Source: Actinomycetota bacterium
Lineage (GTDB): Bacteria > Actinomycetota > Thermoleophilia > BMS3ABIN01
Length of the DNA stretch: 64,000 nucleotides
NCBI GenBank assembly: GCA_023382335.1
Contig: JAMCPM010000013.1
Location: 62,001 to 126,000, forward strand
Reading direction: 5' to 3'
A program made the translations under genes and the position numbers. Positions 1 through 64,000 of this stretch are shown here, in pieces; the first letter of the stretch is position 1; every line of letters begins with the position of its first letter. The notes under the pieces were generated by a model. That model was not told the DNA's origin and made no database searches. It saw only the letters and a program-made list of their open reading frames with translations.

Positions 1-288
1 GTCGAGCCAGCGGGAATAAGTGAAAAAGATATTCGGGTCTTCGGGGGACTGGGATATAAATGCGTCGGTGACTCCGTCCAGCCCGCGCGTCTGGCGCAGA
101 TTCTCCCGCAGGATCTCGAGCAGCTCGTCCGCCTTGCCCAGTTTCGATTCCATGATTGTGAAGCTGATGACCCGGCCCCGCACCGTCGCTTCCGACCCGC
201 AATTGACACAAAGGTCGCTTGCGGGGTCGCCGCCGGCGAAATCCTCATCCGCCAGCATGGGCATGCCACAACTCTCGCAGGTTTTCAT
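1..288 (-). CDS. Zinc-ribbon protein with ABM-like domain (partial, C-terminus off the window)
   Basis: The reading frame starts at an ATG at 288 behind an AAGGAGG ribosome binding site and stays open to the window edge, giving 96 residues. The N-terminus holds a compact zinc ribbon with Cys4, Cys7, Cys27 and Cys30 (CESCGMPM and CVNCG), as in the small putative zinc-ribbon family. From about residue 40 the sequence resembles an antibiotic-biosynthesis-monooxygenase (ABM) ferredoxin-like fold, a family usually involved in quinone or small-aromatic oxidation or heme handling. The missing 3' end prevents a firm assignment. The gene is divergent from the membrane protein at 398. What is seen is the cysteine ribbon; the ABM call rests on pattern resemblance only. 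Confidence 0.6.
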   Translation of the reverse strand, partial: MKTCESCGMPMLADEDFAGGDPASDLCVNCGSEATVRGRVISFTIMESKLGKADELLEILRENLRQTRGLDGVTDAFISQSPEDPNIFFTYSRWLD

Positions 289-397
289 GGATCCTCCTTG
301 CTGATTGCTTTGCCATCCTGATTGTTTCATATCCCCGCCCGGCGGAAAATATGCTTCCAAGCAGGGAAACGGTACCAAGCCGGGGAAGAAGGAGCCC

Positions 398-826
398 ATG
401 CCGGAACTGACGCTATACCAGATGAGCGTTTTTACCACGCTGCTGCTGGCGGTCGCCTTCGGGCAGTTGACCGTCATCTCCCTGGGCCGGGGCTGGATCG
501 GGGACCTGCCGGTGGAGTCGCGGCGCTGGTTGATACGGGCTCACCGCTTCGGCGGTTACATCGGCCTGTTCATCATGGTGCTGGTTTCCTATACTTGCGT
601 GGTCTATCTGCTCCCGCTGGTCGGTTTCAGCCCCGCGCGCGTCGCCATCCACGACATCGTTGGCACCATCACGATCGCTGCCGTCCTCGCCAAGATCGTC
701 ATCGCGCGCGGGCTGCCGCGGTTTTATACTGCTCTGCCGTATTTTGGCATAGTCGTATTCGGCTCGGTCGTCATCATCTGGATCTCCAGCGCCGCCTGGT
801 ATTTTTATTACGTGGGATTCCAGTAG
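398..826 (+). CDS. Small four-helix membrane protein, cytochrome b561-like
   Basis: A 142-residue protein with four predicted membrane segments. The ATG at 398 follows AAGGAG with good spacing; an in-frame start at 305 has no such site and would add an unlikely polar leader. Histidines sit at the membrane edge in segment 2 (RAHRFGG) and segment 3 (AIHDIVG), which recalls b-type cytochrome or ferric-reductase-like small membrane proteins such as the DUF6529 group. Heme binding is inference from those histidines. It stands alone between the divergent zinc-ribbon gene and the convergent fix cluster. A redox role at the membrane would fit the neighbours but is unproven. Confidence 0.5.
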   Translation: MPELTLYQMSVFTTLLLAVAFGQLTVISLGRGWIGDLPVESRRWLIRAHRFGGYIGLFIMVLVSYTCVVYLLPLVGFSPARVAIHDIVGTITIAAVLAKIVIARGLPRFYTALPYFGIVVFGSVVIIWISSAAWYFYYVGFQ

Positions 827-863
827 GGTTACGCGGGTTGCCGGTAGCGGGCCCGGCGGCAAC

Positions 864-1202
864 CTATCCGAAGCGGTACTGCACCCCGAAGCCGCCTCGG
901 GGATAACGCATGGTGATGTTGTCGTAAGGGCAGCCGCCGTTGCGGCAGGTGCCGCATTCCAGGCAGCCCTCGAAGGCGATCGAGATCGATTTTTCCTCTT
1001 CTTCCCAGCGGTAGACCTGCGCCGGGCAGGAATGGGTGCAGAACTTGCGCCGGCAGCGCTCCCGGCAGACCTGTTCGTCCTTGATCTCCAGGTGCGCTGT
1101 GTCGTCCGGCTTGAACTTGACCACGCCCAGCTGGGCGGTGACGTCGTGTTTCGGCGGCGTCCAATCACGGTCGTCGTATGGAAGTCTGTCATTCATCGTC
1201 AT
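864..1202 (-). CDS. fixX: FixX ferredoxin-like protein of the bifurcating ETF complex
   Basis: A 112-residue ferredoxin-like protein and the last gene of the fixABCX cluster. Two cysteine groups are visible: Cys46, Cys50, Cys55, Cys59 and the signature CLECGTC plus a downstream CP (Cys80, Cys83, Cys86, Cys91), the pattern of FixX proteins that carry iron-sulfur clusters. In the family FixX partners with FixC to pass electrons from the FixAB flavoprotein to the quinone pool. The start ATG at 1202 overlaps the fixC stop as ATGA, which implies translational coupling; a second in-frame ATG lies two codons later. The ending GGFGVQYRFG is typical of the family. Confidence 0.9.
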   Translation of the reverse strand: MTMNDRLPYDDRDWTPPKHDVTAQLGVVKFKPDDTAHLEIKDEQVCRERCRRKFCTHSCPAQVYRWEEEEKSISIAFEGCLECGTCRNGGCPYDNITMRYPRGGFGVQYRFG

Positions 1203-2539
1203 GAGAACGCCCTCCAGCCATCCCAGAGATCTTTTATCAGCCGGCGCGTCGGCATTTGCGATCTTGCCAGTTTTGTGATTAGGTGCATCTTGTCGGCTTT
1301 GGTGAGCGAGTCGACCGTGAGCATCTCCTTGACCGCCGCCGAGGCCAGCTGGGGATAAAGGCTGAAGAAATGTTTATGGGAAGAAAACAGCGATGTCATT
1401 CCCTCGAAAGTCTTGAGGTCTTTCATAATGATGCTTCTGCCGACCAAATCGCCGTAACGGCCGAGCGTCCGACGGCTGTAATCTCCCGACCCGCGCGCCT
1501 GCAATACGGTTTCGGCGGCCATCTTGCCCGAGAGCAGGGCCAGGTTGGCGCCTTCGCTGAAGACGGCGTTGACCATGCCGGCGGCGTCTCCGGCGACCAG
1601 AACGCCATCGCCATACAGACTGGGCATGCTGCGATAACCGCCCTCAGGGATGAGATGGGCGGCGTACTCGCGGCGCCCGGCGCCATCGATCAGCCTCCGC
1701 ACTTGAGGCTGCGCCTTGAACCGCTCCAGGAGACTATATGCTGCCCCGGCGCGGTCAACCATGTCCTTGAGGATGACGCCGACGCCGATCGATATCGTGT
1801 CCCTGTTGGTGTAGATGAAGCCGGTGCCCGGTATGCCGCCGGTGATCTCGCCGACCACTTCGAAGGCGGCGCCGGTATCCGTGCCGAGGCTGAAGCGGTC
1901 TTCGAGTTTCTCCTTGGGGAGCGCCAGCACTTCCTTGACCGCGACCGCTATCGCTTCGGCTTTGACGCCCTGGCTCATTCCCGCCTTCTCGGCCAGGAAG
2001 GGATTGACGCCCTCGGCGAGGATAACCACGTCGGCCTCGAGGTCGCCATCGGGGCGCCCGGTGCGCACGCCGATGACCTTGCCGCCGTCCCAGAGAAGGT
2101 CCTCGACCAGAGTCTCGGTGATGATGACTGCGCCCTTGGCGCTTGCCTGCGCCGCCAGCCATTTGTCGAAGCGTGAGCGGAAGACCGAGAAGGAATTGTA
2201 GGGCTCGGCTCCGAAATCGGTTGACTCATACGCAGCTTTGAGGACGGAGTCGCCGGTCGTCAGCCACATCTCGCGGCGGGTCACGGGACGCTCCAGCGGA
2301 GCTTCCTTCCAGAAATCGGGAACCACCTGCGAGGTCGGCTGGGAGAAGACGAGGCCGCCCATCACGTTCTTGCTGCCAGGCCAGTCGCCCCGCTCGATGA
2401 CGACGACGCTCGCGCCTCCGGCCGCCAGGGTATATGCGGCCGACAGGCCCGCGGGGCCGCCGCCGACGACGATTGCGTCGAATCTTGCGGGCGCCGGCGT
2501 TGCCTGCCCGGCTGCATCAGCTTTAGCGGCCGGCGTCAC
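1199..2539 (-). CDS. fixC: FixC, electron-transfer-flavoprotein quinone oxidoreductase
   Basis: A 446-residue FAD-dependent oxidoreductase of the ETF-QO/FixC family. The dinucleotide-binding glycine motif GGGPAG lies at residues 26-31, after a short Ala-rich leader that is longer than in most relatives. GDAAGMVN and a GANLAL-type segment in the second half are typical FAD contacts. FixC accepts electrons from FixAB and, with FixX, reduces membrane quinone while the complex also makes reduced ferredoxin or flavodoxin from NADH. The start overlaps the fixB stop by four bases and the stop overlaps the fixX start, so the four genes form one tightly coupled unit. Confidence 0.93.
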   Translation of the reverse strand: MTPAAKADAAGQATPAPARFDAIVVGGGPAGLSAAYTLAAGGASVVVIERGDWPGSKNVMGGLVFSQPTSQVVPDFWKEAPLERPVTRREMWLTTGDSVLKAAYESTDFGAEPYNSFSVFRSRFDKWLAAQASAKGAVIITETLVEDLLWDGGKVIGVRTGRPDGDLEADVVILAEGVNPFLAEKAGMSQGVKAEAIAVAVKEVLALPKEKLEDRFSLGTDTGAAFEVVGEITGGIPGTGFIYTNRDTISIGVGVILKDMVDRAGAAYSLLERFKAQPQVRRLIDGAGRREYAAHLIPEGGYRSMPSLYGDGVLVAGDAAGMVNAVFSEGANLALLSGKMAAETVLQARGSGDYSRRTLGRYGDLVGRSIIMKDLKTFEGMTSLFSSHKHFFSLYPQLASAAVKEMLTVDSLTKADKMHLITKLARSQMPTRRLIKDLWDGWRAFS

Positions 2540-3657
2540 TTGGCCGCCTCCTTGCGCGTCTTCTCCGCGACCACGCGGTCAAAAACAATTCCCGCTTCGG
2601 CCCCATTCTTGCGTTTCTTGATCTCGGCTATCAGCGCCGGCACCACTTCGAAGAGGTCACCGACGATGCCGAAGTCGGCGATGTTGAAGATGGGCGCCGT
2701 GGGATCGTTGTTGATGGCCAGGACGATGTCCGCCTGCTGCATGCCGGCCAGATGCTGGATGGCGCCGGAGATGCCGACGGCGACATAGAGGACCGGGCGC
2801 ACCGTCTGACCCGTCTGCCCGATCTGGCGCCGTACCGACACCCAGCCGGCATCGACGGCGCCTCGCGAGGCGCCGACAACGCCGCCAAGTTCGCGGGCGA
2901 GATCTTCCAGCAGTGAAAAATTCCTTGCCTGATGCATGCCCCTGCCGCCCGAGACGATCACGTCGGCGCCCTGCAACGAAGCTTCATCCTCCAGTTCGGG
3001 AAGATAATGGAGCCTGCGCACGGGCTGCACCGCCGCCAGACGCGGTTTGTAGGTGATGACATTGCCGCCGGCGCCGGCATCGGCTTTGGCTATCGGGAAG
3101 ACTCCCGGCCGCACGGTCGCCATCTGCGGCAGGTGTCCGGGCGAGATGATTGTCGCCATGATGTTGCCGCCGAAGGCGGGGCGGGTCTGCCGCAGGAGCC
3201 TGGTATCGGGATCGATCTCAAGCGAGGTGCAATCGGCGGTCAGCCCCGTCTCGAGCTCGGTGGCCACGGCCGAGGCCAGGTCGCGGCCCCTGGTCGTCGC
3301 GCCCAGGAGTATTATTCCCGGGGAATATTTGCCGGCCAGCCCCGCCAGAGCGTGGCTTTGAGGCTCGGCTGTAAAGGGCGAGAGGGCGTCATCGTCGGCG
3401 ATATAGACAATGGCGGCTCCGTAGGAGAACGCCTGTTTCGCCAGCTGGCCGCTGTTGTCTCCGTCTCCCAGGATTACGGCTGTGGGTTGGGTTCCAAGAT
3501 CGGCCGCCAGGCGGCGCGCCTCGCCCATCAGTTCCCAGGATACCCGGGCCGCCAGGTCGCCTTCATGTTCGATGACGACCCAGACATCGCCAATCTTGCT
3601 GTCCGCGCCGGCCTTTGCCGTAGAGCCGCTTTCCTTTTTTCCCGACTTGCCGGCCAT
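2536..3657 (-). CDS. fixB: FixB, electron transfer flavoprotein alpha subunit
   Basis: A 373-residue EtfA/FixB protein. The C-terminal FAD domain is well preserved: GASRGAVDAGW, then QIGQTGQTV, then GISGAIQHLAGM and APIFNIADFGIVGD, the usual FAD-contacting blocks. The start chosen is the ATG at 3657, whose A is the last base of the fixA stop (TGATG); the frame stays open upstream but that part overlaps fixA without homology. The first 25 residues are a Lys/Ser/Gly-rich stretch not expected in the family core. It forms a heterodimer with FixA that splits electrons between ferredoxin/flavodoxin and quinone. Confidence 0.93.
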   Translation of the reverse strand: MAGKSGKKESGSTAKAGADSKIGDVWVVIEHEGDLAARVSWELMGEARRLAADLGTQPTAVILGDGDNSGQLAKQAFSYGAAIVYIADDDALSPFTAEPQSHALAGLAGKYSPGIILLGATTRGRDLASAVATELETGLTADCTSLEIDPDTRLLRQTRPAFGGNIMATIISPGHLPQMATVRPGVFPIAKADAGAGGNVITYKPRLAAVQPVRRLHYLPELEDEASLQGADVIVSGGRGMHQARNFSLLEDLARELGGVVGASRGAVDAGWVSVRRQIGQTGQTVRPVLYVAVGISGAIQHLAGMQQADIVLAINNDPTAPIFNIADFGIVGDLFEVVPALIAEIKKRKNGAEAGIVFDRVVAEKTRKEAAK

Positions 3658-4487
3658 CAGACGCTTTTGCCCATCTTGAGGCCGCGCTCCTGCAGGCGTT
3701 CCATGACCGTGGCCGCCACTTCCGCCGGTGAGGAATCGGAGGCGGTGAAGATCTCGCCGCGCTCGCGCGACGGTGGCGCGAAAATCTTGTTGACTCGAGT
3801 CGGCGAGCCCTTGAGCCCCAGCCGTGAGCGCTCGGCGCCGACATCGTCGGCGCTCCATACCTCGACCGGTTTGCCGGCCGCCGCGATCAGGTCCGGTAGC
3901 GCGGCGTACCTGATGCGATTGCAGACTTCTGTTATCGTCAGGGCCGCCGGCAGCTTCGCCTCGAGCAGCTCGCGGCCGCTCTCGAGTTGACGCCAGGCGC
4001 GGATGACACCCGCCTTGGTGTCGAGCTCTTCAAGGCCGCATATATAAGTAACCTGGCTCATGCCGAGACGGCGCGCCAGGCCCGGACCGACCTGACCGGT
4101 GTCGCCGTCGATGGACTGCTTGCCGCAGATGACGAGATCGACGGCGTCCTGTTCGGAGATCTTGCGGATGGCCGCCGCCAGGGCGAAGGTGGTGGCGAGG
4201 GTGTCGGCGCCGGCAAAGGCGCGGTCGGATAGCAGCACGGCGCGGTCGACGCCGAAGCCCAGGACCTTGCGCAGGGTTTCTTCCGCCTGCGGCGGTCCCA
4301 TGGAAAGCACGGTGATGCGGCCGCCGTGTTCGTCTCGAAGATGAAGGGCGGCCTCGACTGCATGAAGGTCGAACGGATTGATGACCGAAGGGATTCCCTG
4401 GCGTATGAGGCTTCCAGTCTCCGGATCGATCCGGACCTGGGTGGTGTCAGGCACCTGCTTGACACATACGACTGAGTGAACTGACAA
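3657..4487 (-). CDS. fixA: FixA, electron transfer flavoprotein beta subunit
   Basis: A 276-residue EtfB/FixA protein and first gene of the fix cluster. A TTG at 4487 is chosen because it lies five bases after AAGGAGG and gives the family N-terminus SVHSVVCVKQVPDT; the upstream ATG at 4529 has no binding site. Family marks include INPFDLHAVEAAL, VICGKQSIDGDTGQVGP and the nearby GADTLATTFALAAA segment. With FixB it forms the bifurcating flavoprotein that oxidises NADH. No nitrogenase genes are in view, so the complex more likely supplies low-potential ferredoxin for other reductive work. The 98 bases upstream show no clear promoter. Confidence 0.92.
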   Translation of the reverse strand: MSVHSVVCVKQVPDTTQVRIDPETGSLIRQGIPSVINPFDLHAVEAALHLRDEHGGRITVLSMGPPQAEETLRKVLGFGVDRAVLLSDRAFAGADTLATTFALAAAIRKISEQDAVDLVICGKQSIDGDTGQVGPGLARRLGMSQVTYICGLEELDTKAGVIRAWRQLESGRELLEAKLPAALTITEVCNRIRYAALPDLIAAAGKPVEVWSADDVGAERSRLGLKGSPTRVNKIFAPPSRERGEIFTASDSSPAEVAATVMERLQERGLKMGKSV

Positions 4488-4585
4488 ACGCCCTCCTTCG
4501 GGAATAATAGCCGCCACGGCCCCCCACATTCTTCACATCAGACCCGGCCGTGAATCTGCCGCCCTGCCTTGCAGCCGTCCGGCGT

Positions 4586-4933
4586 TTAGTCAGCCATGCT
4601 CCTTAACGCGTCTTCCCGTGAGGAATAGATGTCAAAGACGCTGTTCAATCCGGTGATCTGGAAGATCCAGTTGACGTTTTCGTCGACGCTGACGAGAACC
4701 AGCCTGCCGCCCTTGGGCTTGAGCCGCTTGACGCCGCCGATGAGCACGCCCAGCGCCGAGCTGTCGATGAAATGCACTCCGGCCATGTCGATGACGATCT
4801 TGAGGGCTCCGTCTTCCAGCGCCGCCAGCAGGTTTTCTTTCAACCGCGGAGCCGTGTATAGATCGAGCTCCCCGGCAACCGTGATGACAGCTACGCCGCT
4901 GTCGGTCTTCTCGCTCTGAATATTAAGTTCCAT
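4586..4933 (-). CDS. STAS-domain anti-sigma factor antagonist (SpoIIAA/RsbV type)
   Basis: A 115-residue single STAS domain. The ATG at 4933 follows GGAGGATCCGC, a clear ribosome binding site; the longer in-frame reading up to 5113 has no support. The phosphorylatable serine motif is present as DSSALGVL (Ser58/Ser59), and the N-terminal strand VAVITVAGELDL is standard. Proteins of this type bind an anti-sigma factor kinase when unphosphorylated and so release a sigma factor. No partner kinase or sigma gene lies nearby, so the controlled sigma factor is unknown. It follows the fix cluster in the same direction but is separated by 98 bases, so co-transcription is uncertain. Confidence 0.88.
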   Translation of the reverse strand: MELNIQSEKTDSGVAVITVAGELDLYTAPRLKENLLAALEDGALKIVIDMAGVHFIDSSALGVLIGGVKRLKPKGGRLVLVSVDENVNWIFQITGLNSVFDIYSSREDALRSMAD

Positions 4934-5145
4934 GCGGATCCTCCGGGATTCTTCCAGTAAAGAGACAGGTAATTCTAACACCAACGGGCCGTTATCAAAC
5001 ATAGCCGGCGAGCCGGGGCAGCCGTCGAATCGCGGCGGCGCCGGGCGCCGGGCTGTTGCCCGGTCATGTTTTTGGATATCATCTGCGTGGTATGAAAGGA
5101 TATTCACAACCACCTTACGGTCTTCCCCATTGAAAGGAGAGAAAA

Positions 5146-5340
5146 ATGAAAGTCAAAATCGAACCGAGGGATGAATGCCTGGGCGACGGCATCTGCGCCG
5201 ACGAGTGCCCGGAAGTATTCGAGCTTTCGGATGACGGCCTGGCCACGGTAATCGTTGCCGAACCCAGCGAAGAATTGCGTGAAGCGGTTCAGAGCGCCTG
5301 CGACGAGTGCCCCGCGGAGATAATCATCATCGAGGAATAA
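5146..5340 (+). CDS. Small single-cluster ferredoxin
   Basis: A 64-residue acidic ferredoxin with cysteines at 11, 17, 21, 52 and 55. The pattern CLGDGICADEC followed by a distal CDECP resembles the Fer4_13/Fer4_15 single-cluster ferredoxins of Gram-positive bacteria. With one cysteine in the distal pair used, four ligands could hold a [4Fe-4S] or [3Fe-4S] cluster. The ATG follows GAAAGGAGAG. It is divergent from the STAS gene and is followed 26 bases later by a cupredoxin lipoprotein. It could be an electron acceptor for the nearby FixABCX complex or donate to the reductase fusion at 5777, but the sequence does not show the partner. Confidence 0.88.
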   Translation: MKVKIEPRDECLGDGICADECPEVFELSDDGLATVIVAEPSEELREAVQSACDECPAEIIIIEE

Positions 5341-5366
5341 AGACAAAATCAAGGAAAGGGAATGTT

Positions 5367-5753
5367 TTGAAGAAGGTAGTCAGCATATTGTTGGCCGCGG
5401 TGGTCATGGCTTCCGTCTTGTTGGCCGTGGCCTCATGCGGCGGCAGCTCGAGCGACACAGGCGCCAGCTCTCAACCGGTGACGATCTCCGATAAATCGGC
5501 GACGGTCAATATACAAAACCTGTCGTTCGATCCGAAGACGATCGCGATCCAGACAGGAACCACTGTCACCTGGAGCAACAGCGATACGCTTACGCACACG
5601 GTTACCGCGAGCAATGGCGCCTTCGATTCCGGCAGGCTCGATCCCGGCAAGAACTTCGGCTACACATTCAATTCACCGGGGACGTTCGATTATGCCTGTA
5701 CCATACATCCAACGATGAAGGGCCAGGTCATAGTCAGCGGGCCTGAAACGTAG
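5367..5753 (+). CDS. Plastocyanin-like blue copper lipoprotein
   Basis: A 128-residue exported cupredoxin. The start is a TTG at 5367 behind AAGGAAAGGG; the track-style upstream ATG overlaps the ferredoxin gene and has no site. The signal peptide ends in the lipobox VASC, so Cys24 is probably lipidated and the domain anchored outside the membrane. Type 1 copper ligands are visible as His77 (THTV), Cys111, His114 and Met117 (CTIHPTM), the plastocyanin order. The family carries single electrons between membrane complexes and terminal enzymes. It lies 23 bases before the probable selenoprotein, so the ferredoxin, cupredoxin and reductase may share a transcript. Confidence 0.9.
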   Translation: MKKVVSILLAAVVMASVLLAVASCGGSSSDTGASSQPVTISDKSATVNIQNLSFDPKTIAIQTGTTVTWSNSDTLTHTVTASNGAFDSGRLDPGKNFGYTFNSPGTFDYACTIHPTMKGQVIVSGPET

Positions 5754-5776
5754 CCGGAAGCGTCGGGGGAGGCAGC

Positions 5777-6982
5777 GTGGCATCACCCGAGATCCTCATA
5801 TATTCGACCCCGGGTTGACCTCATTGCGTCAGCCTCAAGGACCTCCTCCGTGCGAGGGGCATCGAATTCAGGACGAAAGACATCAGCAGCGATCCGGGGG
5901 TGCGCGAAGAGATGCAGCAGCGCACCGGCAAGACCTACGTGCCGCAGATCTTCATCGGCGATGAATATATTGGCGGTTACGCCGACTTCCTGATGCAGGA
6001 CGCCCGGGGCGAGATCGACAAGAAACTCGGTCTCCAGCCGCGTAAAAAAGCCCACGCCGAGGAGGAGCTTCTCGACGTCCTGATCATAGGCGGCGGGCCC
6101 GCGGGGCTGACCGCTGCCGTCTATGCCGCCCGCAAGAACCTCAAGGCCGCCATTGTCACAGACGAGCTTGGAGGTCAACCCATGGGGACCTCCGGCGTTG
6201 AGAACTACATGGGCTTCCAGTACATCGGCGGACCCGAGCTGATGGCCAGGTTCAGGGAGCAGACGGAGAAGTATCCCGTCGAGGTGATCACCGGGGAAAA
6301 GATCTCCCGGCTGGAAAACGCAGGCGGCCTCATGCGCGCCTCCACCCGCACGGGGAAGGAGCTGCGCTCCCGCACCGTCATCATCGCCTCAGGCAAACGC
6401 TCGCGGCTGCTGAATATTCCCGGTGAAGCCCAATACACGGGGCGCGGTGTCAGCTACTGCTCGACATGTGATGCTCCGGTCTTCAGCGGCAAGCCGGTCA
6501 TGGTCGTGGGCGGGGGCAACTCGGCGCTGTCGGCGGCTCTGGAGCTGGCCGCCATCAGCCCCAACGTGCAGCTGGTCTCCCAGACCAGGCTGACCGGCGA
6601 CGAGATCCTCAGCGGCAAGATCCTGGCTGATGACCGCATCTGTAAACATTTCCAGTGGCAGCCGCTGGAGATCAAAGGCGACGGTAAGCAGGTACAATCC
6701 GTCGTCATCGGCTCCATCGACGGCAGGGATACGAAAGAGCTTGACGTCAACGCGGTCTTTGTTGAAGTCGGACTCTACCCCAACTCGAGTTTCGCGGTCG
6801 ATCTGCTGCAGCTCAACAGCGAAGGCGAGGTAGTCGTCGATTGCGATTGCCGCACCGGCGTCAAGGGAGTCTTCGCCGCCGGCGACGTCACCCAGGTTCG
6901 CGACAAACAGATCGTGGTAGCTGTGGGCGAGGGCGCCAAAGCCGCGCTCTCGGCCTACGATTATCTGCAGTCCGGCAGGTGA
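5777..6982 (+). CDS. Glutaredoxin / AhpF-type thioredoxin reductase fusion with in-frame TGA (probable selenocysteine)
   Basis: From a GTG at 5777 (GGGGGAGG six bases upstream) the frame encodes a 401-residue fusion if the TGA at 5816-5818 is read through. The N-terminal 80 residues are a glutaredoxin: ILIYSTPG, then TGA at codon 14, then PHC with Cys17, then YVPQIFIGDEYIGGY. The TGA falls exactly on the catalytic cysteine of the CPHC active site, so selenocysteine is the natural reading. Residues from about 98 form an FAD/NAD(P)H reductase with GGGPAG (105-110), redox pair CSTC (Cys228, Cys231), GGGNSAL (245-251) and the ending GEGAKAALSAYDYL. The second nucleotide motif lacks the HRR signature of NADPH thioredoxin reductases and looks like AhpF, which uses NADH. 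It probably reduces disulfides or peroxiredoxins. A sequencing error (TGC to TGA) is the main alternative. Confidence 0.88.
5843..5859 (+). promoter_or_regulatory. Candidate bacterial SECIS hairpin
   Basis: A hairpin inside the coding sequence, 24 bases after the TGA at 5816-5818. The six-pair stem is CTCCTC with GAGGGG (one U-G pair), closing a five-base loop CGTGC. The loop has a G at its second position and begins 30 bases after the TGA. Both features fit the published bacterial SECIS rules (apical loop 16-37 bases from UGA, a G among the first two loop bases). It would recruit SelB with selenocysteyl-tRNA. The fold was made by eye, not by a program. Confidence 0.6.
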
Positions 6983-6999
6983 GAGGCCGCGAGCTGGTC

Positions 7000-8322
7000 A
7001 TGCGGCTGATAAGGGCGGCGCTGGAGCCGGTCGATCCCTGGCAGCTGGTGCGCAAAGCGCTTCATCTCGAAGCAGACAACCTTCTTATCGCCGGCGATGA
7101 ATATGACCTTTCCTCAGTCGACCGCATCCTTGTCCTCGGCGCCGGCAAGGCCGCCGGGCCCATGGCGCTGGCTATCGAATCGGTCCTTGGCGAGCGGGTC
7201 TCATCAGGCGCCGTCGTGGTCAAGGATGGCTACGGCGTCGATGGTCTCAAGCGCATCGCCTTGCGCGAGGCGGCGCATCCGATCCCCGATGCGCGCTCTG
7301 CCGGCGCCGCGCGCGAGCTGCTTGAGATGGCGACCGGGGCGGGCGAACGCGACCTGGTCATCTGCCTGCTCTCCGGCGGGGGCTCGGCGCTGATGGCGCT
7401 GACGCCTCCCGGGTTGACCCTGGACGGTCTGCAACGGACATCCGAGGCGCTTTTCAGGAGCGGCGCCGCCATCGACGAGGTCAACACCGTGCGCAAACAC
7501 CTGACCATGGCTTCGGCCGGCCGCCTGGCCGCGGCCGCCTTTCCAGCCGCGGTTTCGACCCTGATCATCTCCGATGTCATCGGCGACTCCCTCGACATCA
7601 TTGCCTCCGGCCCGACCACGCCCGATCCGTCCACTTTTTCCATGGCGCTGGACGTGATCGATCGCTACCGGCTGCGCGGGAAGCTGGCGCCGGCGGCTCT
7701 GCATCGGCTCGAGGAAGGAGCCGCCGGACGGATAGAAGAGACTCCCAAGCCTGGCGACAGCGTCTTCGCGCGGATACAAAATCACATTTTAGCTTCTAAC
7801 TCAACGGCGGTGGACGCCGCTGTGGCGGCTGCAAGTGCCATCGGCTTCAATGGCAGGGTCCACCGGCGCGTCAGGCCGGTCACGGGAGAGGCAAGAGAAG
7901 CGGCGCGTGAGCTGGTTGCGGCGGCTGTGAAGGAATGGGAAGCCTCGGCCAGGCCCGGAGCGGCTGCGCCCGCCTCTTCCCTGTGCCTCATCGCCGGCGG
8001 CGAAACCACGGTCACGGTCACCGGCAAGGGCACGGGCGGCCGGGCACAGGAGTTCGCGCTGGCGGCGGCTTTGTCGATCGAAGGCCGGCGCGATACCCTC
8101 GTCTTCGCCTTCGGCACCGACGGCACCGATGGGCCGACCGACGCGGCGGGGGCCATCGCCGATGGCGCCACCGTAGCCCGAGCCAGGGCTCTTGGCCTGG
8201 AGCCCGAAGATTATCTGCGGGAACATGACGCCTATCCTTTTTTCCAGGCGTTGGGCGATCTGATCATGACCGGACCCACGGGAACGAATGTAAACGATAT
8301 CTACGGGGTAATAATTGGATGA
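7000..8322 (+). CDS. Glycerate 2-kinase (MOFRL family)
   Basis: A 440-residue protein of the DUF4147/MOFRL glycerate kinase family, which phosphorylates D-glycerate to 2-phosphoglycerate. Marks include the N-terminal AALEPVDPWQLVRKAL, VLGAGKAAGPMA, the glycine block CLLSGGGSALM, ISDVIGDSLDIIASGPT and the MOFRL-domain segment TVTVTGKGTGGRAQEFALA near the C-terminus. The ATG at 7000 follows GAGAGG; a GTG at 6979 overlaps the stop of the upstream reductase as GTGA and could be used instead. Its end overlaps or abuts the adenine deaminase start. Length is normal for the family. Substrate may be a related 2-hydroxy acid. Confidence 0.92.
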   Translation: MRLIRAALEPVDPWQLVRKALHLEADNLLIAGDEYDLSSVDRILVLGAGKAAGPMALAIESVLGERVSSGAVVVKDGYGVDGLKRIALREAAHPIPDARSAGAARELLEMATGAGERDLVICLLSGGGSALMALTPPGLTLDGLQRTSEALFRSGAAIDEVNTVRKHLTMASAGRLAAAAFPAAVSTLIISDVIGDSLDIIASGPTTPDPSTFSMALDVIDRYRLRGKLAPAALHRLEEGAAGRIEETPKPGDSVFARIQNHILASNSTAVDAAVAAASAIGFNGRVHRRVRPVTGEAREAARELVAAAVKEWEASARPGAAAPASSLCLIAGGETTVTVTGKGTGGRAQEFALAAALSIEGRRDTLVFAFGTDGTDGPTDAAGAIADGATVARARALGLEPEDYLREHDAYPFFQALGDLIMTGPTGTNVNDIYGVIIG

Positions 8323-8323
8323 C

Positions 8324-10075
8324 ATGATCCCGGACGAAAACAACAGAGCCGGCTGGGGCGAAGCCGATGGGCTGAGCGACATCATAGCCGTCGGCCGGGG
8401 CGGCGTGCCCGCCGACCTGCTGATCCGCAATGCGCGGGTCGTCGATGTCCTCTCTGGTGAGATCATCAACACCAGCGTGGCGCTGCACGACGGCCGTATC
8501 GCCGGGTTCGGCAGCTACGAGGCTGCAAGGACCATGGACATCGAGGGACGCTACCTCTGCCCCGGTTTCATTGACGGCCATATCCACATCGAGAGCTCGA
8601 TGCTGACTCCTCCCGAGTTCGCCCGGGCTGTCATAGCCCACGGAACCACCTCGGTCGTCATCGACCCCCATGAGATCGCCAATGTGCTTGGCATCGAGGG
8701 CATCAACTACATGCTGCGCTCCAGCGCCGGGCTGCCGGTCACGGTTTACGTGATGCTGCCCTCGTGCGTGCCGGCGACGAAGATGGAGACTTCCGGAGCC
8801 GAACTCACCAGCGGCGACCTGACGCTGCTGCTCCCGCGGGAGCGCGTCATCGGCATCGCAGAGATGATGAACTATCCCGGCGTCATCGCCGGCGACCGCG
8901 AAGTGCTCAACAAAATCAGGATCGCCGGCGGGCGGCGGGTCGACGGGCACGCTCCCGGCCTTACCGGCAAGGACCTCTGCGCCTACATCGACGCCGGCAT
9001 CCACTCCGACCACGAATGCGTCAGCGCCGCCGAGGCACTCGAGAAACTGCGCCTGGGCATGCACATCATGGTGCGGGAAGGCACCACCGAGAAGAACCTC
9101 AAGGAACTGATAACGATTGTCACGCCTCAGAATTCGCGTCAATTCATGTTCGTCACCGACGACCGCCATCCCGGCGATCTCCTCGAGGAGGGCCACATCG
9201 ATAATCTGGTGCGGATGGCCATCGCCGAGGGCGTCGATCCCGTCACGGCCGTGCAGATGGCCACGATAAACACCGCCGAATATTTTCACCTGCGGGAAAT
9301 CGGAGCTGTGGCTCCGGGTTATCGCGCCGACCTCGCCATCGTCGACGACCTGGAGAGGATGACGGTCTCGCGGGTGATCAAGGCGGGAAATATCGTCGCC
9401 GAGGGCGGCCGCGCGCAACCGTTCGAGAGTGAGCCGGCAGTCCGCAGCATCCGCGGCACCGTGAATATAGACAATGACAGCATCGTCGATATGTCGGTGC
9501 CGGCCGCGGGCGGCAGGATGAAGGTCATCGGCATCGTGCCCGGGCAGATCGTTACCGAGAGCCTGCTGGCGGAGCCGAAAGTCGTCGACGGCATGGCTGT
9601 CGCCGACACCGCCCGCGACATCCTCAAGATCGCCGTGGTCGAGCGCCATACCGCCTCGGGCAACGTCGGTCTCGGTTTCGTCAGAGGGGTTGGTCTGAAA
9701 AGAGGCGCCATCGCCAGCTCCGTGGCCCACGATTCCCACAACGTCATCGTCGTCGGCGCCAGCGACGCCGATATGCGCGCCGCCGTCATCGAGATCGCCC
9801 GCATGAACGGAGGGGCTGTGGTAGTCGCCGACCGCCGGCCGCTCGTGTCGCTGCCGCTGCCGGTCGCCGGGCTGATGTCCGACCAGCCCATCGGCGATGT
9901 CGCCGCCGCGGTGCGCGAGGTCATCGGCGCCGCCGCGGAGCTGGGCTGCAGTCTGCCAGATCCGTTGATATCGCTCTCATTCCTGGCCCTGCCGGTGGTG
10001 CCTTCGCTCAAGCTAACCGACATGGGGCTCGTCGACGTGGAGAAGTTCGAGCTGGTCGATCTGTTCATCGATTAA
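8324..10075 (+). CDS. ade: Adenine deaminase
   Basis: A 583-residue amidohydrolase of the adenine deaminase (AdeC) family, which converts adenine to hypoxanthine in purine salvage. The metal-binding motif GHIHIESSM follows CPGFIDG, and VVIDPHEIANV, HAPGL, HSDHECV and the MFVTDDRHP block are the diagnostic later motifs. The C-terminal half carries the family's second domain (GNVGLGFVRGVGLKRGAIASSVAHDSHN, given here as its key run NVGLGFVRG and SVAHDSHN). The ATG at 8324 is chosen; a TTG at 8315 overlapping the glycerate kinase stop is an alternative. MTA phosphorylase at 56004 releases adenine, so the two activities could be linked metabolically. Confidence 0.93.
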   Translation: MIPDENNRAGWGEADGLSDIIAVGRGGVPADLLIRNARVVDVLSGEIINTSVALHDGRIAGFGSYEAARTMDIEGRYLCPGFIDGHIHIESSMLTPPEFARAVIAHGTTSVVIDPHEIANVLGIEGINYMLRSSAGLPVTVYVMLPSCVPATKMETSGAELTSGDLTLLLPRERVIGIAEMMNYPGVIAGDREVLNKIRIAGGRRVDGHAPGLTGKDLCAYIDAGIHSDHECVSAAEALEKLRLGMHIMVREGTTEKNLKELITIVTPQNSRQFMFVTDDRHPGDLLEEGHIDNLVRMAIAEGVDPVTAVQMATINTAEYFHLREIGAVAPGYRADLAIVDDLERMTVSRVIKAGNIVAEGGRAQPFESEPAVRSIRGTVNIDNDSIVDMSVPAAGGRMKVIGIVPGQIVTESLLAEPKVVDGMAVADTARDILKIAVVERHTASGNVGLGFVRGVGLKRGAIASSVAHDSHNVIVVGASDADMRAAVIEIARMNGGAVVVADRRPLVSLPLPVAGLMSDQPIGDVAAAVREVIGAAAELGCSLPDPLISLSFLALPVVPSLKLTDMGLVDVEKFELVDLFID

Positions 10076-10801
10076 TCGGCGATAGCGCCTTCTGCGGCTT
10101 CCTCTTCCCTGCGAGTCGGTTGGCCGTGCAGCATGCGCGTTATAACGACGGCTGGCAGCGCCCACTGCCAGTGGCCCAATTATGTATATCCAGATGGATT
10201 CGAGCTTGCCGCTGATGAGAGCGGGCCCCAGAGAGCGCGCCGGGTTCATCGAGGCGCCGCTTATCGGCTCGGCGAACAGGCCGCAAAGGGCGACGGTGCC
10301 ACCCACGGCCAGGCCGGCATTGTGTCCCACGATCCTGTGGCCGGTGGCCGTACCGATGACGACCATCACCAGAAACAGCGTCAGGATTGCTTCCATCACC
10401 AGCGAGGTGCCTTCTCCGCGGTGAGGAATGGTGGCGCCGAGGTCACTCTCGTCGCCAAAGAGATTTAAGATCAGAAGCGCCGCCAGGACAGCCCCGGCCA
10501 ACTGGAAGGCGATATAGCCCGGCACGCGCTTCCACGAGAAAACTCCTCTGACCGAAAATGCGAGGGTCACCGCGGGATTCAGATGGGCTCCGGAGATCTC
10601 GCCCAGCGCATAGATCATTCCCATGATCAGCAGACCGGGCGCGCCAACACGCGCGGCATAACTCACCTGGCCGGTGATGGCGTTGATGACTACGGCGCTG
10701 GCGGCGACAAAAGTAAGGGCGAATGTCCCCAGGAACTCTCTTCCCAGGACCCGCACTTCGTCACCCCAACCGCCATTGCCAGGTTCATTTTGCCACGCCA
10801 A
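10072..10801 (-). CDS. Aquaporin/glycerol facilitator family channel with 3' frameshift
   Basis: A MIP-family channel of about 240 residues with six membrane helices and both NPA boxes (GAHLNPAVT and GASMNPARS). A TTG at 10801 behind GAGGTGAAAG is the likely start; a GTG at 10819 is also in frame. Near the end the uninterrupted frame runs on as a basic tail that enters the adenine deaminase gene and stops at 10013. Shifting frame at the GGG run at 10161-10163 instead gives ALPAVVITRML and a polar tail with stop TAA at 10072-10074, overlapping the convergent ade stop by four bases. This is the expected channel C-terminus, so one extra G (mutation or sequencing error) is likely. Confidence 0.82.
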
Positions 10802-10974
10802 TTCTTTCACCTCATCCACGCGAGTATTGGCAAAACAATACGCTAATCACTTTGCCGGGAAGCGTATCCGGATGTGATTTAAAACAAACCAGAATGCGCG
10901 TTTAACTTTCGTGTTTCGTGGAATTCCAAAAATATGAAAAGTAATCGAGAATTTTCGAATGGGAGGTGAAAACA

Positions 10975-11394
10975 ATGAGCCCAGAACCAATGGATCAGGA
11001 CGAATATCGTGAAGTCGATTCGAGTGGAAGCGAGCGTGAAGTGGAGGAGGATCGGGCGGAGCATCGCCGCATGGAGATAAATCGCGTCGATGGCATAATC
11101 TGGCTGGTGTTCGGGATTATTGAAGCGTTTATCGGTGTGAGGGTGATCCTCAAACTGGTGGCCGCCAATCCGGATAACGCTTTTGCCAGCTTCATATACC
11201 GGGTGTCGCATGTGTTCCTGTCGCCGTTCTTCGGTCTGGTGGGAGAGCCCGCGACGGATGGTAGTGTCTTCGAGATCACTTCCATCATCGCCATGATCGT
11301 CTACCTGCTCATCGCTTGGGGAATCACGCGGCTGGTATATCTATTGATGATGCCCACGAACGTAAGGCATGTGAGGACGGTTCATAGGCACTAA
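10975..11394 (+). CDS. YggT family membrane protein
   Basis: A 139-residue protein with an acidic, charged N-terminal segment of about 35 residues followed by two or three membrane helices. The helix pair with GIIEAFIGVRVILKLV and FLSPFFGLVG matches the YggT (CcdA-unrelated, YGGT repeat) family, often linked to osmotic tolerance or cell-envelope assembly. The ATG at 10975 lies six bases after GGGAGGTGA; the in-frame GTG at 10966 is not supported. It begins a run of small membrane stress genes. The histidine/arginine-rich end (VRHVRTVHRH) faces the cytoplasm by the positive-inside rule. Confidence 0.8.
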   Translation: MSPEPMDQDEYREVDSSGSEREVEEDRAEHRRMEINRVDGIIWLVFGIIEAFIGVRVILKLVAANPDNAFASFIYRVSHVFLSPFFGLVGEPATDGSVFEITSIIAMIVYLLIAWGITRLVYLLMMPTNVRHVRTVHRH

Positions 11395-11420
11395 GAAGTA
11401 ATTTCGTCGGAGGTATAAAA

Positions 11421-11687
11421 ATGAGCTTGATCGCATTTCTGATAGTTGGTCTGATCGCCGGATGGCTCGCGGGCCTGATCATGAGGGGGCACGGCCTGGG
11501 CATACTCGGCGACGTTATCGTGGGAGTGATCGGAGCGTTCATCGGCGGCTTCGTTTTCTCGCTGCTGGGTGTGGCGACCGGCGGCTGGCTGGGCTGGATC
11601 CTGACGGCGCTGGTCGGAGCAGTGATACTGCTCTTCATTGTCAATCTGTTCACCGGCTTTAGCGGCCGGCGGGCTATACACCATTAA
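11421..11687 (+). CDS. GlsB/YeaQ/YmgE family stress-response membrane protein
   Basis: An 88-residue protein almost entirely of three hydrophobic helices rich in glycine. The segment GLIAGWLAGLIMRG followed by GDVIVGVIGAFIGGF is the recognisable core of the transglycosylase-associated/GlsB-YeaQ family. Members are induced by general stress in many bacteria but have no known biochemical activity. The ATG follows CGGAGGTATAAAA. It lies 26 bases after the YggT gene in the same direction, so the two probably share a transcript that ends at the hairpin at 11838. Confidence 0.88.
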   Translation: MSLIAFLIVGLIAGWLAGLIMRGHGLGILGDVIVGVIGAFIGGFVFSLLGVATGGWLGWILTALVGAVILLFIVNLFTGFSGRRAIHH

Positions 11688-11837
11688 GCGACCGCAGGAG
11701 AGCTGCAATGCCTTACAGGATCAACAGGGAAGCACAGGGTTGCCTGGGCTGCCGTGAGGCATGATTACCGGAAAGGCGACGATGGGAAATGGCACAGAAA
11801 GAAAGCCGCCTGATCCGCGATGACAGTACCAGCGCTG

Positions 11838-11863
11838 AAAAGCGGCCCCGACGGGGCCGCTTT
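11838..11863. terminator. Bidirectional intrinsic terminator
   Basis: An almost perfect hairpin, AAAGCGGCCCC with GGGGCCGCTTT around a GAC loop. It has T residues on the 3' side and A residues on the 5' side, so it can stop transcription from both the GlsB gene on the plus strand and the BrkB gene on the minus strand, whose stop codon lies 12 bases beyond it. Confidence 0.8.
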
Positions 11864-11874
11864 CGCTAGGCAGG

Positions 11875-12774
11875 CTACTTCTTCAACAGCCTTGGCCCCC
11901 GCTGTTCGATCCAGAGCGCATTGATGGCGGCGCCGACAAGGAACACCAATGAACTCAGCCAGATCCAGGTGATCAGCACGATAACGGCTCCGAGAGTCCC
12001 GTACACCTTGTCGTAGGAGCCGAAGTTGTTGACATAGATGCCGAACAGGTATGTCGCAATTATCCAGACGAAGGCCGCGATCAGGGCGCCGGGGCTGATG
12101 AAGCGGAAGCGTGGTGGGCGGCAGGGAGCATAACGGTAGCTGACCTCGATGCCGGTCAGGACCAGCAGCAGTATCGCCGGCCACCTGATTGGCCGCAGCA
12201 GGAAAGCAAGGCCCTCGAGTACTTTGTGATTTTCGAACGCATCAGCCAGGGAGGGCGCGATGATGAGAAGCGCGAAGGCGGTCACCATCAGGACCGCGGC
12301 CGCCGCGCTCATGGCGAAGGAAAGCAGCTTCACCCGCCACCAACCCCTGGTTTCCTTGAGCCCGAAGATCTTGTTGACGGCGGTTATCATGGAGGAGTAA
12401 CCGCCGGTCATGCCATAGACGGCTCCCCAGAAACTGACGATCAGCAGCGTCACCGTCCCCGGCCCCCTTTCCAGAGCCTTGTCAGCGGTCCGGCCCACGA
12501 GATCGATGGCGTCAGCGGGAACAACCCCGGCGAGCTGCTCCGTGATTCGGGCGCTCAGGTTGTCCACGGGGAGATAGGCCAGAGCCGCCACCAGGAACAA
12601 TAACGCCGCCGGAAGGGCGAAGAAGAAATTATAAGCCAGGACCGTGGCGTGAGTAGTCAGGTCGTCGTTGTTTATTTTTTGGGCCAGCGCGATCAGTGGT
12701 GCGAGCAGAGGCTGGCGCTTCATGCGCGAATAAGTCTGATTGGCGAAGCCGGTTAATCGTTCCCGCAGTCTCAT
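11875..12774 (-). CDS. YihY/BrkB family inner-membrane protein
   Basis: A 299-residue protein with six predicted membrane helices of the YihY/virulence factor BrkB family (once annotated as ribonuclease BN). Family marks include the N-terminal THATVLAYNFFFALPAALLFL and the central block YGMTGGYSSMITAVNKIFG, followed by RGWWRVKLLS. The function is not settled; roles in envelope transport or lipid/envelope stress have been proposed. The start ATG at 12774 overlaps the Nramp-like gene stop by four bases, so the two are translated together. The gene ends just before a strong shared terminator. Confidence 0.87.
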   Translation of the reverse strand: MRLRERLTGFANQTYSRMKRQPLLAPLIALAQKINNDDLTTHATVLAYNFFFALPAALLFLVAALAYLPVDNLSARITEQLAGVVPADAIDLVGRTADKALERGPGTVTLLIVSFWGAVYGMTGGYSSMITAVNKIFGLKETRGWWRVKLLSFAMSAAAAVLMVTAFALLIIAPSLADAFENHKVLEGLAFLLRPIRWPAILLLVLTGIEVSYRYAPCRPPRFRFISPGALIAAFVWIIATYLFGIYVNNFGSYDKVYGTLGAVIVLITWIWLSSLVFLVGAAINALWIEQRGPRLLKK

Positions 12775-14033
12775 TGACTGAACCAGGTCCAGACGAGGCC
12801 GGCCGCGGCAGCGAACATAACTGCTGTTGTGAACCAGCCGGCGATGTTGGTGATGGGAGCGTTGCGGCGCCGGCCCATCACGCGGCGGCTGCTTGACATC
12901 AGCATGATGATGACCAGCAGCGGCGGCGCCAGGAAGCCATTGATGACGGCGCTGCCGAACAGGGCGCTAATCGGGTTGATTCCGATGAAATTTATCAGCA
13001 TTCCCACAATGGTCGAGGCCGCGATCGCGATATAGAAATGCCTGGCTTGTCTCGCTTTCCGGTCAAGGCCGTACTTCCAGCCCATCGCTTCGGCCAGCGC
13101 GTACGAAGCCGAGCCGGTGAGGATCGGAATCGCGAGCATGCCGGCTCCGATCAACCCGAGCGCCATCAGGACCGTGGCGCCGTTTCCCGCCAGCGGTCTC
13201 AGTGCTTCGGCGGCTTCCGTGGCCGAGCCGATGTTCGTGTTGCCGGATGCATTCAGTGTCGCGGCTGTCGCCATGATGATGAAATACGCCACGATCTCCG
13301 AGAAGAGCATGCCGCTCGTCGTGTCCCGCTCCATGACTCTCAGCTCTTTCTTGGTCGCGCCGCGCCGCTGTGCCCGGGTCTTCTCGCCGTGCGATTGCTC
13401 CTCTTCGATCTCCTGGCTTGGCTGCCAGAAGAACAGGTAGGGCGTGATCGTGGTTCCGAGCAGGGCGACCAGCGTCGACAGGTAGGTGCTGTCCAGCGAC
13501 AGCGTGGGAACAAGCGTTCCCCGCAGCACCTCTACGGCATCCGGCCGCGCGAAGAACGCCGAGCCGATGTAGGCGAGCAACGCCAGAGTGAGGTACTTGA
13601 AGATGCGGTCGATCAGGCGGTAATTTCCCCAGATCTCGATCGCGAGGATGATGATGGCGATTGGGGCGATCATGAGCGCGATCGGCACGGGCACGAGCAG
13701 ATTGATGCCGGCCGCCACCGCGCCGATGTCGGCGCCGGCGTTGATGGTGTTGGCGATCATAAGGCCGCCAACCACCGGCGCAAGGATCCAGCGCGAATAA
13801 TTCTGCCTGATGGTCTTGCTGAGGCCTGCGCCGCTCACCATGCCGATCTTGGTGCAGATATATTGCACGGCGACCATCATCGGGAACATCATGATCGTTG
13901 TCCACAGTACGCTGAAGCCGAGGGATGCGCCGGCGACGGCATAGGTGCCTATTCCGGATGGGTCATCGTCGGAGGCGCCCGTGATCAGGCCCGGTCCCAA
14001 CGAGCGGAAGAACCCTTTCATTTTATCGATCAT
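12771..14033 (-). CDS. Nramp-related metal ion transporter (non-canonical binding motif)
   Basis: A 420-residue carrier with about eleven membrane helices of the Nramp superfamily. In helix 1 the canonical DPGN metal-binding motif reads DPSG (Asp24 to Gly27, in SDDDPSGIGTYAVAGA), and the helix 6 MPH motif is replaced by ITPYLFFWQPSQE. Both changes are seen in the Nramp-related group that includes magnesium or non-classical metal carriers, so manganese or iron specificity should not be assumed. A charged cytoplasmic loop (EEEQSHGEKTRAQRR) follows. It is the first gene of a two-gene unit with the BrkB protein. Substrate is unknown. Confidence 0.85.
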   Translation of the reverse strand: MIDKMKGFFRSLGPGLITGASDDDPSGIGTYAVAGASLGFSVLWTTIMMFPMMVAVQYICTKIGMVSGAGLSKTIRQNYSRWILAPVVGGLMIANTINAGADIGAVAAGINLLVPVPIALMIAPIAIIILAIEIWGNYRLIDRIFKYLTLALLAYIGSAFFARPDAVEVLRGTLVPTLSLDSTYLSTLVALLGTTITPYLFFWQPSQEIEEEQSHGEKTRAQRRGATKKELRVMERDTTSGMLFSEIVAYFIIMATAATLNASGNTNIGSATEAAEALRPLAGNGATVLMALGLIGAGMLAIPILTGSASYALAEAMGWKYGLDRKARQARHFYIAIAASTIVGMLINFIGINPISALFGSAVINGFLAPPLLVIIMLMSSSRRVMGRRRNAPITNIAGWFTTAVMFAAAAGLVWTWFSQ

Positions 14034-14144
14034 AAGCTGGGGTTTTCCCGACCTTGGGTTAAATAAACCCGGGCGGTCATGACTGGTTTAAAAATAAAAA
14101 AATGGGAAAGCAAATAAACACTGATCTCTGAACTGGAGGGTGTA

Positions 14145-14507
14145 ATGGGAGAAGATAAAAAGCACAATCATGATGAACATAAACATGGCCACCACGAAAG
14201 TTCACATGGTCCGCACCACCACCACGAACACCGGCATGAGGGTCAACCGGCCGCCGGATATCCGCTTAAATGCAATTGTGATATGGCGCGCGTCCAGATG
14301 TTGATCGGAGTTCTGGTCTCGGGATTCTTGCTTGGAGCCGGCGTCATGCTTCTTATATTCAGGTCAAAAAACAGCTCACTCGCGAATACGGTAGGCGCGG
14401 CGGGCAGGCGGCAGATCGGCGAGATCCGCCATGAGTCAGTAGACGAGGTCCACTCTTTGATCAGGAAAATGAATGCCCTGCTGAGACAGGCGGAGGATTT
14501 TCTGTAG
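14145..14507 (+). CDS. Histidine-rich single-pass membrane protein
   Basis: A 120-residue protein of unrecognised family. The first 40 residues are extremely rich in histidine and lysine/glutamate, including HGPHHHHEHRHEG, then a CNC pair (KCNCDM) precedes one membrane helix of about 22 residues, and a C-terminal amphipathic helix ends the protein. A strong site, CTGGAGGGTG, precedes the ATG. The His-rich segment would bind divalent metals, and the gene is divergent from the Nramp-like carrier 111 bases away, so a metal buffering or sensing role is a reasonable guess. This is inference; no catalytic motif is seen. Confidence 0.7.
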   Translation: MGEDKKHNHDEHKHGHHESSHGPHHHHEHRHEGQPAAGYPLKCNCDMARVQMLIGVLVSGFLLGAGVMLLIFRSKNSSLANTVGAAGRRQIGEIRHESVDEVHSLIRKMNALLRQAEDFL

Positions 14508-14542
14508 TCATAGATGCAAAATTAACACAGACTGGAGGAATC

Positions 14543-14761
14543 ATGTCAAGCGACATCCTTGAAGGCAAATGGAAGCAGATGAAAGGCGACGTCAAGTCCT
14601 GGTGGGGTGAACTGACAGATGACGAGATCGATCAGATAGGCGGCAAGAAAGACCAGCTGGTAGGAAAGCTGCAGGAGAAATACGGCTGGGAGAAGGGTAA
14701 AGCTAAAAACGAGATCGACAAGCGCATCGCAGAATACAACGAAAAACACAAGGCTGCCTGA
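14543..14761 (+). CDS. CsbD family stress protein
   Basis: A 72-residue charged protein matching the CsbD family: ILEGKWKQMKGDVKSWWGELTDDEID then GGKKDQLVGKLQEKYG. Such proteins are general stress proteins in Bacillus (SigB regulon) and other bacteria, with unknown mechanism. The ATG follows CTGGAGGAATC. It is 35 bases after the His-rich gene and 25 bases before a tiny hydrophobic protein gene, and all three are likely co-transcribed as a stress cassette. Confidence 0.92.
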   Translation: MSSDILEGKWKQMKGDVKSWWGELTDDEIDQIGGKKDQLVGKLQEKYGWEKGKAKNEIDKRIAEYNEKHKAA

Positions 14762-14786
14762 CCTGGCGCCGGCGGGGAGGTTCACA

Positions 14787-14930
14787 ATGTGGCTGGTAAT
14801 TCTGCTTTTGATACTGGCATTGCTGCTCGGTGGTCTCGGCCTCTTCATCGAGGCGCTCAGATGGATCCTGATTGTTGCGGTGGTTCTGCTACTCGCCAGC
14901 ATTATTGCCGGCTGGATGAGAAGGGCGTGA
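14787..14930 (+). CDS. Tiny hydrophobic membrane protein
   Basis: A 47-residue open frame with two hydrophobic helices (MWLVILLLILALLLGG, then ALRWILIVAVVLLLA) and a basic end WMRRA. It follows GGGGAGG seven bases before the ATG, which is a strong site. The composition and length match the short hydrophobic proteins often found beside stress genes in high-GC Gram-positive bacteria. No function is known. The gene ends 12 bases before a candidate promoter for the kdp leader. Confidence 0.7.
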   Translation: MWLVILLLILALLLGGLGLFIEALRWILIVAVVLLLASIIAGWMRRA

Positions 14931-14941
14931 CGATTAAACGA

Positions 14942-14970
14942 TTGATCCCGGTGCCTAAGAGTCATCTACA
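14942..14970 (+). promoter_or_regulatory. Candidate promoter for the kdp leader
   Basis: TTGATC and TCTACA spaced by 17 bases lie just ahead of the riboswitch. Both hexamers match the sigma-70 consensus only in part, so this is a weak call. Its position, with a start site near 14977, fits the 5' end expected of the riboswitch. Confidence 0.3.
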
Positions 14971-14976
14971 TATTTA

Positions 14977-15127
14977 ACCTTGTAGCCGAGATCCGTTAAC
15001 AACGGATGCGGGGGAACCAAATCTTCCCGGGGCGAATTCCAGCAGAGGGACATGAAGCTTTGTCCTTATGCGGATAGGGCACTTCCAGGCCCGAGCCCGT
15101 CAGCTAACCTCGCAGGCATTTGGAAGA
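14977..15127 (+). ncRNA. ydaO/yuaA-type c-di-AMP riboswitch
   Basis: The leader contains the diagnostic conserved blocks in order: GCGGGGGAACC, GGGGCGAAT, and GCCCGAGCCCGTCAGC followed by TAACCTCGCAGGC. These match the ydaO element, which binds cyclic di-AMP and in known cases turns genes off when the ligand is bound. It sits 146 bases before kdpA and is followed by an intrinsic terminator. High c-di-AMP would therefore stop transcription of the potassium ATPase genes, as expected for a signal that reports adequate potassium. Confidence 0.95.
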
Positions 15128-15145
15128 ACAAAAGGCAGGCTAACG

Positions 15146-15174
15146 GCCGCTGTCTAATGTTCAGCGGCTTTTTT
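15146..15174 (+). terminator. Riboswitch-linked intrinsic terminator
   Basis: GCCGCTG pairs with CAGCGGC around a nine-base loop and is followed directly by TTTTTT. It lies 19 bases after the riboswitch core, and its upstream side (GGCAGGCTAACGG) could alternatively pair with riboswitch sequence. This is the expected expression platform for ligand-dependent termination before kdpA. Confidence 0.85.
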
Positions 15175-15272
15175 GATGCTTGATTTAGGATGGCATCGGG
15201 CAGGATTCAGTAACAAATTGGTGACGAGATGGCAAAACATCAGCCGCGGCACGCGGGCGGCCTTGGGGCTAA

Positions 15273-17003
15273 ATGCAAAACATTGAGACATACGATTTCA
15301 TTCAGATAGCTGCGCTCTTCATGATCATCGGCCTGCTGGCAAAGCCCCTGGGAACCTACATGGCCCGGGTCTACCAGGGCGAGAAGAACCTGCTTTCCCC
15401 GGTTTTGCGGCCGGTGGAGCGTCTGATCTACCGGTTCACGGGGGTCGACCCCGGGCAGGAAGCCGGCTGGAGACAGTACGTTTTTTCCCTCCTGCTGTTC
15501 AATCTCACCGGCATGCTGCTAGTCTTCCTGTTCCTGTTGTTTCAGGGGATCCTGCCGCTCAATCCGCAGGGATTCCCGGGTTTTTCGATTCCGCTGGCCT
15601 TCAATACCGCCGTCAGCTTCATGACCAACACCGACTGGCAGGCTTACGCGGGCGAATCGGCTGCCAGCTACTTGACCCAGACCGTGCCGCTGACGCTGAG
15701 TCATTTTGTGGCCGCATCAATGGGCATGGTCATTGTCATTTCGCTGATACGCGGTATAGTTCGCAGGACGGCGCAGAAGATAGGCAACTTCTGGGTCGAC
15801 CTCACCCGTAGCATCCTCTACATTCTGCTGCCCATCTCACTGATCGCCGCGGTCTTCCTGGTGTCGCAGGGAGTGCTGCAGAACTTCAGTCCCTTCCAGG
15901 AGAGCAGCCTGGTGCAGCCGGTGCAGACGGCTGACGGCGGAGCAGTCAAGGTACAGACTCTGCCGATGGGCCCGGTGGCCTCGTTCGAGTCGATCAAGCT
16001 GCTGGGAACCAACGGCGGCGGCTTCTTCAACGCCAACTCGGCCCATCCCTACGAGAACCCGACGCCACTGACAAATTTCATCGAGATATTTTTGTTCCTG
16101 ATGATTCCGTTCGCGCTGACCTATACCTTCGGCCATATGGTCGGCAACGCGCGGCAGGGCTGGGCGATCTTCACGGCGATGATGGTCATCCTGCTGGCTT
16201 CGATGGGCGGGATGTACTGGGCCGAGCATGCCGGCAACCCGCTGGTTCACGCGCAGGGTATCGCCGGACCGAACCTCGAGGGTAAGGAGGTCCGCTTCGG
16301 CCTTGGCGGCTCGATCCTGTTTGCGGCCGGCACTACGGCAACTTCCGACGGCGCTGTCAACTCCGAGCATGATTCCTTCACTCCTCTCGGCGGCGGCGCG
16401 ACCATGTTCCTGATTCTGCTGGGCGAGGTGGCGCCCGGCGGCGTCGGCTCGGGACTATATACAATGCTCGCTTTTGTTATTATTGCCGTCTTCGTGGCCG
16501 GGCTGATGATCGGGCGCACCCCCGAATACCTGGGGAAGAAGATCGAGGTGCGCGAGATGTGGCTATCGGTGATCATCGTTTTGACGTCGGGCGTATCCGT
16601 GCTGATCTTTTCAGGAATCGCGCTGAGGCTGTCGGCCGGCACCGGCTCGATCGCGAACCCCGGACCCCACGGTCTCAGCGAGGTGCTTTACGCCTTCGCC
16701 TCAGGGTCCAATAATAACGGCAGCGCCTTTGCCGGCCTGGCCGCCAACACAAATTTTTACAACTTCACGCTCGGGCTGGCCATGCTGATCGGCCGCTTCG
16801 TCCCCGCCGTGGCGGCGCTGGCGATGGCGGGTTCCCTGGCCGCGAAAAAATACGTGCCGCCCAGCCTCGGCACACTTCCCACCAATAACATGACCTTCAT
16901 CACCTGGCTGATAGTAGTGGTGCTGATCGTGGGCGCGCTCACGTTTCTGCCGGCGCTGGGCCTGGGACCGATCGTCGAACACCTGATCATGACCGGGAGA
17001 TAG
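15273..17003 (+). CDS. kdpA: KdpA, potassium-transporting ATPase potassium-binding subunit
   Basis: A 576-residue polytopic membrane protein, normal for KdpA, the channel-like subunit that selects and passes K+. The four pore-loop regions are present, among them [33 protein letters not shown], and [21 protein letters not shown]. The ATG at 15273 starts 99 bases after the terminator. No kdpF gene is visible in the interval between terminator and kdpA. It is the first gene of kdpABCD and falls under the c-di-AMP riboswitch. Confidence 0.97.
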
Positions 17004-17007
17004 AAAC

Positions 17008-19080
17008 TTGACGCCTGCAGACAAAAAACAGGAATCGATCTTCAGCAGAAAGTTGCTGTGGCCGGCGCTGCTGAGCGCCTTCGCCAAGCTCAATCCTGTG
17101 ACGCTGTGGCGCAACCCGGTCATGTTCGCGGTCGAGATCGGCGGCGCCATCACGGCGCTGAACTTCGTCTATAACATCGCCTCCAGGAAGGGCAGCGACC
17201 CGGCGTGGTTCACCGGAGCGGTTTCGGTGCTGCTATGGCTCACGGTCATGTTCGCAACATTCGCCGAGTCGCTGGCGGAGGGACGCGGCAAGGCCAGGGC
17301 CGAATCGCTGCGCAAGTCGCGGACCGAAATCATGGCCAAGAAGCTGAAGAAGGCCGACCCCAACAGTCCCTTTGAGGAGATCAACGCCAACGACCTGCGC
17401 AAGGGTGACCTGGTGCTGGTTCGGGTGAACGAGCTGATCGCCGGCGACGGCGACATCGTTTTTGGCGCGGCGCTGGTGGACGAGTCGGCGATTACCGGCG
17501 AGTCGGCGCCGGTGGTCAGGGAATCCGGCGGCGACCGCAGCGCCGTAACCGGGGGCACCAGGGTGACGGCAACCGAGGGTGTAGTAGTGCAAATCACGGC
17601 TGACCCCGGAGAGACATTCATCGACAAGATGGTCTCGCTGGTTGAAGGCGCAAAGCGCCGCAAGACGCCCAACGAGATAGCGCTCAACATCCTGTTGATA
17701 GCGCTGACAATCATCTTTTTACTGGTAGTTTTCAATCTCGACTCGCTTTCCGGCTACAGCGTCGATTCCGCGGGGCAGGGGACTGTTGTCAGCCTGGTGG
17801 TGCTGATAGCGCTGTTTGTCTGCCTGGCGCCGACGACGATCGCGGCGCTGCTGCCGGCAATCGGCATCGCCGGCATGGACCGTCTGTTCTCGCGCAACGT
17901 CATGGCCCTTTCCGGCCGCGCCATCGAAGCGGCGGGTGACGTCAACACACTGCTGCTGGACAAGACGGGAACCATCACGCTGGGCAACCGCGAAGCGGTG
18001 GCGTTCATTCCCATCGGAGGGCACTCCGAACAGGAGGTGGTCGACGCGGCGCTGATGGCTTCCTTCACCGACGAGACCCCCGAGGGGCGCAGCATCATCG
18101 TGCTGGCCAAGGAGCAATACGGCTCGCGCCTGACGGAGCTGCCGGAGCATGCCGCTCCGGTCCCCTTCAAGGCCGAGACCCGCATCAGCGGTGTTGACCT
18201 GGAGGACCATTCCTACCGCAAGGGGGCGCCGGATTCGATCGTCAAGTACATCGAGAAGCGCGGCGGCAGCGTTCCCCAGGAACTGGAGGAGCAGGTGACC
18301 GCGATCGCCAAAGCCGGCAGCACGCCTCTGGCGGTGACCCGGGATAGCGAGGTCCTGGGGGTTATCAACCTCAAGGACATCATCAAGGGCGGCATCCAGG
18401 AACGCTTCTCGCAGCTGCGCACCATGGGGATCAAGACGATCATGATCACCGGGGACAATCCCCTGACCGCCGCCGCCATCGCCGCCGAAGCCAACGTCGA
18501 CGACTTCCTGGCGGAAGCCAAACCCGAAGACAAGCTGAAGCTCATCCGCGACTACCAGGCCGACGGCTACATGGTCGCCATGACCGGCGACGGCACCAAC
18601 GACGCGCCGGCGCTGGCCCAGGCGGACGTCGCCGTAGCCATGAACACAGGCACCCAGCCGGCCCGCGAGGCGGCCAACATCATCGATCTCGACAGCAATC
18701 CCACCAAGCTTCTGGACATCGTCGAGATCGGCAAGCAGATACTCATGACCCGCGGCAACCTGACGACCTTCAGCATCGCCAACGACATAGCCAAATATTT
18801 TGCCATCATCCCGGCGGCGCTGGTATCAGTGTATCCAGAGCTGGCGACGCTCAACCTGATGCGCCTGAACAATCCTCATAGCGCCATTCTCTCGGCGGTC
18901 ATATTCAACGCCATCGTCATCCCGTTTTTGATTCCCCTGGCGTTAAAGGGCACGCGCTACCGGCCGATGCCGGCGCAGAAGCTGCTGGTTTACAACCTGT
19001 TCATCTACGGCCTGGGCGGCGTCGTGGCACCGTTCATCGGCATCAAGCTGATTGACATGCTGGTGACTTTTTCCATATGA
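17008..19080 (+). CDS. kdpB: KdpB, potassium-transporting ATPase catalytic subunit
   Basis: A 690-residue P-type ATPase that powers K+ uptake through KdpA. The TTG start at 17008 lies four bases after the kdpA stop. Visible motifs are TGESAPV (actuator), [11 protein letters not shown] with the phosphorylated aspartate, the KGAPDSI nucleotide-binding loop, and [19 protein letters not shown] at the hinge. Length and order agree with the family. The close spacing to kdpA indicates coupled translation. Confidence 0.97.
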
Positions 19081-19140
19081 GCGGGAAGGCTGAAGGCAGA
19101 GTGAGTATGAATACGAGCAAAAAAGGAAGATATTTTTGAA

Positions 19141-19707
19141 ATGAAGCTTCAGGAGATAAAAAAGACGTTGCTGTTCCTGCTGGTATTCCTGGTGCTGCTG
19201 ACCGCTGTCTATCCGGCGGTTGTCACCCTGATCGGGCGTGTTGCCTTCTCCAGTCAGGCCAGCGGCAGCCTCATCACCGCAAGCGGGCAGACGATCGGTT
19301 CTGAGCTGATCGGGCAGCCGTTCTCCGCTCCCGGCTACTTCTGGCCGCGCCCGTCGGCGACCGGCAGCACTCCTTATGATTCCACGGCATCGGGCGGGTC
19401 GAACTTCGGGCCGACCAACCCGGCATTGCTCGATGAGGTCAACGGCGCCGCGCAAACGCTCCGCGATTCCGGCGTCAGCGGGGATCTTCCCATGGACCTG
19501 GTGACATCGTCCGGCAGCGGCCTCGACCCTGACATATCCCTCGAATCGGCGCTGGTGCAGGCCCCGCGGGTCGCCGCGGCGCGAAACCTGCCCGAGAGCC
19601 GGGTGGAAGCTCTGATAAACGATCATCTGCAGTCGCGCACACTGGGATTCCTGGGAACGGAGCGCGTCAACGTGCTGCAGTTGAATCTCGCCCTGGATAA
19701 GTTATAG
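19141..19707 (+). CDS. kdpC: KdpC, potassium-transporting ATPase accessory subunit
   Basis: A 188-residue protein with one N-terminal membrane helix and a soluble domain outside the membrane. The family marks GSELIGQPFSAPGYFWPRPSA and SGGSNFGPTNPAL are present, with the ending segment LDPDISLESALVQAPRVA. KdpC stabilises the KdpFABC complex and raises ATP affinity. It starts 60 bases after kdpB; that gap is too short for another gene and holds only a weak purine-rich site before the ATG. Confidence 0.96.
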   Translation: MKLQEIKKTLLFLLVFLVLLTAVYPAVVTLIGRVAFSSQASGSLITASGQTIGSELIGQPFSAPGYFWPRPSATGSTPYDSTASGGSNFGPTNPALLDEVNGAAQTLRDSGVSGDLPMDLVTSSGSGLDPDISLESALVQAPRVAAARNLPESRVEALINDHLQSRTLGFLGTERVNVLQLNLALDKL

Positions 19708-19716
19708 AAATAGCCA

Positions 19717-21645
19717 ATGAACAGGGATGAGGAAAGGCCCGAGCCCGATGAGTTGCTGAAGCTGGCTCAGAGGGAAGAGGCCGCAAAGGAGCGGGGCAAG
19801 CTCACCATCTACCTGGGCGCGGCGCCGGGAGTGGGCAAGACCTTCGCCATGCTCAGCGACGGCCGGCAGCTTAAGAAGGAAGGCATCGACGTAGTCGTCG
19901 GTTGGGCCGAGTCGCACGGCCGCCTCGAGACAGAGGCCCTGCTGGAAGACATGGAGACTGTCTCTCCGGTGTCACTACGGTACCGCGGCTTTGAGCTCAA
20001 GGATTTCAACCTGGAAGCGGCGCTGGAGAGGCGGCCGCAGCTGCTCCTGGTCGACGAACTCCCCCATACAAACGCTCCCGGGCTCAGGCACCTCAAACGT
20101 TATGAGGATATCGAGGAAATCCTCGATGCCGGCATCGACGTCGCCACGACCATGAACGTGCAGCATCTCGAGAGCCTCAACGACGTCATCAACCAGATCG
20201 TGGCCATCCGCGTCAAGGAGACGGTGCCGGACACATTCGTTGACAAGGCGGAAGAGATAAAGCTGATCGACCTGCCGCCGGAGGAGCTGATCAAGCGCCT
20301 CCATGAGGGCAAGGTCTACGTCAAGGACATCGTCGGCATCGCCGTGGACAAGTATTTCCGTCCCGGCAACCTGCTGGCGCTAAGAGAGCTGGCGCTGCGG
20401 TTGGTGGCGGGGAATGTCGACGAGAAGATGCGCCAGTACATGCGCGAATACGCCATCGCCGGCATCTGGCCCGCCAACGAGCGGGTGCTGGTGGCCGTTT
20501 ATGCCAGCCCGACGGCGGAAAAACTTGTGCGCTCCGCCTATCGCCTTTCCTCCGAGATCGACGCCGAGCTGATCGCGCTGCACGTCGAGACCGAGAAGAA
20601 CAAGGATTTCAGCGAGGAAGAAAAAAACTGGCTCAACAACGCCCTCGATATCGCCAAGCGGCTTGGGGCGCGGATAGTCTGGATGAAAGGGGCTGACGTC
20701 GCCTCCGAAGTCGCCGACTACGCGCAGAAGAACAACGTCACCAAGGTCGTGATCGGCAAGCCGCGGCGGCATAAATGGTGGCCGTCGCTGTCGAGCAACA
20801 TCCTCATCTACACCGCCAACATCGACGTCTATCTCATGGACCCGGGGACCGGAGTCCCCATCCCCCGGCGGCCGGGGCGCAGCCTTGCTTCGCTGACTTC
20901 ATATTTCTTCAGCCTGCTGGGCGTGGCCGTGGTGGCCATGTTCGCCTTCCTGCTGAGAGATGTGCTCAACCAGGTCGACCTGCTGTTCCTGCTGCTGCTG
21001 CCGCCGATTCTGAGCGCACTGTATCTGGGGAGGGGGCCGTCGATTGCTTCCTCGGTCGTCAGCATCCTCACTTATGACTATCTGTTCGTCGCTCCCTTCT
21101 ACAGTTTTTCCATCTCGGACCTGAAATTCTTCCTTTCCTTTGTCATCTTCTTTGGCACGGTTGTGACCATCAGCAACCTGGCGGTGGGAAGGAGAGGCCA
21201 GCTGAAACTGCTCGAGGAGAGCGAATCGAAGAGCATAGCGCTATACGGCCTCAGCCGCGACCTGATCAACGCCAGGAACCTCGAGCAGGCGATCAGCATT
21301 CTGGTCCGCCATACGCGCCAGCTGTTCCAGTGCGAGATGGCGGTATTTATGGAACAGGACGGGCACCTGGCGGTCGAGGCCAAGAGTGATGGCTTCGACG
21401 TCGATTCCAGTGTTTTTGGCGTGGCGTCCTGGTCGCTGACCAACCGCAAGATGGCGGGCAGGGGAACCTCTACCCTGCCCGAGGCGCATGCTCTATATAT
21501 ACCGATGCGCTATGAGGAAGACGTCATGGGCGTGATGGGCATATCCGCCGCGGAGAAGATCCTGTCGAATCCCGAACAGCAGGTGGTCCTGGACACGATC
21601 GCCAGCCTCGGCGCCGTCGCCCTCGAGCGTATCGCCAGAAAATAA
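19717..21645 (+). CDS. kdpD: KdpD-type sensor lacking the histidine kinase domains
   Basis: A 642-residue protein that matches the sensory part of KdpD (full-length members are near 900 residues). In order: the KdpD N-terminal domain with Walker A GAAPGVGKT (residues 34-42) and DELPHTNAPGLRH; a universal-stress-like domain from about 250 to 370; a four-helix DUF4118 membrane region; and a GAF domain ending at the stop codon. HisKA and HATPase domains are absent, and the stop is followed in 19 bases by a convergent gene, so the kinase was not just split off. No kdpE lies nearby. It cannot autophosphorylate; it may bind ligand or regulate the KdpABC complex directly. Confidence 0.92.
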   Translation: MNRDEERPEPDELLKLAQREEAAKERGKLTIYLGAAPGVGKTFAMLSDGRQLKKEGIDVVVGWAESHGRLETEALLEDMETVSPVSLRYRGFELKDFNLEAALERRPQLLLVDELPHTNAPGLRHLKRYEDIEEILDAGIDVATTMNVQHLESLNDVINQIVAIRVKETVPDTFVDKAEEIKLIDLPPEELIKRLHEGKVYVKDIVGIAVDKYFRPGNLLALRELALRLVAGNVDEKMRQYMREYAIAGIWPANERVLVAVYASPTAEKLVRSAYRLSSEIDAELIALHVETEKNKDFSEEEKNWLNNALDIAKRLGARIVWMKGADVASEVADYAQKNNVTKVVIGKPRRHKWWPSLSSNILIYTANIDVYLMDPGTGVPIPRRPGRSLASLTSYFFSLLGVAVVAMFAFLLRDVLNQVDLLFLLLLPPILSALYLGRGPSIASSVVSILTYDYLFVAPFYSFSISDLKFFLSFVIFFGTVVTISNLAVGRRGQLKLLEESESKSIALYGLSRDLINARNLEQAISILVRHTRQLFQCEMAVFMEQDGHLAVEAKSDGFDVDSSVFGVASWSLTNRKMAGRGTSTLPEAHALYIPMRYEEDVMGVMGISAAEKILSNPEQQVVLDTIASLGAVALERIARK

Positions 21646-21664
21646 CAGCCGGTATGTTTATTCC

Positions 21665-23443
21665 CTAGTAGTGGACGTACACCGGCGTGCCAACCGGCGC
21701 CCGGTCGAACAGCCAGGCCGCAGCCGGTGTTGGCAGGTTGACACATCCGTGGGAATGAGCGACGCCGAAGAGGTTGTGCCAGTAGGTTCCATGGATGGAA
21801 TAGGGACCGGTGAACCAGAGCACGAAGGGCACATCGGGCGCGTAATACCCCGGCCCACTCATGTCTATGTACATGTTCTTGGAGTAGACATAGAACATGC
21901 CTGTCGGCGTCTCGTAGCCGGGGCCGCCGCTGGCGATCAGTGTCGACCAGTTCAGTCCCACGGCCGTGAGCACCTGGGTGGAGAGGTTGATGTCGATGTA
22001 TTGCAGCCCCATGATCACGAACGGCATTATGTCGAACTGGGGCAGTTTCGTGCGCTGCCACTCCCAGTTGCCGGCGCCGCTGAGCCAGGAGCGGGCGGGA
22101 GCGGTATAGCCGCTGCCGGATGGGCTGAAAATCCACAGGCCGGTTTCTGAATGGCTGTAGTCGTAGAGGATGACCAGCTCGGTCTTGCCGTCGCCGTTGG
22201 GGTCCGCCGCGGTCAGCTTCGAGCGGCTCCAGTCCCAGTTGCCGGCGCCGCTCAGCCAGACGCGATGCGGAGCCGAGTAGCCCGTTCCCGAGGGATCGAA
22301 CAGCCAGACGCCGGCTTCGCCGTTTCCATAGTCATACAGGACTCCGAGTTCGCACAGGCCGTCGCCGTTGACGTCCACCGGCTGCAGCTTGGAGCGGCCC
22401 CAGTCCCAGTTGTTCTGTCCGCTGAGCCAGACACTGCGAGGAGCCGAGTAGCCGCTGCCGGAGGGATCGAAGAGCCACAGGCCCGATTCGGAATGGTCAT
22501 AGTTGTAAAGAACGGCGACCTCGTCCTTGCCGTCGCCGTTGACATCCACGGCGGTGAGCTTCGAGCGCCACCAGTCCCAATTGTTCTGCCCGCTTAGCCA
22601 GACGCGGCGGGGAGCTGAATATCCGGTGCTGTCGGGATCGAAGAGCCACAGGCCCGACTCGGAATGTCCATAATCATAGAGGACGGCCAGCTCGCTCTTG
22701 CCGTCGCCGTTGACGTCGAGCGCCTGCGGCTTGGAGCGGTTCCAGTCCCAGTTGCCGGCGCCGCTCAGCCAGACGCGCCGCGGAGCGGCGTAGCCGTCGC
22801 CGACCGGGTCGAAGATCCACAGGCCGGTGTTGGAGTTGCCGTAATCGTAGAGGACGGCCAGGTCGGTCTTGCCGTCGCCGTTATAGTCAACCGCGCTGAG
22901 CTTCGACCGCGACCACTCCCAGTTGCCCGGCCCGCTGGCCCATACCAGGCGCGGCGCGCCGTAGCCGTCGCCGACCGGGTCGAAGATCCACAGGCCGGTG
23001 TTGGAGTTGCCGTAGTCATAGAGGATCGCGATCTCGTCCTTGCCGTCGCCGTTGACGTCAACGCTTCCCGGGGGAAGGTAAACACTGGACGCGGCGGAGT
23101 CTTCCACGGGAGTAGCGCCGGTTGTCTGGGAGGAATTTTGTGTTGAGGACTGACCAGAGGCATCCGGGCTGGTTGATTGTCCGGAGGAAGAGTCCTGCAT
23201 GTAAACGTCAAGAGTGGCGGTGCCGGCGCCCGGAGAAGCGGCGGCTTTTTCGATGTTGACATCGGGACTATTTGTGGGCGCAATGATCTCGCCGGTCGTC
23301 GGCATTGGCGGCCCGGCGGCGGAGCCGGCTGTGGTTCCGTACGTTGCCGAGCCGGCAGATGCAGGCTCGGCGCCGAAACCAAACGCGGGAAAGACCAGGA
23401 ACAGCATGGTTGCCAGAGCGATTGCCAGGAATGATATTTTCAT
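21665..23443 (-). CDS. Exported L,D-transpeptidase with six FG-GAP-like repeats
   Basis: A 592-residue exported protein. The ATG at 23443 opens a clear signal peptide (ISFLAIALATMLFLVFPAFGFG). A Ser/Thr/Gln/Gly-rich linker of about 90 residues follows, then six repeats of 57 residues, each starting with a calcium-binding-like DVNGDGK and containing YDYGNS-GLWIFDP and a WLSGAGNWDW-RSKL end. The C-terminal 120 residues are a YkuD domain with the catalytic motif HSHGCVNL. Such enzymes form 3-3 peptidoglycan crosslinks or attach proteins to the wall. FG-GAP/VCBS repeats normally make beta-propellers that bind ligands or matrix. The combination suggests a wall enzyme targeted by a propeller; six repeats fit one closed propeller. 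Confidence 0.88.
   Translation of the reverse strand: MKISFLAIALATMLFLVFPAFGFGAEPASAGSATYGTTAGSAAGPPMPTTGEIIAPTNSPDVNIEKAAASPGAGTATLDVYMQDSSSGQSTSPDASGQSSTQNSSQTTGATPVEDSAASSVYLPPGSVDVNGDGKDEIAILYDYGNSNTGLWIFDPVGDGYGAPRLVWASGPGNWEWSRSKLSAVDYNGDGKTDLAVLYDYGNSNTGLWIFDPVGDGYAAPRRVWLSGAGNWDWNRSKPQALDVNGDGKSELAVLYDYGHSESGLWLFDPDSTGYSAPRRVWLSGQNNWDWWRSKLTAVDVNGDGKDEVAVLYNYDHSESGLWLFDPSGSGYSAPRSVWLSGQNNWDWGRSKLQPVDVNGDGLCELGVLYDYGNGEAGVWLFDPSGTGYSAPHRVWLSGAGNWDWSRSKLTAADPNGDGKTELVILYDYSHSETGLWIFSPSGSGYTAPARSWLSGAGNWEWQRTKLPQFDIMPFVIMGLQYIDINLSTQVLTAVGLNWSTLIASGGPGYETPTGMFYVYSKNMYIDMSGPGYYAPDVPFVLWFTGPYSIHGTYWHNLFGVAHSHGCVNLPTPAAAWLFDRAPVGTPVYVHY
22040..23065 (-). repeat. Six tandem 171-bp coding repeats (FG-GAP-like)
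   Basis: The six protein repeats of the L,D-transpeptidase are each exactly 57 codons, so the DNA repeats with a 171-bp period. Copies 1 and 2 are closest to each other, as are 3 and 4, which suggests growth by pair duplication. The final copy is the most diverged (SPSGSGYTAPARSWLSG). Confidence 0.85.
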
Positions 23444-23595
23444 AGATCGTTCGATGGTTGCCGCCTTTTCTCCGGGTGGGTAAAAAAGCCGGCCCAATTA
23501 TATGCGGGAAAGGTGCGTGTTACAACGGTTTGCGGGGGGTTTGAGCGCGGCGTTCGCAGGCCATCGGCGGACGCGGGCCGTGCCTGATACGACGG

Positions 23596-23671
23596 TGGTG
23601 GCGAGGCCCGGAATCGAACCGGGGACGCCAGGATTTTCAGTCCTGCGCTCTACCGTCTGAGCTACCTCGCC
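23596..23671 (-). tRNA. tRNA-Phe (GAA)
   Basis: Read on the minus strand, a 76-base cloverleaf with acceptor stem GGCGAGG/CCTCGCC, D-arm AGCTCAGACGGTAGAGC, anticodon loop CTGAAAA (anticodon GAA) and T-arm with GGTTCGATTCC. The discriminator A is followed by an encoded CCA. It stands alone between the L,D-transpeptidase and the GGDEF gene. Confidence 0.97.
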
Positions 23672-23918
23672 AGGGGGTGGAAAACCGCGCCCATGCATGC
23701 ACCCGAAAGCGGAAACAGGCAAAGCGCGGCACCCGCGCATTTTAGCGGTTTGCAGCTATAAGTGCAATTCAGGCGGCGCTTGCGGCGTGCCATCAGCGCA
23801 ATGCACCAGGCGCTTGCGGCGACATCGCCCGCCGTCTTCTGTTTGCTGACTTGGCTGGAAACTGCTAGTATCAATATCCGCTTCTGTAAACAGTCTTGCG
23901 GGCACGGTCTCTCCTATC

Positions 23919-25082
23919 ATGAATAAGACTCCCCAGCATCCAACCGCGGGCGCAAGCGGCGCCGGTGACTCCAACAGCCATGACGAGCTCAAACGGCTGC
24001 TGGAAGAATCGCGGGACGAGATCGTCCACCTTCGCCAACAGCTCAAGGATTACCCGGAACAGCTCGAGGAGAAAGTGCGCGAGCGCACCCGCGAACTTGA
24101 GGCGATCAACCGCATCGCCACTACCGTAAGCCGATCTCTCAACCTCGACACGATCCTTAGGGATTCCCTGGAAAAAGCACTGGAAGTCCTGCAATTGAAG
24201 GTAGGCGCGGTCTTCCTTATGGATGAGAACAAGGCCGAGCTCAACCTGATGGTCCATCAGGGGCTGCCCGAGGATGTAGTCGAGGAAATGCAGATTACGG
24301 CGCTCGGGGAGGACTGTCCTGGCATGGTCGCGCTCAAGGGTGAGCCTATCCTGGTGGCCGATTTTCAGATCTCCAGGAACCCCGAGAGCCCTTTCAACCG
24401 CTACCCCGAGTTCAAGTCGCTGGCCGGCATCCCGCTCGAGTCGAAGGGCAAGGTCCGCGGTGTCCTTTGCCTGCTGAGCCACAGTCCCGAGCGCTTCAGC
24501 CAGCAGGATCTCAAACTGCTGGTCACGATCGGCAGTGAGATCGGTGTCGCGATCGAGAACGCCTGGCTCTACGAAAAATCCTGGGCCCATTCCAAGAAGA
24601 TGGAAGAGCTGTCGATGACCGACAGCCTCACCGGACTTTACAACCGGAGACATTTCTACCGCAGGCTCAAGGAGGAGATGGCCCGCGCCAAGCGGCAGAA
24701 GCATCCCGTCTCACTGCTCGTGGTCGATCTCGATAACCTCAAGGAATACAACGACGCCCACGGGCACCTTCGCGGCGATGAAGCCCTGCGTGGCGTCGCC
24801 CAGGCGGTGACCGCCAGCATCCGCCAGGACGTCGACAACGGTTTCCGCTACGGCGGTGACGAGTTCGCGGTCATCCTTCCCTATAGCGACATCATCGAGG
24901 GCGCCGAGGTCGCCGAGCGCATCCGCAAGACTTTCGAGGATTTCGCGCTTGAAGGAACAAGCCTCAGCATCGGCCTGGCCGAGCTCGATTTCGAAGAGGA
25001 CGTCGACGACTTCGTCACCCGCGCCGACACCGCCATGTATGTCGCCAAGAATTCCGGCGGCAACAAGGTCAACCGCGCCTGA
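23919..25082 (+). CDS. GAF-GGDEF diguanylate cyclase
   Basis: A 387-residue cytoplasmic signalling protein. Residues 20-65 form a coiled coil, a GAF domain spans about 66-215, and a GGDEF domain about 228-387. The catalytic motif is intact as GGDEF (312-316) after FRY, with DLDNLKEYND upstream, so it should make c-di-GMP from GTP. The usual RxxD inhibitory site ahead of the motif reads QDVD, so product inhibition may be lost. No membrane helix is present, so the GAF domain would sense an internal ligand or partner. The gene is alone; the next gene starts 115 bases on. Confidence 0.92.
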   Translation: MNKTPQHPTAGASGAGDSNSHDELKRLLEESRDEIVHLRQQLKDYPEQLEEKVRERTRELEAINRIATTVSRSLNLDTILRDSLEKALEVLQLKVGAVFLMDENKAELNLMVHQGLPEDVVEEMQITALGEDCPGMVALKGEPILVADFQISRNPESPFNRYPEFKSLAGIPLESKGKVRGVLCLLSHSPERFSQQDLKLLVTIGSEIGVAIENAWLYEKSWAHSKKMEELSMTDSLTGLYNRRHFYRRLKEEMARAKRQKHPVSLLVVDLDNLKEYNDAHGHLRGDEALRGVAQAVTASIRQDVDNGFRYGGDEFAVILPYSDIIEGAEVAERIRKTFEDFALEGTSLSIGLAELDFEEDVDDFVTRADTAMYVAKNSGGNKVNRA

Positions 25083-25197
25083 AACCCTGGTCCTGTTCAT
25101 GCCGGGCGACTGCCGGGACCGCCCCGAAGTGGTAGAATCCTTTCCCCGGGGCTTTAGGCGCTCCGGATTCATATCCCGTGACTGAATGGAGAAATCC

Positions 25198-26649
25198 ATG
25201 ACCGAGACTTTCAGGAATTACATTGGCGGCGAGTGGGTCGACTCCGTCTCTGGAGAGACCTTTGCCGACATCAACCCCGCCGATACCAGCGACAACGTCG
25301 GCAATTTCCAGGCTTCGACCGCCGAGGACGCCCGCGCCGCCATCGCGGCCGCCGAGGAGGCCCGCTCCGGCTGGCGCGCCATGACCCCGCCGGCGCGCGG
25401 GGAGATCCTGGCCAGGGCCGCCCGCATCATCGAGGCCGATCTGGGCCGCATCGCCGAGGAGCTCACCCGCGAGGAAGGCAAGACCATCGGCGAGGCCAAA
25501 GGCGAGACCGCCCGGGCGGTGCAGATCTTCGATTACTTCGCCGGCGAGGGCCGGCGCATGGGCGGCGAGACCACTCCCTCTGAGTTCGGACGCACCCTGC
25601 TGTACACCATCCGCGAGCCTCTGGGCACCGTCGGCCTGATCACCCCCTGGAATTTTCCCGTCGCCATTCCCGCCTGGAAGATGGCCCCGGCGCTCATCAG
25701 CGGCAACGCCGTCGTGATCAAGCCCGCCAGCGCCGCTCCCAAGACGACTCTTAACATCGTTGAGGCTCTCATCGAGGCCGGGCTGCCCGCCGGCGTCATC
25801 AACTACGTCACCGGCTCCGGGTCGGAAGTCGGCAACGAGATCACGGGCAACCCTGTGGTCAAGGGAGTCTCTTTCACCGGTTCGGACGTCGTCGGCTGCG
25901 GCATCTACAGCCAGGTAACCGGGCGCGGCGGCAAAGCCCAGTGTGAGATGGGCGGCAAGAACCCGGTGATCGTGCTCGAGGACGCCGATCTCGACAAAGC
26001 TGTCAATCTGTCAATCATGGGCGCCATGTGGTCGACGGGGCAGAAATGCACCGCCACCAGCCGCGCCATCGTCCACAAGGATGTCGTCGAGGAATTCACG
26101 GCGCTGGCCGTCAAGAGCGCCGCCGCCATCAAGGTCGGCAACGGCCTTCAGGAGGGTGTCCAGGTCGGGCCTTCCATCGATGAGACGCAGCTGAACATAG
26201 TTCTCGACTATATAGAGGCTGGCAAGGGCGAAGGCGCCCGGCTTCTCACCGGTGGCAACCGCCTCACCGGACCCGGCTTCGACCAGGGCTGGTTCGTCGA
26301 GCCCACCGTCTTCGGCGGCGTCGACCCGGGCATGAGGATCGCCCAGGAAGAGATCTTCGGGCCGGTGCTGGCGATCATCGCCGTCGATGATTTCGAGGAA
26401 GCCATGAAGGTGGCCAACGCCAGCCGCTTCGGCCTCTCGGCCGCCATCTGCACCCGTGACATCACCCGGGCGATGGAGTTCGTCGAGAACATCGAGGCTG
26501 GCCTGGTACACGTCAACTCGCCCACGGTCGGCGCCGAGGTCCAGGTTCCCTTCGGCGGCATGAAGGATTCGAGCACCGGCACCCGCGAGCAGGGAAGTGT
26601 CGCCGTGGATTTCTATACGCAGATCAAGACCGTTTACCTGGAATACTAG
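25198..26649 (+). CDS. NAD(P)-dependent aldehyde dehydrogenase, 2-oxoglutarate-semialdehyde type
   Basis: A 483-residue aldehyde dehydrogenase. The ATG at 25198 follows GGAG at good spacing; an upstream ATG at 25186 is less likely. Family motifs include [18 protein letters not shown], the nucleotide-fold [22 protein letters not shown] with the general base glutamate, and the catalytic cysteine in GQKCTATSR. The sequence best recalls 2,5-dioxovalerate (alpha-ketoglutarate semialdehyde) dehydrogenases. The next gene, two bases away, is an FAH-family enzyme as in oxidative pentose pathways, which supports that specificity but does not prove it. Confidence 0.88.
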
Positions 26650-26651
26650 AC

Positions 26652-27584
26652 GTGAGACTGGTTCAGTTCTTCACACCGGAGCGCGGGCCGCGGCTGGGTT
26701 CGGTCCAGGAGGACGGCAAGGTCATCGACCTCTCCGCCGGCGAGCCTGCCTACACATCTTTTAACGCCCTGCTGGAATGGTCCGGAGGCGAAGCCCGGCG
26801 GCTGGAGACGATCGTGCGGCAGGCCGAGGCGCGCGCGCCGATGGATCCCGGGTTCATCTATCAGTGGGAAGAGCTCGACCGCACGCCGGCGGCGACTGTG
26901 CCGCATCTGATGATACCGCTGACTCCCGCGGAGGTCTGGGGTTTTGGCGTCACCTACAAACGCAGCGCCGAGGTGCGAGACGCCGATGTCGCCGCGGCCA
27001 TGGAATCAACGGCGAGCATTTACGACCGCGTCTACCACTCCGAGCGTCCCGAGTGCTTCTTCAAGGCCACGGCGCCGAGATGCGTCGGGCCGCACCGGCC
27101 GATCGGCATCCGCTCGGACTCGAAGCTGACCGCGACCGAGCCGGAGCTCGCCTACATCCTTGGCACCAGCCGGCAGATCGTCGGCTTTACCATCTGCAAC
27201 GATGTTTCCGCCTGGGACCTTGAGCGCGACAATCCGCTCTACCTGCCGCAGTCGAAGATATTCACCGGCTGCTGCGCCCTGGGGCCGGCCATCCTTACCG
27301 CCGCCAGCGGGCCCGATCCCTATGACCTCGAGATCAGCTGCAACATCGTCCGCGCCGGCGAGATCATCTTCAGCGATTCGACCAACAGCGGCCGCATCGG
27401 CCGCCGTTTCGAGGAACTCAATGAATACCTTTACCGCGATAATCCCATTCCTCCGGGAACGGTCGTCTCCACGGGAACAGGCATCATGGTGCCCAACGAA
27501 TTCGCGCTGCGCGACGGCGATACCGTCGAGATCGCCATAGACGGGATCGGCGTGCTGTCGAATCCGGCGGCGAGGCTTTCGTGA
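26652..27584 (+). CDS. Fumarylacetoacetate hydrolase family protein (candidate 2-keto-3-deoxypentonate dehydratase)
   Basis: A 310-residue FAH-family protein starting at a GTG two bases after the aldehyde dehydrogenase stop. Metal-ligand acidic residues are seen in ATEPELAYIL, and FTICNDVSAWDLERDNP contains the family's usual D-x(2)-ARD-like site in altered form. In archaeal and some bacterial oxidative pentose pathways an FAH-type 2-keto-3-deoxypentonate dehydratase feeds 2,5-dioxovalerate to an aldehyde dehydrogenase, and the same pair is present here. The pairing supports this role; other FAH reactions on acylpyruvates remain possible. No sugar dehydrogenase or first dehydratase is adjacent. 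Confidence 0.82.
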   Translation: MRLVQFFTPERGPRLGSVQEDGKVIDLSAGEPAYTSFNALLEWSGGEARRLETIVRQAEARAPMDPGFIYQWEELDRTPAATVPHLMIPLTPAEVWGFGVTYKRSAEVRDADVAAAMESTASIYDRVYHSERPECFFKATAPRCVGPHRPIGIRSDSKLTATEPELAYILGTSRQIVGFTICNDVSAWDLERDNPLYLPQSKIFTGCCALGPAILTAASGPDPYDLEISCNIVRAGEIIFSDSTNSGRIGRRFEELNEYLYRDNPIPPGTVVSTGTGIMVPNEFALRDGDTVEIAIDGIGVLSNPAARLS

Positions 27585-28144
27585 AGATGCGAGCTTTGAT
27601 GAAGATGAAACCGATTCCAATTAAATCCGCGACGATCGCGGTAGCCGCGGCGGTTCTGACGGCGGCGGTACTGATCGCGTCAGGTTGCGCTGGCGGGGGC
27701 GAGACTACCGTAACCACCGAGGTGACGGTGACCGTTCCCCAGACCCAGACGGGTTCGACCACATTGGAGAAGGAAGCCTACAAGCAGTCGATCAACGATC
27801 TGACCGCGCGGGCGAATCAGATCAATAGTGATTTCCGTGGTCTGATAGACAAACTCAACGCCGGCCAGCTGAAGCAGGAAGACCTGGCCAGCACGGCCGA
27901 ACAGGACCGGCTGGCCTATCAGGACATGGTAGCGCAGCTGACGGCGATCAGGACGCCGCCTGAGTTCCAGCAGGCGCACATGCTGCTGATCTCCGGGTTC
28001 GGCAAATGGTCGGGCGCCTTCGAGGATTACCGGGACGGCTACAGGAACAGCGACAACGCCGCGCTTACCCGCGCCCGTGACCTGGATAACCAGGCGATAA
28101 TAGAGGTCAACCAGGCGGTCAACCTGATATCGCAGGTGCGGTAA
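27581..28144 (+). CDS. Lipoprotein of unknown function
   Basis: A 187-residue secreted protein that overlaps the FAH gene as GTGA. A basic N-terminus and hydrophobic run end in the lipobox IASGC. A Thr/Val-rich linker (TTVTTEVTVTVP) follows, then an all-helical domain of about 120 residues with repeated Gln/Asp/Leu heptads, like the small helical lipoproteins of actinobacteria that bracket substrates with two or three helices. No enzymatic motif is seen. ATG codons at 27587 and 27605 are alternative starts. It may be unrelated in function to the genes ahead of it. Confidence 0.78.
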   Translation: MKMRALMKMKPIPIKSATIAVAAAVLTAAVLIASGCAGGGETTVTTEVTVTVPQTQTGSTTLEKEAYKQSINDLTARANQINSDFRGLIDKLNAGQLKQEDLASTAEQDRLAYQDMVAQLTAIRTPPEFQQAHMLLISGFGKWSGAFEDYRDGYRNSDNAALTRARDLDNQAIIEVNQAVNLISQVR

Positions 28145-28158
28145 CCGGAGAACAGGAA

Positions 28159-28184
28159 GCGCCGGCTCCTGACGGCGCCGGCGC
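28159..28184. terminator. GC-rich hairpin between convergent genes
   Basis: A perfect eight-pair stem, GCGCCGGC with GCCGGCGC, around a ten-base loop lies between the lipoprotein gene and the convergent rubrerythrin-like gene. There is no T-run on either strand, so it is a weak or factor-assisted terminator at best. Confidence 0.4.
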
Positions 28185-28208
28185 AGAAAAACAGCTGGAA
28201 GTCGCGGA

Positions 28209-28595
28209 CTAGAAGTAGCGGTCGAGCAGGTTCTGCAGCATGGCCGCGTGGCGCGCCTCGTCGTGGGCCGCCGTGTCGAAGAAAGAAGCGATCTCCTTCT
28301 TGCCCGCCTCGTCGGCCACCTTCATGCCCTCGTGCTTGCCGTCAACCGCTTCATTCTCACCCGACAGCATCTTCTCGATCTCGCTCCTCAAGTCGCCGAT
28401 GTTGCCGGCCAGGTACTTGAAGCGGGAGCCGTGCTGGGCTTCATCCATGGCGATGCTGCGCAGCGTCTGGGCCACTTCGGTCTTGCCCTCGTTGTCCGCC
28501 TTGAGAGCCATGGCCAAATACTGGATTACCTCCCAGGTCTCGCCCTTGATCTCGTTCGCCATGCATTCTTCGGTGGTTGTCGCGGTTTCGGCCAT
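28209..28595 (-). CDS. Rubrerythrin-like di-iron protein without rubredoxin domain
   Basis: A 128-residue ferritin-like four-helix protein. Two ExxH-type iron motifs are visible, DEAQHGSRF and DEARHAAML, with earlier glutamates in NEIKGETWEV. Rubrerythrins reduce peroxide in anaerobes; this one lacks the C-terminal rubredoxin domain found in classical members, so it needs an external electron donor. The ATG at 28595 follows AAGGAGAAGG. An Rrf2 regulator lies upstream in the same direction, separated by 206 bases with a short AT-rich stretch that may hold the promoter. Confidence 0.9.
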   Translation of the reverse strand: MAETATTTEECMANEIKGETWEVIQYLAMALKADNEGKTEVAQTLRSIAMDEAQHGSRFKYLAGNIGDLRSEIEKMLSGENEAVDGKHEGMKVADEAGKKEIASFFDTAAHDEARHAAMLQNLLDRYF

Positions 28596-28801
28596 CTTCC
28601 TTCTCCTTGTTCTTTTTGTTTTAAGACTTATCCGAGGACGCCGCAGGGCTTCAAGCCTCGCGCGGTTTGCCTATTTATTTTTTTCCCCTTAAACAGGACA
28701 ATAAACATCCGCTATTGTCCTTGCAGAACTCGGATAGCATGCGATCGTCGCGGCGCCCGCATAAATTGTTACCCTCAATGCCGGGGATCAAAACTCGGCG
28801 C

Positions 28802-29221
28802 TCAAAGCCTGGCGCCTATCCTGGCGGCCTCGTCGCGCGCCATCCGGGCAAAGTTGACCTTGGCGAACATCGACGCCAGCGACGAGCCTATGCGATCCAG
28901 CTCGTCGTGCATGGCGCAGAACTTTTCCCGGGGGCACTCCCGCGGGTGAACGAAACAGCGGTTCAACGAGACCTTTCCCTCGATCGCCTCGATGACATCG
29001 AGCATGGAGATCTTCTCCGGCGCCCGCGCCAGAGAGACGCCGCCGCCGACGCCCCGATGGGTGGTGACGATGCCCTCCTTGGCCAGCTTCTGCAGGATCT
29101 TGGCCAGGTATTCCTGCGGGATGCTCTGGGCCTCCGCGATCTGCTTGATGCTGGCAAGCGGCGAGGTGGCCAGGTATAAAACGGCCCGCATGGCATAGTC
29201 TGTCTGTCGTGTCAGCTGCAT
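28802..29221 (-). CDS. Rrf2 family iron-sulfur transcriptional regulator
   Basis: A 139-residue winged-helix regulator of the Rrf2 family. The N-terminus MQLTRQTDYAMRAVLYLA and the helix-turn-helix segment IAEAQSIPQEYLAKILQKL are diagnostic, followed by the wing RGVGGGVSLA. Three cysteines in the pattern C-x6-C-x5-C (CFVHPRECPREKFC) can hold a [2Fe-2S] or [4Fe-4S] cluster, as in IscR and NsrR. It probably senses redox stress or nitric oxide. The nearest plausible targets are itself and the rubrerythrin-like gene downstream. A palindrome upstream at 29316 is a candidate operator. Confidence 0.93.
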   Translation of the reverse strand: MQLTRQTDYAMRAVLYLATSPLASIKQIAEAQSIPQEYLAKILQKLAKEGIVTTHRGVGGGVSLARAPEKISMLDVIEAIEGKVSLNRCFVHPRECPREKFCAMHDELDRIGSSLASMFAKVNFARMARDEAARIGARL

Positions 29222-29535
29222 GGCATGTAGAGGCCTCGGCTTGACTGCTTGAAATTAATGCCGCATGTCGGTTTGATCTGCCGCACGGGTTCTTAAAACC
29301 GAAACCGGACTATATATACCCGGTATTTTGAACGTATAACGGAAAAATTCATCCTCCGGGGACCAAAAATTATGGAATGATTTCAATTTTTTCGAATACG
29401 CTCTCTGGGTGGAAACACTCCACCGCTACAACCACTGGTTCTTCCCGGACGGCTATAACCAGGGGAGAGAGGATGATGGAGTACGCCACAGTAAAAGCAC
29501 AGGTAGAGCTGCCGAGGATCGGGTGGCAGCTGCCC
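29222..29535. other. Intergenic region with candidate Rrf2 operator
   Basis: These 314 bases separate the Rrf2 gene from the end of nuoN. The half next to Rrf2 is AT-rich (TATATATACC) and probably holds its promoter. The half next to nuoN has an open frame without any start codon or ribosome binding site (translating as EYALWVETLHRYNHWFF), which I could not recognise and do not call a gene. Confidence 0.5.
29316..29326. promoter_or_regulatory. Candidate Rrf2 operator palindrome
   Basis: ATACC-C-GGTAT is a perfect inverted repeat 95 bases upstream of the Rrf2 start and overlaps a TATATA promoter-like stretch on the minus strand. Some Rrf2 proteins bind ATACC-type half sites, so autoregulation is plausible. 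No second copy was found by eye. Confidence 0.35.
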
Positions 29536-31011
29536 CTAATTCCCCAGCAGCTTGACCACCGCATCCTGGGCGGCGTTCACGACCGGCGCCGGCAGGATTC
29601 CCAGAAGGATTACTCCGGCGGCGGCGACCGCCAGACCCAGGTCGAGATCCCAGGACTTGCCGGCTTCCAGATCGGCCTCGCTCTCGACCAGTTCCGTTTC
29701 CGGCTCGCGCATGTACATGTAGATGATGACGCGCAGGTAGAAGAACGCCGAGACCAGGCTGAAGAGTGCGCCGATCACGGCCAGCCAGGCAAAGCCCGAG
29801 TCGACCACCGCTGAGAACAGGTAGAACTTGGCGAGGAATCCCGCCGTCGGCGGCACGCCGGTGAGCGAGAGCATGAACAGCGACATGATGGCCGCGGCCC
29901 AGGGATAACGCCGCGCGAGCCCGGCCATGTCATCGAGCGTGTCGCGGAAACCGGGCCGGCGGTTGGCCATGAACACCAGCACGCCGAAAGCGCCCATGTT
30001 CATGAAGGCGTAGGCCGCCAGGTAAAACAGTATCGCCGCCATGCCCAGGTTGCGCCCGGTGTGGCCGGTGGCGACGACCGCCAGCAGCAGGTAGCCGACG
30101 TGGCCGATGCTGGAGAAGGCCAGCATGCGCTTGAGGTCTTTCTGCAAAAGCGCCATGGTCGCGCCCACGAGCATGGTCGCCAGCGAGAGGGCGATCATCA
30201 TCGGCACCCAGGTGCCGCTCTGGCTTCCCAGTATCAGGGTGAAGAATTTGAGGATGGCCGCGAAGCCGGCGATCTTGGGGCCGACCGAGAGGAAGGCCGC
30301 CGCCGGAGTCGGCGAGCCCTGGTAGACGTCCGGCGCCCAGTTGTGGAAGGGCACGGCGCTGATCTTGAAGGCGAATCCCGCGAGTATCAGGATCACGGCG
30401 ATCGCCAGCGGCCCCGCCGGCGCCGGTCCCAGGCGCACGGCGTCGCTGATCTCCTGGTAGTTGGTCGAGCCGGAGAGCCCGTAGAGGATCGCCATGCCGA
30501 ACAGCAGGAAGTTGGAGGCGAAGGCGCCCCCCAGGAAATATTTAAGCGCCGCCTCGATCGAGCGCTCCTCGTAGCGGAAGAATCCCGCCAGCAGGTAGAC
30601 CGTCAGCGCCATCAGCTCCAGGCCCACGAAGAAGGTGATGAGGTCGATGGCCTCGACCATGATCATCATGCCGACGGTGGTGAACAGCACCAGCCCGTAG
30701 TAGTCGCCCAGCAGCCGCTTCTTGAGGAACAGGTGCTTCTCGGAGAGCAACATCGCCATGGCCGCCACTATCAGCAGCAGGATCTTGAAGAAGACCGAAT
30801 ATTTGTCGAGGGCGATGCCGTGGCTGAAGGCGGTGAATTCCTCGCCGCGGGAGATCCAGGTGGCGTACGCCGCCGTCAGCGAGGCGGCGATGCCGAGCCA
30901 GCTGAGGCCCCGGCGCCCGTCGACGGGCAAGAGCGGATCCACCAGCAGGATGACCACCGCGGTGGCTATCAGCATCAGCTCGGGCATGATGGCAAGCAGT
31001 TGGTGTTGCAT
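29536..31011 (-). CDS. nuoN: NuoN, complex I proton-pumping subunit
   Basis: A 491-residue antiporter-like subunit with about 14 membrane helices. Family marks include FFVGLELMALTVYLLAGF, KYFLGGAFASNFLLFG, FKISAVPFHNWAPDVYQGSP and the broken helix segment with KDLKRMLAFSSIGHVGY, which contain the conserved glutamate and lysines of the proton channel. It is the last gene of the nuo operon, its ATG placed two bases after the nuoM stop. It is of normal length. Confidence 0.96.
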   Translation of the reverse strand: MQHQLLAIMPELMLIATAVVILLVDPLLPVDGRRGLSWLGIAASLTAAYATWISRGEEFTAFSHGIALDKYSVFFKILLLIVAAMAMLLSEKHLFLKKRLLGDYYGLVLFTTVGMMIMVEAIDLITFFVGLELMALTVYLLAGFFRYEERSIEAALKYFLGGAFASNFLLFGMAILYGLSGSTNYQEISDAVRLGPAPAGPLAIAVILILAGFAFKISAVPFHNWAPDVYQGSPTPAAAFLSVGPKIAGFAAILKFFTLILGSQSGTWVPMMIALSLATMLVGATMALLQKDLKRMLAFSSIGHVGYLLLAVVATGHTGRNLGMAAILFYLAAYAFMNMGAFGVLVFMANRRPGFRDTLDDMAGLARRYPWAAAIMSLFMLSLTGVPPTAGFLAKFYLFSAVVDSGFAWLAVIGALFSLVSAFFYLRVIIYMYMREPETELVESEADLEAGKSWDLDLGLAVAAAGVILLGILPAPVVNAAQDAVVKLLGN

Positions 31012-32574
31012 CTAGAACAGCCCTCCCAGCGAGGCGAAGAGCCGCTCGATGGCGCCGCCGTGCTCGGCCAGATAAGGCGCCATCTTCTCGGTGATGCGCG
31101 TCGCCGACGGTTGTATCAACTGCAGAAATGTGTTGGGGTAGACTCCGGCCCAGATCGCCAGGAAGCCCAGCGGCAGCAGCGAGGCCATCTCGCGCAGGGA
31201 GAAGTCCGGGAACTTGTACCATTTGTCATCGCGCAGGTTCGTGAACATGACCCGCTGGAACATCCACAGCAGATAGGCGGCCGCCAGGATGATGCCGATC
31301 GAGGCCACGGCCGCCATGGCCTTGTTGTAGGTGAACAGCCCCACCAGGCTCAGGAACTCCCCGACAAATCCGGAGAGCCCCGGCAGGCCCAGCGAGGCCA
31401 GGGTAAAGAACAGCAGGAAGCCCGCCATCACCGGGAACGGCCCGGCGAGTCCGCCCATGTCCGCTATCTCGCGGGTGTGAAGCCGCTCGTACATGAACCC
31501 TACCATGAGGAACAGGGCTCCGGTGAGCAGCCCGTGGCTGAACATGACCATGATGCCGCCCTCGATGCCGATGACGTTGAGCGCGAAGATGCCGGCGGTG
31601 ACGAAGCCCATGTGGCTGACGCTGGAATAGGCGACCAGCTTCTTGAGGTCTTTCTGCACCAGGGAAACCAGCGCGCCGTAAACGATCGCGATCAGCGACA
31701 GCACCAGGATGTAGGGCGCGATGGCGACGACGGCGTCGGGGAACAGCGGGATGCAGAGCCGCAGCATCCCATAGCCGCCGACCTTGAGCATGACGCCGGC
31801 CAGGATGACGCTGCCGGCCGTCGGCGCCTCGACGTGGGCGTCGGGCAGCCAGGTATGCAGCGGCCACATCGGCACCTTGACGGCAAAGGCGATAAAGAAC
31901 GCCAGGAACGCGAATATCTGTACGGAATAGGAGAAGGTGGCCTTCTCCAGCAGGTCCATGTCGAATACCGGTGTCGCATACTGGTTGGCCCGCGCCAGGT
32001 ACGCGATGGCGACGATGGCGATCAGCATCAGCAGGCTGCCGGCAAAGGTGAAGAGGAAGAACTTGATGGCGGCATAGATGCGCCGCGGGCCGCCCCAGAC
32101 CCCGATGATGAAGTACATGGGGATGAGCATGATCTCCCAGAAGACATAGAAGAGGAAGAGGTCGCGGGCGCAGAAGACGCCGATCATTCCCGTTTCCAGG
32201 AAGAGGAAGGCGGCAAAGAACTGCATCTCGCGGTCCTTGATGTAGTTCCACGAGGCCGGCACGATGATCAGCGACAGCAGCGACGTCAGCATGATCAGTA
32301 GCACGCTGATACCGTCGACGGCCATGTGGTAACTGATGCCGAGGCTACTGATCCAGGGCACTTTCTCGACGAACTGCATGTCGGCCGAATAGCGGTCGAA
32401 GTAGAAGATCAGCACCAGCGACAGGATGAAGTTGACGCCGGTGACTGCCAGGGTCAGGCTCTTGTAGAGTCTGGGCTTGCCGCGCATGAACAGGATCGCC
32501 AGGCCGCCCACCGCCGGCAGGAACGTCAGCAGCGTCAGGATCGGAAACCCTATCTGTGATTGGAATTCATACAT
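31012..32574 (-). CDS. nuoM: NuoM, complex I proton-pumping subunit
   Basis: A 520-residue antiporter-like membrane subunit. The channel motifs FYVFWEIMLIPMYFIIGVWGG, VPMWPLHTWLPDAHVEAPT and LVQKDLKKLVAYSSVSHMGFV are in place. It sits directly ahead of nuoN. The usual direct junction with nuoL is interrupted upstream by a four-helix-bundle gene and short repeats, so its own ribosome binding site and perhaps promoter may lie in the inserted segment. Confidence 0.96.
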   Translation of the reverse strand: MYEFQSQIGFPILTLLTFLPAVGGLAILFMRGKPRLYKSLTLAVTGVNFILSLVLIFYFDRYSADMQFVEKVPWISSLGISYHMAVDGISVLLIMLTSLLSLIIVPASWNYIKDREMQFFAAFLFLETGMIGVFCARDLFLFYVFWEIMLIPMYFIIGVWGGPRRIYAAIKFFLFTFAGSLLMLIAIVAIAYLARANQYATPVFDMDLLEKATFSYSVQIFAFLAFFIAFAVKVPMWPLHTWLPDAHVEAPTAGSVILAGVMLKVGGYGMLRLCIPLFPDAVVAIAPYILVLSLIAIVYGALVSLVQKDLKKLVAYSSVSHMGFVTAGIFALNVIGIEGGIMVMFSHGLLTGALFLMVGFMYERLHTREIADMGGLAGPFPVMAGFLLFFTLASLGLPGLSGFVGEFLSLVGLFTYNKAMAAVASIGIILAAAYLLWMFQRVMFTNLRDDKWYKFPDFSLREMASLLPLGFLAIWAGVYPNTFLQLIQPSATRITEKMAPYLAEHGGAIERLFASLGGLF

Positions 32575-32579
32575 AAATA

Positions 32580-32612
32580 AAGTTCCTAGTTCCTTGTTCC
32601 TAGTTTCTTGTT
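32580..32612. repeat. GTTCCTAGTTCCTTG short repeats, left flank of insert
   Basis: A run of degenerate six- to seven-base units (GTTCCTA, GTTCCTTG) overlaps the 3' end of the inserted four-helix-bundle gene. It matches the unit type of the right flank at 33056, and the two flanks bracket the inserted gene between nuoM and nuoL. Confidence 0.7.
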
Positions 32613-33053
32613 AAGGTCGTTCATTCTGTATTTCTGGCCTTTCATTGTTGAGGATGAAAGATAAGCCATGAAACCTGCGATCAGATTGCTTGTTTCGACG
32701 GTGAGGCTTTGTATTTTGCTGAACTCATCTTGTGTCACAGAACCTTGATCGAGAGCTACATACATTTGAGCCCTGACTTCACCGGCTGAGCTTTTTGCGA
32801 CGGCGAGAAACTGGATGAATTCGCTATTTCCGCCCCTTTCGAAACCTTCAGCTATGTTGGACATTACAGACACGGATGCGCGTCTTATCTGATTCCTGAG
32901 CGCAAAGTCCCGCGTAAATAATCCCGAATTGGAACAGGTATATATAGCTTGATTCAACTCTCTCGCTTTCTGCCATGCTTTGACATCTTCAAATTTTCGC
33001 AGCGTCGCCACTTCAATCTCCACATCTCGCCTCACCGCAACATACCGCTTCAT
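32586..33053 (-). CDS. Four-helix-bundle protein (23S rRNA IVP / Avd-like), inserted in the nuo operon
   Basis: A protein of about 155 residues in the S23/TIGR02436 four-helix-bundle family. Marks are KFEDVKAWQKARELN near the start, ALRNQIRRASVSVMSNIAEGFERG in the middle (quoted as NQIRRASVSVMSNIAEG) and the FIQFLAVAKSSAGEVRAQM helix. The ATG at 33053 is one choice; a GTG just ahead of EIEVATLRKF is another. Such proteins are encoded in rRNA intervening sequences and as scattered single genes; relatives (Avd) assist diversity-generating retroelements, but no reverse transcriptase is nearby. Its place inside nuoL-nuoM and the flanking repeats indicate an insertion. Confidence 0.85.
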   Translation of the reverse strand: MKRYVAVRRDVEIEVATLRKFEDVKAWQKARELNQAIYTCSNSGLFTRDFALRNQIRRASVSVMSNIAEGFERGGNSEFIQFLAVAKSSAGEVRAQMYVALDQGSVTQDEFSKIQSLTVETSNLIAGFMAYLSSSTMKGQKYRMNDLNKKLGTRN

Positions 33054-33055
33054 CA

Positions 33056-33112
33056 CAACCAGAAACCAGGAACAAGGAACCAGGAACAAGGAACCAGGAA
33101 CCAGGAACCCTC
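33056..33112. repeat. CAGGAACAAGGAAC short tandem repeats, right flank of insert
   Basis: Seven- and eight-base units of the type CCAGGAA and CAAGGAA are repeated about seven times between the four-helix-bundle gene and the end of nuoL. The array encodes only the poor N-terminal extension of the inserted gene and would not be part of either protein. Similar arrays are often seen beside this gene family. Confidence 0.85.
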
Positions 33113-33116
33113 GTTC

Positions 33117-35006
33117 TTACAAAGTAAGAACGAGGTAAGCCGCCAGCAGCGCCAGCAACCCCAGGAACATGCTGAAAAGGTAAGCCTGCACCTTGCCGGA
33201 CTGCGCCGGCCGGATGACCACGCCGACGCCCCGGAAGAATCTGGCCGAGCCGTTGGCGAAGCCATCGATCATGCCGGCGTCGACCCAGCGCCAGAGCCCG
33301 CGGCCCAGGGCACGCACCGGATTGATGAACAGAGCGAAATAGATCTCATCCACCCAGTACTTGTTGAGGAAAAGTCTGTAGATCGGCTGGAAGCGGTTGC
33401 CGATCTTCCTGGGCAGCGCCGTGTCGACCACATACATGTGGTAGGCGGTGTAGATTCCGGCCAGGCCGACGACCGCCGAGCCGATCATAAGCCCGAGCGA
33501 CTCGAGGCTGAAGGCGTGCTCGGGCGCCGGGATGGCGGCGTAGAAGATCTCGTGCAGGAAGTGGTCGATGTGCCCGCTTTCGGGAGGGATGCCCAGGATC
33601 AGTCCGATCAGCACCGACGGCACCGCCAGGATAATAAGCGGTACGGTCATGCTCCGCGGCGACTCGTGCACGTGCTCGTAGACTTCCTTCACACTGCGGT
33701 TCTCTCCATGGAAGGTCATGAAGATCAGCCTGAACATGTAGAAGGCGGTCATGAAGACGGTGATCATGGCCAGGATCCAGAAGTACCAGTAACCCTCGTT
33801 GAACACGCCCGCGAGCACGGCGTCCTTGCTGAAGAATCCGGCAAAGCCGGGGAAGCCGGCGATGGCCAGCGCGCCGATGACGAACGTCCAGTATGTGATC
33901 TTGATCTTCCCTTTAAGCCCGCCCATCTTGCGCATGTCCTGCTCGCCGGAGAGCGAATGGATGACCGAGCCCGAGCAGAGGAAGAGCAGGCCCTTGAAGA
34001 AGCCGTGGGCTACCAGATGGAACATGCCCGCGGTCCAGGCGCCGACGCCCAGGGCCAGGAACATGTAGCCCAGCTGGCTGATGGTGGAGTATGCCAGCAC
34101 TTTCTTGATGTCGTTCTGGACCAGGCCGATGGTGGCGGCGAAGATGGCGGTAAAGGCGCCGACCGAGGCCACGACCAGCATGGCCGTATGAGACTGCGAG
34201 AAGAGGGGGTTGGCGCGGGCGACCATGTAGACGCCGGCGTTGACCATGGTCGCGGCGTGGATCAGCGAGCTGACCGGCGTCGGGCCCTCCATGGCGTCCG
34301 GCAGCCAGACGTGCAGGGGGAACTGGGCGCTCTTGCCGATAGCGCCCATGAACAGCAGCAGGCAGATGGCGGTCAGCGTGCCGCCGCCGATCAGGCTTAC
34401 CGAGCCGAAGACGCCCTGGTAGCTAAGAGTTCCCAGGGTGACGAAGATGAGCATGATGCCCAGGCCGAAGCCGAAGTCGCCGACGCGGTTGACCAGGAAG
34501 GCCTTGGTGCCGGCGTTGGCGGCGCTCTTCTTTGTGTACCAGAAGGAAATGAGCAGATAGGAGCAGAGGCCGACAGCTTCCCAGAAGACATAGAGCATCA
34601 GGAAGTTGTTGCCCAGGATGAGCATGAACATCGAGAACATGAAGAGGTTGAGGTAGGCGAAGAAACGGTAGTAGCCGCCGTCGCCCTTCATGTAACCGAT
34701 GGAGTAGACATGCACCATGAAGCCGACGGTGGAGACGACCAGCAGCATGACCGCGGTCAGCTGGTCGACCAGGAAGCCGATCTCCACCTTGAAACTGCCG
34801 GCGGCGATCCAGGAATAGACGGTCCAGTGCAGCTCCTCGCCCCGTTCGACCTGGATGATGAGATACACCGACAGCAGCCACGAGACCGCCACGGCCGCAA
34901 CTGAAAGGTAATGGCTCTTGATGCCGAAGTACCGTTTCCCCAGCAGCCCCGTGATGATAAACGAGGCCAGGGGCAAGAGCGGTATGAGCAGAGTGGCTGC
35001 CTTCAT
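33117..35006 (-). CDS. nuoL: NuoL, complex I proton-pumping subunit
   Basis: A 629-residue subunit with about 16 membrane helices, including the long lateral helix at the C-terminus that spans the membrane arm. Motifs such as YVFWEAVGLCSYLLISFWYT, AQFPLHVWLPDAMEGPTPVSSLIHAATMV and LVQNDIKKVLAYSTISQLGYMFLALG are intact. The C-terminal end lies four bases from the repeat array of the inserted gene, and the end sequence ALLAAYLVLTL is intact, so the insertion did not truncate it. NuoK lies upstream with a short gap. Confidence 0.96.
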   Translation of the reverse strand: MKAATLLIPLLPLASFIITGLLGKRYFGIKSHYLSVAAVAVSWLLSVYLIIQVERGEELHWTVYSWIAAGSFKVEIGFLVDQLTAVMLLVVSTVGFMVHVYSIGYMKGDGGYYRFFAYLNLFMFSMFMLILGNNFLMLYVFWEAVGLCSYLLISFWYTKKSAANAGTKAFLVNRVGDFGFGLGIMLIFVTLGTLSYQGVFGSVSLIGGGTLTAICLLLFMGAIGKSAQFPLHVWLPDAMEGPTPVSSLIHAATMVNAGVYMVARANPLFSQSHTAMLVVASVGAFTAIFAATIGLVQNDIKKVLAYSTISQLGYMFLALGVGAWTAGMFHLVAHGFFKGLLFLCSGSVIHSLSGEQDMRKMGGLKGKIKITYWTFVIGALAIAGFPGFAGFFSKDAVLAGVFNEGYWYFWILAMITVFMTAFYMFRLIFMTFHGENRSVKEVYEHVHESPRSMTVPLIILAVPSVLIGLILGIPPESGHIDHFLHEIFYAAIPAPEHAFSLESLGLMIGSAVVGLAGIYTAYHMYVVDTALPRKIGNRFQPIYRLFLNKYWVDEIYFALFINPVRALGRGLWRWVDAGMIDGFANGSARFFRGVGVVIRPAQSGKVQAYLFSMFLGLLALLAAYLVLTL

Positions 35007-35018
35007 GTAATTACTCTT

Positions 35019-35327
35019 CTATCCCTTCATCTCGTCAAGATCATCAACGGTGAGCCTCTGCTTGAGGCGGTACATGGCGATGGCGATCGCCAGGCCGATG
35101 GCGGCCTCGGCCGCCGCCAGCGCGAACACGAAAAATACAAAGACTTCGCCGCGGCCGCCGCCGGTGGGCGAGTAGTTCGAATAGGCCACCAGCGAGATGT
35201 TGATAGCGTTGAGCATCAGCTCCACGCACATCACCACCAGGATGATGTTGCGCCGCGCCAGCACTCCCCAGGCGCCGATGAAGAAGAGCGCCACCGCCAG
35301 GGCCAGGTATTCCTGAAGCGGGGTCAT
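35019..35327 (-). CDS. nuoK: NuoK, complex I membrane subunit
   Basis: A 102-residue protein with three membrane helices. The conserved glutamates within helices 2 and 3 are seen in [13 protein letters not shown] and [17 protein letters not shown]. It lies 12 bases before nuoL and 49 bases after nuoJ, the usual order. Length is normal for NuoK. No other gene fits in the short gap to nuoJ. Confidence 0.95.
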
Positions 35328-35376
35328 CCGCGCTCCCGCTGGGAAGCGCGCCGGCCATTGGTGATGCGCGGCGCTT

Positions 35377-35874
35377 TCATTGCTTCTCCTTCTTGGCCAG
35401 CAGCACGGCGCCGATCATGGCGACCAGCAGCGCCAGTGAAACCAGCTCGAACGGCAGCCCGTATTCATTGAACAGCAGCGCCGCGATGTCTTCATCCGGC
35501 GGATTCTGGATATCGGCGCCGGCGTTGTAGGTCGCCGTCGCCATGACGATCATCACCGCGATGCCGGCCACAGCGCAGACCGGCAGCGCGATCCATGCCT
35601 GCTTGTGAAAATAAAGCTTGAGGTCGCCGACGCGGTGATGCGTGAGCATGATCGAGAAGATGACCAGCACCGAGATGGCGCCGACATAGATGAGCACCTG
35701 CGCGGCGGCGACCAGCTCGGCGTGCAGCAGGATGAAAATTCCCGCCACGCCCAGGAACGAGCCGATCATCGACAGCGCGCTATAGATAAGATTCTTGAAG
35801 GTCACAACCGCCACCGCGGATGCCAGGATTACGACCGAGAGCAGGATGAAGAAGAACTGGGTAGAGGCGCTCAT
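35377..35874 (-). CDS. nuoJ: NuoJ, complex I membrane subunit
   Basis: A 165-residue protein with five membrane helices. The typical segment [25 protein letters not shown] with [23 protein letters not shown] matches NuoJ. The start overlaps the stop of the fused NuoG-like gene by four bases, so the two are translated together. C-terminal [18 protein letters not shown] is typical. Regular length. Confidence 0.95.
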
Positions 35875-38423
35875 GAGTCTTTGCCCTCTCCTCCGGCATT
35901 CCCGGAACTCTTGCCGCCTGGTTCCCCGGAAGCCTTGCCGCCAGCTTCCCCGGAAGGTCTGTCCGGCACAGCCTCCAGCTGTGCTTCCAGGCCTGTTTTC
36001 AGTTCGGATGACCTCGATTCCGTTGCCGCCGGAGCCACCGCTTGCGCCGGAGCCGTTGGTTGCGCCGGAGCCACCGCTTTCGGTTTCTTTTCCCGGTCGC
36101 GCTCGCCCCAGCTTCCCGGCTCCAGGTCGGGGCCGTGGGCGCGCTCCAGCAGATGGCAGCGCAGGTCTGCGTGCTCGTGCGAGGCCAGCTCGAAGGATGG
36201 CGTCGTCGCCAGGGCGTCCTGGGGGCAGACCTCCACGCAGTCGGCGCAGAAGATGCAGCGTGAGGTATCAAGATGCCAGTCGGTCAGCTCCCTCTCCTTG
36301 AGGAAGAGGGCGCCGGTGGGGCAGATGTTGGCGCAGCGCCCGCAGGAAACGCAGTCGGTATCGTTGAGCGAAAGATCGAAAGCGGGCGTGGCGATGGTGT
36401 CGGAAGCGCGGTTGGCCAGCTCGTAGACTCCGGAGCCGGTGACGTACTTGCAGATGCGTACGCAGCGGGCGCAGTCGATGCAGCGGTTGGGATCGCGCTG
36501 GACGAAATCGTGCGTGGTGTCACGCCCGTATATGTGCTGCCTGCCCGTGAAGCGGTTGCCCTGTTCCTTCATGAGCCCGTGGTTGATGCTGTAGCGCCGG
36601 AGCTTGCAGGTCTCCACGCCCTCGCAGATGCATTGCAGGCAACGGTTGCCTTCGGCTCTGGCCGCAGCCTCGGGGAAGCCATGCTCCACCTCGAGGAAGT
36701 TGTCCATGCGCTCAGCCGCCGGCAGGTTCTCCGACCGCTGCCGCTCCACTTTTTCGGGGCGGTAGGCCGGGATAGCAATCATCGGCGGCGTGTCAAATTC
36801 CGGCAGGCTTGCCTCATAGGCTTCGAGATCCTCGCCGCGCAGGAAAGCGTCCATGGCCCAGGCGGCTTTCTTGCCGGCGCCGATGGCCTGCACCACGGTT
36901 GCCGCACCGGTGACGGCGTCGCCGCCCGCGAAAACCTGGGGGCGGTGGGTCTGATAAGTCTTGGGGTTGACTTCAATGGTCTGCCAGCGGTTGCACTTGA
37001 CGCCGGTGTCTTCCTCCAGGAAACCGCACGCTTCGGTGCCGCCGGCGGGCATGTAGGTCAGCTTGGGCCTCTGGCCGATGGCGGGAATGATCGTATCGAG
37101 CTCCATCAGGTATTCCGACCCGGCGACCGGCTCGGGCCGCCTGCGGCCGCTGGCGTCGGGCTCGCCCAGCTCCATCTTCTGCAGGACGATGCCCTTGACG
37201 CGGCCGTTCTCAGCCTCGACCTTGACCGGCGCCGCCAGGAAGGCGAAGTTCACGCCCTCTTCGCGGGCGTCGCGGACCTCGATCTCGTGGGCGGGCATCT
37301 CTTTCTCGGTGCGGCGGTAGATGACCGTGACTTCCTTGGCGCCTTGGCGGATCGAGACGCGGGCCGCATCCATGGCGGAGAAACCGCCGCCGATGACCGC
37401 AACGCGGTCGCGGATGTCGGGAGGATTGCCCAGGGCCACTTCCCGCAGGAAGTCGACCACGGTGATGACGCCGGGGGTGTCTTCGCCCTCGACGCGCATG
37501 GCCATGCTCTCGTGGGCGCCGATGCCGAGGTAGACGGCGTCGAAGCCGTCCGCGAGCAGACCCTCGATGGTCACGTCGGGGCCGAGCGCCTGGTTGGTCC
37601 TGAGTTCGACGCCCATGTCCCAAAGCGGCTCCATCTCGGCGTCGAGCACGCGCTTGGGCAGCCGGTATTCGGGGATGCCGTAGCGCAGCATGCCGCCGGC
37701 GTGCGGCAGGGCTTCAAATATTGTCACCGCGTGGCCCTTGAGGGCCAGATAATAAGCGTTGGCCAGGCCGGCGGGGCCGGCGCCGATGACTGCGACGCGC
37801 TTGCCGGTAGCCGGCAGCGGCTCCTCTGGACGCAGCCCCTTCTCGATGGCGACGTCGCCGACGAAGCGGTGCGATAAACGGATCGAGATCGGCTGCTCCA
37901 CATCGCTGCGGCGGCACTGCAACTCGCACGGATGCGGGCAGATGCGGCCGACGACGGCCGGGAAGGGAAGATTATTCTTAAGGACTCTCTGCGCCTCGTC
38001 GTAGTCGCCCTCGGTTATCAGCCCCAGGAATGCGGGAGCGTCGACGCCGGTCGGGCAGCCGTACTTGCAGGGCGGCAGGCAATAGGCGTTGTGATCGGAG
38101 AGCAGCAGCTCCAGATAGGTAGTGCGCAGCCGTGTCAGCTGCTCGGAATCGGTGGTCACCTGCATGCCCTCGCGGACGAAGGTGGCGCAGGAAGGCACGG
38201 GGCGCTCCTCGCCCGCGACCTCGACGATGCACAGGCGGCAGCCGCCGTGGGGCTCGAGCCCCTTGATGACGCAAAGATAGGGAATCTTGATCTTGACCGA
38301 TTTGGCCGCTTCGAGGATGGTGTCACCCTCGCGCGCCTGCACGCTCATGCCGTTGATGGTGAGCGTCACCAGCGCGCCGCGCTCGCTCCTCACCGGAGGT
38401 AATGTTTCTACGCGTTCTCTCAT
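35871..38423 (-). CDS. Fused NuoG-like 2Fe-2S / GltD-NfnB-type flavoprotein / NuoI-like ferredoxin
   Basis: An 850-residue protein starting at the ATG at 38423 that overlaps the upstream NuoF-like stop. Domain order: a 2Fe-2S ferredoxin (Cys51, Cys62, Cys65, Cys79), a GltD/dihydropyrimidine-dehydrogenase-type 4Fe-4S region (Cys115, Cys119, Cys123, Cys162, Cys166, Cys170), an FAD site GAGPAG (214-219), an NAD(P)H site GGGFSA (345-350), then cysteine sets at 648-658, 691-701 and 723-733. The last two sets and the FELASHEHADLRCHLLER end resemble NuoI. A Pro/Ala/Gly-rich tail of 70 residues closes it. The molybdopterin-like domain of normal NuoG is absent. It probably carries electrons from NAD(P)H towards the quinone site, perhaps with a second nucleotide pool or ferredoxin. 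Confidence 0.9.
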   Translation of the reverse strand: MRERVETLPPVRSERGALVTLTINGMSVQAREGDTILEAAKSVKIKIPYLCVIKGLEPHGGCRLCIVEVAGEERPVPSCATFVREGMQVTTDSEQLTRLRTTYLELLLSDHNAYCLPPCKYGCPTGVDAPAFLGLITEGDYDEAQRVLKNNLPFPAVVGRICPHPCELQCRRSDVEQPISIRLSHRFVGDVAIEKGLRPEEPLPATGKRVAVIGAGPAGLANAYYLALKGHAVTIFEALPHAGGMLRYGIPEYRLPKRVLDAEMEPLWDMGVELRTNQALGPDVTIEGLLADGFDAVYLGIGAHESMAMRVEGEDTPGVITVVDFLREVALGNPPDIRDRVAVIGGGFSAMDAARVSIRQGAKEVTVIYRRTEKEMPAHEIEVRDAREEGVNFAFLAAPVKVEAENGRVKGIVLQKMELGEPDASGRRRPEPVAGSEYLMELDTIIPAIGQRPKLTYMPAGGTEACGFLEEDTGVKCNRWQTIEVNPKTYQTHRPQVFAGGDAVTGAATVVQAIGAGKKAAWAMDAFLRGEDLEAYEASLPEFDTPPMIAIPAYRPEKVERQRSENLPAAERMDNFLEVEHGFPEAAARAEGNRCLQCICEGVETCKLRRYSINHGLMKEQGNRFTGRQHIYGRDTTHDFVQRDPNRCIDCARCVRICKYVTGSGVYELANRASDTIATPAFDLSLNDTDCVSCGRCANICPTGALFLKERELTDWHLDTSRCIFCADCVEVCPQDALATTPSFELASHEHADLRCHLLERAHGPDLEPGSWGERDREKKPKAVAPAQPTAPAQAVAPAATESRSSELKTGLEAQLEAVPDRPSGEAGGKASGEPGGKSSGNAGGEGKDS

Positions 38424-40270
38424 TTTACCATGCACTTGTTGGCGGAGCAGCTTCGTTCGCGGCCCACGTGATCCAGGAATTCCTGGTTGAAAAATTTCAT
38501 CCCGGTGATCAGCGGCTTTACCGAGCCTCGTCCTAGGCCGCAAAGGGCTCCCTGCTCGATGTCCGCAGCCAGGTCCGCCGCCAGCTCGAGATCGTCCTGA
38601 CGTCCCGAACCGGCGCAGACACGTTCGACGATGTCGAGCAGCCGCCGGGTTCCCAGGCGGCAGGGGATGCATTTGCCGCATGACTGCGAAGCCGAAAACG
38701 CCAGGTGCTCGCGCACGGTCTCGACGATGCAGTCCTTTTCATTCAGCACCCGGATGACGCCGGAGCTGGCATCGCCGCCTGTCTCGGCTATTGAATCATA
38801 ATCCAGCGGAATGTCAAAAAGTCCCGGAGATAAAAAGCCGCCGCCGCTCGAACCTATCAGCGCCGCCTGCGGCTCGCCGTCGAAGCCGCCGGCCGCGTCT
38901 GCCAGGTTTTTCAGGGTCGCGTCCAGGGTCGCCTCGTAAAGGCCGGGGTTGGCCACGGCTCCGGTCAGCATGAAGAGCCTGGTCCCGGGCGCGTGCTCGG
39001 CGCCGATCTCCTGGAAGGCGCGGGCGCCATTGGTGATTATCCAGGGAACGGTTGCCAGCGTCTCCACGTTCTCGACCACGGTCGGCATCCCCCGAAAACC
39101 GGACTCTGCCGGATAAGGGGGCCTGACCCGCGGCGCCGGGCGCTTGCCTTCCAGCGTCTCCAGCACCACTGTCTCCTCGCCGCTGACAAAAGCCTCGGGA
39201 ACGGCGCGCACCTTGATGGAAAAAGTGAAGCCCGTGCCGGGGATCTCGCTGCCCAGAAAGCCTTTTTCCTCAGCCTGTTCCACGGCGATCTGGATTCGCT
39301 CGAGCGCCAGGCGGTTGCCGATGCTGGCGTAGATGACGCCGTTGCCGGCGCCGGTGGCGTAGCCGGCAACGATCATGCCCTCGATGATGGCATGGGGATT
39401 GTTTTCCAGCAGGGAGCGGTCCTTGGCCGAGTCCAGATCGCCTTCAGCGGCGTTGCAGATTATATATTTGCCTGAGGCTTCGGTCTCGAGCGCCAGCTTC
39501 CATTTGCCGCCGGTGGAGTAACCGGCGCCGCCACGGCCGCGCAGCCCGCTGACGGCGATCTCGTCGACCAGTTCCGCCGGGCTCATCTCCATGACGGCGC
39601 GGTTCACCGCCGAGTAACCGCCTGCGGCGGCGTAGGAATCAATGCTCTCGGGATCGATGGCGCCGTGGTTGGCCAGCAGGATCGAGGGGCTGCCCGGCGC
39701 CACTGACGCGGCGACCTCGGCAGGCTCGGCCTCTTCAAACTTCGCGTCCGCCGCCGCAGCGTCCGCCGCCGCAGCGCCCGCGCCCGGCTTCAGCCGGTCG
39801 TAAAAAGTCGCTATTCCGAAGACTTGTGATAACCAGACGCCATTGCGGCTGGCGGTCTTTGCCAGCACCATCTGCGACAGCCCGTTGGTGTCCAGCAGCG
39901 AGCTGGCGAGGCAGCCGTCCCTGTCGGGAGCCGCCAGCGGCTCGGCCTTTTCCGGCCACAGCTCCAGGCCCAGCGGCTTCTCGCCGCGGTTGAAGTACGA
40001 GAGCATCGGGCCGGCACCGGCGTCGAGGCTCCAGACCTTCTCCGGCTGCCTGGTCTTGTAGAGGACCTTGATCGCTACCGACGGGCAGACCTGCTCGCAG
40101 AAGGTGCACGAGATGCAGCGGGGATTGACGGCGTCGGGCTTCAGCCGCAGGCGCAGCAGCCCGCGGGAGCGTTCCGGCAGCTGCCGCCGCTGTTCGGGAT
40201 ACTGGATCGTCACCTTCCGTGTAAGAAGGTGGCTGATGGTCGCCTGCATGCCTTTGAGCAGGCCTAGCAT
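38420..40270 (-). CDS. nuoF: NuoF with N-terminal NuoI- and NuoE-like segments
   Basis: A 616-residue fusion. Residues 1-70 resemble the N-terminus of NuoI (GLLKGMQATISHLLTRKVTIQYPE) and keep one 4Fe-4S motif (Cys52, Cys55, Cys58, Cys62). Residues about 130-162 recall the helical start of NuoE (NGVWLSQVFGIATFY), but the NuoE 2Fe-2S cysteines are missing. An Ala-rich linker leads to NuoF proper: SGLRGRGGAGYSTGGKW (FMN/NADH), GEETVVLETLEGKRP, and the C-terminal 4Fe-4S site SCGKCIPCRLGTRR plus ALCGLG. It should be the NADH-oxidising subunit. It lies between nuoH and the NuoG-like fusion, 46 bases after nuoH. Confidence 0.9.
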   Translation of the reverse strand: MLGLLKGMQATISHLLTRKVTIQYPEQRRQLPERSRGLLRLRLKPDAVNPRCISCTFCEQVCPSVAIKVLYKTRQPEKVWSLDAGAGPMLSYFNRGEKPLGLELWPEKAEPLAAPDRDGCLASSLLDTNGLSQMVLAKTASRNGVWLSQVFGIATFYDRLKPGAGAAAADAAAADAKFEEAEPAEVAASVAPGSPSILLANHGAIDPESIDSYAAAGGYSAVNRAVMEMSPAELVDEIAVSGLRGRGGAGYSTGGKWKLALETEASGKYIICNAAEGDLDSAKDRSLLENNPHAIIEGMIVAGYATGAGNGVIYASIGNRLALERIQIAVEQAEEKGFLGSEIPGTGFTFSIKVRAVPEAFVSGEETVVLETLEGKRPAPRVRPPYPAESGFRGMPTVVENVETLATVPWIITNGARAFQEIGAEHAPGTRLFMLTGAVANPGLYEATLDATLKNLADAAGGFDGEPQAALIGSSGGGFLSPGLFDIPLDYDSIAETGGDASSGVIRVLNEKDCIVETVREHLAFSASQSCGKCIPCRLGTRRLLDIVERVCAGSGRQDDLELAADLAADIEQGALCGLGRGSVKPLITGMKFFNQEFLDHVGRERSCSANKCMVK

Positions 40271-40316
40271 CCCGGCGCCCCTTGAGTCTTTACAGTGAAC
40301 GTTGTCATGACGAGCC

Positions 40317-41423
40317 TCATGAGCGGATACCGCCCTTGCCGGTTCCGGAGATCATCGTGGTCATCCGGCGCGAGGCCAGGAATTTATAGCGGTTGCGCAG
40401 CAGGATCTTCCTGACCACGCTGGGGAAGAAGGCGACGAACAATGCGATCAGCGACCAGCTGAGGATCGCCGTCGGCAGCAGGAAATTATCCGGCCAGATG
40501 AGGATGAAGAGGCTGGTGGCGGCGAGATTGACCAGGCTCAGCGGAATCAGCACCTTCCAGGCGAAAGCCATCAGCTGATCGATCTGCAGCCTGGGGAAGG
40601 TGGCGAAGAACCAGATGATCACCAGGGCCATGATCGCCACCTTGATCGCCAGCCAGCCGGCGCTGTTGATGAACGGACCGCGCCATCCTCCCAGAAACAG
40701 GGTGGAGCCGGCCATGGCCCAGACGGTGACGTTGCCCCATTCGATGAAGGCCGCGAAAAAGGCGAAGCGCATGCCGCTGTACTCGGTGTTGTAGCCGCTG
40801 ACCAGCTCTGACTCCGCCTCGGGCAGATCGAAGGGCGTGCGGTTGAGCTCGGCGACGCCGGCGATGACATAGATGATGAAGCCCAGCGGCTGCACCACCG
40901 CGAACCAGACCGAGGATTGCGCGTCCACGACCTTGTTGAGGCTGAGCGAGCCGGTGAGTAGCGCCACCACGATGATATTGAGGATGAGGGGGATCTCATA
41001 GGAGATCATCTGCGCCGCGGCCCTGAGGCCGCCGACGAGGGAATACTTGTTGTTTGAAGCCCAGCCGGCGATGAGGATTCCCAGAACGCTGAAAGCGCCC
41101 ACCGCCACTACATAGATGAGGCCGATGTTGAGGTCGGCGATGGTGTAGTTATCGCTGAAGGGGATGACCACCTGCGTGAGCATCGGCGTCACCAGCGCCA
41201 CCGCGGGCGCCAGGATGAACAGCAGCCGGTTGGCCTGGGCCGGCGTGATGTCTTCCTTGATGAAGAGCTTGAGGCCGTCGGCCAGTGGCTGCAAAAGCCC
41301 CTGCGGTCCCACGCGGTTCGGCCCGAGGCGGTCGCACATGAAGCCCCAGATCCGCCGCATGACAAATGGGAAGACGATGGCGCTGGCGGCGATGACGGCC
41401 AGGGCCAGGGCAAATCCCGGCAA
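40317..41423 (-). CDS. nuoH: NuoH, complex I quinone-site membrane subunit
   Basis: A 368-residue protein with eight membrane helices. The motifs DRLGPNRVGPQGLLQPLADGLKLFIKED, GWASNNKYSLVGGLRAAAQMISYEIP and ELNRTPFDLPEAESELVSGYNTEYSG (quoted in part) are hallmarks. The start is uncertain: the TTG at 41423 gives a complete first helix, while a CTG at 41456 lies just behind GGGAGGTG and overlaps the nuoD stop. It forms the quinone chamber together with NuoB and NuoD. It links those subunits to the fusion proteins downstream. Confidence 0.95.
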   Translation of the reverse strand: MPGFALALAVIAASAIVFPFVMRRIWGFMCDRLGPNRVGPQGLLQPLADGLKLFIKEDITPAQANRLLFILAPAVALVTPMLTQVVIPFSDNYTIADLNIGLIYVVAVGAFSVLGILIAGWASNNKYSLVGGLRAAAQMISYEIPLILNIIVVALLTGSLSLNKVVDAQSSVWFAVVQPLGFIIYVIAGVAELNRTPFDLPEAESELVSGYNTEYSGMRFAFFAAFIEWGNVTVWAMAGSTLFLGGWRGPFINSAGWLAIKVAIMALVIIWFFATFPRLQIDQLMAFAWKVLIPLSLVNLAATSLFILIWPDNFLLPTAILSWSLIALFVAFFPSVVRKILLRNRYKFLASRRMTTMISGTGKGGIRS

Positions 41424-41452
41424 GAAGTTCTCGAGGAATTCGGTGATGGAAC

Positions 41453-42592
41453 TCAGCGGTCGACACCTCCCATGAGCAGATCGAGGCTGCCGACGATGGC
41501 AACCAGGTCGGCGATCTTGTTGCCGGCCGTCAGTTTCGGGATCATGGAGATGGCGCTGAAGGTCGGATCGCGCAGCTTCAGCCGCCAGGGCCGCAGACCG
41601 CCGTTGGATACCAGGTAGGCGCCGAACTCACCCCGGGGGGTCTCCACGGCGCGGTAGATGTCGCCAGCCGGAGGCCGCAGCATTGGCGGGACCTTCAGGT
41701 TGACGGGTCCGCCGCAAAGCGCATCCAGCGCCTGACCGATGATCTTGGTCGATTCGCGCATCTCCTCGATGCGGCACTTGTAGCGGTCGTAACAGTCGCC
41801 GTGCTCTCCCAGCGGCACCTTGAAATCGAATTCCGGATAGACCGAATAGCCGACTTCACGCCGCAGGTCCCAGTCGATGCCGGAGGCGCGGGCGTTGGGT
41901 CCGGAGATGCCGTAGTCGAGCGCTTCATACGGCTTGATGATGCCCATTCCCAGGGTGCGGGAGAGAAAGATCTCGTTGTCGGTGATCAGCTTCTCGTATT
42001 CGTCCACGCGCGCCGGGTATTCCTTGAGGAACTTGCGGCAGCCGGCTTCGAATTCTTCGGGCAGGTCCCAGCGGACGCCGCCGATGCGCATGTAGTTGTA
42101 CATCATGCGCTGGCCGGTGACCATCTCCAGCAGATCGTAGACATCCTCGCGGTCGCGGAAGACCCAGAAGAACGGCGATACCGCTCCCAGGTTGAGCATG
42201 AAGTCGCCGATGGCTACCTGGTGGCTGATGATGCGGTTGAGCTCGCCGATGATGACGCGGATATACTCGGCGCGCTTGGGCACCTCCACGTCCATCATCG
42301 CCTCGACGCTGCGCACGTAGGCCCATTCCATGAAGAAGCCCGAGAGGTAGTCGAGCCGGCTGATCATTGCCAGGTACTGCAGGTAGGTGCGGTTTTCCGC
42401 CAGCTTCTCGAAGCCGCGGTGCAGGTAGCCGAGCACCGGCTCGACGCTGACGACCAGCTCGCCGTCGAGGTGCAGCACCAGCCGCAGCACGCCGTGGGTC
42501 GACGGATGCTGCGGACCCATGTTGAGGACCATCTCCTCGAGATGGAACTCGGGATGCCCGGCGCCGCCCGTGAGTTCTTCGGTGGGGCTCAT
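41453..42592 (-). CDS. nuoD: NuoD, complex I 49-kDa subunit
   Basis: A 379-residue protein of normal length with the quinone-site motifs [15 protein letters not shown], the Tyr region [11 protein letters not shown], and C-terminal [10 protein letters not shown]. The ATG at 42592 overlaps nuoC by four bases. Separate nuoC and nuoD genes (not the NuoCD fusion of enterobacteria) are present. It probably passes electrons from the last iron-sulfur cluster in NuoB to quinone. Confidence 0.96.
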
Positions 42593-43137
42593 GAGCGGTT
42601 GGTCCTTTCAGGCTCGCCGGGAAGGCGCAGGGGTTTTTCCATGTTGTCCCACTGCCACTCGGTGCGCCGCACCCGGTGCGGCCGCGCGTCTTTCTTCATG
42701 GGGTGGGTGTCGTAATCCTCGCGGGTGAGTATGCGCCGCAGGTCGGGATGGCCCAGGAACTTGATGCCGAAGAAATCATAGGACTCGCGCTCGTGCCAGT
42801 TGGCGCCGCTCCAGATATATGTTACCGAGGGCACCTCGGGCTTCTCGCGGTCGAGCCTGACCCGCAGGCGTATCGGCACCGAATGGTCCTGGGAGCGAAG
42901 CAGGTAGAGGGCTTCCATCCAGTCCATATAGTCGACGCCGATGATGCAGCTCAAATATTTGCAGGAAAGCTTTTCGTCGTCGCGCAGCCGAAGGGCCGCC
43001 TCGGGAAGATCGCCGGGCCGCACCTCGATAACCAGATGCCAGTCCGAGATGGAGATATCACGGGCGAGTTTCCCCAGGAGGTCCCGGGCATGTTCGAGCG
43101 CCTGCGGCGCCTGCAATTTAGCACCTTCCGCTGTCAA
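42589..43137 (-). CDS. nuoC: NuoC, complex I 30-kDa subunit
   Basis: A 182-residue protein. The conserved segment with [37 protein letters not shown] (quoted as [10 protein letters not shown] and [13 protein letters not shown]) identifies NuoC. The start overlaps nuoB and the end overlaps nuoD by four bases each. Its last residues ([12 protein letters not shown]) form a polar tail. It belongs to the hydrogenase-like connecting module and probably helps fasten the fused input proteins to NuoB-NuoD. Confidence 0.95.
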
Positions 43138-43685
43138 TCGCCGCCGCCGTTTCCTTTCTTGAAGTCAACATGATCGCCCATGGGACCGCGGGCCAGACGT
43201 AAGGACTTGCCGGCCTGCGAGTCCTGCCTGATCTTGAACTGCAGCTGCATCATGCCGTAGATCAGCGCTTCCGGACGGGGCGGGCAGCCGGGGATGTAGA
43301 CGTCGGCCGGGACCAGCAGGTCGACCCCCTGGACCACGTTGTAGGAATCCCAGAACATGCCGCCGCTGCAGGCGCAGGCGCCCATGGCCACGACCCAGCG
43401 CGGCTCAGCCATCTGATGGTAGAGGTGCCTGAGGATCGGGGCCATCTTGTCGGTGATCGTGCCCGAGACCAGCATGACGTCGGCCTGCCGGGGGGAAGCG
43501 CGAAAGACTTCCATGCCGAAGCGCGCCATGTCGTGGCGGGGCATCGTCGATGCCATCATCTCGATGGCGCAGCAGGCCAGGCCGTAAGTGAAGGGCCAGA
43601 TCGAGTTCGACCGCGCCCAGTTAAAGAGCTTGTCGCTGGTCGTCGTTAGGATGTTGGGATGTTCGTAGTTCTCGAGGAAGGACAT
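43134..43685 (-). CDS. nuoB: NuoB, complex I N2-cluster subunit
   Basis: A 183-residue protein with the four cysteines for cluster N2 seen in [21 protein letters not shown] and [12 protein letters not shown]. The ATG at 43685 opens [11 protein letters not shown]; the frame extends upstream but overlaps nuoA without homology. It ends in GNGGGD, a short polar tail. It is the electron exit subunit next to quinone. Confidence 0.96.
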
Positions 43686-43686
43686 G

Positions 43687-44055
43687 TCAGAACCACTCCA
43701 GGGCGCCCTTGCCCCAGGCATAGATGAGCCCGAAGAGCAGCACCGCGAAGAAGACCATCATCTCTCCGAAGCCATAACCGCCAAGGCTGCGGAAGATCAT
43801 GGCCCATGGATACAGAAAAACAGCCTCGATGTCAAAAACGACAAACAGCAGCGCGAAGATATAGTACTTGACGGCGAAGGGAGTGCGGCTGTCGCCGACA
43901 GGGGGGATGCCGCATTCGTAGGGGGTCAGTTTCTCGGGATAGGAATGGCGCCGCTGGATCATCCGGGAAGCGCCCAGTATGCCCAGCACGAAGACGAAGT
44001 CCAGCAGGCTCATCGCCGCTACCGACAGGTAGCTATAAGTATAATCAGGAGTCAA
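43687..44055 (-). CDS. nuoA: NuoA, complex I membrane subunit
   Basis: A 122-residue protein with three membrane helices and the motif [40 protein letters not shown] (quoted as PYECGIPP and [15 protein letters not shown]). The TTG start at 44055 follows GGGAG with six bases of spacing. It is the first gene of the operon; the promoter is proposed at 44245 and leaves a leader of about 180 bases. Confidence 0.94.
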
Positions 44056-44407
44056 CGACCGCTCCCATCTGCCGAGCAGGTCTTTTCATGGCCGCGAGCA
44101 GGCCCAAGTGTCCCCCTTGAGAATGCGCATTGACAGGATGAGGGAAACCGCAATAAACCCGTGACTGCCACGGGCACGCACCGGTTGACTGGCGTGATTG
44201 GGCTTCCAAAGATAAAGGCTTTTTGACCTCTGAATTTCGCGCTAACTATATTGGAACCGCGGCGGAATTACAAACCCGATTTTCAGCCTCAAAAGGGTCT
44301 ATAGATAATGTTTTTCGTTGGGTTTAAAACAGCGCGGACACAGGCGTTGCAAATGGTAACGGACCAGCGGCGAGCCGGCTCCGGCGAGTCCCAGGCATGA
44401 CCCCGGG
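44056..44407. other. Intergenic leader of the nuo operon
   Basis: These 352 bases contain the proposed nuo promoter at 44245-44273 and a leader with a GC hairpin (CCCGTG-CACGGG near 44160 on the minus strand) but no known riboswitch by eye. The remaining part next to the CPBP gene holds no open frame with a start and binding site. Confidence 0.5.
44245..44273 (-). promoter_or_regulatory. Sigma-70-type promoter for nuoA-N
   Basis: On the minus strand TTGTAA is followed after 17 bases by TATAGT, four of six and five of six consensus matches. Transcription would start near 44238, about 183 bases ahead of the nuoA start codon. The spacing and the lack of a better candidate in the gap support the call. 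Confidence 0.55.
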
Positions 44408-45349
44408 TCAGTTGCCGAGGCTGGTGAACTGAGCGATGACTCCGAGGAAGTTTATGACGAAATGGCCGCCGATGGAGGGCCAGATGGAGCCGGTCTTGTG
44501 GACCAGATAGGCGAAGCCGAATCCCAGCACGAAGATGGGTACGTAGAGGCGGTAGTCGACGTGCGCCAGGGCAAAGATCGCCGAGGACATGGTCGCCCCC
44601 GGCAGGAAACCGAAGCGCTGCTCCAGGCCCCGGTGGATGATCCCCCGGAAGAAGAGCTCCTCGATCACCGGCGTCAACAGGGCGACGGCGATAAAGGTGA
44701 GGATGATGGCAAAGGCTGACGTCCCGAAGAGGTTGGTGACGTTTTGTGCGGGCACGTTCGACGGCAGCTGATCCGGTCCGGCCAGGGTGTCGATGAGGTC
44801 TCCGTACAGGATCCCAAAGATGCTGTTGGCGACCAGGATCAGCGCCAGGAACACGATGGCCCTTCCCGGCCGGGTTTTGCGGAAGCCCAGGACCCAGGGA
44901 GTGAGCTTGTAACCCTTCCGGCTGAGGTAGGCGAAGGCGACACCGAGCGTAACCGCCCACTGAACCGCCAGCAGCAGCAGTGTGACCAGATCGGAATCGG
45001 CCAGGGTCTTGGTGTTAAAATCGGGCCTGATCGACACAACCACGGCCAGTATTACCTGGATGAGGAAGAAGGCCAGGATCAGGGAGGCAACCGTCAGCCC
45101 GACGATGATGAAGACGTCGCGGGCGGTCCAGGGGACGGTGGGCCCGCGCCCGGCCGGCGCCCCCGGGGGGCGCCCGAACTGCCGGGGCGCTTGCCGGTGC
45201 TCACCGGGCTCATCCGAAAGCAGGTCCCAGCTGCCCTCGCCCGGCGTGGGGGCCGGCGCCTCCGAGCCGCCCGGCTCCGGCGCGGATGCTCCAGTGATTT
45301 CGCCTTCGCCCGGCGCCGGCGCCGATGGTTCTTGTGGTTGATCCATCAC
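44408..45349 (-). CDS. CPBP family intramembrane metalloprotease
   Basis: A 313-residue protein with a 75-residue Pro/Gly/Glu-rich cytoplasmic N-terminus and about eight membrane helices. The C-terminal half carries the CAAX-protease/bacteriocin-processing signature: EELFFRGIIHRGLEQRFG, ALAHVDYR with the catalytic histidine, and a final GGHFVINFLG. Members cleave peptides within the membrane or confer bacteriocin immunity; the substrate is not known. The end of the coding region is near the nuo leader. Its start codon shares one base with the slipin gene stop. Confidence 0.9.
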   Translation of the reverse strand: MMDQPQEPSAPAPGEGEITGASAPEPGGSEAPAPTPGEGSWDLLSDEPGEHRQAPRQFGRPPGAPAGRGPTVPWTARDVFIIVGLTVASLILAFFLIQVILAVVVSIRPDFNTKTLADSDLVTLLLLAVQWAVTLGVAFAYLSRKGYKLTPWVLGFRKTRPGRAIVFLALILVANSIFGILYGDLIDTLAGPDQLPSNVPAQNVTNLFGTSAFAIILTFIAVALLTPVIEELFFRGIIHRGLEQRFGFLPGATMSSAIFALAHVDYRLYVPIFVLGFGFAYLVHKTGSIWPSIGGHFVINFLGVIAQFTSLGN

Positions 45350-46119
45350 TACTTCGCGGGCCTTTCCAGGAACATCTTGATCAGATCGATCGGTATGGGG
45401 AAGACCGTGGTGGAGTTATGCTCGGATGCTATCTCGGCAAGGGTCTGCAGATAGCGCAACTGCAGCGTAACCGGCTCGGCGGCGATGACGTTGGCGGCCA
45501 GCGCCAGTTTCTCCGAGGCCTGGTACTCGCCTTCGGCGGCGATGATCTTGGCGCGCCGCTCGCGCTCGGCTTCGGCCTGCCGCGCCATGGCCCGCTGCAT
45601 CGTCTGCGGTATCTCGACGTCCTTGATCTCGACGGTGACTACCTTGATGCCCCAGGGGGAAGTCTGCTCGTCGATGATCTGCTGCAACTGCTGGTTGATC
45701 TTGTCGCGCTCGGCCAGCAGGTGGTCGAGGTCGGACTGTCCCAGGGTGCTCCTGAGCGTGGTCTGGGCGATCTGCGAGGTGGCGACGATGAAATCCTCGA
45801 CTTCGATGACCGCCTTCTGCGGGTCCATGACCCGGAAGTAGACCACGGCGTTGACTTTGGCGGGAACGTTGTCCCGGGTGATGACCTCCTGTGGCGGCAC
45901 GCTCATGGTGACGACGCGCTGGTCAATCTTGACCATGCGGTCAACAAAAGGTATCAGGAAGAAAAGTCCCGGACCCTTGGTGTTGATCAGCCGGCCCAGG
46001 CGGAAGATGACTCCGCGTTCGTACTCACGGGCGATGCGGATCGACGACATCACGATCAACAGCAGGAAAAAAGCCAGTATTGCCACGATGATTGCCACAA
46101 CAGCCATGCCAGCCTCCAA
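45349..46119 (-). CDS. Slipin/stomatin-like SPFH-domain membrane protein
   Basis: A 256-residue SPFH protein with one N-terminal membrane helix followed by [30 protein letters not shown] (key run [10 protein letters not shown]), the [17 protein letters not shown] segment and the coiled-coil region rich in [19 protein letters not shown]. Its partner is the NfeD-type protease gene just upstream, the classic stomatin/STOPP operon pairing, in which the protease processes the stomatin. They are separated here by a repeat element and 87 bases. The ATG follows TTGGAGGCTGGC. Confidence 0.93.
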
Positions 46120-46127
46120 AAAAATTA

Positions 46128-46200
46128 GGGGGACACATTACTTAATTACTTTCACAAGGGACACATTACTTAATCGCCGATTATGGGGACAGGTTGTGTT
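46128..46200. repeat. Interspersed repeat GGGACACATTACTTAATT, copy 1
   Basis: Two direct copies of GGGACACATTACTTAAT 29 bases apart (from about 46129 and 46158) and a third, altered copy beginning GGGGACAGGTT at 46185. The unit spacing is the same as in the copies at 49841 and 56921. It lies between the slipin and NfeD genes, which are otherwise an operon. Confidence 0.85.
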
Positions 46201-46206
46201 ACCCGG

Positions 46207-47631
46207 TCATTGACCCCCTTCGCCATATTCCGTGGCCTGCTTTACCTTCAGCATAAGCCCGCGCACATCGGTTACCTCTACTTCTACCCCTTTTTCGATA
46301 ATCTCACCTTCAGGGGCTTCGGCGCTCCAGATCTCGCCGCGGACGAATATCTGTCCCAGCGGGTCCAGGCGGCTGCGGGTTGTGCCGATCTCGCCGATCA
46401 TCGCCTGCTGGCTCGAACGCTTCGGCAGGCGCCGGGCCTGCATCACCTTGCGGGCGATGACCGCGAAGAAGACCAGCGCGAACAGGGCCAGGGCCACATT
46501 GACCGGCCACGATACCCGTAAAAAAGGCGCCGAGGAATCAAAGAGGAAAAAGGAACCAAGGATGAGGCTGGCCACGCCGCCGACACTCAGCGCCCCGTGG
46601 CTGGGCAGGAACAATTCCGCCGCCAGCATGATCATGCCGACGACGACCAGCACCACGCCGGCAAAGTTGACCGGCAGCATATACAAGGCATAAAAGGAGA
46701 GCACCAGGGCGATGGTGCCGCTCACCCCGCCGATGCCGATGCCGGGATGCACGAACTCGTAGATGATGGCGATCAGCCCGTAGATGAACAGCAGGTAAGC
46801 GATATTGGGATCGAGCAGCAGGTGCAGCAGGCTGTCCTTGAGGCTGAAGGAAGCCTGGCTGACGCCGGCGTCTTTGGTCGACAGGGTGATGTTCTTGGCC
46901 TTGGTGGTGAACCCTTCCAGCTGTGTGAGCAGCGAGTCCTGGGTGTCGGCCTTGAAATCGATGACATTCTGGCTGAGGGCGTCGTCAGCGGAGAGCGAGA
47001 CTGACTGGCGCACGGCCAGCTCGGCCCAATTGGCGTTGCGGCCGTTGGTCTCTGCCAGCGCCCGGATGTAGGCGGCGGCATCGTTGGTGACCTTGATGCC
47101 CTCGTCAGTCGTGAGGTCGGCGCCGATGGCGACCGGATGGGCGGCCCCCAGGTTGGTTCCGGAAGCCATCGCCGCTGCGTCGGAGGCCATGACGATGAAG
47201 GTGCCGGCCGAGGCTGCCCGCGAACCGGTGGGAGCGACCCAGGTCACTACCGGCAGCGGCGAGTCGGCCATCTTCTTGATGATATCGCGCATCGAGGTGT
47301 CGAGCCCGCCGGGTGTGTCGAGCCGCAGCACGACCGTGCCGGTGCCGTCCTGCTCGGCGTCGCTGATGCTGCGGATGACATAGTCGGCCATCGGCGGATC
47401 GATGACCCCTTCCACCGGGATCATGCGCACGCCGCCGCCGCTGCCCGCCGCCAGGCCGGGCTTGCCCGTGGAGGAATTTATCAGAATGATCGCCAGCACC
47501 AGGGCGGCGATTCCCGAAAGCAGGACCAGGTAGCGACGGCGCGAGGATGCCGTTGCCGCCCGGTCCGGCCTGCGCCGGGCAGGTCTGCGCCTAGCCGGCC
47601 TGTCACTATTTGTATGTATGTCTTTGTCCAT
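46207..47631 (-). CDS. NfeD-type membrane serine protease (ClpP-class)
   Basis: A 474-residue protein with an Arg-rich basic N-terminus and one signal-anchor helix. The protease domain shows VIPVEGVIDPPMADY-like start, GGLDTSMRDII, the nucleophile region GSRAASAGTFIVMASD and GRNANWAELAVRQS, as in the STOPP/NfeD family with a Ser-Lys dyad. Four to five membrane helices and a C-terminal NfeD OB-fold domain (GEIGTTRSRLDPLGQIFVRGE) follow. In the family it cleaves hydrophobic stomatin C-termini. The last base is shared with the ABC permease start as ATGA-type overlap. Confidence 0.92.
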   Translation of the reverse strand: MDKDIHTNSDRPARRRPARRRPDRAATASSRRRYLVLLSGIAALVLAIILINSSTGKPGLAAGSGGGVRMIPVEGVIDPPMADYVIRSISDAEQDGTGTVVLRLDTPGGLDTSMRDIIKKMADSPLPVVTWVAPTGSRAASAGTFIVMASDAAAMASGTNLGAAHPVAIGADLTTDEGIKVTNDAAAYIRALAETNGRNANWAELAVRQSVSLSADDALSQNVIDFKADTQDSLLTQLEGFTTKAKNITLSTKDAGVSQASFSLKDSLLHLLLDPNIAYLLFIYGLIAIIYEFVHPGIGIGGVSGTIALVLSFYALYMLPVNFAGVVLVVVGMIMLAAELFLPSHGALSVGGVASLILGSFFLFDSSAPFLRVSWPVNVALALFALVFFAVIARKVMQARRLPKRSSQQAMIGEIGTTRSRLDPLGQIFVRGEIWSAEAPEGEIIEKGVEVEVTDVRGLMLKVKQATEYGEGGQ

Positions 47632-48839
47632 CAGGCGGTCCTGAATTTAAAGGTCTTGATGCCTATAAGGAAGCAGACGACGCCATACCCGAAGAGTACT
47701 GACGCCTGTGACAAGATGTCAACCAAACCCTTGCCGTTTAGAATCAGCGCGTTGAGGCCGTCGAGCGCCCAGGCGTTGATGGTCAGGTGCCCCAGGGTCT
47801 GCATGAACTGCGGCTCGATCGAGAGCGGCCACCAGCTGCCGCCGAGCGCCGACATCAAAATGATCACCAGCGTCCCCACCGATGTAGCCTGCCGGCGGGT
47901 CTTGACCACGCTCGCCAGGAGGATGCCGAAAGCGGTCGCCGTGAAGGCGGTTATCGCGATCATCAGCACCAGCCCGGCAATCGAATTGCCCAGGTGCATG
48001 CCGAAGACAAAATGGCCGACGCCGAAAAGGATGATCATCTGCACCGCCGCTACAAAGAATTGCGCCACCAGCTTCCCGCCAAGGATCGCCGCTTCGGATA
48101 CAGGCGCCACCAGCAGCCTTCCCAGAGTCCCCTTGTCCCTTTCCTCCAGAAGTCCTTCTGCGCCCAGCATGACCCCGAATAGCAGGAACATCACCGAGTA
48201 GCCCGGCGCCTGGGTATCGAACATGTTGATGTCCTGCATGCCGCCGGCGTTACTGATCTCGACAGCGACCGGCGGGTTTGCGGCCATCTGCTGGACCGCC
48301 GCGGGCGCCGCGTCGCCGGCCACCTGGGCCGGGTCCGAGCCGGGCGAAAACTTCTGCACTTCGGTGACCGAAACCCGCACCGCGGTGACCATCCCGGAAA
48401 GGCGGCTCGCAGCTCCGTCGATCATGCCCACCATGAAGGGCCGGTTGACGTTATCGCTGGGATCGACGTAGACGTGCAGGCCGGTTCCGGCACCGCTTAG
48501 TATTCTACTGGAAAAATCCGCCGGAATGACCATGCTGGTCTTGAATTTCTGGTCGCCGGCAGCCAGGTCGGCGCACTCCTGGGCGCTGCCCTGGATGACT
48601 TCGAGCCCCTCGGTGGCTTTCAGCGAGTCGATCAGCTGCCCGCCAATCTGGCCCTGGTCGAGGTTGGCGGCCAGTAGCTGCGACTTGAGCTGACCCTTGA
48701 ATGCCGGCCCCAGGGCGAAGGACGCCACCATGATCACGGCCAGCGGCGTCAGCAGCAGCACGATCCAGGAGCCGCGGTCCTTGCCGATTACGAGCAGGTC
48801 CTTGGCGGAGATGTCCCGCAGTCGCCGGAACTGTTTCAC
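47631..48839 (-). CDS. ABC-2 type transporter permease (YhaP/NatB-like)
   Basis: A 402-residue permease. One N-terminal helix is followed by an extracytoplasmic domain of about 200 residues and five or six C-terminal helices; GTLGRLLVAPVSEAAILGGKLVAQFF is the usual coupling segment (EERDKGTLGRLL). The architecture is that of NatB/YhaP-type exporters. It pairs with the ATPase gene 41 bases upstream. Sodium export or drug export cannot be told apart from sequence. Confidence 0.9.
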   Translation of the reverse strand: MKQFRRLRDISAKDLLVIGKDRGSWIVLLLTPLAVIMVASFALGPAFKGQLKSQLLAANLDQGQIGGQLIDSLKATEGLEVIQGSAQECADLAAGDQKFKTSMVIPADFSSRILSGAGTGLHVYVDPSDNVNRPFMVGMIDGAASRLSGMVTAVRVSVTEVQKFSPGSDPAQVAGDAAPAAVQQMAANPPVAVEISNAGGMQDINMFDTQAPGYSVMFLLFGVMLGAEGLLEERDKGTLGRLLVAPVSEAAILGGKLVAQFFVAAVQMIILFGVGHFVFGMHLGNSIAGLVLMIAITAFTATAFGILLASVVKTRRQATSVGTLVIILMSALGGSWWPLSIEPQFMQTLGHLTINAWALDGLNALILNGKGLVDILSQASVLFGYGVVCFLIGIKTFKFRTA

Positions 48840-48880
48840 CGGCGCGGCTCTATGTCAAATTTAGACGGTTGCATCAACTT

Positions 48881-49822
48881 TCATTCCCGCAGTTCCTTGC
48901 CGGTCAGGTGGATGAAGAGTTTTTCCAGGTTGGGTTTGTATATCTCCAGGTGGTCGACCTTGCAGCCGGTCTCCTCCAGCGACCTGAGCACCGGCGGCAG
49001 GGAGTGGGCGCTGTTCTCGGATGAGATCACCAGGCGCCCGTCCTGGTGCCTGACGCTGGTGACGCCCTTGAGCCCGCCGAGCTGTTCCTCCAGGCCCCGG
49101 AGGCAGCCCGGCGGCGAGATCTCCAGCTCGATGACGCCGCCCTCGCCGAGCATCGACAGCAGCTGCTTCAGGGTGCCGCTAGCGACCAGCTTGCCCTTGT
49201 CCATGATGGCGATGTAGTCGCAAAGCAGCTCGACTTCCTCCATGTAATGCGAGGTGTAGAGAATGGTCGTGCCCGACTGGCGTATCTGCATGATGGTGTC
49301 GAAGATGTGCTCGCGCGATTGCGGGTCGACGCCGACGGTGGGCTCGTCGAGCAGCAGGAAACGCGGGCTGTGCAGCAGGCCGGCGGCCATGTTGACGCGG
49401 CGCTTCATTCCTCCCGAGAACTGGTCGACGCGGCTGTCGCGGCGGTCCCAGAGCTCGACCAGCTCCAGCAGTTCCCTGCAGCGGCGGTCCAGCAGTCCGC
49501 CGCCCAGGCCGTACATCTTGCCGTAGAATCTCAGGTTCTGGATGGCGGTCAGGGTCGGGTAGAGGGCGATATCCTGGGGGACCACGCCGATGATGCCCTT
49601 GACCTTGCCGGCCTGGCGGGTGACGCTGAAGCCGTCGACCACGGCGTCGCCCGAGCTGGGCATCAGGTAGGTGGAAAGCATGGAGATGGTCGTGGACTTG
49701 CCGGCGCCGTTGGGCCCGAGGAATCCGAAGATCTGGCCTTCCTCGATGGTGAAGCTGACGCCGCCGACCGCGGTGAGGCCGTTAAATTGTTTGACCAGGT
49801 TGTCGGCGGTGACCAGCGGCAA
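48881..49822 (-). CDS. ABC transporter ATP-binding protein
   Basis: A 313-residue ATPase (NatA-type) with Walker A GPNGAGKSTTISML, a Q-loop VVPQDIALYPTL, signature FSGGMKRRVNMA and Walker B FLLLDEPTVGVD. A C-terminal domain of about 80 residues holds the LEISPPGCLRGLEEQL segment typical of exporters. The TTG at 49822 is preferred because an earlier GTG (49849) falls inside the interspersed repeat. It forms an exporter with the permease downstream. Confidence 0.92.
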   Translation of the reverse strand: MPLVTADNLVKQFNGLTAVGGVSFTIEEGQIFGFLGPNGAGKSTTISMLSTYLMPSSGDAVVDGFSVTRQAGKVKGIIGVVPQDIALYPTLTAIQNLRFYGKMYGLGGGLLDRRCRELLELVELWDRRDSRVDQFSGGMKRRVNMAAGLLHSPRFLLLDEPTVGVDPQSREHIFDTIMQIRQSGTTILYTSHYMEEVELLCDYIAIMDKGKLVASGTLKQLLSMLGEGGVIELEISPPGCLRGLEEQLGGLKGVTSVRHQDGRLVISSENSAHSLPPVLRSLEETGCKVDHLEIYKPNLEKLFIHLTGKELRE

Positions 49823-49840
49823 AACACACACTCCCGACCA

Positions 49841-49888
49841 GGGGGACACATTACTTAATTGCCAATTATGGGGACACGTTACTTAATT
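49841..49888. repeat. Interspersed repeat GGGACACATTACTTAATT, copy 2
   Basis: Two copies in the same orientation: GGGGGACACATTACTTAATT at 49841 and GGGGACACGTTACTTAATT at 49870, joined by GCCAATTAT. The third unit seen in copies 1 and 3 is missing. It sits just upstream of the ABC ATPase start. Confidence 0.85.
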
Positions 49889-49931
49889 CAGCGGTATTAC
49901 ACAAACCGCAGCAGGGAGGCGTCCGGTGGTA

Positions 49932-50729
49932 TTAGCCGAACCGTAGCCGGGCGACTTGCGGAGCCTCGAGGAATTCCCAACTTGCCTGCGCCCCGGCGTG
50001 CCGGGCGCCCAGCTCCAGGTGCAGCATGGCGATGCCGCAGTCGAGCCGCTCAGAGATCCTCGAAGAGCTTTTCTGCTTTGCCGCCGAAACAGTGATGCCG
50101 TCGCCGGCGACCTCAAAGCGCCACGGCTGGCGGTTAACAGCCGAAGGGGCGATGCGCGCGGCCTCAAGCGCCCCTTTCATCCACGGCTGCCACTCTTGCT
50201 GCGGCAGACCGCTGCAGAGCTCCGCCAGTGGTTTACGGGTGCGGCTTTTGGCAACTGATTTAAGGACGCGGTCATTTATGGAAGCGGTCTCGGTGCGGTA
50301 GCCGAGCGGCGTCACCGCGATCACGCTCTCGTTCTCGCCGACAGGAATATCCTTGGCGACGGCCTCCGGCCGGAAATAGCCCCCGACCCAGCAGGTGGAC
50401 AGGCCCCGCGCCACGGCTTCGAGTACGATGCCCTCGCCCATGTAGCCGACTTTTTCCTGCACATTGGGGTCATCGAGGTCACCGATGAATGCCGCATAAG
50501 CAGAGGCGCCAGTGACGGAGCCGTATGAGCCGATGACTCCGCGAAAGATGTATTCGAGGTTGCGGGTGGAGACTTCGGCGCGCGCCCCCTGGCCCGACAT
50601 GCCCGAGCAGACTTCCCTCATGGCGGTGAGCTTGTCATTCTCGAGCCCTCGTTCCTGATAGGCGCGCCAGGAATGGCGATCATGTAACGCTGCATACCAG
50701 CTATCAACCGGAAGTTCCATATGTTCCAT
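49932..50729 (-). CDS. Nitroreductase family protein (TM1586-type)
   Basis: A protein of about 265 residues. The start is placed at the ATG at 50729 (or 50720), giving WYAALHDRHSWRAYQ, a typical nitroreductase start; the long upstream frame has no homology. Family marks are GYMGEGIVLEAVARGLSTCWVGGYF and, in a second half, GALEAARIAPSAVNRQPWRFEV followed by LDCGIAMLHLELGAR, as in TM1586-like fused nitroreductase folds. It probably binds FMN and reduces small electrophiles with NAD(P)H. The gene lies 16 bases after a small membrane-anchored protein. Confidence 0.85.
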   Translation of the reverse strand: MEHMELPVDSWYAALHDRHSWRAYQERGLENDKLTAMREVCSGMSGQGARAEVSTRNLEYIFRGVIGSYGSVTGASAYAAFIGDLDDPNVQEKVGYMGEGIVLEAVARGLSTCWVGGYFRPEAVAKDIPVGENESVIAVTPLGYRTETASINDRVLKSVAKSRTRKPLAELCSGLPQQEWQPWMKGALEAARIAPSAVNRQPWRFEVAGDGITVSAAKQKSSSRISERLDCGIAMLHLELGARHAGAQASWEFLEAPQVARLRFG

Positions 50730-50745
50730 ATTCCCTATTCGAGCC

Positions 50746-51105
50746 CTAGGTAAGCTCGATGCGCCAGTCATGTACCGGTTGCCCCGGCCGCAGCTCCATG
50801 AAGAACTCGCCGGACTTGGTCTCGCCGGAATTGATTCCCACGGTCTCGTAATCGTCTTCCTGGTCGCCGCCGCGGTCATATAGATAGCAATGGAAATTGA
50901 CATAGGTCTCGCCGCCGGCGCCCCCGTCGTTCTTGATCGTGTAGGTGAACTTCGCCCCATATTGAGGCGAGGTGACGATCTGCATGTCCGACTGCTCGAG
51001 GACGAAATGCGGCTCGGGCTTTAAATGCGGGTACGCCAGCGCCAGCACGGCGGCGAACAATCCGAAGGTGGCGATGCGCCAGAATTTGAGGTTCTTCCAA
51101 AGCAT
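50746..51105 (-). CDS. Small membrane-anchored protein of unknown function
   Basis: A 119-residue protein with one N-terminal membrane helix and a beta-rich soluble part. GAKFTYTIKNDGGAGGETYVNFHCYLYD (key run FTYTIKND) and the end LRPGQPVHDWRIELT recall immunoglobulin-like secreted domains of the FxLYD or DUF3426 type, but no family could be assigned. The ATG lies four bases from TGGAAG. It may share a transcript with the downstream nitroreductase gene, which starts 16 bases after the stop. Confidence 0.7.
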   Translation of the reverse strand: MLWKNLKFWRIATFGLFAAVLALAYPHLKPEPHFVLEQSDMQIVTSPQYGAKFTYTIKNDGGAGGETYVNFHCYLYDRGGDQEDDYETVGINSGETKSGEFFMELRPGQPVHDWRIELT

Positions 51106-51146
51106 GGATCTACTCCGTTATCAACCGCGGTGGTTCCATATCGGGA

Positions 51147-52070
51147 TCAAAAACCGTCAGCGTCTATCTCCTCGAAGTGCGAGAGCAGTTTGAACTCGGC
51201 AAAGCGGTCGAGTATCTCCTGCATCTGCAGGGTCTTCATGCGGTTGAGGCTGAAGTCCTCGACGTTGAAGCTCGCCAGGGTCGAGCCGAAGACGATCGCC
51301 TGCCGGATGGCGGTCTCGGTGACCTCTTCCTGGGTCGAGAGATAGCCCATGAAGCCGCCGGCGAAGGTGTCGCCGGCGCCGGTCGGGTCGAAGACGTCCT
51401 CCAGCGGATAGGCCGGCGCCGAAAAGACCGACTTGCCGTGGAACATCAGCACGCCGAACTCGCCGCGCTTGACCACCAGCGTCGTCGGACCCCACTCGAG
51501 GATCTTCCGCGCCGCCTTCACCAGGCTGGGCTCGCGCGCCAGCTCGCGGGTCTCGGCGTCGTTGATGATCAGGATATCAACAGATTTAAGCGTTTCGCGC
51601 AACTGGTCGTAGGCGCCCTCGATCCAGAAGTTCATGGTGTCGCAGGCGATCACGCGCGGCGAGGTCGCCTGCCGGGCCACCTGCAGCTGCAGCCCCGGCT
51701 GGATGTTGGCCAGGAAGACAAAGTCGCTGTCCTTGAACTCGTCGGGAATCTTGGGCGCGAAGGTCTCAAAGACGTTCAGCTGCGTGTCGAGCGTGTGCGC
51801 CTCGTTGAGGTCGTAGTCGTAGCGGCCCTTCCAGCGGAAGGTGGCTCCCCGGCCGCGCTCCAGGCCGGCCAGATCGATGTTGCGCTCTCCCAGCATCTGC
51901 AGATGCTCTTCGGGGAAGTCCTCACCGATGACGCCCACCAGGCGCACGCGGTTGAAGAAACTGGCCGCGTAGGAAAAATAGACGGCGGCGCCGCCGAGCG
52001 CTTCCTCGGCCGTGCCGAAGGGGGTCTCGACCGAGTCGAGGGCGATGGAACCTACTACCAATATAGACAC
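51147..52070 (-). CDS. PfkB family sugar/nucleoside kinase
   Basis: A 307-residue PfkB-family kinase. The GTG at 52070 follows GGAGG and gives MSILVVGSIALDSVETPFG. Motifs include GGAAVYFSYAASFF near the start, NDAETRELA, the anion-hole/catalytic motif DPTGAGDTFAGGF and an ending segment RMKTLQMQEIL. The substrate cannot be read from the sequence. A ribokinase- or adenosine-kinase-like function would fit the purine salvage genes elsewhere in the window (ade, mtnP), but this is only a suggestion. Confidence 0.9.
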   Translation of the reverse strand: MSILVVGSIALDSVETPFGTAEEALGGAAVYFSYAASFFNRVRLVGVIGEDFPEEHLQMLGERNIDLAGLERGRGATFRWKGRYDYDLNEAHTLDTQLNVFETFAPKIPDEFKDSDFVFLANIQPGLQLQVARQATSPRVIACDTMNFWIEGAYDQLRETLKSVDILIINDAETRELAREPSLVKAARKILEWGPTTLVVKRGEFGVLMFHGKSVFSAPAYPLEDVFDPTGAGDTFAGGFMGYLSTQEEVTETAIRQAIVFGSTLASFNVEDFSLNRMKTLQMQEILDRFAEFKLLSHFEEIDADGF

Positions 52071-52163
52071 GCTGCCTCCTAAGGGGGATGTTTCCTGGTT
52101 TCCGGCAAAACACGTCCCCGTGAATTTTCGAGGGAGCACCGGTAAGAATCAATGCCACACATT

Positions 52164-52610
52164 CTAATGAGCAGTCAGGGCTTTGTCACCCGGAGACGGC
52201 TGGCGCAGCCAGTGGATCCTGATTTCCTTTTCGACTTTCCTGAAATCCGAGTCGCAGGTAAGCAGAATTCCTGCTTCACGCCTTGTTAGTGCGGCAGCGA
52301 AAGCGTCGACGTAAGGCACGCGCAGACGCGCCTTGATCTCAGCGGCATCGATGATGTCATCAAAGGCATTTTTTTCAATTGCGATGGCGAGCTGGGGCAA
52401 GATATCGAAGATAAATGTTCGCGCAGCCTCCAGTGACTTCTCTCTGGCGAGGATGTAATAAACTTCGCCCAGGTTTATTTCGTTTATCAGAAGGAATTGA
52501 CCGCTTGATTCGGCGGTCCTGAGAATATCGACCATGGCTGCATACCCGGGCTCCTTCTTCAGGTAAGCCAGGAGGGCCGAGGCATCAAGAACCTGAACGG
52601 CGCTCTTCAT
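52164..52610 (-). CDS. PIN-domain toxin (VapC type)
   Basis: A 148-residue PIN domain. VLDASALLAYLKKE has the first active-site aspartate (Asp9), INLGEVYYIL the glutamate, and VPYVDAFAAAL and LLTCDSDF the remaining acids. These proteins cut RNA, often tRNA or rRNA, when their antitoxin is lost. The start overlaps the AbrB-type antitoxin stop by 26 bases, the usual arrangement. It lies in the less GC-rich accessory region. Confidence 0.93.
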   Translation of the reverse strand: MKSAVQVLDASALLAYLKKEPGYAAMVDILRTAESSGQFLLINEINLGEVYYILAREKSLEAARTFIFDILPQLAIAIEKNAFDDIIDAAEIKARLRVPYVDAFAAALTRREAGILLTCDSDFRKVEKEIRIHWLRQPSPGDKALTAH

Positions 52611-52836
52611 GCTCCTGATCTTCTTTTCTGGACTTCATCAGGGCGTCCACGAGTGACGGTCCATCCGAGAAGATACCGCAGTATGCCTCGACAGGATCGT
52701 CAGGCAGCGCATAGATCTCGACACGATCGGCCACGACGCTTATTCCCACGCGGTCGCCAGCCTTTATTCCCAGCTTGTCGCGGTATTCCTTGGGAATAAC
52801 GATCTGCCCCTTGGAGGATGTTTTCGCGGTATACAT
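52585..52836 (-). CDS. AbrB/VapB family antitoxin
   Basis: An 83-residue protein with an N-terminal SpoVT-AbrB DNA-binding fold, TSSKGQIVIPKEYRDKLGIKAGDRV, and a charged, flexible C-terminus (MKSRKEDQEHEERRSGS) that would wrap around the PIN toxin. It precedes and overlaps the toxin gene, so translation of the two is coupled. It should repress its own promoter in the AT-rich gap upstream (52837-53127), which holds no other gene. Confidence 0.92.
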   Translation of the reverse strand: MYTAKTSSKGQIVIPKEYRDKLGIKAGDRVGISVVADRVEIYALPDDPVEAYCGIFSDGPSLVDALMKSRKEDQEHEERRSGS

Positions 52837-53127
52837 TTCCGGCCATTCCTCGGTAAAGTTTTACCTGTCGATAATAGTATAACCAATCCCTGGAAGTAAA
52901 AACAACACGACTAAATATAACAATAAGTCAAAAATGCGGGGCCACCGCATCGATAGCCCCGAACTAAATAACCAGTACCATTCGATACACGCGAATGACC
53001 AAAGCTTGTTTTCCTCACATATATGTTTACTATCTACTGAAAATGATAATAAAATGAAATAACCCTGTATTCTTGGGCATAATTTAATATATAGTATGTT
53101 TCAATAAATAATGAAAGAGTGGATATA

Positions 53128-54198
53128 ATGAAAATTATGGAAAGCGAACTCATTAAAAAAGCAGACGCAAGGCTTCGCGAGGCCCTGGCGAAAGTACCAT
53201 TCATAGAACTTGGCGCCACTCGCTTCGAGCAGCCGCAAGATCAGCCAACCTTATTCCGGCCGGACATGCTTCTCCAGATTTCGACGCCAGATGGGCCAGA
53301 AGCTCTCGTAATCGAGGTAAAAACGAAAATAACTCCCAAGGCCGCACGGGAAGCCTCGAGGGGGCTCGCAACAATGGCCTCAATGATGCCGGCCTGGTAT
53401 GGCGTGCTGGTTGCACCGTATATCTCGGAGCGCTCGGCGGAAATCTGCAGGGAAGCCGGCGTTGGCTATATGGACCTGGCCGGAAATCTCGGCCTGTTCT
53501 TCGATCGTGTTTATCTGCAGGTTCAGGGGCGTCCAAATTTGTTTAAGCAGGAACAGGAGCTTAAGTCGCTATTTTCTCCCAGGACCAGCAGGGCGGTTCG
53601 TGTCGTGCTGGAGAATCCCGGTCGCATCTGGAAAGTAAAAAGCCTTGCACAGGAAGCAAAGTTAAGTATCGGGATGGTATCAAACATTAAAACCAAGCTT
53701 GAAGAGGAAGATCTTTTAAAAAAGGAGCCGGCCGGTTTCAGGTTAACGGACCCTGAAAGACTGTTGATGAAATGGAGCAAAAAGTACACGCTCAGGAAGA
53801 ACAGGTGGTCCGATTATTACCTGGCGGCGGATGTATCTGAAATCGAAAGTAAAATCGCAGCAAGCCTGGGCAAGCTGAAACAGCAGTACGCATTCACCCT
53901 CTTCTCTGCAGCCAGGAATATTGCACCCTTTTCACGTTACCAAAGGGTTTTCGTTTATCTGGATGGAGATGCAGCCCCGCTGATAAAAGAACTCGGCATG
54001 AAGCAAGTCGACAGCGGCCCGAACGTTACTATTCTCGAACCATATGATGAGGGCGTTTTTTACGGAAATAAAGAAATGAATGGTCAGTCCATCGTGGGCA
54101 TGGTCCAGCTCTATCTGGACCTGGCCTCATACAAGGGAAGAGGAGAAGACGCGGCCGGGTTCTTGCTGGAAAACAAATTGAGGAAGAAATGGCCTTAG
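53128..54198 (+). CDS. AbiEi-like antitoxin/regulator with PD-(D/E)xK-like N-terminus
   Basis: A 356-residue protein. Residues 40-135 contain FRPDMLLQI, then LVIEVKTK and YGVLVAPYISERSAEICREAGVGYMDLAGN, resembling a restriction-endonuclease-like fold with Asp46, Glu63 and Lys65 in the D-ExK arrangement. Residues 155-205 form a winged helix (SIGMVSNIKTKLEEEDLL). The C-terminal 140 residues resemble the type IV AbiEi antitoxin group. No AbiEii nucleotidyltransferase toxin follows. The GTG at 53119 is an alternative start. Function unproven: it may be a transcription regulator or an active nuclease. Confidence 0.65.
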   Translation: MKIMESELIKKADARLREALAKVPFIELGATRFEQPQDQPTLFRPDMLLQISTPDGPEALVIEVKTKITPKAAREASRGLATMASMMPAWYGVLVAPYISERSAEICREAGVGYMDLAGNLGLFFDRVYLQVQGRPNLFKQEQELKSLFSPRTSRAVRVVLENPGRIWKVKSLAQEAKLSIGMVSNIKTKLEEEDLLKKEPAGFRLTDPERLLMKWSKKYTLRKNRWSDYYLAADVSEIESKIAASLGKLKQQYAFTLFSAARNIAPFSRYQRVFVYLDGDAAPLIKELGMKQVDSGPNVTILEPYDEGVFYGNKEMNGQSIVGMVQLYLDLASYKGRGEDAAGFLLENKLRKKWP

Positions 54199-54335
54199 GC
54201 TTTATCGTAAAATCCACTAGCATGATTAGTTTGACGGGCTGCGGTTTCCAACATTGACTGTCCGTTCGGCATGATAGGATTTCTGACACTGCAAGCATGA
54301 TTTGGACGCGATCGACGTAGGAGAAGTGTTGCAGG

Positions 54336-54818
54336 ATGGCAGCCAAATATTCTGACGACGAAATTGCAAAAATGATCGCCGCACGTAAGCAGCTGCCAGC
54401 TGATTATAAATCATACACAAAGTTGCGGGACAAGAGAGGCCACAAAGAAAGCTTTCTTGATGTTGCGGGAGATGACGGTAATAGTTTCAGGTTGATCCTG
54501 CGTCAGGGCATATTTAACATCCTGGATTTTTCCATCATTCTTGCTGTCGCTATTCCCGACACGAATCAGCTGTTTCGATTGCGAAGGTACAACGGCAAGA
54601 GTCACGAACATTCTAACGAAATTGAGAAAAATACTTTTTATGATTTTCATGTTCACATGGCCACAGAGAGATATCAGGATCTTGGTGCCAGAGAAGACAC
54701 ATTTGCTGAGACTTCGGGTAAGTTCAATGACTATCATAGTGCACTTCGGTGCATGTTTGAAGAATGCGGCTTCGAATTGCCATACGATCCTCAGCAGCAG
54801 CTATTCGAGGAGGGATAA
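54336..54818 (+). CDS. Protein resembling DUF6978, first gene of a two-gene unit
   Basis: A 160-residue soluble protein of uncertain family. It begins with a basic helix ([15 protein letters not shown]) and continues with beta-rich segments [19 protein letters not shown] and [29 protein letters not shown], then [14 protein letters not shown] with closely spaced histidines, as in proteins of the DUF6978 type. The ATG lies 9 bases after AGGAGAAG. It is followed two bases later by the DUF1828 gene, so they are translated together. The composition (about 45% GC locally) is unlike the surrounding core genes. I infer an accessory or defence role; no function is known. Confidence 0.6.
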
Positions 54819-54820
54819 AT

Positions 54821-55597
54821 ATGAATCTTGACACGATAGAACGCGAATTCCGCGAAAAAGCCTGCTCAAAACTCAGACTGACTCCGGAGGGGGTCAATCG
54901 GTTCCGGGTTTTTACGCCATTCCTGTTCGAAGATGGAGATCACCTCGCTATTGTTCTCAGGCGGGAAAATAACCGCTGGCTCCTTTCCGATGAGGGCCAT
55001 ACTTACATGCATCTCACTTATAGCCTGGATGAAAAAGACCTCCAAAAAGGGACACGTCAAAAAATAATCAGTAACGCACTTTCGGTATTCGGGGTTGAAG
55101 ACCAGGAGGGCGAGCTGGTTCTTCGCATCGATAATGAACAGTACGGCGACGCCCTGTACTCATTTGTGCAGGCCTTACTGAAAATCAGCGACGTCACATT
55201 TCTGTCTCGCGAAAGAGTGAAATCAACTTTCATGGATGATTTTCGCGCATTGATGACAGAACTGATACCCGAAGATAGAAGATCCTTCGATTGGAATGAT
55301 CCAGAACACGACCCTGACGGTAATTACACAGTGGACTGCCGGATAAATGGCATGAAACGGCCGCTGCATATTTTTGCTCTCCTGGGCGATCATCGCACTC
55401 AGGTCGCTACTATCACGATGCTGCAATTTGAAAGGTGGGGTCTTAAGTTTCACTCTCTCGGCATTTTTGAAGATCAGGAAAACATAAATCGCAAGGATCT
55501 GGCCCGCTTCAGTGATATCTGCGACAAACAGTTTTCAAGCCTCGGAACCAACAAGGACCGCATCGGGACATACCTGGAAGAAATTCTGCGTGGGTAG
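54821..55597 (+). CDS. DUF1828 domain protein, second gene of the unit
   Basis: A 258-residue protein. The N-terminal part matches DUF1828: [36 protein letters not shown] (key runs [14 protein letters not shown] and [12 protein letters not shown]). A second domain from about residue 130 ([33 protein letters not shown]) resembles DUF1829. The ATG at 54821 follows GGAGGGATAA; the longer frame from 54764 overlaps the previous gene. DUF1828/1829 proteins are widespread in accessory regions and have no assigned function. The pair with the DUF6978-like gene looks like a self-contained module. Confidence 0.75.
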
Positions 55598-55714
55598 CTT
55601 CTTCCTCGCCGACATTGAACTCCGTCCCTTCAAGCTCGGAAGCATCACTGACATCGAACCCGTCGGCCTCGCGATAGGCCGCGTGTTTGCCGTAAAGCGT
55701 AGCTGGAAGATTTA
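55598..55714. other. Unassigned sequence between the DUF1828 gene and the SIR2 fragment
   Basis: A 117-base stretch. The plus strand continues another frame as FLADIELRPFKLGSITDIEPVG and the minus strand reads NLPATLYGKHAAYREADG, neither with a start. It looks like gene debris belonging to the SIR2 remnant that follows or to another lost gene. Confidence 0.4.
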
Positions 55715-55957
55715 ATGATAGTCTGCGGATATGGCTTTCGAGACAAAGGTATCAATACAAAGGTAGCTCAATGGATCTCGGCTGATCCAGGTAGACGACT
55801 GGTGGTAATTCACCCACGGCTAGATAGTCTTGTCGCACGAGCTCGAGGTGTGATTGCTAACAATTGGAGCCGATGGCAAAACACGGGTCAGCTAAGATTG
55901 ATTGAGTCGACATCCCAAGTAGTCACTTGGCCTGGAGTAAGGAACGCCGCTCAGTAA
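55715..55957 (+). pseudogene. C-terminal fragment of a SIR2-like protein
   Basis: An 80-codon frame, MIVCGYGFRDKGINTKVAQWI, then GRRLVVIHPRLDSLVARAR and an ending without homology. The opening VCGYGFRDKGIN is the late NAD-binding block of SIR2-family defence proteins (usually several hundred residues). The N-terminal part, with the catalytic histidine and GAG-type motif, is missing, so this is a remnant and not a complete gene. It supports former defence content in this island. Confidence 0.6.
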
Positions 55958-56003
55958 CGCCCTCTTTTTCAGTAAGTACGTTCTATAAAGAATGTGCGGG
56001 CCT

Positions 56004-56861
56004 TCAGGAAATATACTTCCCGATGATATCCTTCAGCTTCTCCTTCGTCGCCGCCGGGATCGCCTCCGGCGCCGTCATCACGCCGTACTGCATCGCCGAG
56101 GCGCAGCCGCAGCCGCGGGTCTCGGGAATGCGCGGCACCGATTCCTCAACGATCTTCTTGGCCATGGCGACGTTCTTGCCCACCGTCTCGATGACCTGCT
56201 GTATGGTCACGTCTTCCTCGCCCTCATACCAGCAGTCATAATCGGTGGCAAGTGCCACCGTGGCGTAGCAGATCTCGGCCTCGCGGGCGAGCTTGGCTTC
56301 CTGCAGGTTGGTCATGCCGATGACGTCGACGCCCCAGCTGCGATATACGAGCGACTCGGCGCGCGTCGAGAATTGCGGACCCTCCATGCAGACATAGGTG
56401 CCGCCCTCGTGCACCGTCGCACCGGCGGCGCGGGCGGCCTCGGCCACGACCCGCGTCAGCGCTCCGCAGACGGGGTCGGCAAAAGATATATGCGCCACGC
56501 AGCCGTCGCCGAAGAAGGTCGAGCGGCGCTGGCGGGTGCGGTCGATGAACTGGTCGGGGATGACCATGTCTCCCGGCTTGATCTCTTCCTTCATGCTGCC
56601 CACGGCGCTCGAGGAGATGATCCACTCCACGCCCAGCTGTTTCATCGCCAGGATGTTGGCCTGGAAGGGCAGGTCGGTCGGCAGGATGCGGTGCCCGCGC
56701 CCGTGCCGGGGCAGGAAGCAGACCTCGCGTCCGGCGATCTCGCCGATGGTGATGACGTCGCTGGGATCGCCGAACGGCGTCGAAACCTTCTCTTCACGGG
56801 GATTGGACAGCAGCTCGTAGAAGCCCGAGCCGCCGATGACCCCTATTCTTCCTGCTGGCAT
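56004..56861 (-). CDS. mtnP: S-methyl-5'-thioadenosine phosphorylase
   Basis: A 285-residue purine phosphorylase of the MTAP family. The start [15 protein letters not shown], then [48 protein letters not shown], and the substrate-site segment [27 protein letters not shown] are intact. It splits 5'-methylthioadenosine from polyamine synthesis into adenine and 5-methylthioribose-1-phosphate. The released adenine could go to adenine deaminase (8324). [11 protein letters not shown] near the end has paired cysteines as in thermostable archaeal-type members. Divergent of the GT gene by the repeat. Confidence 0.95.
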
Positions 56862-56920
56862 GGAAACTCCTCCGGGACGGTTTCACGGAAACAATCAAGA
56901 AGTATACAACAGCCACAACC

Positions 56921-56989
56921 GGGGGGACACATTACTTAATTCATAGTTTTAGGGACACATTACTTAATTGGCAATTTCAGGGACAGGTT
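56921..56989. repeat. Interspersed repeat GGGACACATTACTTAATT, copy 3
   Basis: Three units at 29-base intervals: GGGGGGACACATTACTTAAT (56921), AGGGACACATTACTTAATT (56951) and the altered AGGGACAGGTTGACG (from 56979). The same third unit occurs in copy 1, so the composite element is about 70 bases. It lies between mtnP and the mannosyltransferase gene and contributes bases close to the stop codon of the latter. Confidence 0.85.
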
Positions 56990-56994
56990 GACGC

Positions 56995-58161
56995 CTACGG
57001 CACAAACATCGGCGTCCCCACCAGCAAGAGCAGCGCCAGTAGCGACGCCGGCGCCAGCACCAGGTAGGCCCGGTGGAACGCGGGCCGTTTCTCGCCGAGC
57101 GCCGCCAGCGCCCAGAAGAACGGGAAGGCGGCCATGCCGTAGCGCCCGATGCCGTCGGTCTGCCCCGTCGAGAGCGGGATGATCACGAACAGCGCCGCCA
57201 GCAGGAAATGCTCCAGCCGGAAGCGCCTGGTCCAGAGCATGAAGGCCAGCAGCGCCCCGTACATCCCCATGAAAGCCAGATCCAGCAGCGCCAGCACCGA
57301 GCCCGTGTTGGCCAGCCGCAGCGAATTGAAGATGGTCGAGAAGAACATGCCGAACGAGCGCCCGAAGTGGCCCTCGCCGTCGACGTCGGCCCAGAAGTTC
57401 CCGGTCAGGAAATACAGATATCCATAGTAGGCGATAATCCCCAGCGGGATCAGCGCCAGCCACAGCACCTGCAGCCCCAGCCGCGGCCGTCCGGCGGCTC
57501 CCTTCCTCAAAAAGTTCTTCTTCCGTAGATATAGAAGCACCAGCGGGAAGCAGATGAAGACGCCCAGCGGGTTGGTCGCCGCCGCCAGCATGCCGACGAT
57601 GCCGGCGTGCCGCCAGCGCCCGGTCTCCGCGAAATAAAACGCGGCCGCCACCAGCAGCAGCTTTAGCGAGGCCGGGTAGGCGATCGAGAAGACAAACGAC
57701 AGCGGGAAGATCGCCAGGTACAGGATCGAGCGCCGCGCCAGCGGCCGGCCCAGCAGCAGCTCGGTGTAGCGATAGATGAAGATCATCGCCAGCACCAGGC
57801 AGACATTCGAGAGCACGATTGCCGCTACCAGGTAATTGCCGAATGTAAAAACCGAAAACAGGCGAATCAGCAACGGATACAGCGGGAACCAGACGTAATC
57901 GGGGAATTTGTCGAAATGCTCGTGGTAGCCGGTCTCGGCAATGCGCACATACCAGGAACCATCCCAGACGGCAAAAACCTTCAGGTAAGAGGGCACGCCG
58001 CTTGGTGACTGGCTGACGATATGGGTCGCGGCGCCGATGACCACCGAGATTGCGATGACCGCGATGCGGGAAATAACAAAGGGAAGGTTTACTTCCGGAC
58101 AGTACAAAAAACGTACGGTCTGCAGCCCGGTTTCTTTACAAGATGAAGCGAGTCTGTTCAC
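56995..58161 (-). CDS. PIG-V/GT39-type membrane mannosyltransferase
   Basis: A 388-residue protein with about eight to ten membrane helices. The first extracytoplasmic loop carries FAVWDGSWYVRIAETGY, the WD motif of PIG-V-like mannosyltransferases, and the segments ATNPLGVFICFPL and GRYGMAAFPFFWALAAL follow. It probably transfers mannose or another hexose from a polyprenyl carrier to a lipid or glycan outside the membrane. The GTG at 58161 is used; a later start before FVISRIAVIAI is also possible. Divergent from the dehydrogenase-like gene. Confidence 0.85.
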   Translation of the reverse strand: MNRLASSCKETGLQTVRFLYCPEVNLPFVISRIAVIAISVVIGAATHIVSQSPSGVPSYLKVFAVWDGSWYVRIAETGYHEHFDKFPDYVWFPLYPLLIRLFSVFTFGNYLVAAIVLSNVCLVLAMIFIYRYTELLLGRPLARRSILYLAIFPLSFVFSIAYPASLKLLLVAAAFYFAETGRWRHAGIVGMLAAATNPLGVFICFPLVLLYLRKKNFLRKGAAGRPRLGLQVLWLALIPLGIIAYYGYLYFLTGNFWADVDGEGHFGRSFGMFFSTIFNSLRLANTGSVLALLDLAFMGMYGALLAFMLWTRRFRLEHFLLAALFVIIPLSTGQTDGIGRYGMAAFPFFWALAALGEKRPAFHRAYLVLAPASLLALLLLVGTPMFVP

Positions 58162-58217
58162 ATCTGCCGTTCGGGTTACCGCGTGCGGGGTGGCAAAGCG
58201 CCAGGAGGAAAGTGAAA

Positions 58218-59462
58218 GTGCAGCGGTTTAACTTTATTAGTATAAGCAACAGAAAAATGATACCACGGTGGCGCCGCCGCTTACAAACCGGCGCCGCGGC
58301 CATTGCCGTCGTTGCTTCCCTGTTATTGGCGCTGCCGCTGCTCTCCTGCGGCGGCGGCGCGACTTCAACTGACAATACCGGCGCGACGTCCGCAACCGGG
58401 GCCGCGACCCAGGCCAATACGTCCTCAACCGCCACGCATGACGTCGCCGTCGACGGCCACACCCTGACGCTTCCCACCGGCTTCACCATCGGCCGCTGGG
58501 TCACGGGACAGGGCAGCCTGCGGATGATGGCCGTGACCGATGACGGCCTGCTGCTGGCAACCGCCATAGGGGAGGGCAACGTCCTGGCATTCAACCTTGT
58601 CGAAGCCAACCCGCAGCCGGTCACGGTGATCAAGGGACTCTCGGTTCCGTCGGGAATCACACTGCACGAAGGGTACCTATACGTCGCCGAGCAGAAACAG
58701 GTGTCCCGTTATCAGTACCTGGGCGGCGGCAAGGTCGGCGCCGCACAGGTGATCATCCCCGGCCTTCCCACCAGGGGGCACGACACCCGCACCATCAGCG
58801 TCGGCCCCGACGGCATGCTCTACCTCACGATCGGTAGCAGCTGCAACGTCTGCCTGGAGACGGACACCCGCCGCGCAGCCATGTCGCGTTACAACCTCGA
58901 CGGCAGCGGCGGCGAGGTCATCGCCTCGGGCCTGAGGAACACGGTCGGCTTCACCTGGAATCCCGTCACCGGAGAGATCTGGGGCACCGACAACGGCCGC
59001 GACAACCTCGGCGACGACCTGCCCCCCGACGAAGTGAACATCATCACGCCGGGCAAGAACTACGGCTGGCCCCAATGCTACGGTGACCGGGTGGTCGACC
59101 ATAATTTCAGCAGCGACCCGGCCAACGTCTCAAAGTGTGCCGCCAGCGAGCCGCCGGCCGTCGAGCTGCAGGCGCACTCGGCGCCGCTGGGCCTGCGATT
59201 CCTCACCGATCCCGCCTGGCCGGCCGCCTGGCAGAACAGCCTCTTCATCGCTTTCCACGGTTCCTGGAACCGCACCGTTCCCACCGGATACAAGGTTGTG
59301 CGCGTCGACGCCGGCGGCAACGTCAGCGATTTCATCACCGGCTGGCTCGACCCCGCCAGCGGCAAGCCCTGGGGCCGCCCGGTTGATATCATCTTCGCGA
59401 ATAATAAAATGTATATCTCGGATGACACCAGCGGGTCCATCTATATAGTGCGGCAGCAGTAG
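58218..59462 (+). CDS. PQQ-dependent glucose/sorbosone dehydrogenase-like lipoprotein
   Basis: A protein of about 414 residues, start GTG at 58218 nine bases after AGGAGG. A basic N-terminus and hydrophobic run lead to the lipobox LLSC. The beta-propeller domain resembles L-sorbosone/aldose dehydrogenases: IRGLSVPSGITLHEGYLYVAEQ-like repeat, TRGHDTRTISVGPDGMLYLTIGSSCNVC, GLRNTVGFTWNPVTGEIWGTDNGRDNLGDDLPPDEVN (quoted as GLRNTVGFTWNP and TDNGRDNLGDDLPPDE) and FIAFHGSWNR. PQQ binding is inferred; several relatives do not use PQQ. It would act outside the cell as a sugar oxidase-like enzyme or a binding protein. Confidence 0.85.
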   Translation: MQRFNFISISNRKMIPRWRRRLQTGAAAIAVVASLLLALPLLSCGGGATSTDNTGATSATGAATQANTSSTATHDVAVDGHTLTLPTGFTIGRWVTGQGSLRMMAVTDDGLLLATAIGEGNVLAFNLVEANPQPVTVIKGLSVPSGITLHEGYLYVAEQKQVSRYQYLGGGKVGAAQVIIPGLPTRGHDTRTISVGPDGMLYLTIGSSCNVCLETDTRRAAMSRYNLDGSGGEVIASGLRNTVGFTWNPVTGEIWGTDNGRDNLGDDLPPDEVNIITPGKNYGWPQCYGDRVVDHNFSSDPANVSKCAASEPPAVELQAHSAPLGLRFLTDPAWPAAWQNSLFIAFHGSWNRTVPTGYKVVRVDAGGNVSDFITGWLDPASGKPWGRPVDIIFANNKMYISDDTSGSIYIVRQQ

Positions 59463-59524
59463 GTTCCCGAGTCCGGCGGCCTGCCCCGCCCCACAGGCCC
59501 GCATCTCACCAACAGGAGGCATTC

Positions 59525-59956
59525 ATGAGCGAGGAAAAAAAGGAAGAAATCGGCGCGGAGGAATCCGCCGAGCACGAGCAGGAAGAGACCGCCGCGCAAG
59601 AGACAACCCCTGCCGGGCAGGAAGAAACCGGCGCGTCCGCCGGCGAAAAAGAGCTCGGCGAGATGACCGAGGAGGAGCTGCGCGCGGAGTTCGAGAAGCA
59701 GTTCCGCATGCAGAAGGTCGACGACGTCCTGGTTCAGTTCATGATCTCGCTGACCAACCTCGCCTACATGAAAATGGGCCTCACCGAAGACACGGCCGAC
59801 GTCAAGGACCTGGCGCAGGCGAGCCTGGCCATCGACGGCTACAAGGCGCTGCTCGAGGCGGTCGGCAAGCGCCTTCCCGATCAGGACGCCCAGGCCCTGA
59901 CCGGAGCGCTGTCGAGCATGCAGATGACCTTCGTCAAGGCGAGCTCGCCGGCATAG
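59525..59956 (+). CDS. DUF1844 domain protein
   Basis: A 143-residue protein. Residues 1-50 are very acidic and low in complexity (Glu/Ala/Gln/Thr), and residues 58-140 match DUF1844: MQKVDDVLVQFMISLTNLAYMKMGL, KDLAQASLAIDGYKALLEAVGKRL. The family is common in actinobacteria and some other lineages and lacks a known function. The ATG is behind ACAGGAGGC. It lies 62 bases after the dehydrogenase-like gene and just ahead of a CARDB pseudogene. Confidence 0.92.
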   Translation: MSEEKKEEIGAEESAEHEQEETAAQETTPAGQEETGASAGEKELGEMTEEELRAEFEKQFRMQKVDDVLVQFMISLTNLAYMKMGLTEDTADVKDLAQASLAIDGYKALLEAVGKRLPDQDAQALTGALSSMQMTFVKASSPA

Positions 59957-59957
59957 T

Positions 59958-60371
59958 ATTGCCGCCGTCGCGGCCCGGCCCATCACCATCAAGAATCCGG
60001 ACCTGATCGTCAATGATTTAGAAGTGCCTTACATCGTCCGTTCGGGCGATCCCGTCAGCGCCGCCTGGCACGTGTATAACTCCGGCGACGGCACGGCCAT
60101 CGGCCAGGTCTGGCTGGGCTCCATGACCGATTCCATCTATCTCTCGAACGATGGAGTCTTCGATGCGTCTGACACGCTCGTGGGAAGCGCCACCCGTCAC
60201 GGCAACGTCAATAGCGGCGAGACTTATGCCAGCAGCACCGGCCTGGTCATTCCCGCCAAGCCTTCGGGTAACTACAACATGATCGTGGTAGCCGACTACA
60301 GCTCCTCATGAGGCGCGTTCAATATCCTTGAATCCAACGAGAACAACAACACCCTGGTCACTTATCCGTAA
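59958..60371 (+). pseudogene. CARDB-domain remnant with in-frame TGA
   Basis: The frame reads NPDLIVNDLEVPYIVRSGD, then DSIYLSNDGVFDASDTLVG, and stops at TGA (60309-60311) after VVADYSSS. Eleven-plus codons of clear CARDB homology resume directly after: NILESNENNNTLVTYP, then TAA. CARDB domains are adhesion-like modules of secreted proteins, which usually follow a signal peptide and a catalytic or repeat part, none of which is present. There is no start codon with a binding site. It is a decayed piece of a larger surface protein, or a gene with a nonsense change. Selenocysteine is unlikely. Confidence 0.65.
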
Positions 60372-60405
60372 CCGGGCCCCCTTTTCGTGCTATCCTTTTT
60401 AGGCC

Positions 60406-60597
60406 ATGACCCCGTCGCAACGCATCGACAGAGAGCTTCCCCCCAAGCCGGAGTCCGCCTGCAGGCATCTCTACAAGGACTCCGCGAAATACCGCACCGC
60501 CCGCGACATCTGGCTCTGCACCAAGGACGACCGCTTCTCCGAAATCCCGCGCAAAAAAGCCGGGAAGTGCCTCCTGGGCAAATGGTGCGACCGCTGA
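60406..60597 (+). CDS. Small cysteine-containing protein of unknown function
   Basis: A 63-residue open frame with four cysteines spaced so that a metal site is possible: ACRHLY, WLCTKDD, GKCLLGKWCDR. It begins with an ATG after a weak purine stretch. It is rich in Lys and Arg and contains SAKYRTARDIWLC, which looks protein-like and not random. No family was recognised. It is in the region with the CARDB remnant, so its reality is uncertain. Confidence 0.5.
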   Translation: MTPSQRIDRELPPKPESACRHLYKDSAKYRTARDIWLCTKDDRFSEIPRKKAGKCLLGKWCDR

Positions 60598-60925
60598 CGC
60601 GCGCGTGACCCGCTTCTCCGCTTTCTCGTAAATACCCCCTCCCCCTTTTTCCTGGGGAATTTTCCCTGCAACACTGTTTTTGTGCAATTTCCTCAATATT
60701 TCCATCAAAATTTCCCAATAGTGTTGCATTTAGTTTTAATATGTTGCGATATGTAACTGAAAATTTACGATTAATGTGGTATTATCTCGGAGTTTGACGC
60801 GGGCGGAAACGACCTGGCCGAAAGCTCTGTTCCTCTCGAATCCGCAGCGCCACATCAACCAGAGACCGGCGTCGCAAGCCCTGGCGCCTTGAAATATCTC
60901 AAGCGGAACTGTTTAAAGGAGGAAC
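60598..60925. other. Intergenic leader of the TSUP gene
   Basis: Of these 328 bases, the first 180 are AT-rich (for example TTTAGTTTTAATATGTTGC) and hold the candidate promoter; the last 135 are GC-rich with several short inverted repeats (GGCGTCGCAAGCCCTGGCGCC) ahead of AAGGAGG and the TSUP start. I recognised no known riboswitch. Confidence 0.45.
60757..60785 (+). promoter_or_regulatory. Candidate promoter for the TSUP-USP gene group
   Basis: CTGAAA and TATTAT are separated by 17 bases in an AT-rich stretch. The -10 hexamer is a good match, the -35 is poor. Transcription would start about 130 bases before the TSUP start codon. Confidence 0.4.
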
Positions 60926-61900
60926 ATGTCCACGAAACGTACGCTACTTTTCACCATCGTCCTGATCTTCCTCATGGCGATTTTCGCGGTGAGCATGGTG
61001 CAGGCGGCCACGGGTGAAGCTTCGCCGGCCAATCCGGGCGGGGCCGATTCGGGCCTGGTCTGGTGGGCCTGGCCGATCATCCTGTTCGTCGTCACTTTCG
61101 CCCTCGGTATCCTGGCGGTGCTGGGCGGAGTCGGCGGCGCCGTTCTCTACACCCCGATAATCGGCGGCTTCTTTCCCTTCGGAATGGACTTTGTCAGGGG
61201 CGCCGGCCTGCTGGTCGCCCTGGCGGGATCGCTTGCCGCCGGGCCGGGACTGCTTAAGAAAGGCTTTGCCGATCTGCGCCTGGCCATACCCGTGGCGCTG
61301 ATCGCCTCGACCGCCGCTATCGGCGGGGCCATGGTCGGGCTCGCGCTCTCCGACTCCATCATCCAGACCTCCATGGGACTCGCCATCCTGGCGATCGTGG
61401 TCATCATGTTCCTGGCCAAGAAGTCTGAGTACCCGGATGTGCAGAAAGCGGACAAGCTCTCGAGCGTCCTGCGGATCAGCGGCATCTATCACGAGCCGAC
61501 CTCCGGCAAGGACATCGACTGGAAGATACATCGCACCATCCACGGGCTGGTGCTCTTCGTCGGCATCGGCTTCATGGCCGGAATGTTCGGCCTCGGCGCC
61601 GGCTGGGCCAACGTGCCCGTGCTGAACCTGGTCATGGGCGCGCCGCTGAAGATCTCCGTGGCTACAAGCAAGTTCCTGCTGGCGACGACCGACACCTCGG
61701 CCGCCTGGATGTACATGAACGCCGGCGACGTCATTCCCATGATCGTCGTGCCCTCGATCATCGGCATCATGCTCGGCTCGCTCATGGGCGTGAGGATCCT
61801 GGAAAAGACCAAGCCGTCAGCCGTGCGCGTCCTGGTTCTGGTGATGCTGAGCTTCGCCGGTCTGCGCGCGCTGCTTAAAGGACTGGGAATCTGGAAATAA
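60926..61900 (+). CDS. TSUP (TauE/SafE) family permease
   Basis: A 324-residue membrane protein with eight or nine helices. GGVGGAVLYTPII-like and MFGLGAGWANVPVLNLVMGAPLKISVATSKFLL are the two related halves of the TauE/SafE fold (key runs LGGVGGAVLYTP and GLGAGWANVPVL). Members move sulfite, sulfonates or other small anions or organic sulfur compounds. The ATG is seven bases after AAGGAGGAA. A cytoplasmic insert around residues 165-200 (KKSEYPDVQKADKL) separates the halves. Membrane, stress and antiporter genes follow, all in the same direction. Confidence 0.92.
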   Translation: MSTKRTLLFTIVLIFLMAIFAVSMVQAATGEASPANPGGADSGLVWWAWPIILFVVTFALGILAVLGGVGGAVLYTPIIGGFFPFGMDFVRGAGLLVALAGSLAAGPGLLKKGFADLRLAIPVALIASTAAIGGAMVGLALSDSIIQTSMGLAILAIVVIMFLAKKSEYPDVQKADKLSSVLRISGIYHEPTSGKDIDWKIHRTIHGLVLFVGIGFMAGMFGLGAGWANVPVLNLVMGAPLKISVATSKFLLATTDTSAAWMYMNAGDVIPMIVVPSIIGIMLGSLMGVRILEKTKPSAVRVLVLVMLSFAGLRALLKGLGIWK

Positions 61901-61953
61901 CACAACCAGGTCATCCTGGTTCCGTTCTGGCTTATAGCGAAAAGGAGGAAACC

Positions 61954-62391
61954 TTGGAAGGCAAAGTAAATACTCCGGCTTCATCGACGGGCGCCAGCGA
62001 GGAACAGAAAAGATATGCGGCAGTCCTGGGCGCGATGATGAAGATCGGTTTCGTGCTGCTCGTGATCACTTTTATCCTCTACCTCATCGGCATGCCCAAA
62101 CCGCATGTGCCGGTGGGCGATGTGTCCAAGTTCTGGGGTCTCAAAGGAGAAAAATACCTCGAGGCTATCGGCGTGGAAAAGGGCTGGTCATGGGTAGAGC
62201 GCCTGGGCGAGGGCGACTTTCTCAACTTCGCGCCGATCGCGCTGCTGGCGTCGATCACGGCTCTGTGCTACTTGGCCATAATTCCGATTTTTATCAAAAA
62301 GAAGGACATGGTCTATGCTTTGCTGGCTTCACTGGAAATCATAATCCTGGTGCTTGCGGCATCAGGCGTGATTCCGTCGGGAGGTCACTGA
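61954..62391 (+). CDS. Membrane protein, probable TSUP partner (DUF1634-like)
   Basis: A 145-residue protein with three membrane helices, the first at about residue 27. The TTG at 61954 is preceded by AAAAGGAGGAAACC, a very strong site. A polar loop of about 40 residues with KFWGLKGEKYLEAIGV lies outside or between helices 1 and 2. DUF1634 proteins often accompany TSUP permeases and this one stands in the right place, but the sequence match is only partial. It probably forms a complex with the permease or modulates it. Confidence 0.65.
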   Translation: MEGKVNTPASSTGASEEQKRYAAVLGAMMKIGFVLLVITFILYLIGMPKPHVPVGDVSKFWGLKGEKYLEAIGVEKGWSWVERLGEGDFLNFAPIALLASITALCYLAIIPIFIKKKDMVYALLASLEIIILVLAASGVIPSGGH

Positions 62392-62392
62392 T

Positions 62393-63226
62393 ATGACTGA
62401 CATCTGCCCGATCGACAACCTGGACAAGATCCTGCTGGCTACCGACGGTTCCGAGTTCTGCGAGGGCGCCGTCAGGGAAGCGCTGTATCTGGCGAAAAAG
62501 TGCTCCGGCCATCTGACCGCGATCTCAGTGGTCGAGGCCAACGTCGAATTCGCCGCCCACGCGCCTGATTTCGTCGAGAAGCAGGAGCAGGAAGCGAAGA
62601 AAATGCTTGAAGCGATAAAGGCCGCGGCTGAAGCCTCGGGAGTCGAAGCCGCCATCGAGACCCACACCGGTGAGAGCGTTTATCAGATCATCGTCGATGA
62701 AGCCCGCAAGAACGCGAGCGAGATCATCGTCATGGGCCGGCGCGGCATGACCGGCATCAAGCGCATGGCCATGGGCAGCGTCACCGCCCGCGTGGTCGGC
62801 CATCAGCCCTGCGACGTCCTGGTCGTTCCCCGTGACTGCCCCACCGAGTTCAAGACGATACTCACGGCCACCGACGGTTCGCCGCACGGAGAGGCCGCCG
62901 CCAGAGACGCCATCAAGATCGCCAGGAAGGTCGGCGGCTCCCTGATAGCTTTTTCTTCAGCGGCGTCAGCGGACAAAGCCGCGGCGGCCCAGGAGAACGT
63001 CAACAAGGTCAAGCAGGCGGCAGATGCCGAGGGCGTCGCCTGCGAGACAATGACGGCCACTGGCAAGCCTTTTGCCCGCATCGTCGAGACCGCGATTGAG
63101 AAGAGGGCCGATCTGATCGTCGTCGGTTGTCACGGCAAGGGCAGTCTTGGTAAGCTCCTCATGGGCCACGTCACCGAGCGCGTCATCGGACACTCGAAGT
63201 GCGCGGTCCTGGTGTCATGTAGCTAA
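62393..63226 (+). CDS. Tandem universal stress protein
   Basis: A 277-residue protein of two UspA domains joined by a short linker. Domain 1 (about 9-150) has ILLATDGSEFCEGA and the nucleotide-binding end MGRRGMTGIKRMAMGSVTARVV; domain 2 (about 155-277) has ILTATDGSPHGEAA and VGCHGKGSLGKLLMGHVTERVI. The G-2X-G-9X-G(S/T) signature points to ATP binding in both halves. The ATG lies one base after the previous stop. It would respond to energy or redox stress together with the permease genes. Confidence 0.95.
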   Translation: MTDICPIDNLDKILLATDGSEFCEGAVREALYLAKKCSGHLTAISVVEANVEFAAHAPDFVEKQEQEAKKMLEAIKAAAEASGVEAAIETHTGESVYQIIVDEARKNASEIIVMGRRGMTGIKRMAMGSVTARVVGHQPCDVLVVPRDCPTEFKTILTATDGSPHGEAAARDAIKIARKVGGSLIAFSSAASADKAAAAQENVNKVKQAADAEGVACETMTATGKPFARIVETAIEKRADLIVVGCHGKGSLGKLLMGHVTERVIGHSKCAVLVSCS

Positions 63227-63280
63227 AGCCGGAACTGACATACCGGTCCCGGGCTTGATCGATCGCAACAGGAGTCGAGA

Positions 63281-63757
63281 GTGGCGAAGAAGATCCTCAT
63301 AGCGACGGACGGTTCGGAACCGGCCATGGACGCCGCCCGCTACGCTTTTCAGATAGCCGCCAAGATGGGGCTCAGCCTCACCGGCCTGCGCGTCGTCGAT
63401 ATCGACCGCTATGCTTCCGATTGGGGAGCGGTGCGCGACACAGTCGCCGGCGAACTCGAAGAGCACGCCCGCCGCATCCTGGGCGAGCTTGAGGCCGAAG
63501 CCGGCAAAGCCGGGCTCGAGGTCGATCTGCAGGTTCGCCACGGCGATTCCTCGCGGGAGATAATCCGTTTTGCCCAGGAAGACCCCGACGTGGCCATGAT
63601 CGTGCTGGGCGCCACCGGCCGCCGGCGCCTGGGACGCCAGCTCATCGGCAGTACCGCGGAGCGGGTGGTCCGGCAGGTCGGGCGCGATCTCGCCTGTCCG
63701 GTCGTGGTCGTTCCCAGCGCTTCCGCCACCCCCGGCGCGAGGCTGGATCTGGAGTAA
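63281..63757 (+). CDS. Universal stress protein
   Basis: A 158-residue single-domain UspA protein with KILIATDGSEPAMDAARYA at the start and VLGATGRRRLGRQLIGSTAERVVRQV at the end, the ATP-binding signature of the family. The GTG at 63281 follows AGGAGTCGAG. It lies between the tandem USP and a cation/proton antiporter gene. Pairs of USPs next to antiporters are common and may adjust transport to the energy state. Confidence 0.94.
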   Translation: MAKKILIATDGSEPAMDAARYAFQIAAKMGLSLTGLRVVDIDRYASDWGAVRDTVAGELEEHARRILGELEAEAGKAGLEVDLQVRHGDSSREIIRFAQEDPDVAMIVLGATGRRRLGRQLIGSTAERVVRQVGRDLACPVVVVPSASATPGARLDLE

Positions 63758-63796
63758 GGCCCGGTCGCCACGGGCCCTGTTCCGGCAGGCCGCTGA

Positions 63797-64000
63797 ATGG
63801 AAACCTTCGAATTATACCTTTTGTTACTGGGACTGCTGCTGGTACTCGGGGCGCTGCTTTCAGGACTAGCCAACCGCAGCATCCTCTCGCTGGCGATCGT
63901 CTTTCTCGGCGCCGGCATGGTCCTGGGAAGCCAGGGCTTCGGCCTCATCAATGAGAGCGCTTCCTCGCCGTTCGTACAACGGGTCACGGAACTCACCCTG
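63797..64000 (+). CDS. Cation/proton antiporter, N-terminal part (cut by window end)
   Basis: A 68-codon open frame begins at an ATG at 63797 and runs off the edge. The first 50 residues have two hydrophobic helices, LYLLLLGLLLVLGALLSGL and SLAIVFLGAGMVLGSQGFGL, the typical start of a CPA1/CPA2-type cation:proton antiporter (potassium- or sodium-proton). In the same group as USPs and the kdp genes it would support potassium or pH balance, but the ion cannot be told from the fragment. Confidence 0.75.
   Translation, partial: METFELYLLLLGLLLVLGALLSGLANRSILSLAIVFLGAGMVLGSQGFGLINESASSPFVQRVTELTL

Follow-up and report, generated by a model that had tools for sequence, protein, structure and literature searches.

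A predicted selenoprotein that fuses a selenocysteine glutaredoxin to a thioredoxin reductase-like flavoprotein in uncultivated Actinomycetota

The DNA analyzed here, a 64,000-nucleotide stretch from a member of the Actinomycetota that we refer to as the window, carries a gene on its forward strand (5777-6982) that, judged by comparison with its relatives, encodes a true selenoprotein, with the selenocysteine (Sec) codon lying inside a glutaredoxin (Grx) domain that is fused to a flavoprotein reductase. We have good confidence that the evidence as a whole is best explained by a protein decoded via SelB and tRNA-Sec, acting as a disulfide reductase in which electrons would pass, within one chain, from NADPH to FAD, then to a CSTC motif and finally to a Sec-Cys pair.

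The reading frame starts at a GTG codon (5777), 4 nt downstream of a Shine-Dalgarno sequence, GGGGGAGG (5765-5772, forward strand). A ribosome binding site had been claimed at this point, and GGAGG also precedes the start in the close orthologues L024, L025, L027 and L028. The frame continues for 401 residues to a terminal TGA (6980-6982), and is open except for a TGA in the same frame at 5816-5818, which would encode Sec at residue 14. As the original prediction stated, this codon falls on the catalytic cysteine of a Grx motif, i.e., the N-terminal active-site position (UPHC), and the frame is open on both sides of it, yielding a read-through translation with two Pfam domains. The standard-code (table 11) open reading frame begins at 5900, also as claimed, so that plain gene calling would truncate the fusion and drop its Grx active site.

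The Grx domain occupies approximately residues 1-90 (5777-6046). Its match to PF00462 covers residues 6-65 (E = 7.5e-20; 71.3 bits, against a gathering score of 22.9), and it carries the hallmarks U14-P-H-C17, a cis-Pro VP motif aligned at residues 55-56, and the signature VPQIFIGDEYIGGY. The FAD/NAD(P)H reductase domain (6065-6979), which is of the low-Mr thioredoxin reductase (TrxR)/AhpF type, matches Pyr_redox_2 (PF07992) over residues 100-386 (E = 3.3e-42). It contains the intact, redox-active CSTC pair that had been noted in this half of the protein (residues 228-231; 6458-6469), and its C terminus, ...YLQSGR, is followed directly by the stop. An alignment of 22 proteins shows no exception to either redox pair, U/C14-C17 or C228-C231. 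An AlphaFold2 model, with a mean pLDDT of 81.4 and a pTM of only 0.58, joined a Grx fold to one resembling TrxR.

We looked for the fusion gene in 149 related genomes. Within the host family, the TGA was kept and the frame read through in 15 of 15 readable orthologues (window included), a retention that, on this sequence comparison, is far beyond chance. Ten homologues from two sister families, all full-length and in frame, have TGC or TGT (Cys) at the same codon; thus, homologues of both kinds envisaged in the original prediction exist. Upstream of the TGA, over nine codons, pN/pS was 0.32, and downstream of it 0.29; the likeness of the two flanks argues that both are translated and under protein-level constraint. 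A sixteenth family member (G012, locus L034) has the TGA and the hairpin described below, but its frame is broken by one additional base in the region of the hairpin; this is either an assembly error or a decaying gene. No full-length match to the fusion was found in three other members of the family (G010, G011 and G014, which are 69-89% complete), all of which have selA. The named relatives with the Sec form are all metagenome-assembled genomes of uncultivated Thermoleophilia/Actinomycetes.

All four genes of the Sec machinery (selA, selB, selC and selD), on whose presence the original prediction depends, were found in the host genome, which spans 2.45 Mb and is 99% complete. selA and selB are adjacent and are followed by a tRNA-Sec with a UCA anticodon, and selD carries an in-frame TGA of its own (HGAGUACK). 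selA was found in 29 of 30 relatives examined, genomes with the Cys form among them, so that use of Sec is widespread in the class and does not on its own track the Sec form of the fusion. In-frame TGAs flagged in stand-alone TrxB genes, in the host and in relatives, were rejected as Sec codons because they are stops just outside the gene.

Could the TGA at 5816 instead be a real stop, a sequencing error or a nonsense mutation, the functional protein being a reductase that starts downstream, e.g., at GTG 5900? Standard-code gene calling does place the open reading frame there, but the TGA occupies one and the same catalytic codon in 15 genomes, protein-level constraint upstream of it equals that downstream, a Shine-Dalgarno sequence precedes the upstream start in close relatives, the Cys homologues are in frame over their full length and the Sec machinery is complete. 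We therefore regard this explanation as extremely unlikely. Slighter still is the probability that the TGA is decoded in some other way, either by a reassigned code in which it specifies Trp or Gly, or by low-level read-through; nothing besides the open frame speaks for this. Both the fusion gene itself and the neighboring glycerate kinase gene end in an ordinary TGA stop, which indicates that recoding at 5816 is local, and it was on these grounds that reassignment and read-through were rejected. Moreover, the tRNA-Sec has the UCA anticodon, and the homologues have Cys at this position, neither Trp nor Gly. The reading that we prefer is that the UGA at 5816 would be read as Sec by SelB and tRNA-Sec, with guidance from a hairpin that starts 24 nt after it.

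This hairpin (5843-5859, forward strand), a candidate SECIS element, has arms at 5843-5848 and 5854-5859 enclosing the loop CGUGC. It is short, with 6 bp in the window and 7 bp in relatives, in which the pair equivalent to 5842-5860 is added. In a gap-free alignment of fourteen distinct sequences, columns 27-33 pair with columns 39-45 (5842-5848 with 5854-5860 in the window) around CGUGA-type loops. Standard pairs made up 93.9% of the stem cells, compared with 87.3% in shuffled controls and 62-80% when the partners were slid, and three of the stem pairs change on both sides, i.e., are compensatory; RNAalifold recovered the same helix. The outermost pair, which is C-C in two of the fourteen sequences (the window included), otherwise alternates between U-A and C-G, at third codon positions where the change is not required by the protein. 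The Arg codon in the loop is CGT in 15 of 15 orthologues, a codon that accounts for only 22 of 329 (6.7%) of the Arg codons downstream; the Cys homologues use other codons at this position and lack the CGT hairpin signature. The loop G is the second base (CGUGA), i.e., the early G that is looked for in a SECIS.

The stem-loop had been predicted to start 24 nt after the TGA, and its location, conservation and covariation bear this out, as does its being the predicted fold of a 31-nt sub-stretch. Over the 60 nt that begin with the TGA, however, the minimum-energy fold (-13.2 kcal/mol; z = +0.96) is a different one and no better than that of shuffled sequence, so that the case for a SECIS element rests on the comparison of relatives. 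When the host genome was searched with a model of the hairpin, only the fusion gene matched well, probably on account of the coding sequence contained in the model.

In a wider survey of 396 genomes of the phylum, the fused Sec form was confined to the host family. Elsewhere in the Actinomycetota, a separate Sec-Grx gene (with UPYC, UAYC or UAFC) adjoins a TrxR gene (L093-L097 and L110), and on a Dehalococcoidia contig (L065) a Sec-Grx gene lies about 0.8 kb upstream of one; such gene pairs imply a functional partnership. Cys versions were also present in this survey (L062, L099, L106 and L113). The Cys-form fusions of the sister families (L039-L048) have the same domain order as the Sec fusion, are 42-47% identical to it and keep both redox pairs, but have Cys in place of Sec and no CGT hairpin signature. 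Counted by hand, the distance from the UGA to the hairpin loop is about 22 nt in the least ambiguous of the split genes and 31 nt in the fusion; this difference of about 9 nt suggests that the fusion and the split genes may have acquired Sec in separate events. A tree of reductase domains, from which seven loci (including L065, L062 and L096) were left out, placed the fused Sec forms in one clade (support 100/98) and the fused Cys forms in another well-supported clade, with the split pairs elsewhere; this topology does not fix how many times fusion or the change from Cys to Sec took place.

By analogy with AhpF and TrxR, electrons would flow from NADPH to FAD in the single-chain disulfide reductase, from FAD to the Cys228-Cys231 disulfide, and from that pair to the Sec14-Cys17 selenenylsulfide of the fused Grx domain; the Sec selenolate would then act on cytosolic substrates, reducing their disulfides or mixed disulfides. 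It is plausible that the reductase half recharges the Sec-Grx half within one chain. The host genome also holds a TrxB gene adjoining a thioredoxin gene, together with two other Grx-like genes, so that the fusion probably has a specialized task. Glutathione synthesis was considered as a guide to the substrate and dropped as uninformative, because the only match, to GCS2, was a YbdK-family carboxylate-amine ligase, which passes TIGR02050 but no glutamate-cysteine ligase equivalog cut-off.

The original prediction had called the reductase AhpF-type. As a statement of kinship this stands: AhpF is the best solved relative by sequence and by fold (1hyu and 4o5q), it gave the best NCBIfam score (TIGR03140, 330.9 bits), and it too joins an N-terminal thioredoxin-fold donor domain to a TrxR-like NADPH/FAD domain. 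That the protein actually is AhpF, the F subunit of alkyl hydroperoxide reductase serving AhpC, is nevertheless very unlikely. The score lies under the cut-off of 502.9 bits and covers profile positions 158-512 only. The N-terminal domain of AhpF is a double thioredoxin fold with Cys only; the fusion is about 120 residues shorter and has a single Grx fold, with Sec. Nor was a typical AhpC found in the 99%-complete genome, where the matches to PF00578 were TlpA/ResA-like, plus one TlpA-like fusion, making AhpC an unlikely partner. The fusion also scored below the cut-off for TrxR itself (TIGR01292, 283.5 bits against 343.45), although CSTC is present, and the genome has a separate TrxB.

An alternative that accepts the protein as a selenoprotein is that its Grx domain is mainly a peroxidase-like or low-molecular-weight-thiol enzyme and that the flavoprotein serves another acceptor, so that there would be no self-contained relay. 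Sec is well suited to peroxide chemistry, and with TrxB/thioredoxin and two other Grx-like genes present the genome does not lack a general disulfide reductase. Against this, the CxxC and UxxC pairs are both invariant in the fusions, the same two partners occur elsewhere as neighboring genes, and AhpF, the nearest solved relative, works by an intramolecular relay. We consider this alternative unlikely, and prefer the one-chain disulfide reductase.

The common neighborhood of the orthologues consists of Etf genes, a STAS protein, a ferredoxin, a cupredoxin lipoprotein, the fusion and, in most cases, adenine deaminase. In the window, the conserved small ferredoxin-like gene is at 5146-5340 (forward strand; 70-95% identical in 12 Sec-form loci), and the cupredoxin-like lipoprotein gene, recognized from tblastn matches in Sec-form loci and from sequence features, is directly upstream of the fusion (5307-5753, forward strand). 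A FixABCX/Etf-type electron-transfer cluster occupies 864-4529 on the reverse strand, and its EtfB/EtfA part adjoins the fusion in relatives too. The window also contains a c-di-AMP (ydaO/yuaA) riboswitch at 14974-15133 (forward strand; 82.3 bits). Elsewhere in the host genome, a second probable Sec fusion (L117:223-1854, reverse strand; contig C6, at about 82 kb) has a TlpA/AhpC-TSA-like domain with a TGA in GQUQGC, followed by a GC-rich hairpin; its flavoprotein half shows kinship to type III sulfide:quinone reductase, scoring 234 bits with NF049943, which is under the cut-off. Contig C11 encodes, at about 112.6 kb (L127:1486-1923, reverse strand), a probable thioredoxin-like Sec lipoprotein with an in-frame TGA (RDTUPVC).

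The component parts of the fusion are known, and it is the combination of Sec-Grx with TrxR in one chain that is new, relative to a table of 119 prokaryotic selenoprotein families in a 2026 review in which no such architecture appears (PMC13188914). No NCBIfam model names such a fusion, and we found no description of one in the literature, where most subscription papers fell outside our coverage and absence is not proof. The occurrence in one phylum of fused Sec, fused Cys, split Sec and split Cys forms offers a natural comparison bearing on why Sec replaces Cys in a relay, and on how SECIS elements move.

Sec glutaredoxins are known from Clostridium/Alkaliphilus oremlandii and Geobacter (PF00462, UxxC), and share with the fusion the Grx fold, Sec as the first residue of UxxC and a bacterial SECIS downstream (PMC13188914, PMC1794560, PMC1088965); they are listed as Grx-domain families, to which the fusion adds a flavoprotein reductase. 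The selenoprotein described as a "homolog of AhpF N-terminal domain" (TIGR02187), known from Carboxydothermus and Symbiobacterium, likewise has Sec in a UxxC motif, within a glutaredoxin-like domain akin to the N terminus of AhpF (PMC1794560, PMC13188914), but is listed as a domain of N-terminal type without the reductase.

The animal thioredoxin-glutathione reductase (TGR), like the fusion, combines Grx and TrxR, with Sec, in one chain. TGR is a high-Mr TrxR with a C-terminal Sec (GCUG) and has Cys in its Grx domain, whereas the fusion is of the low-Mr TrxR type, with Sec inside the Grx domain and no C-terminal GCUG. The fusion is the inverse of the TGR arrangement, apparently reached by convergence. 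It is possible, although we put the chance at somewhat less than even, that it forms a self-contained relay from NADPH through FAD and a disulfide to a selenenylsulfide, convergent with TGR, and that, together with the second probable Sec fusion in the same genome, it reflects a habit in this lineage of joining redoxin domains that contain Sec to flavoprotein reductases.
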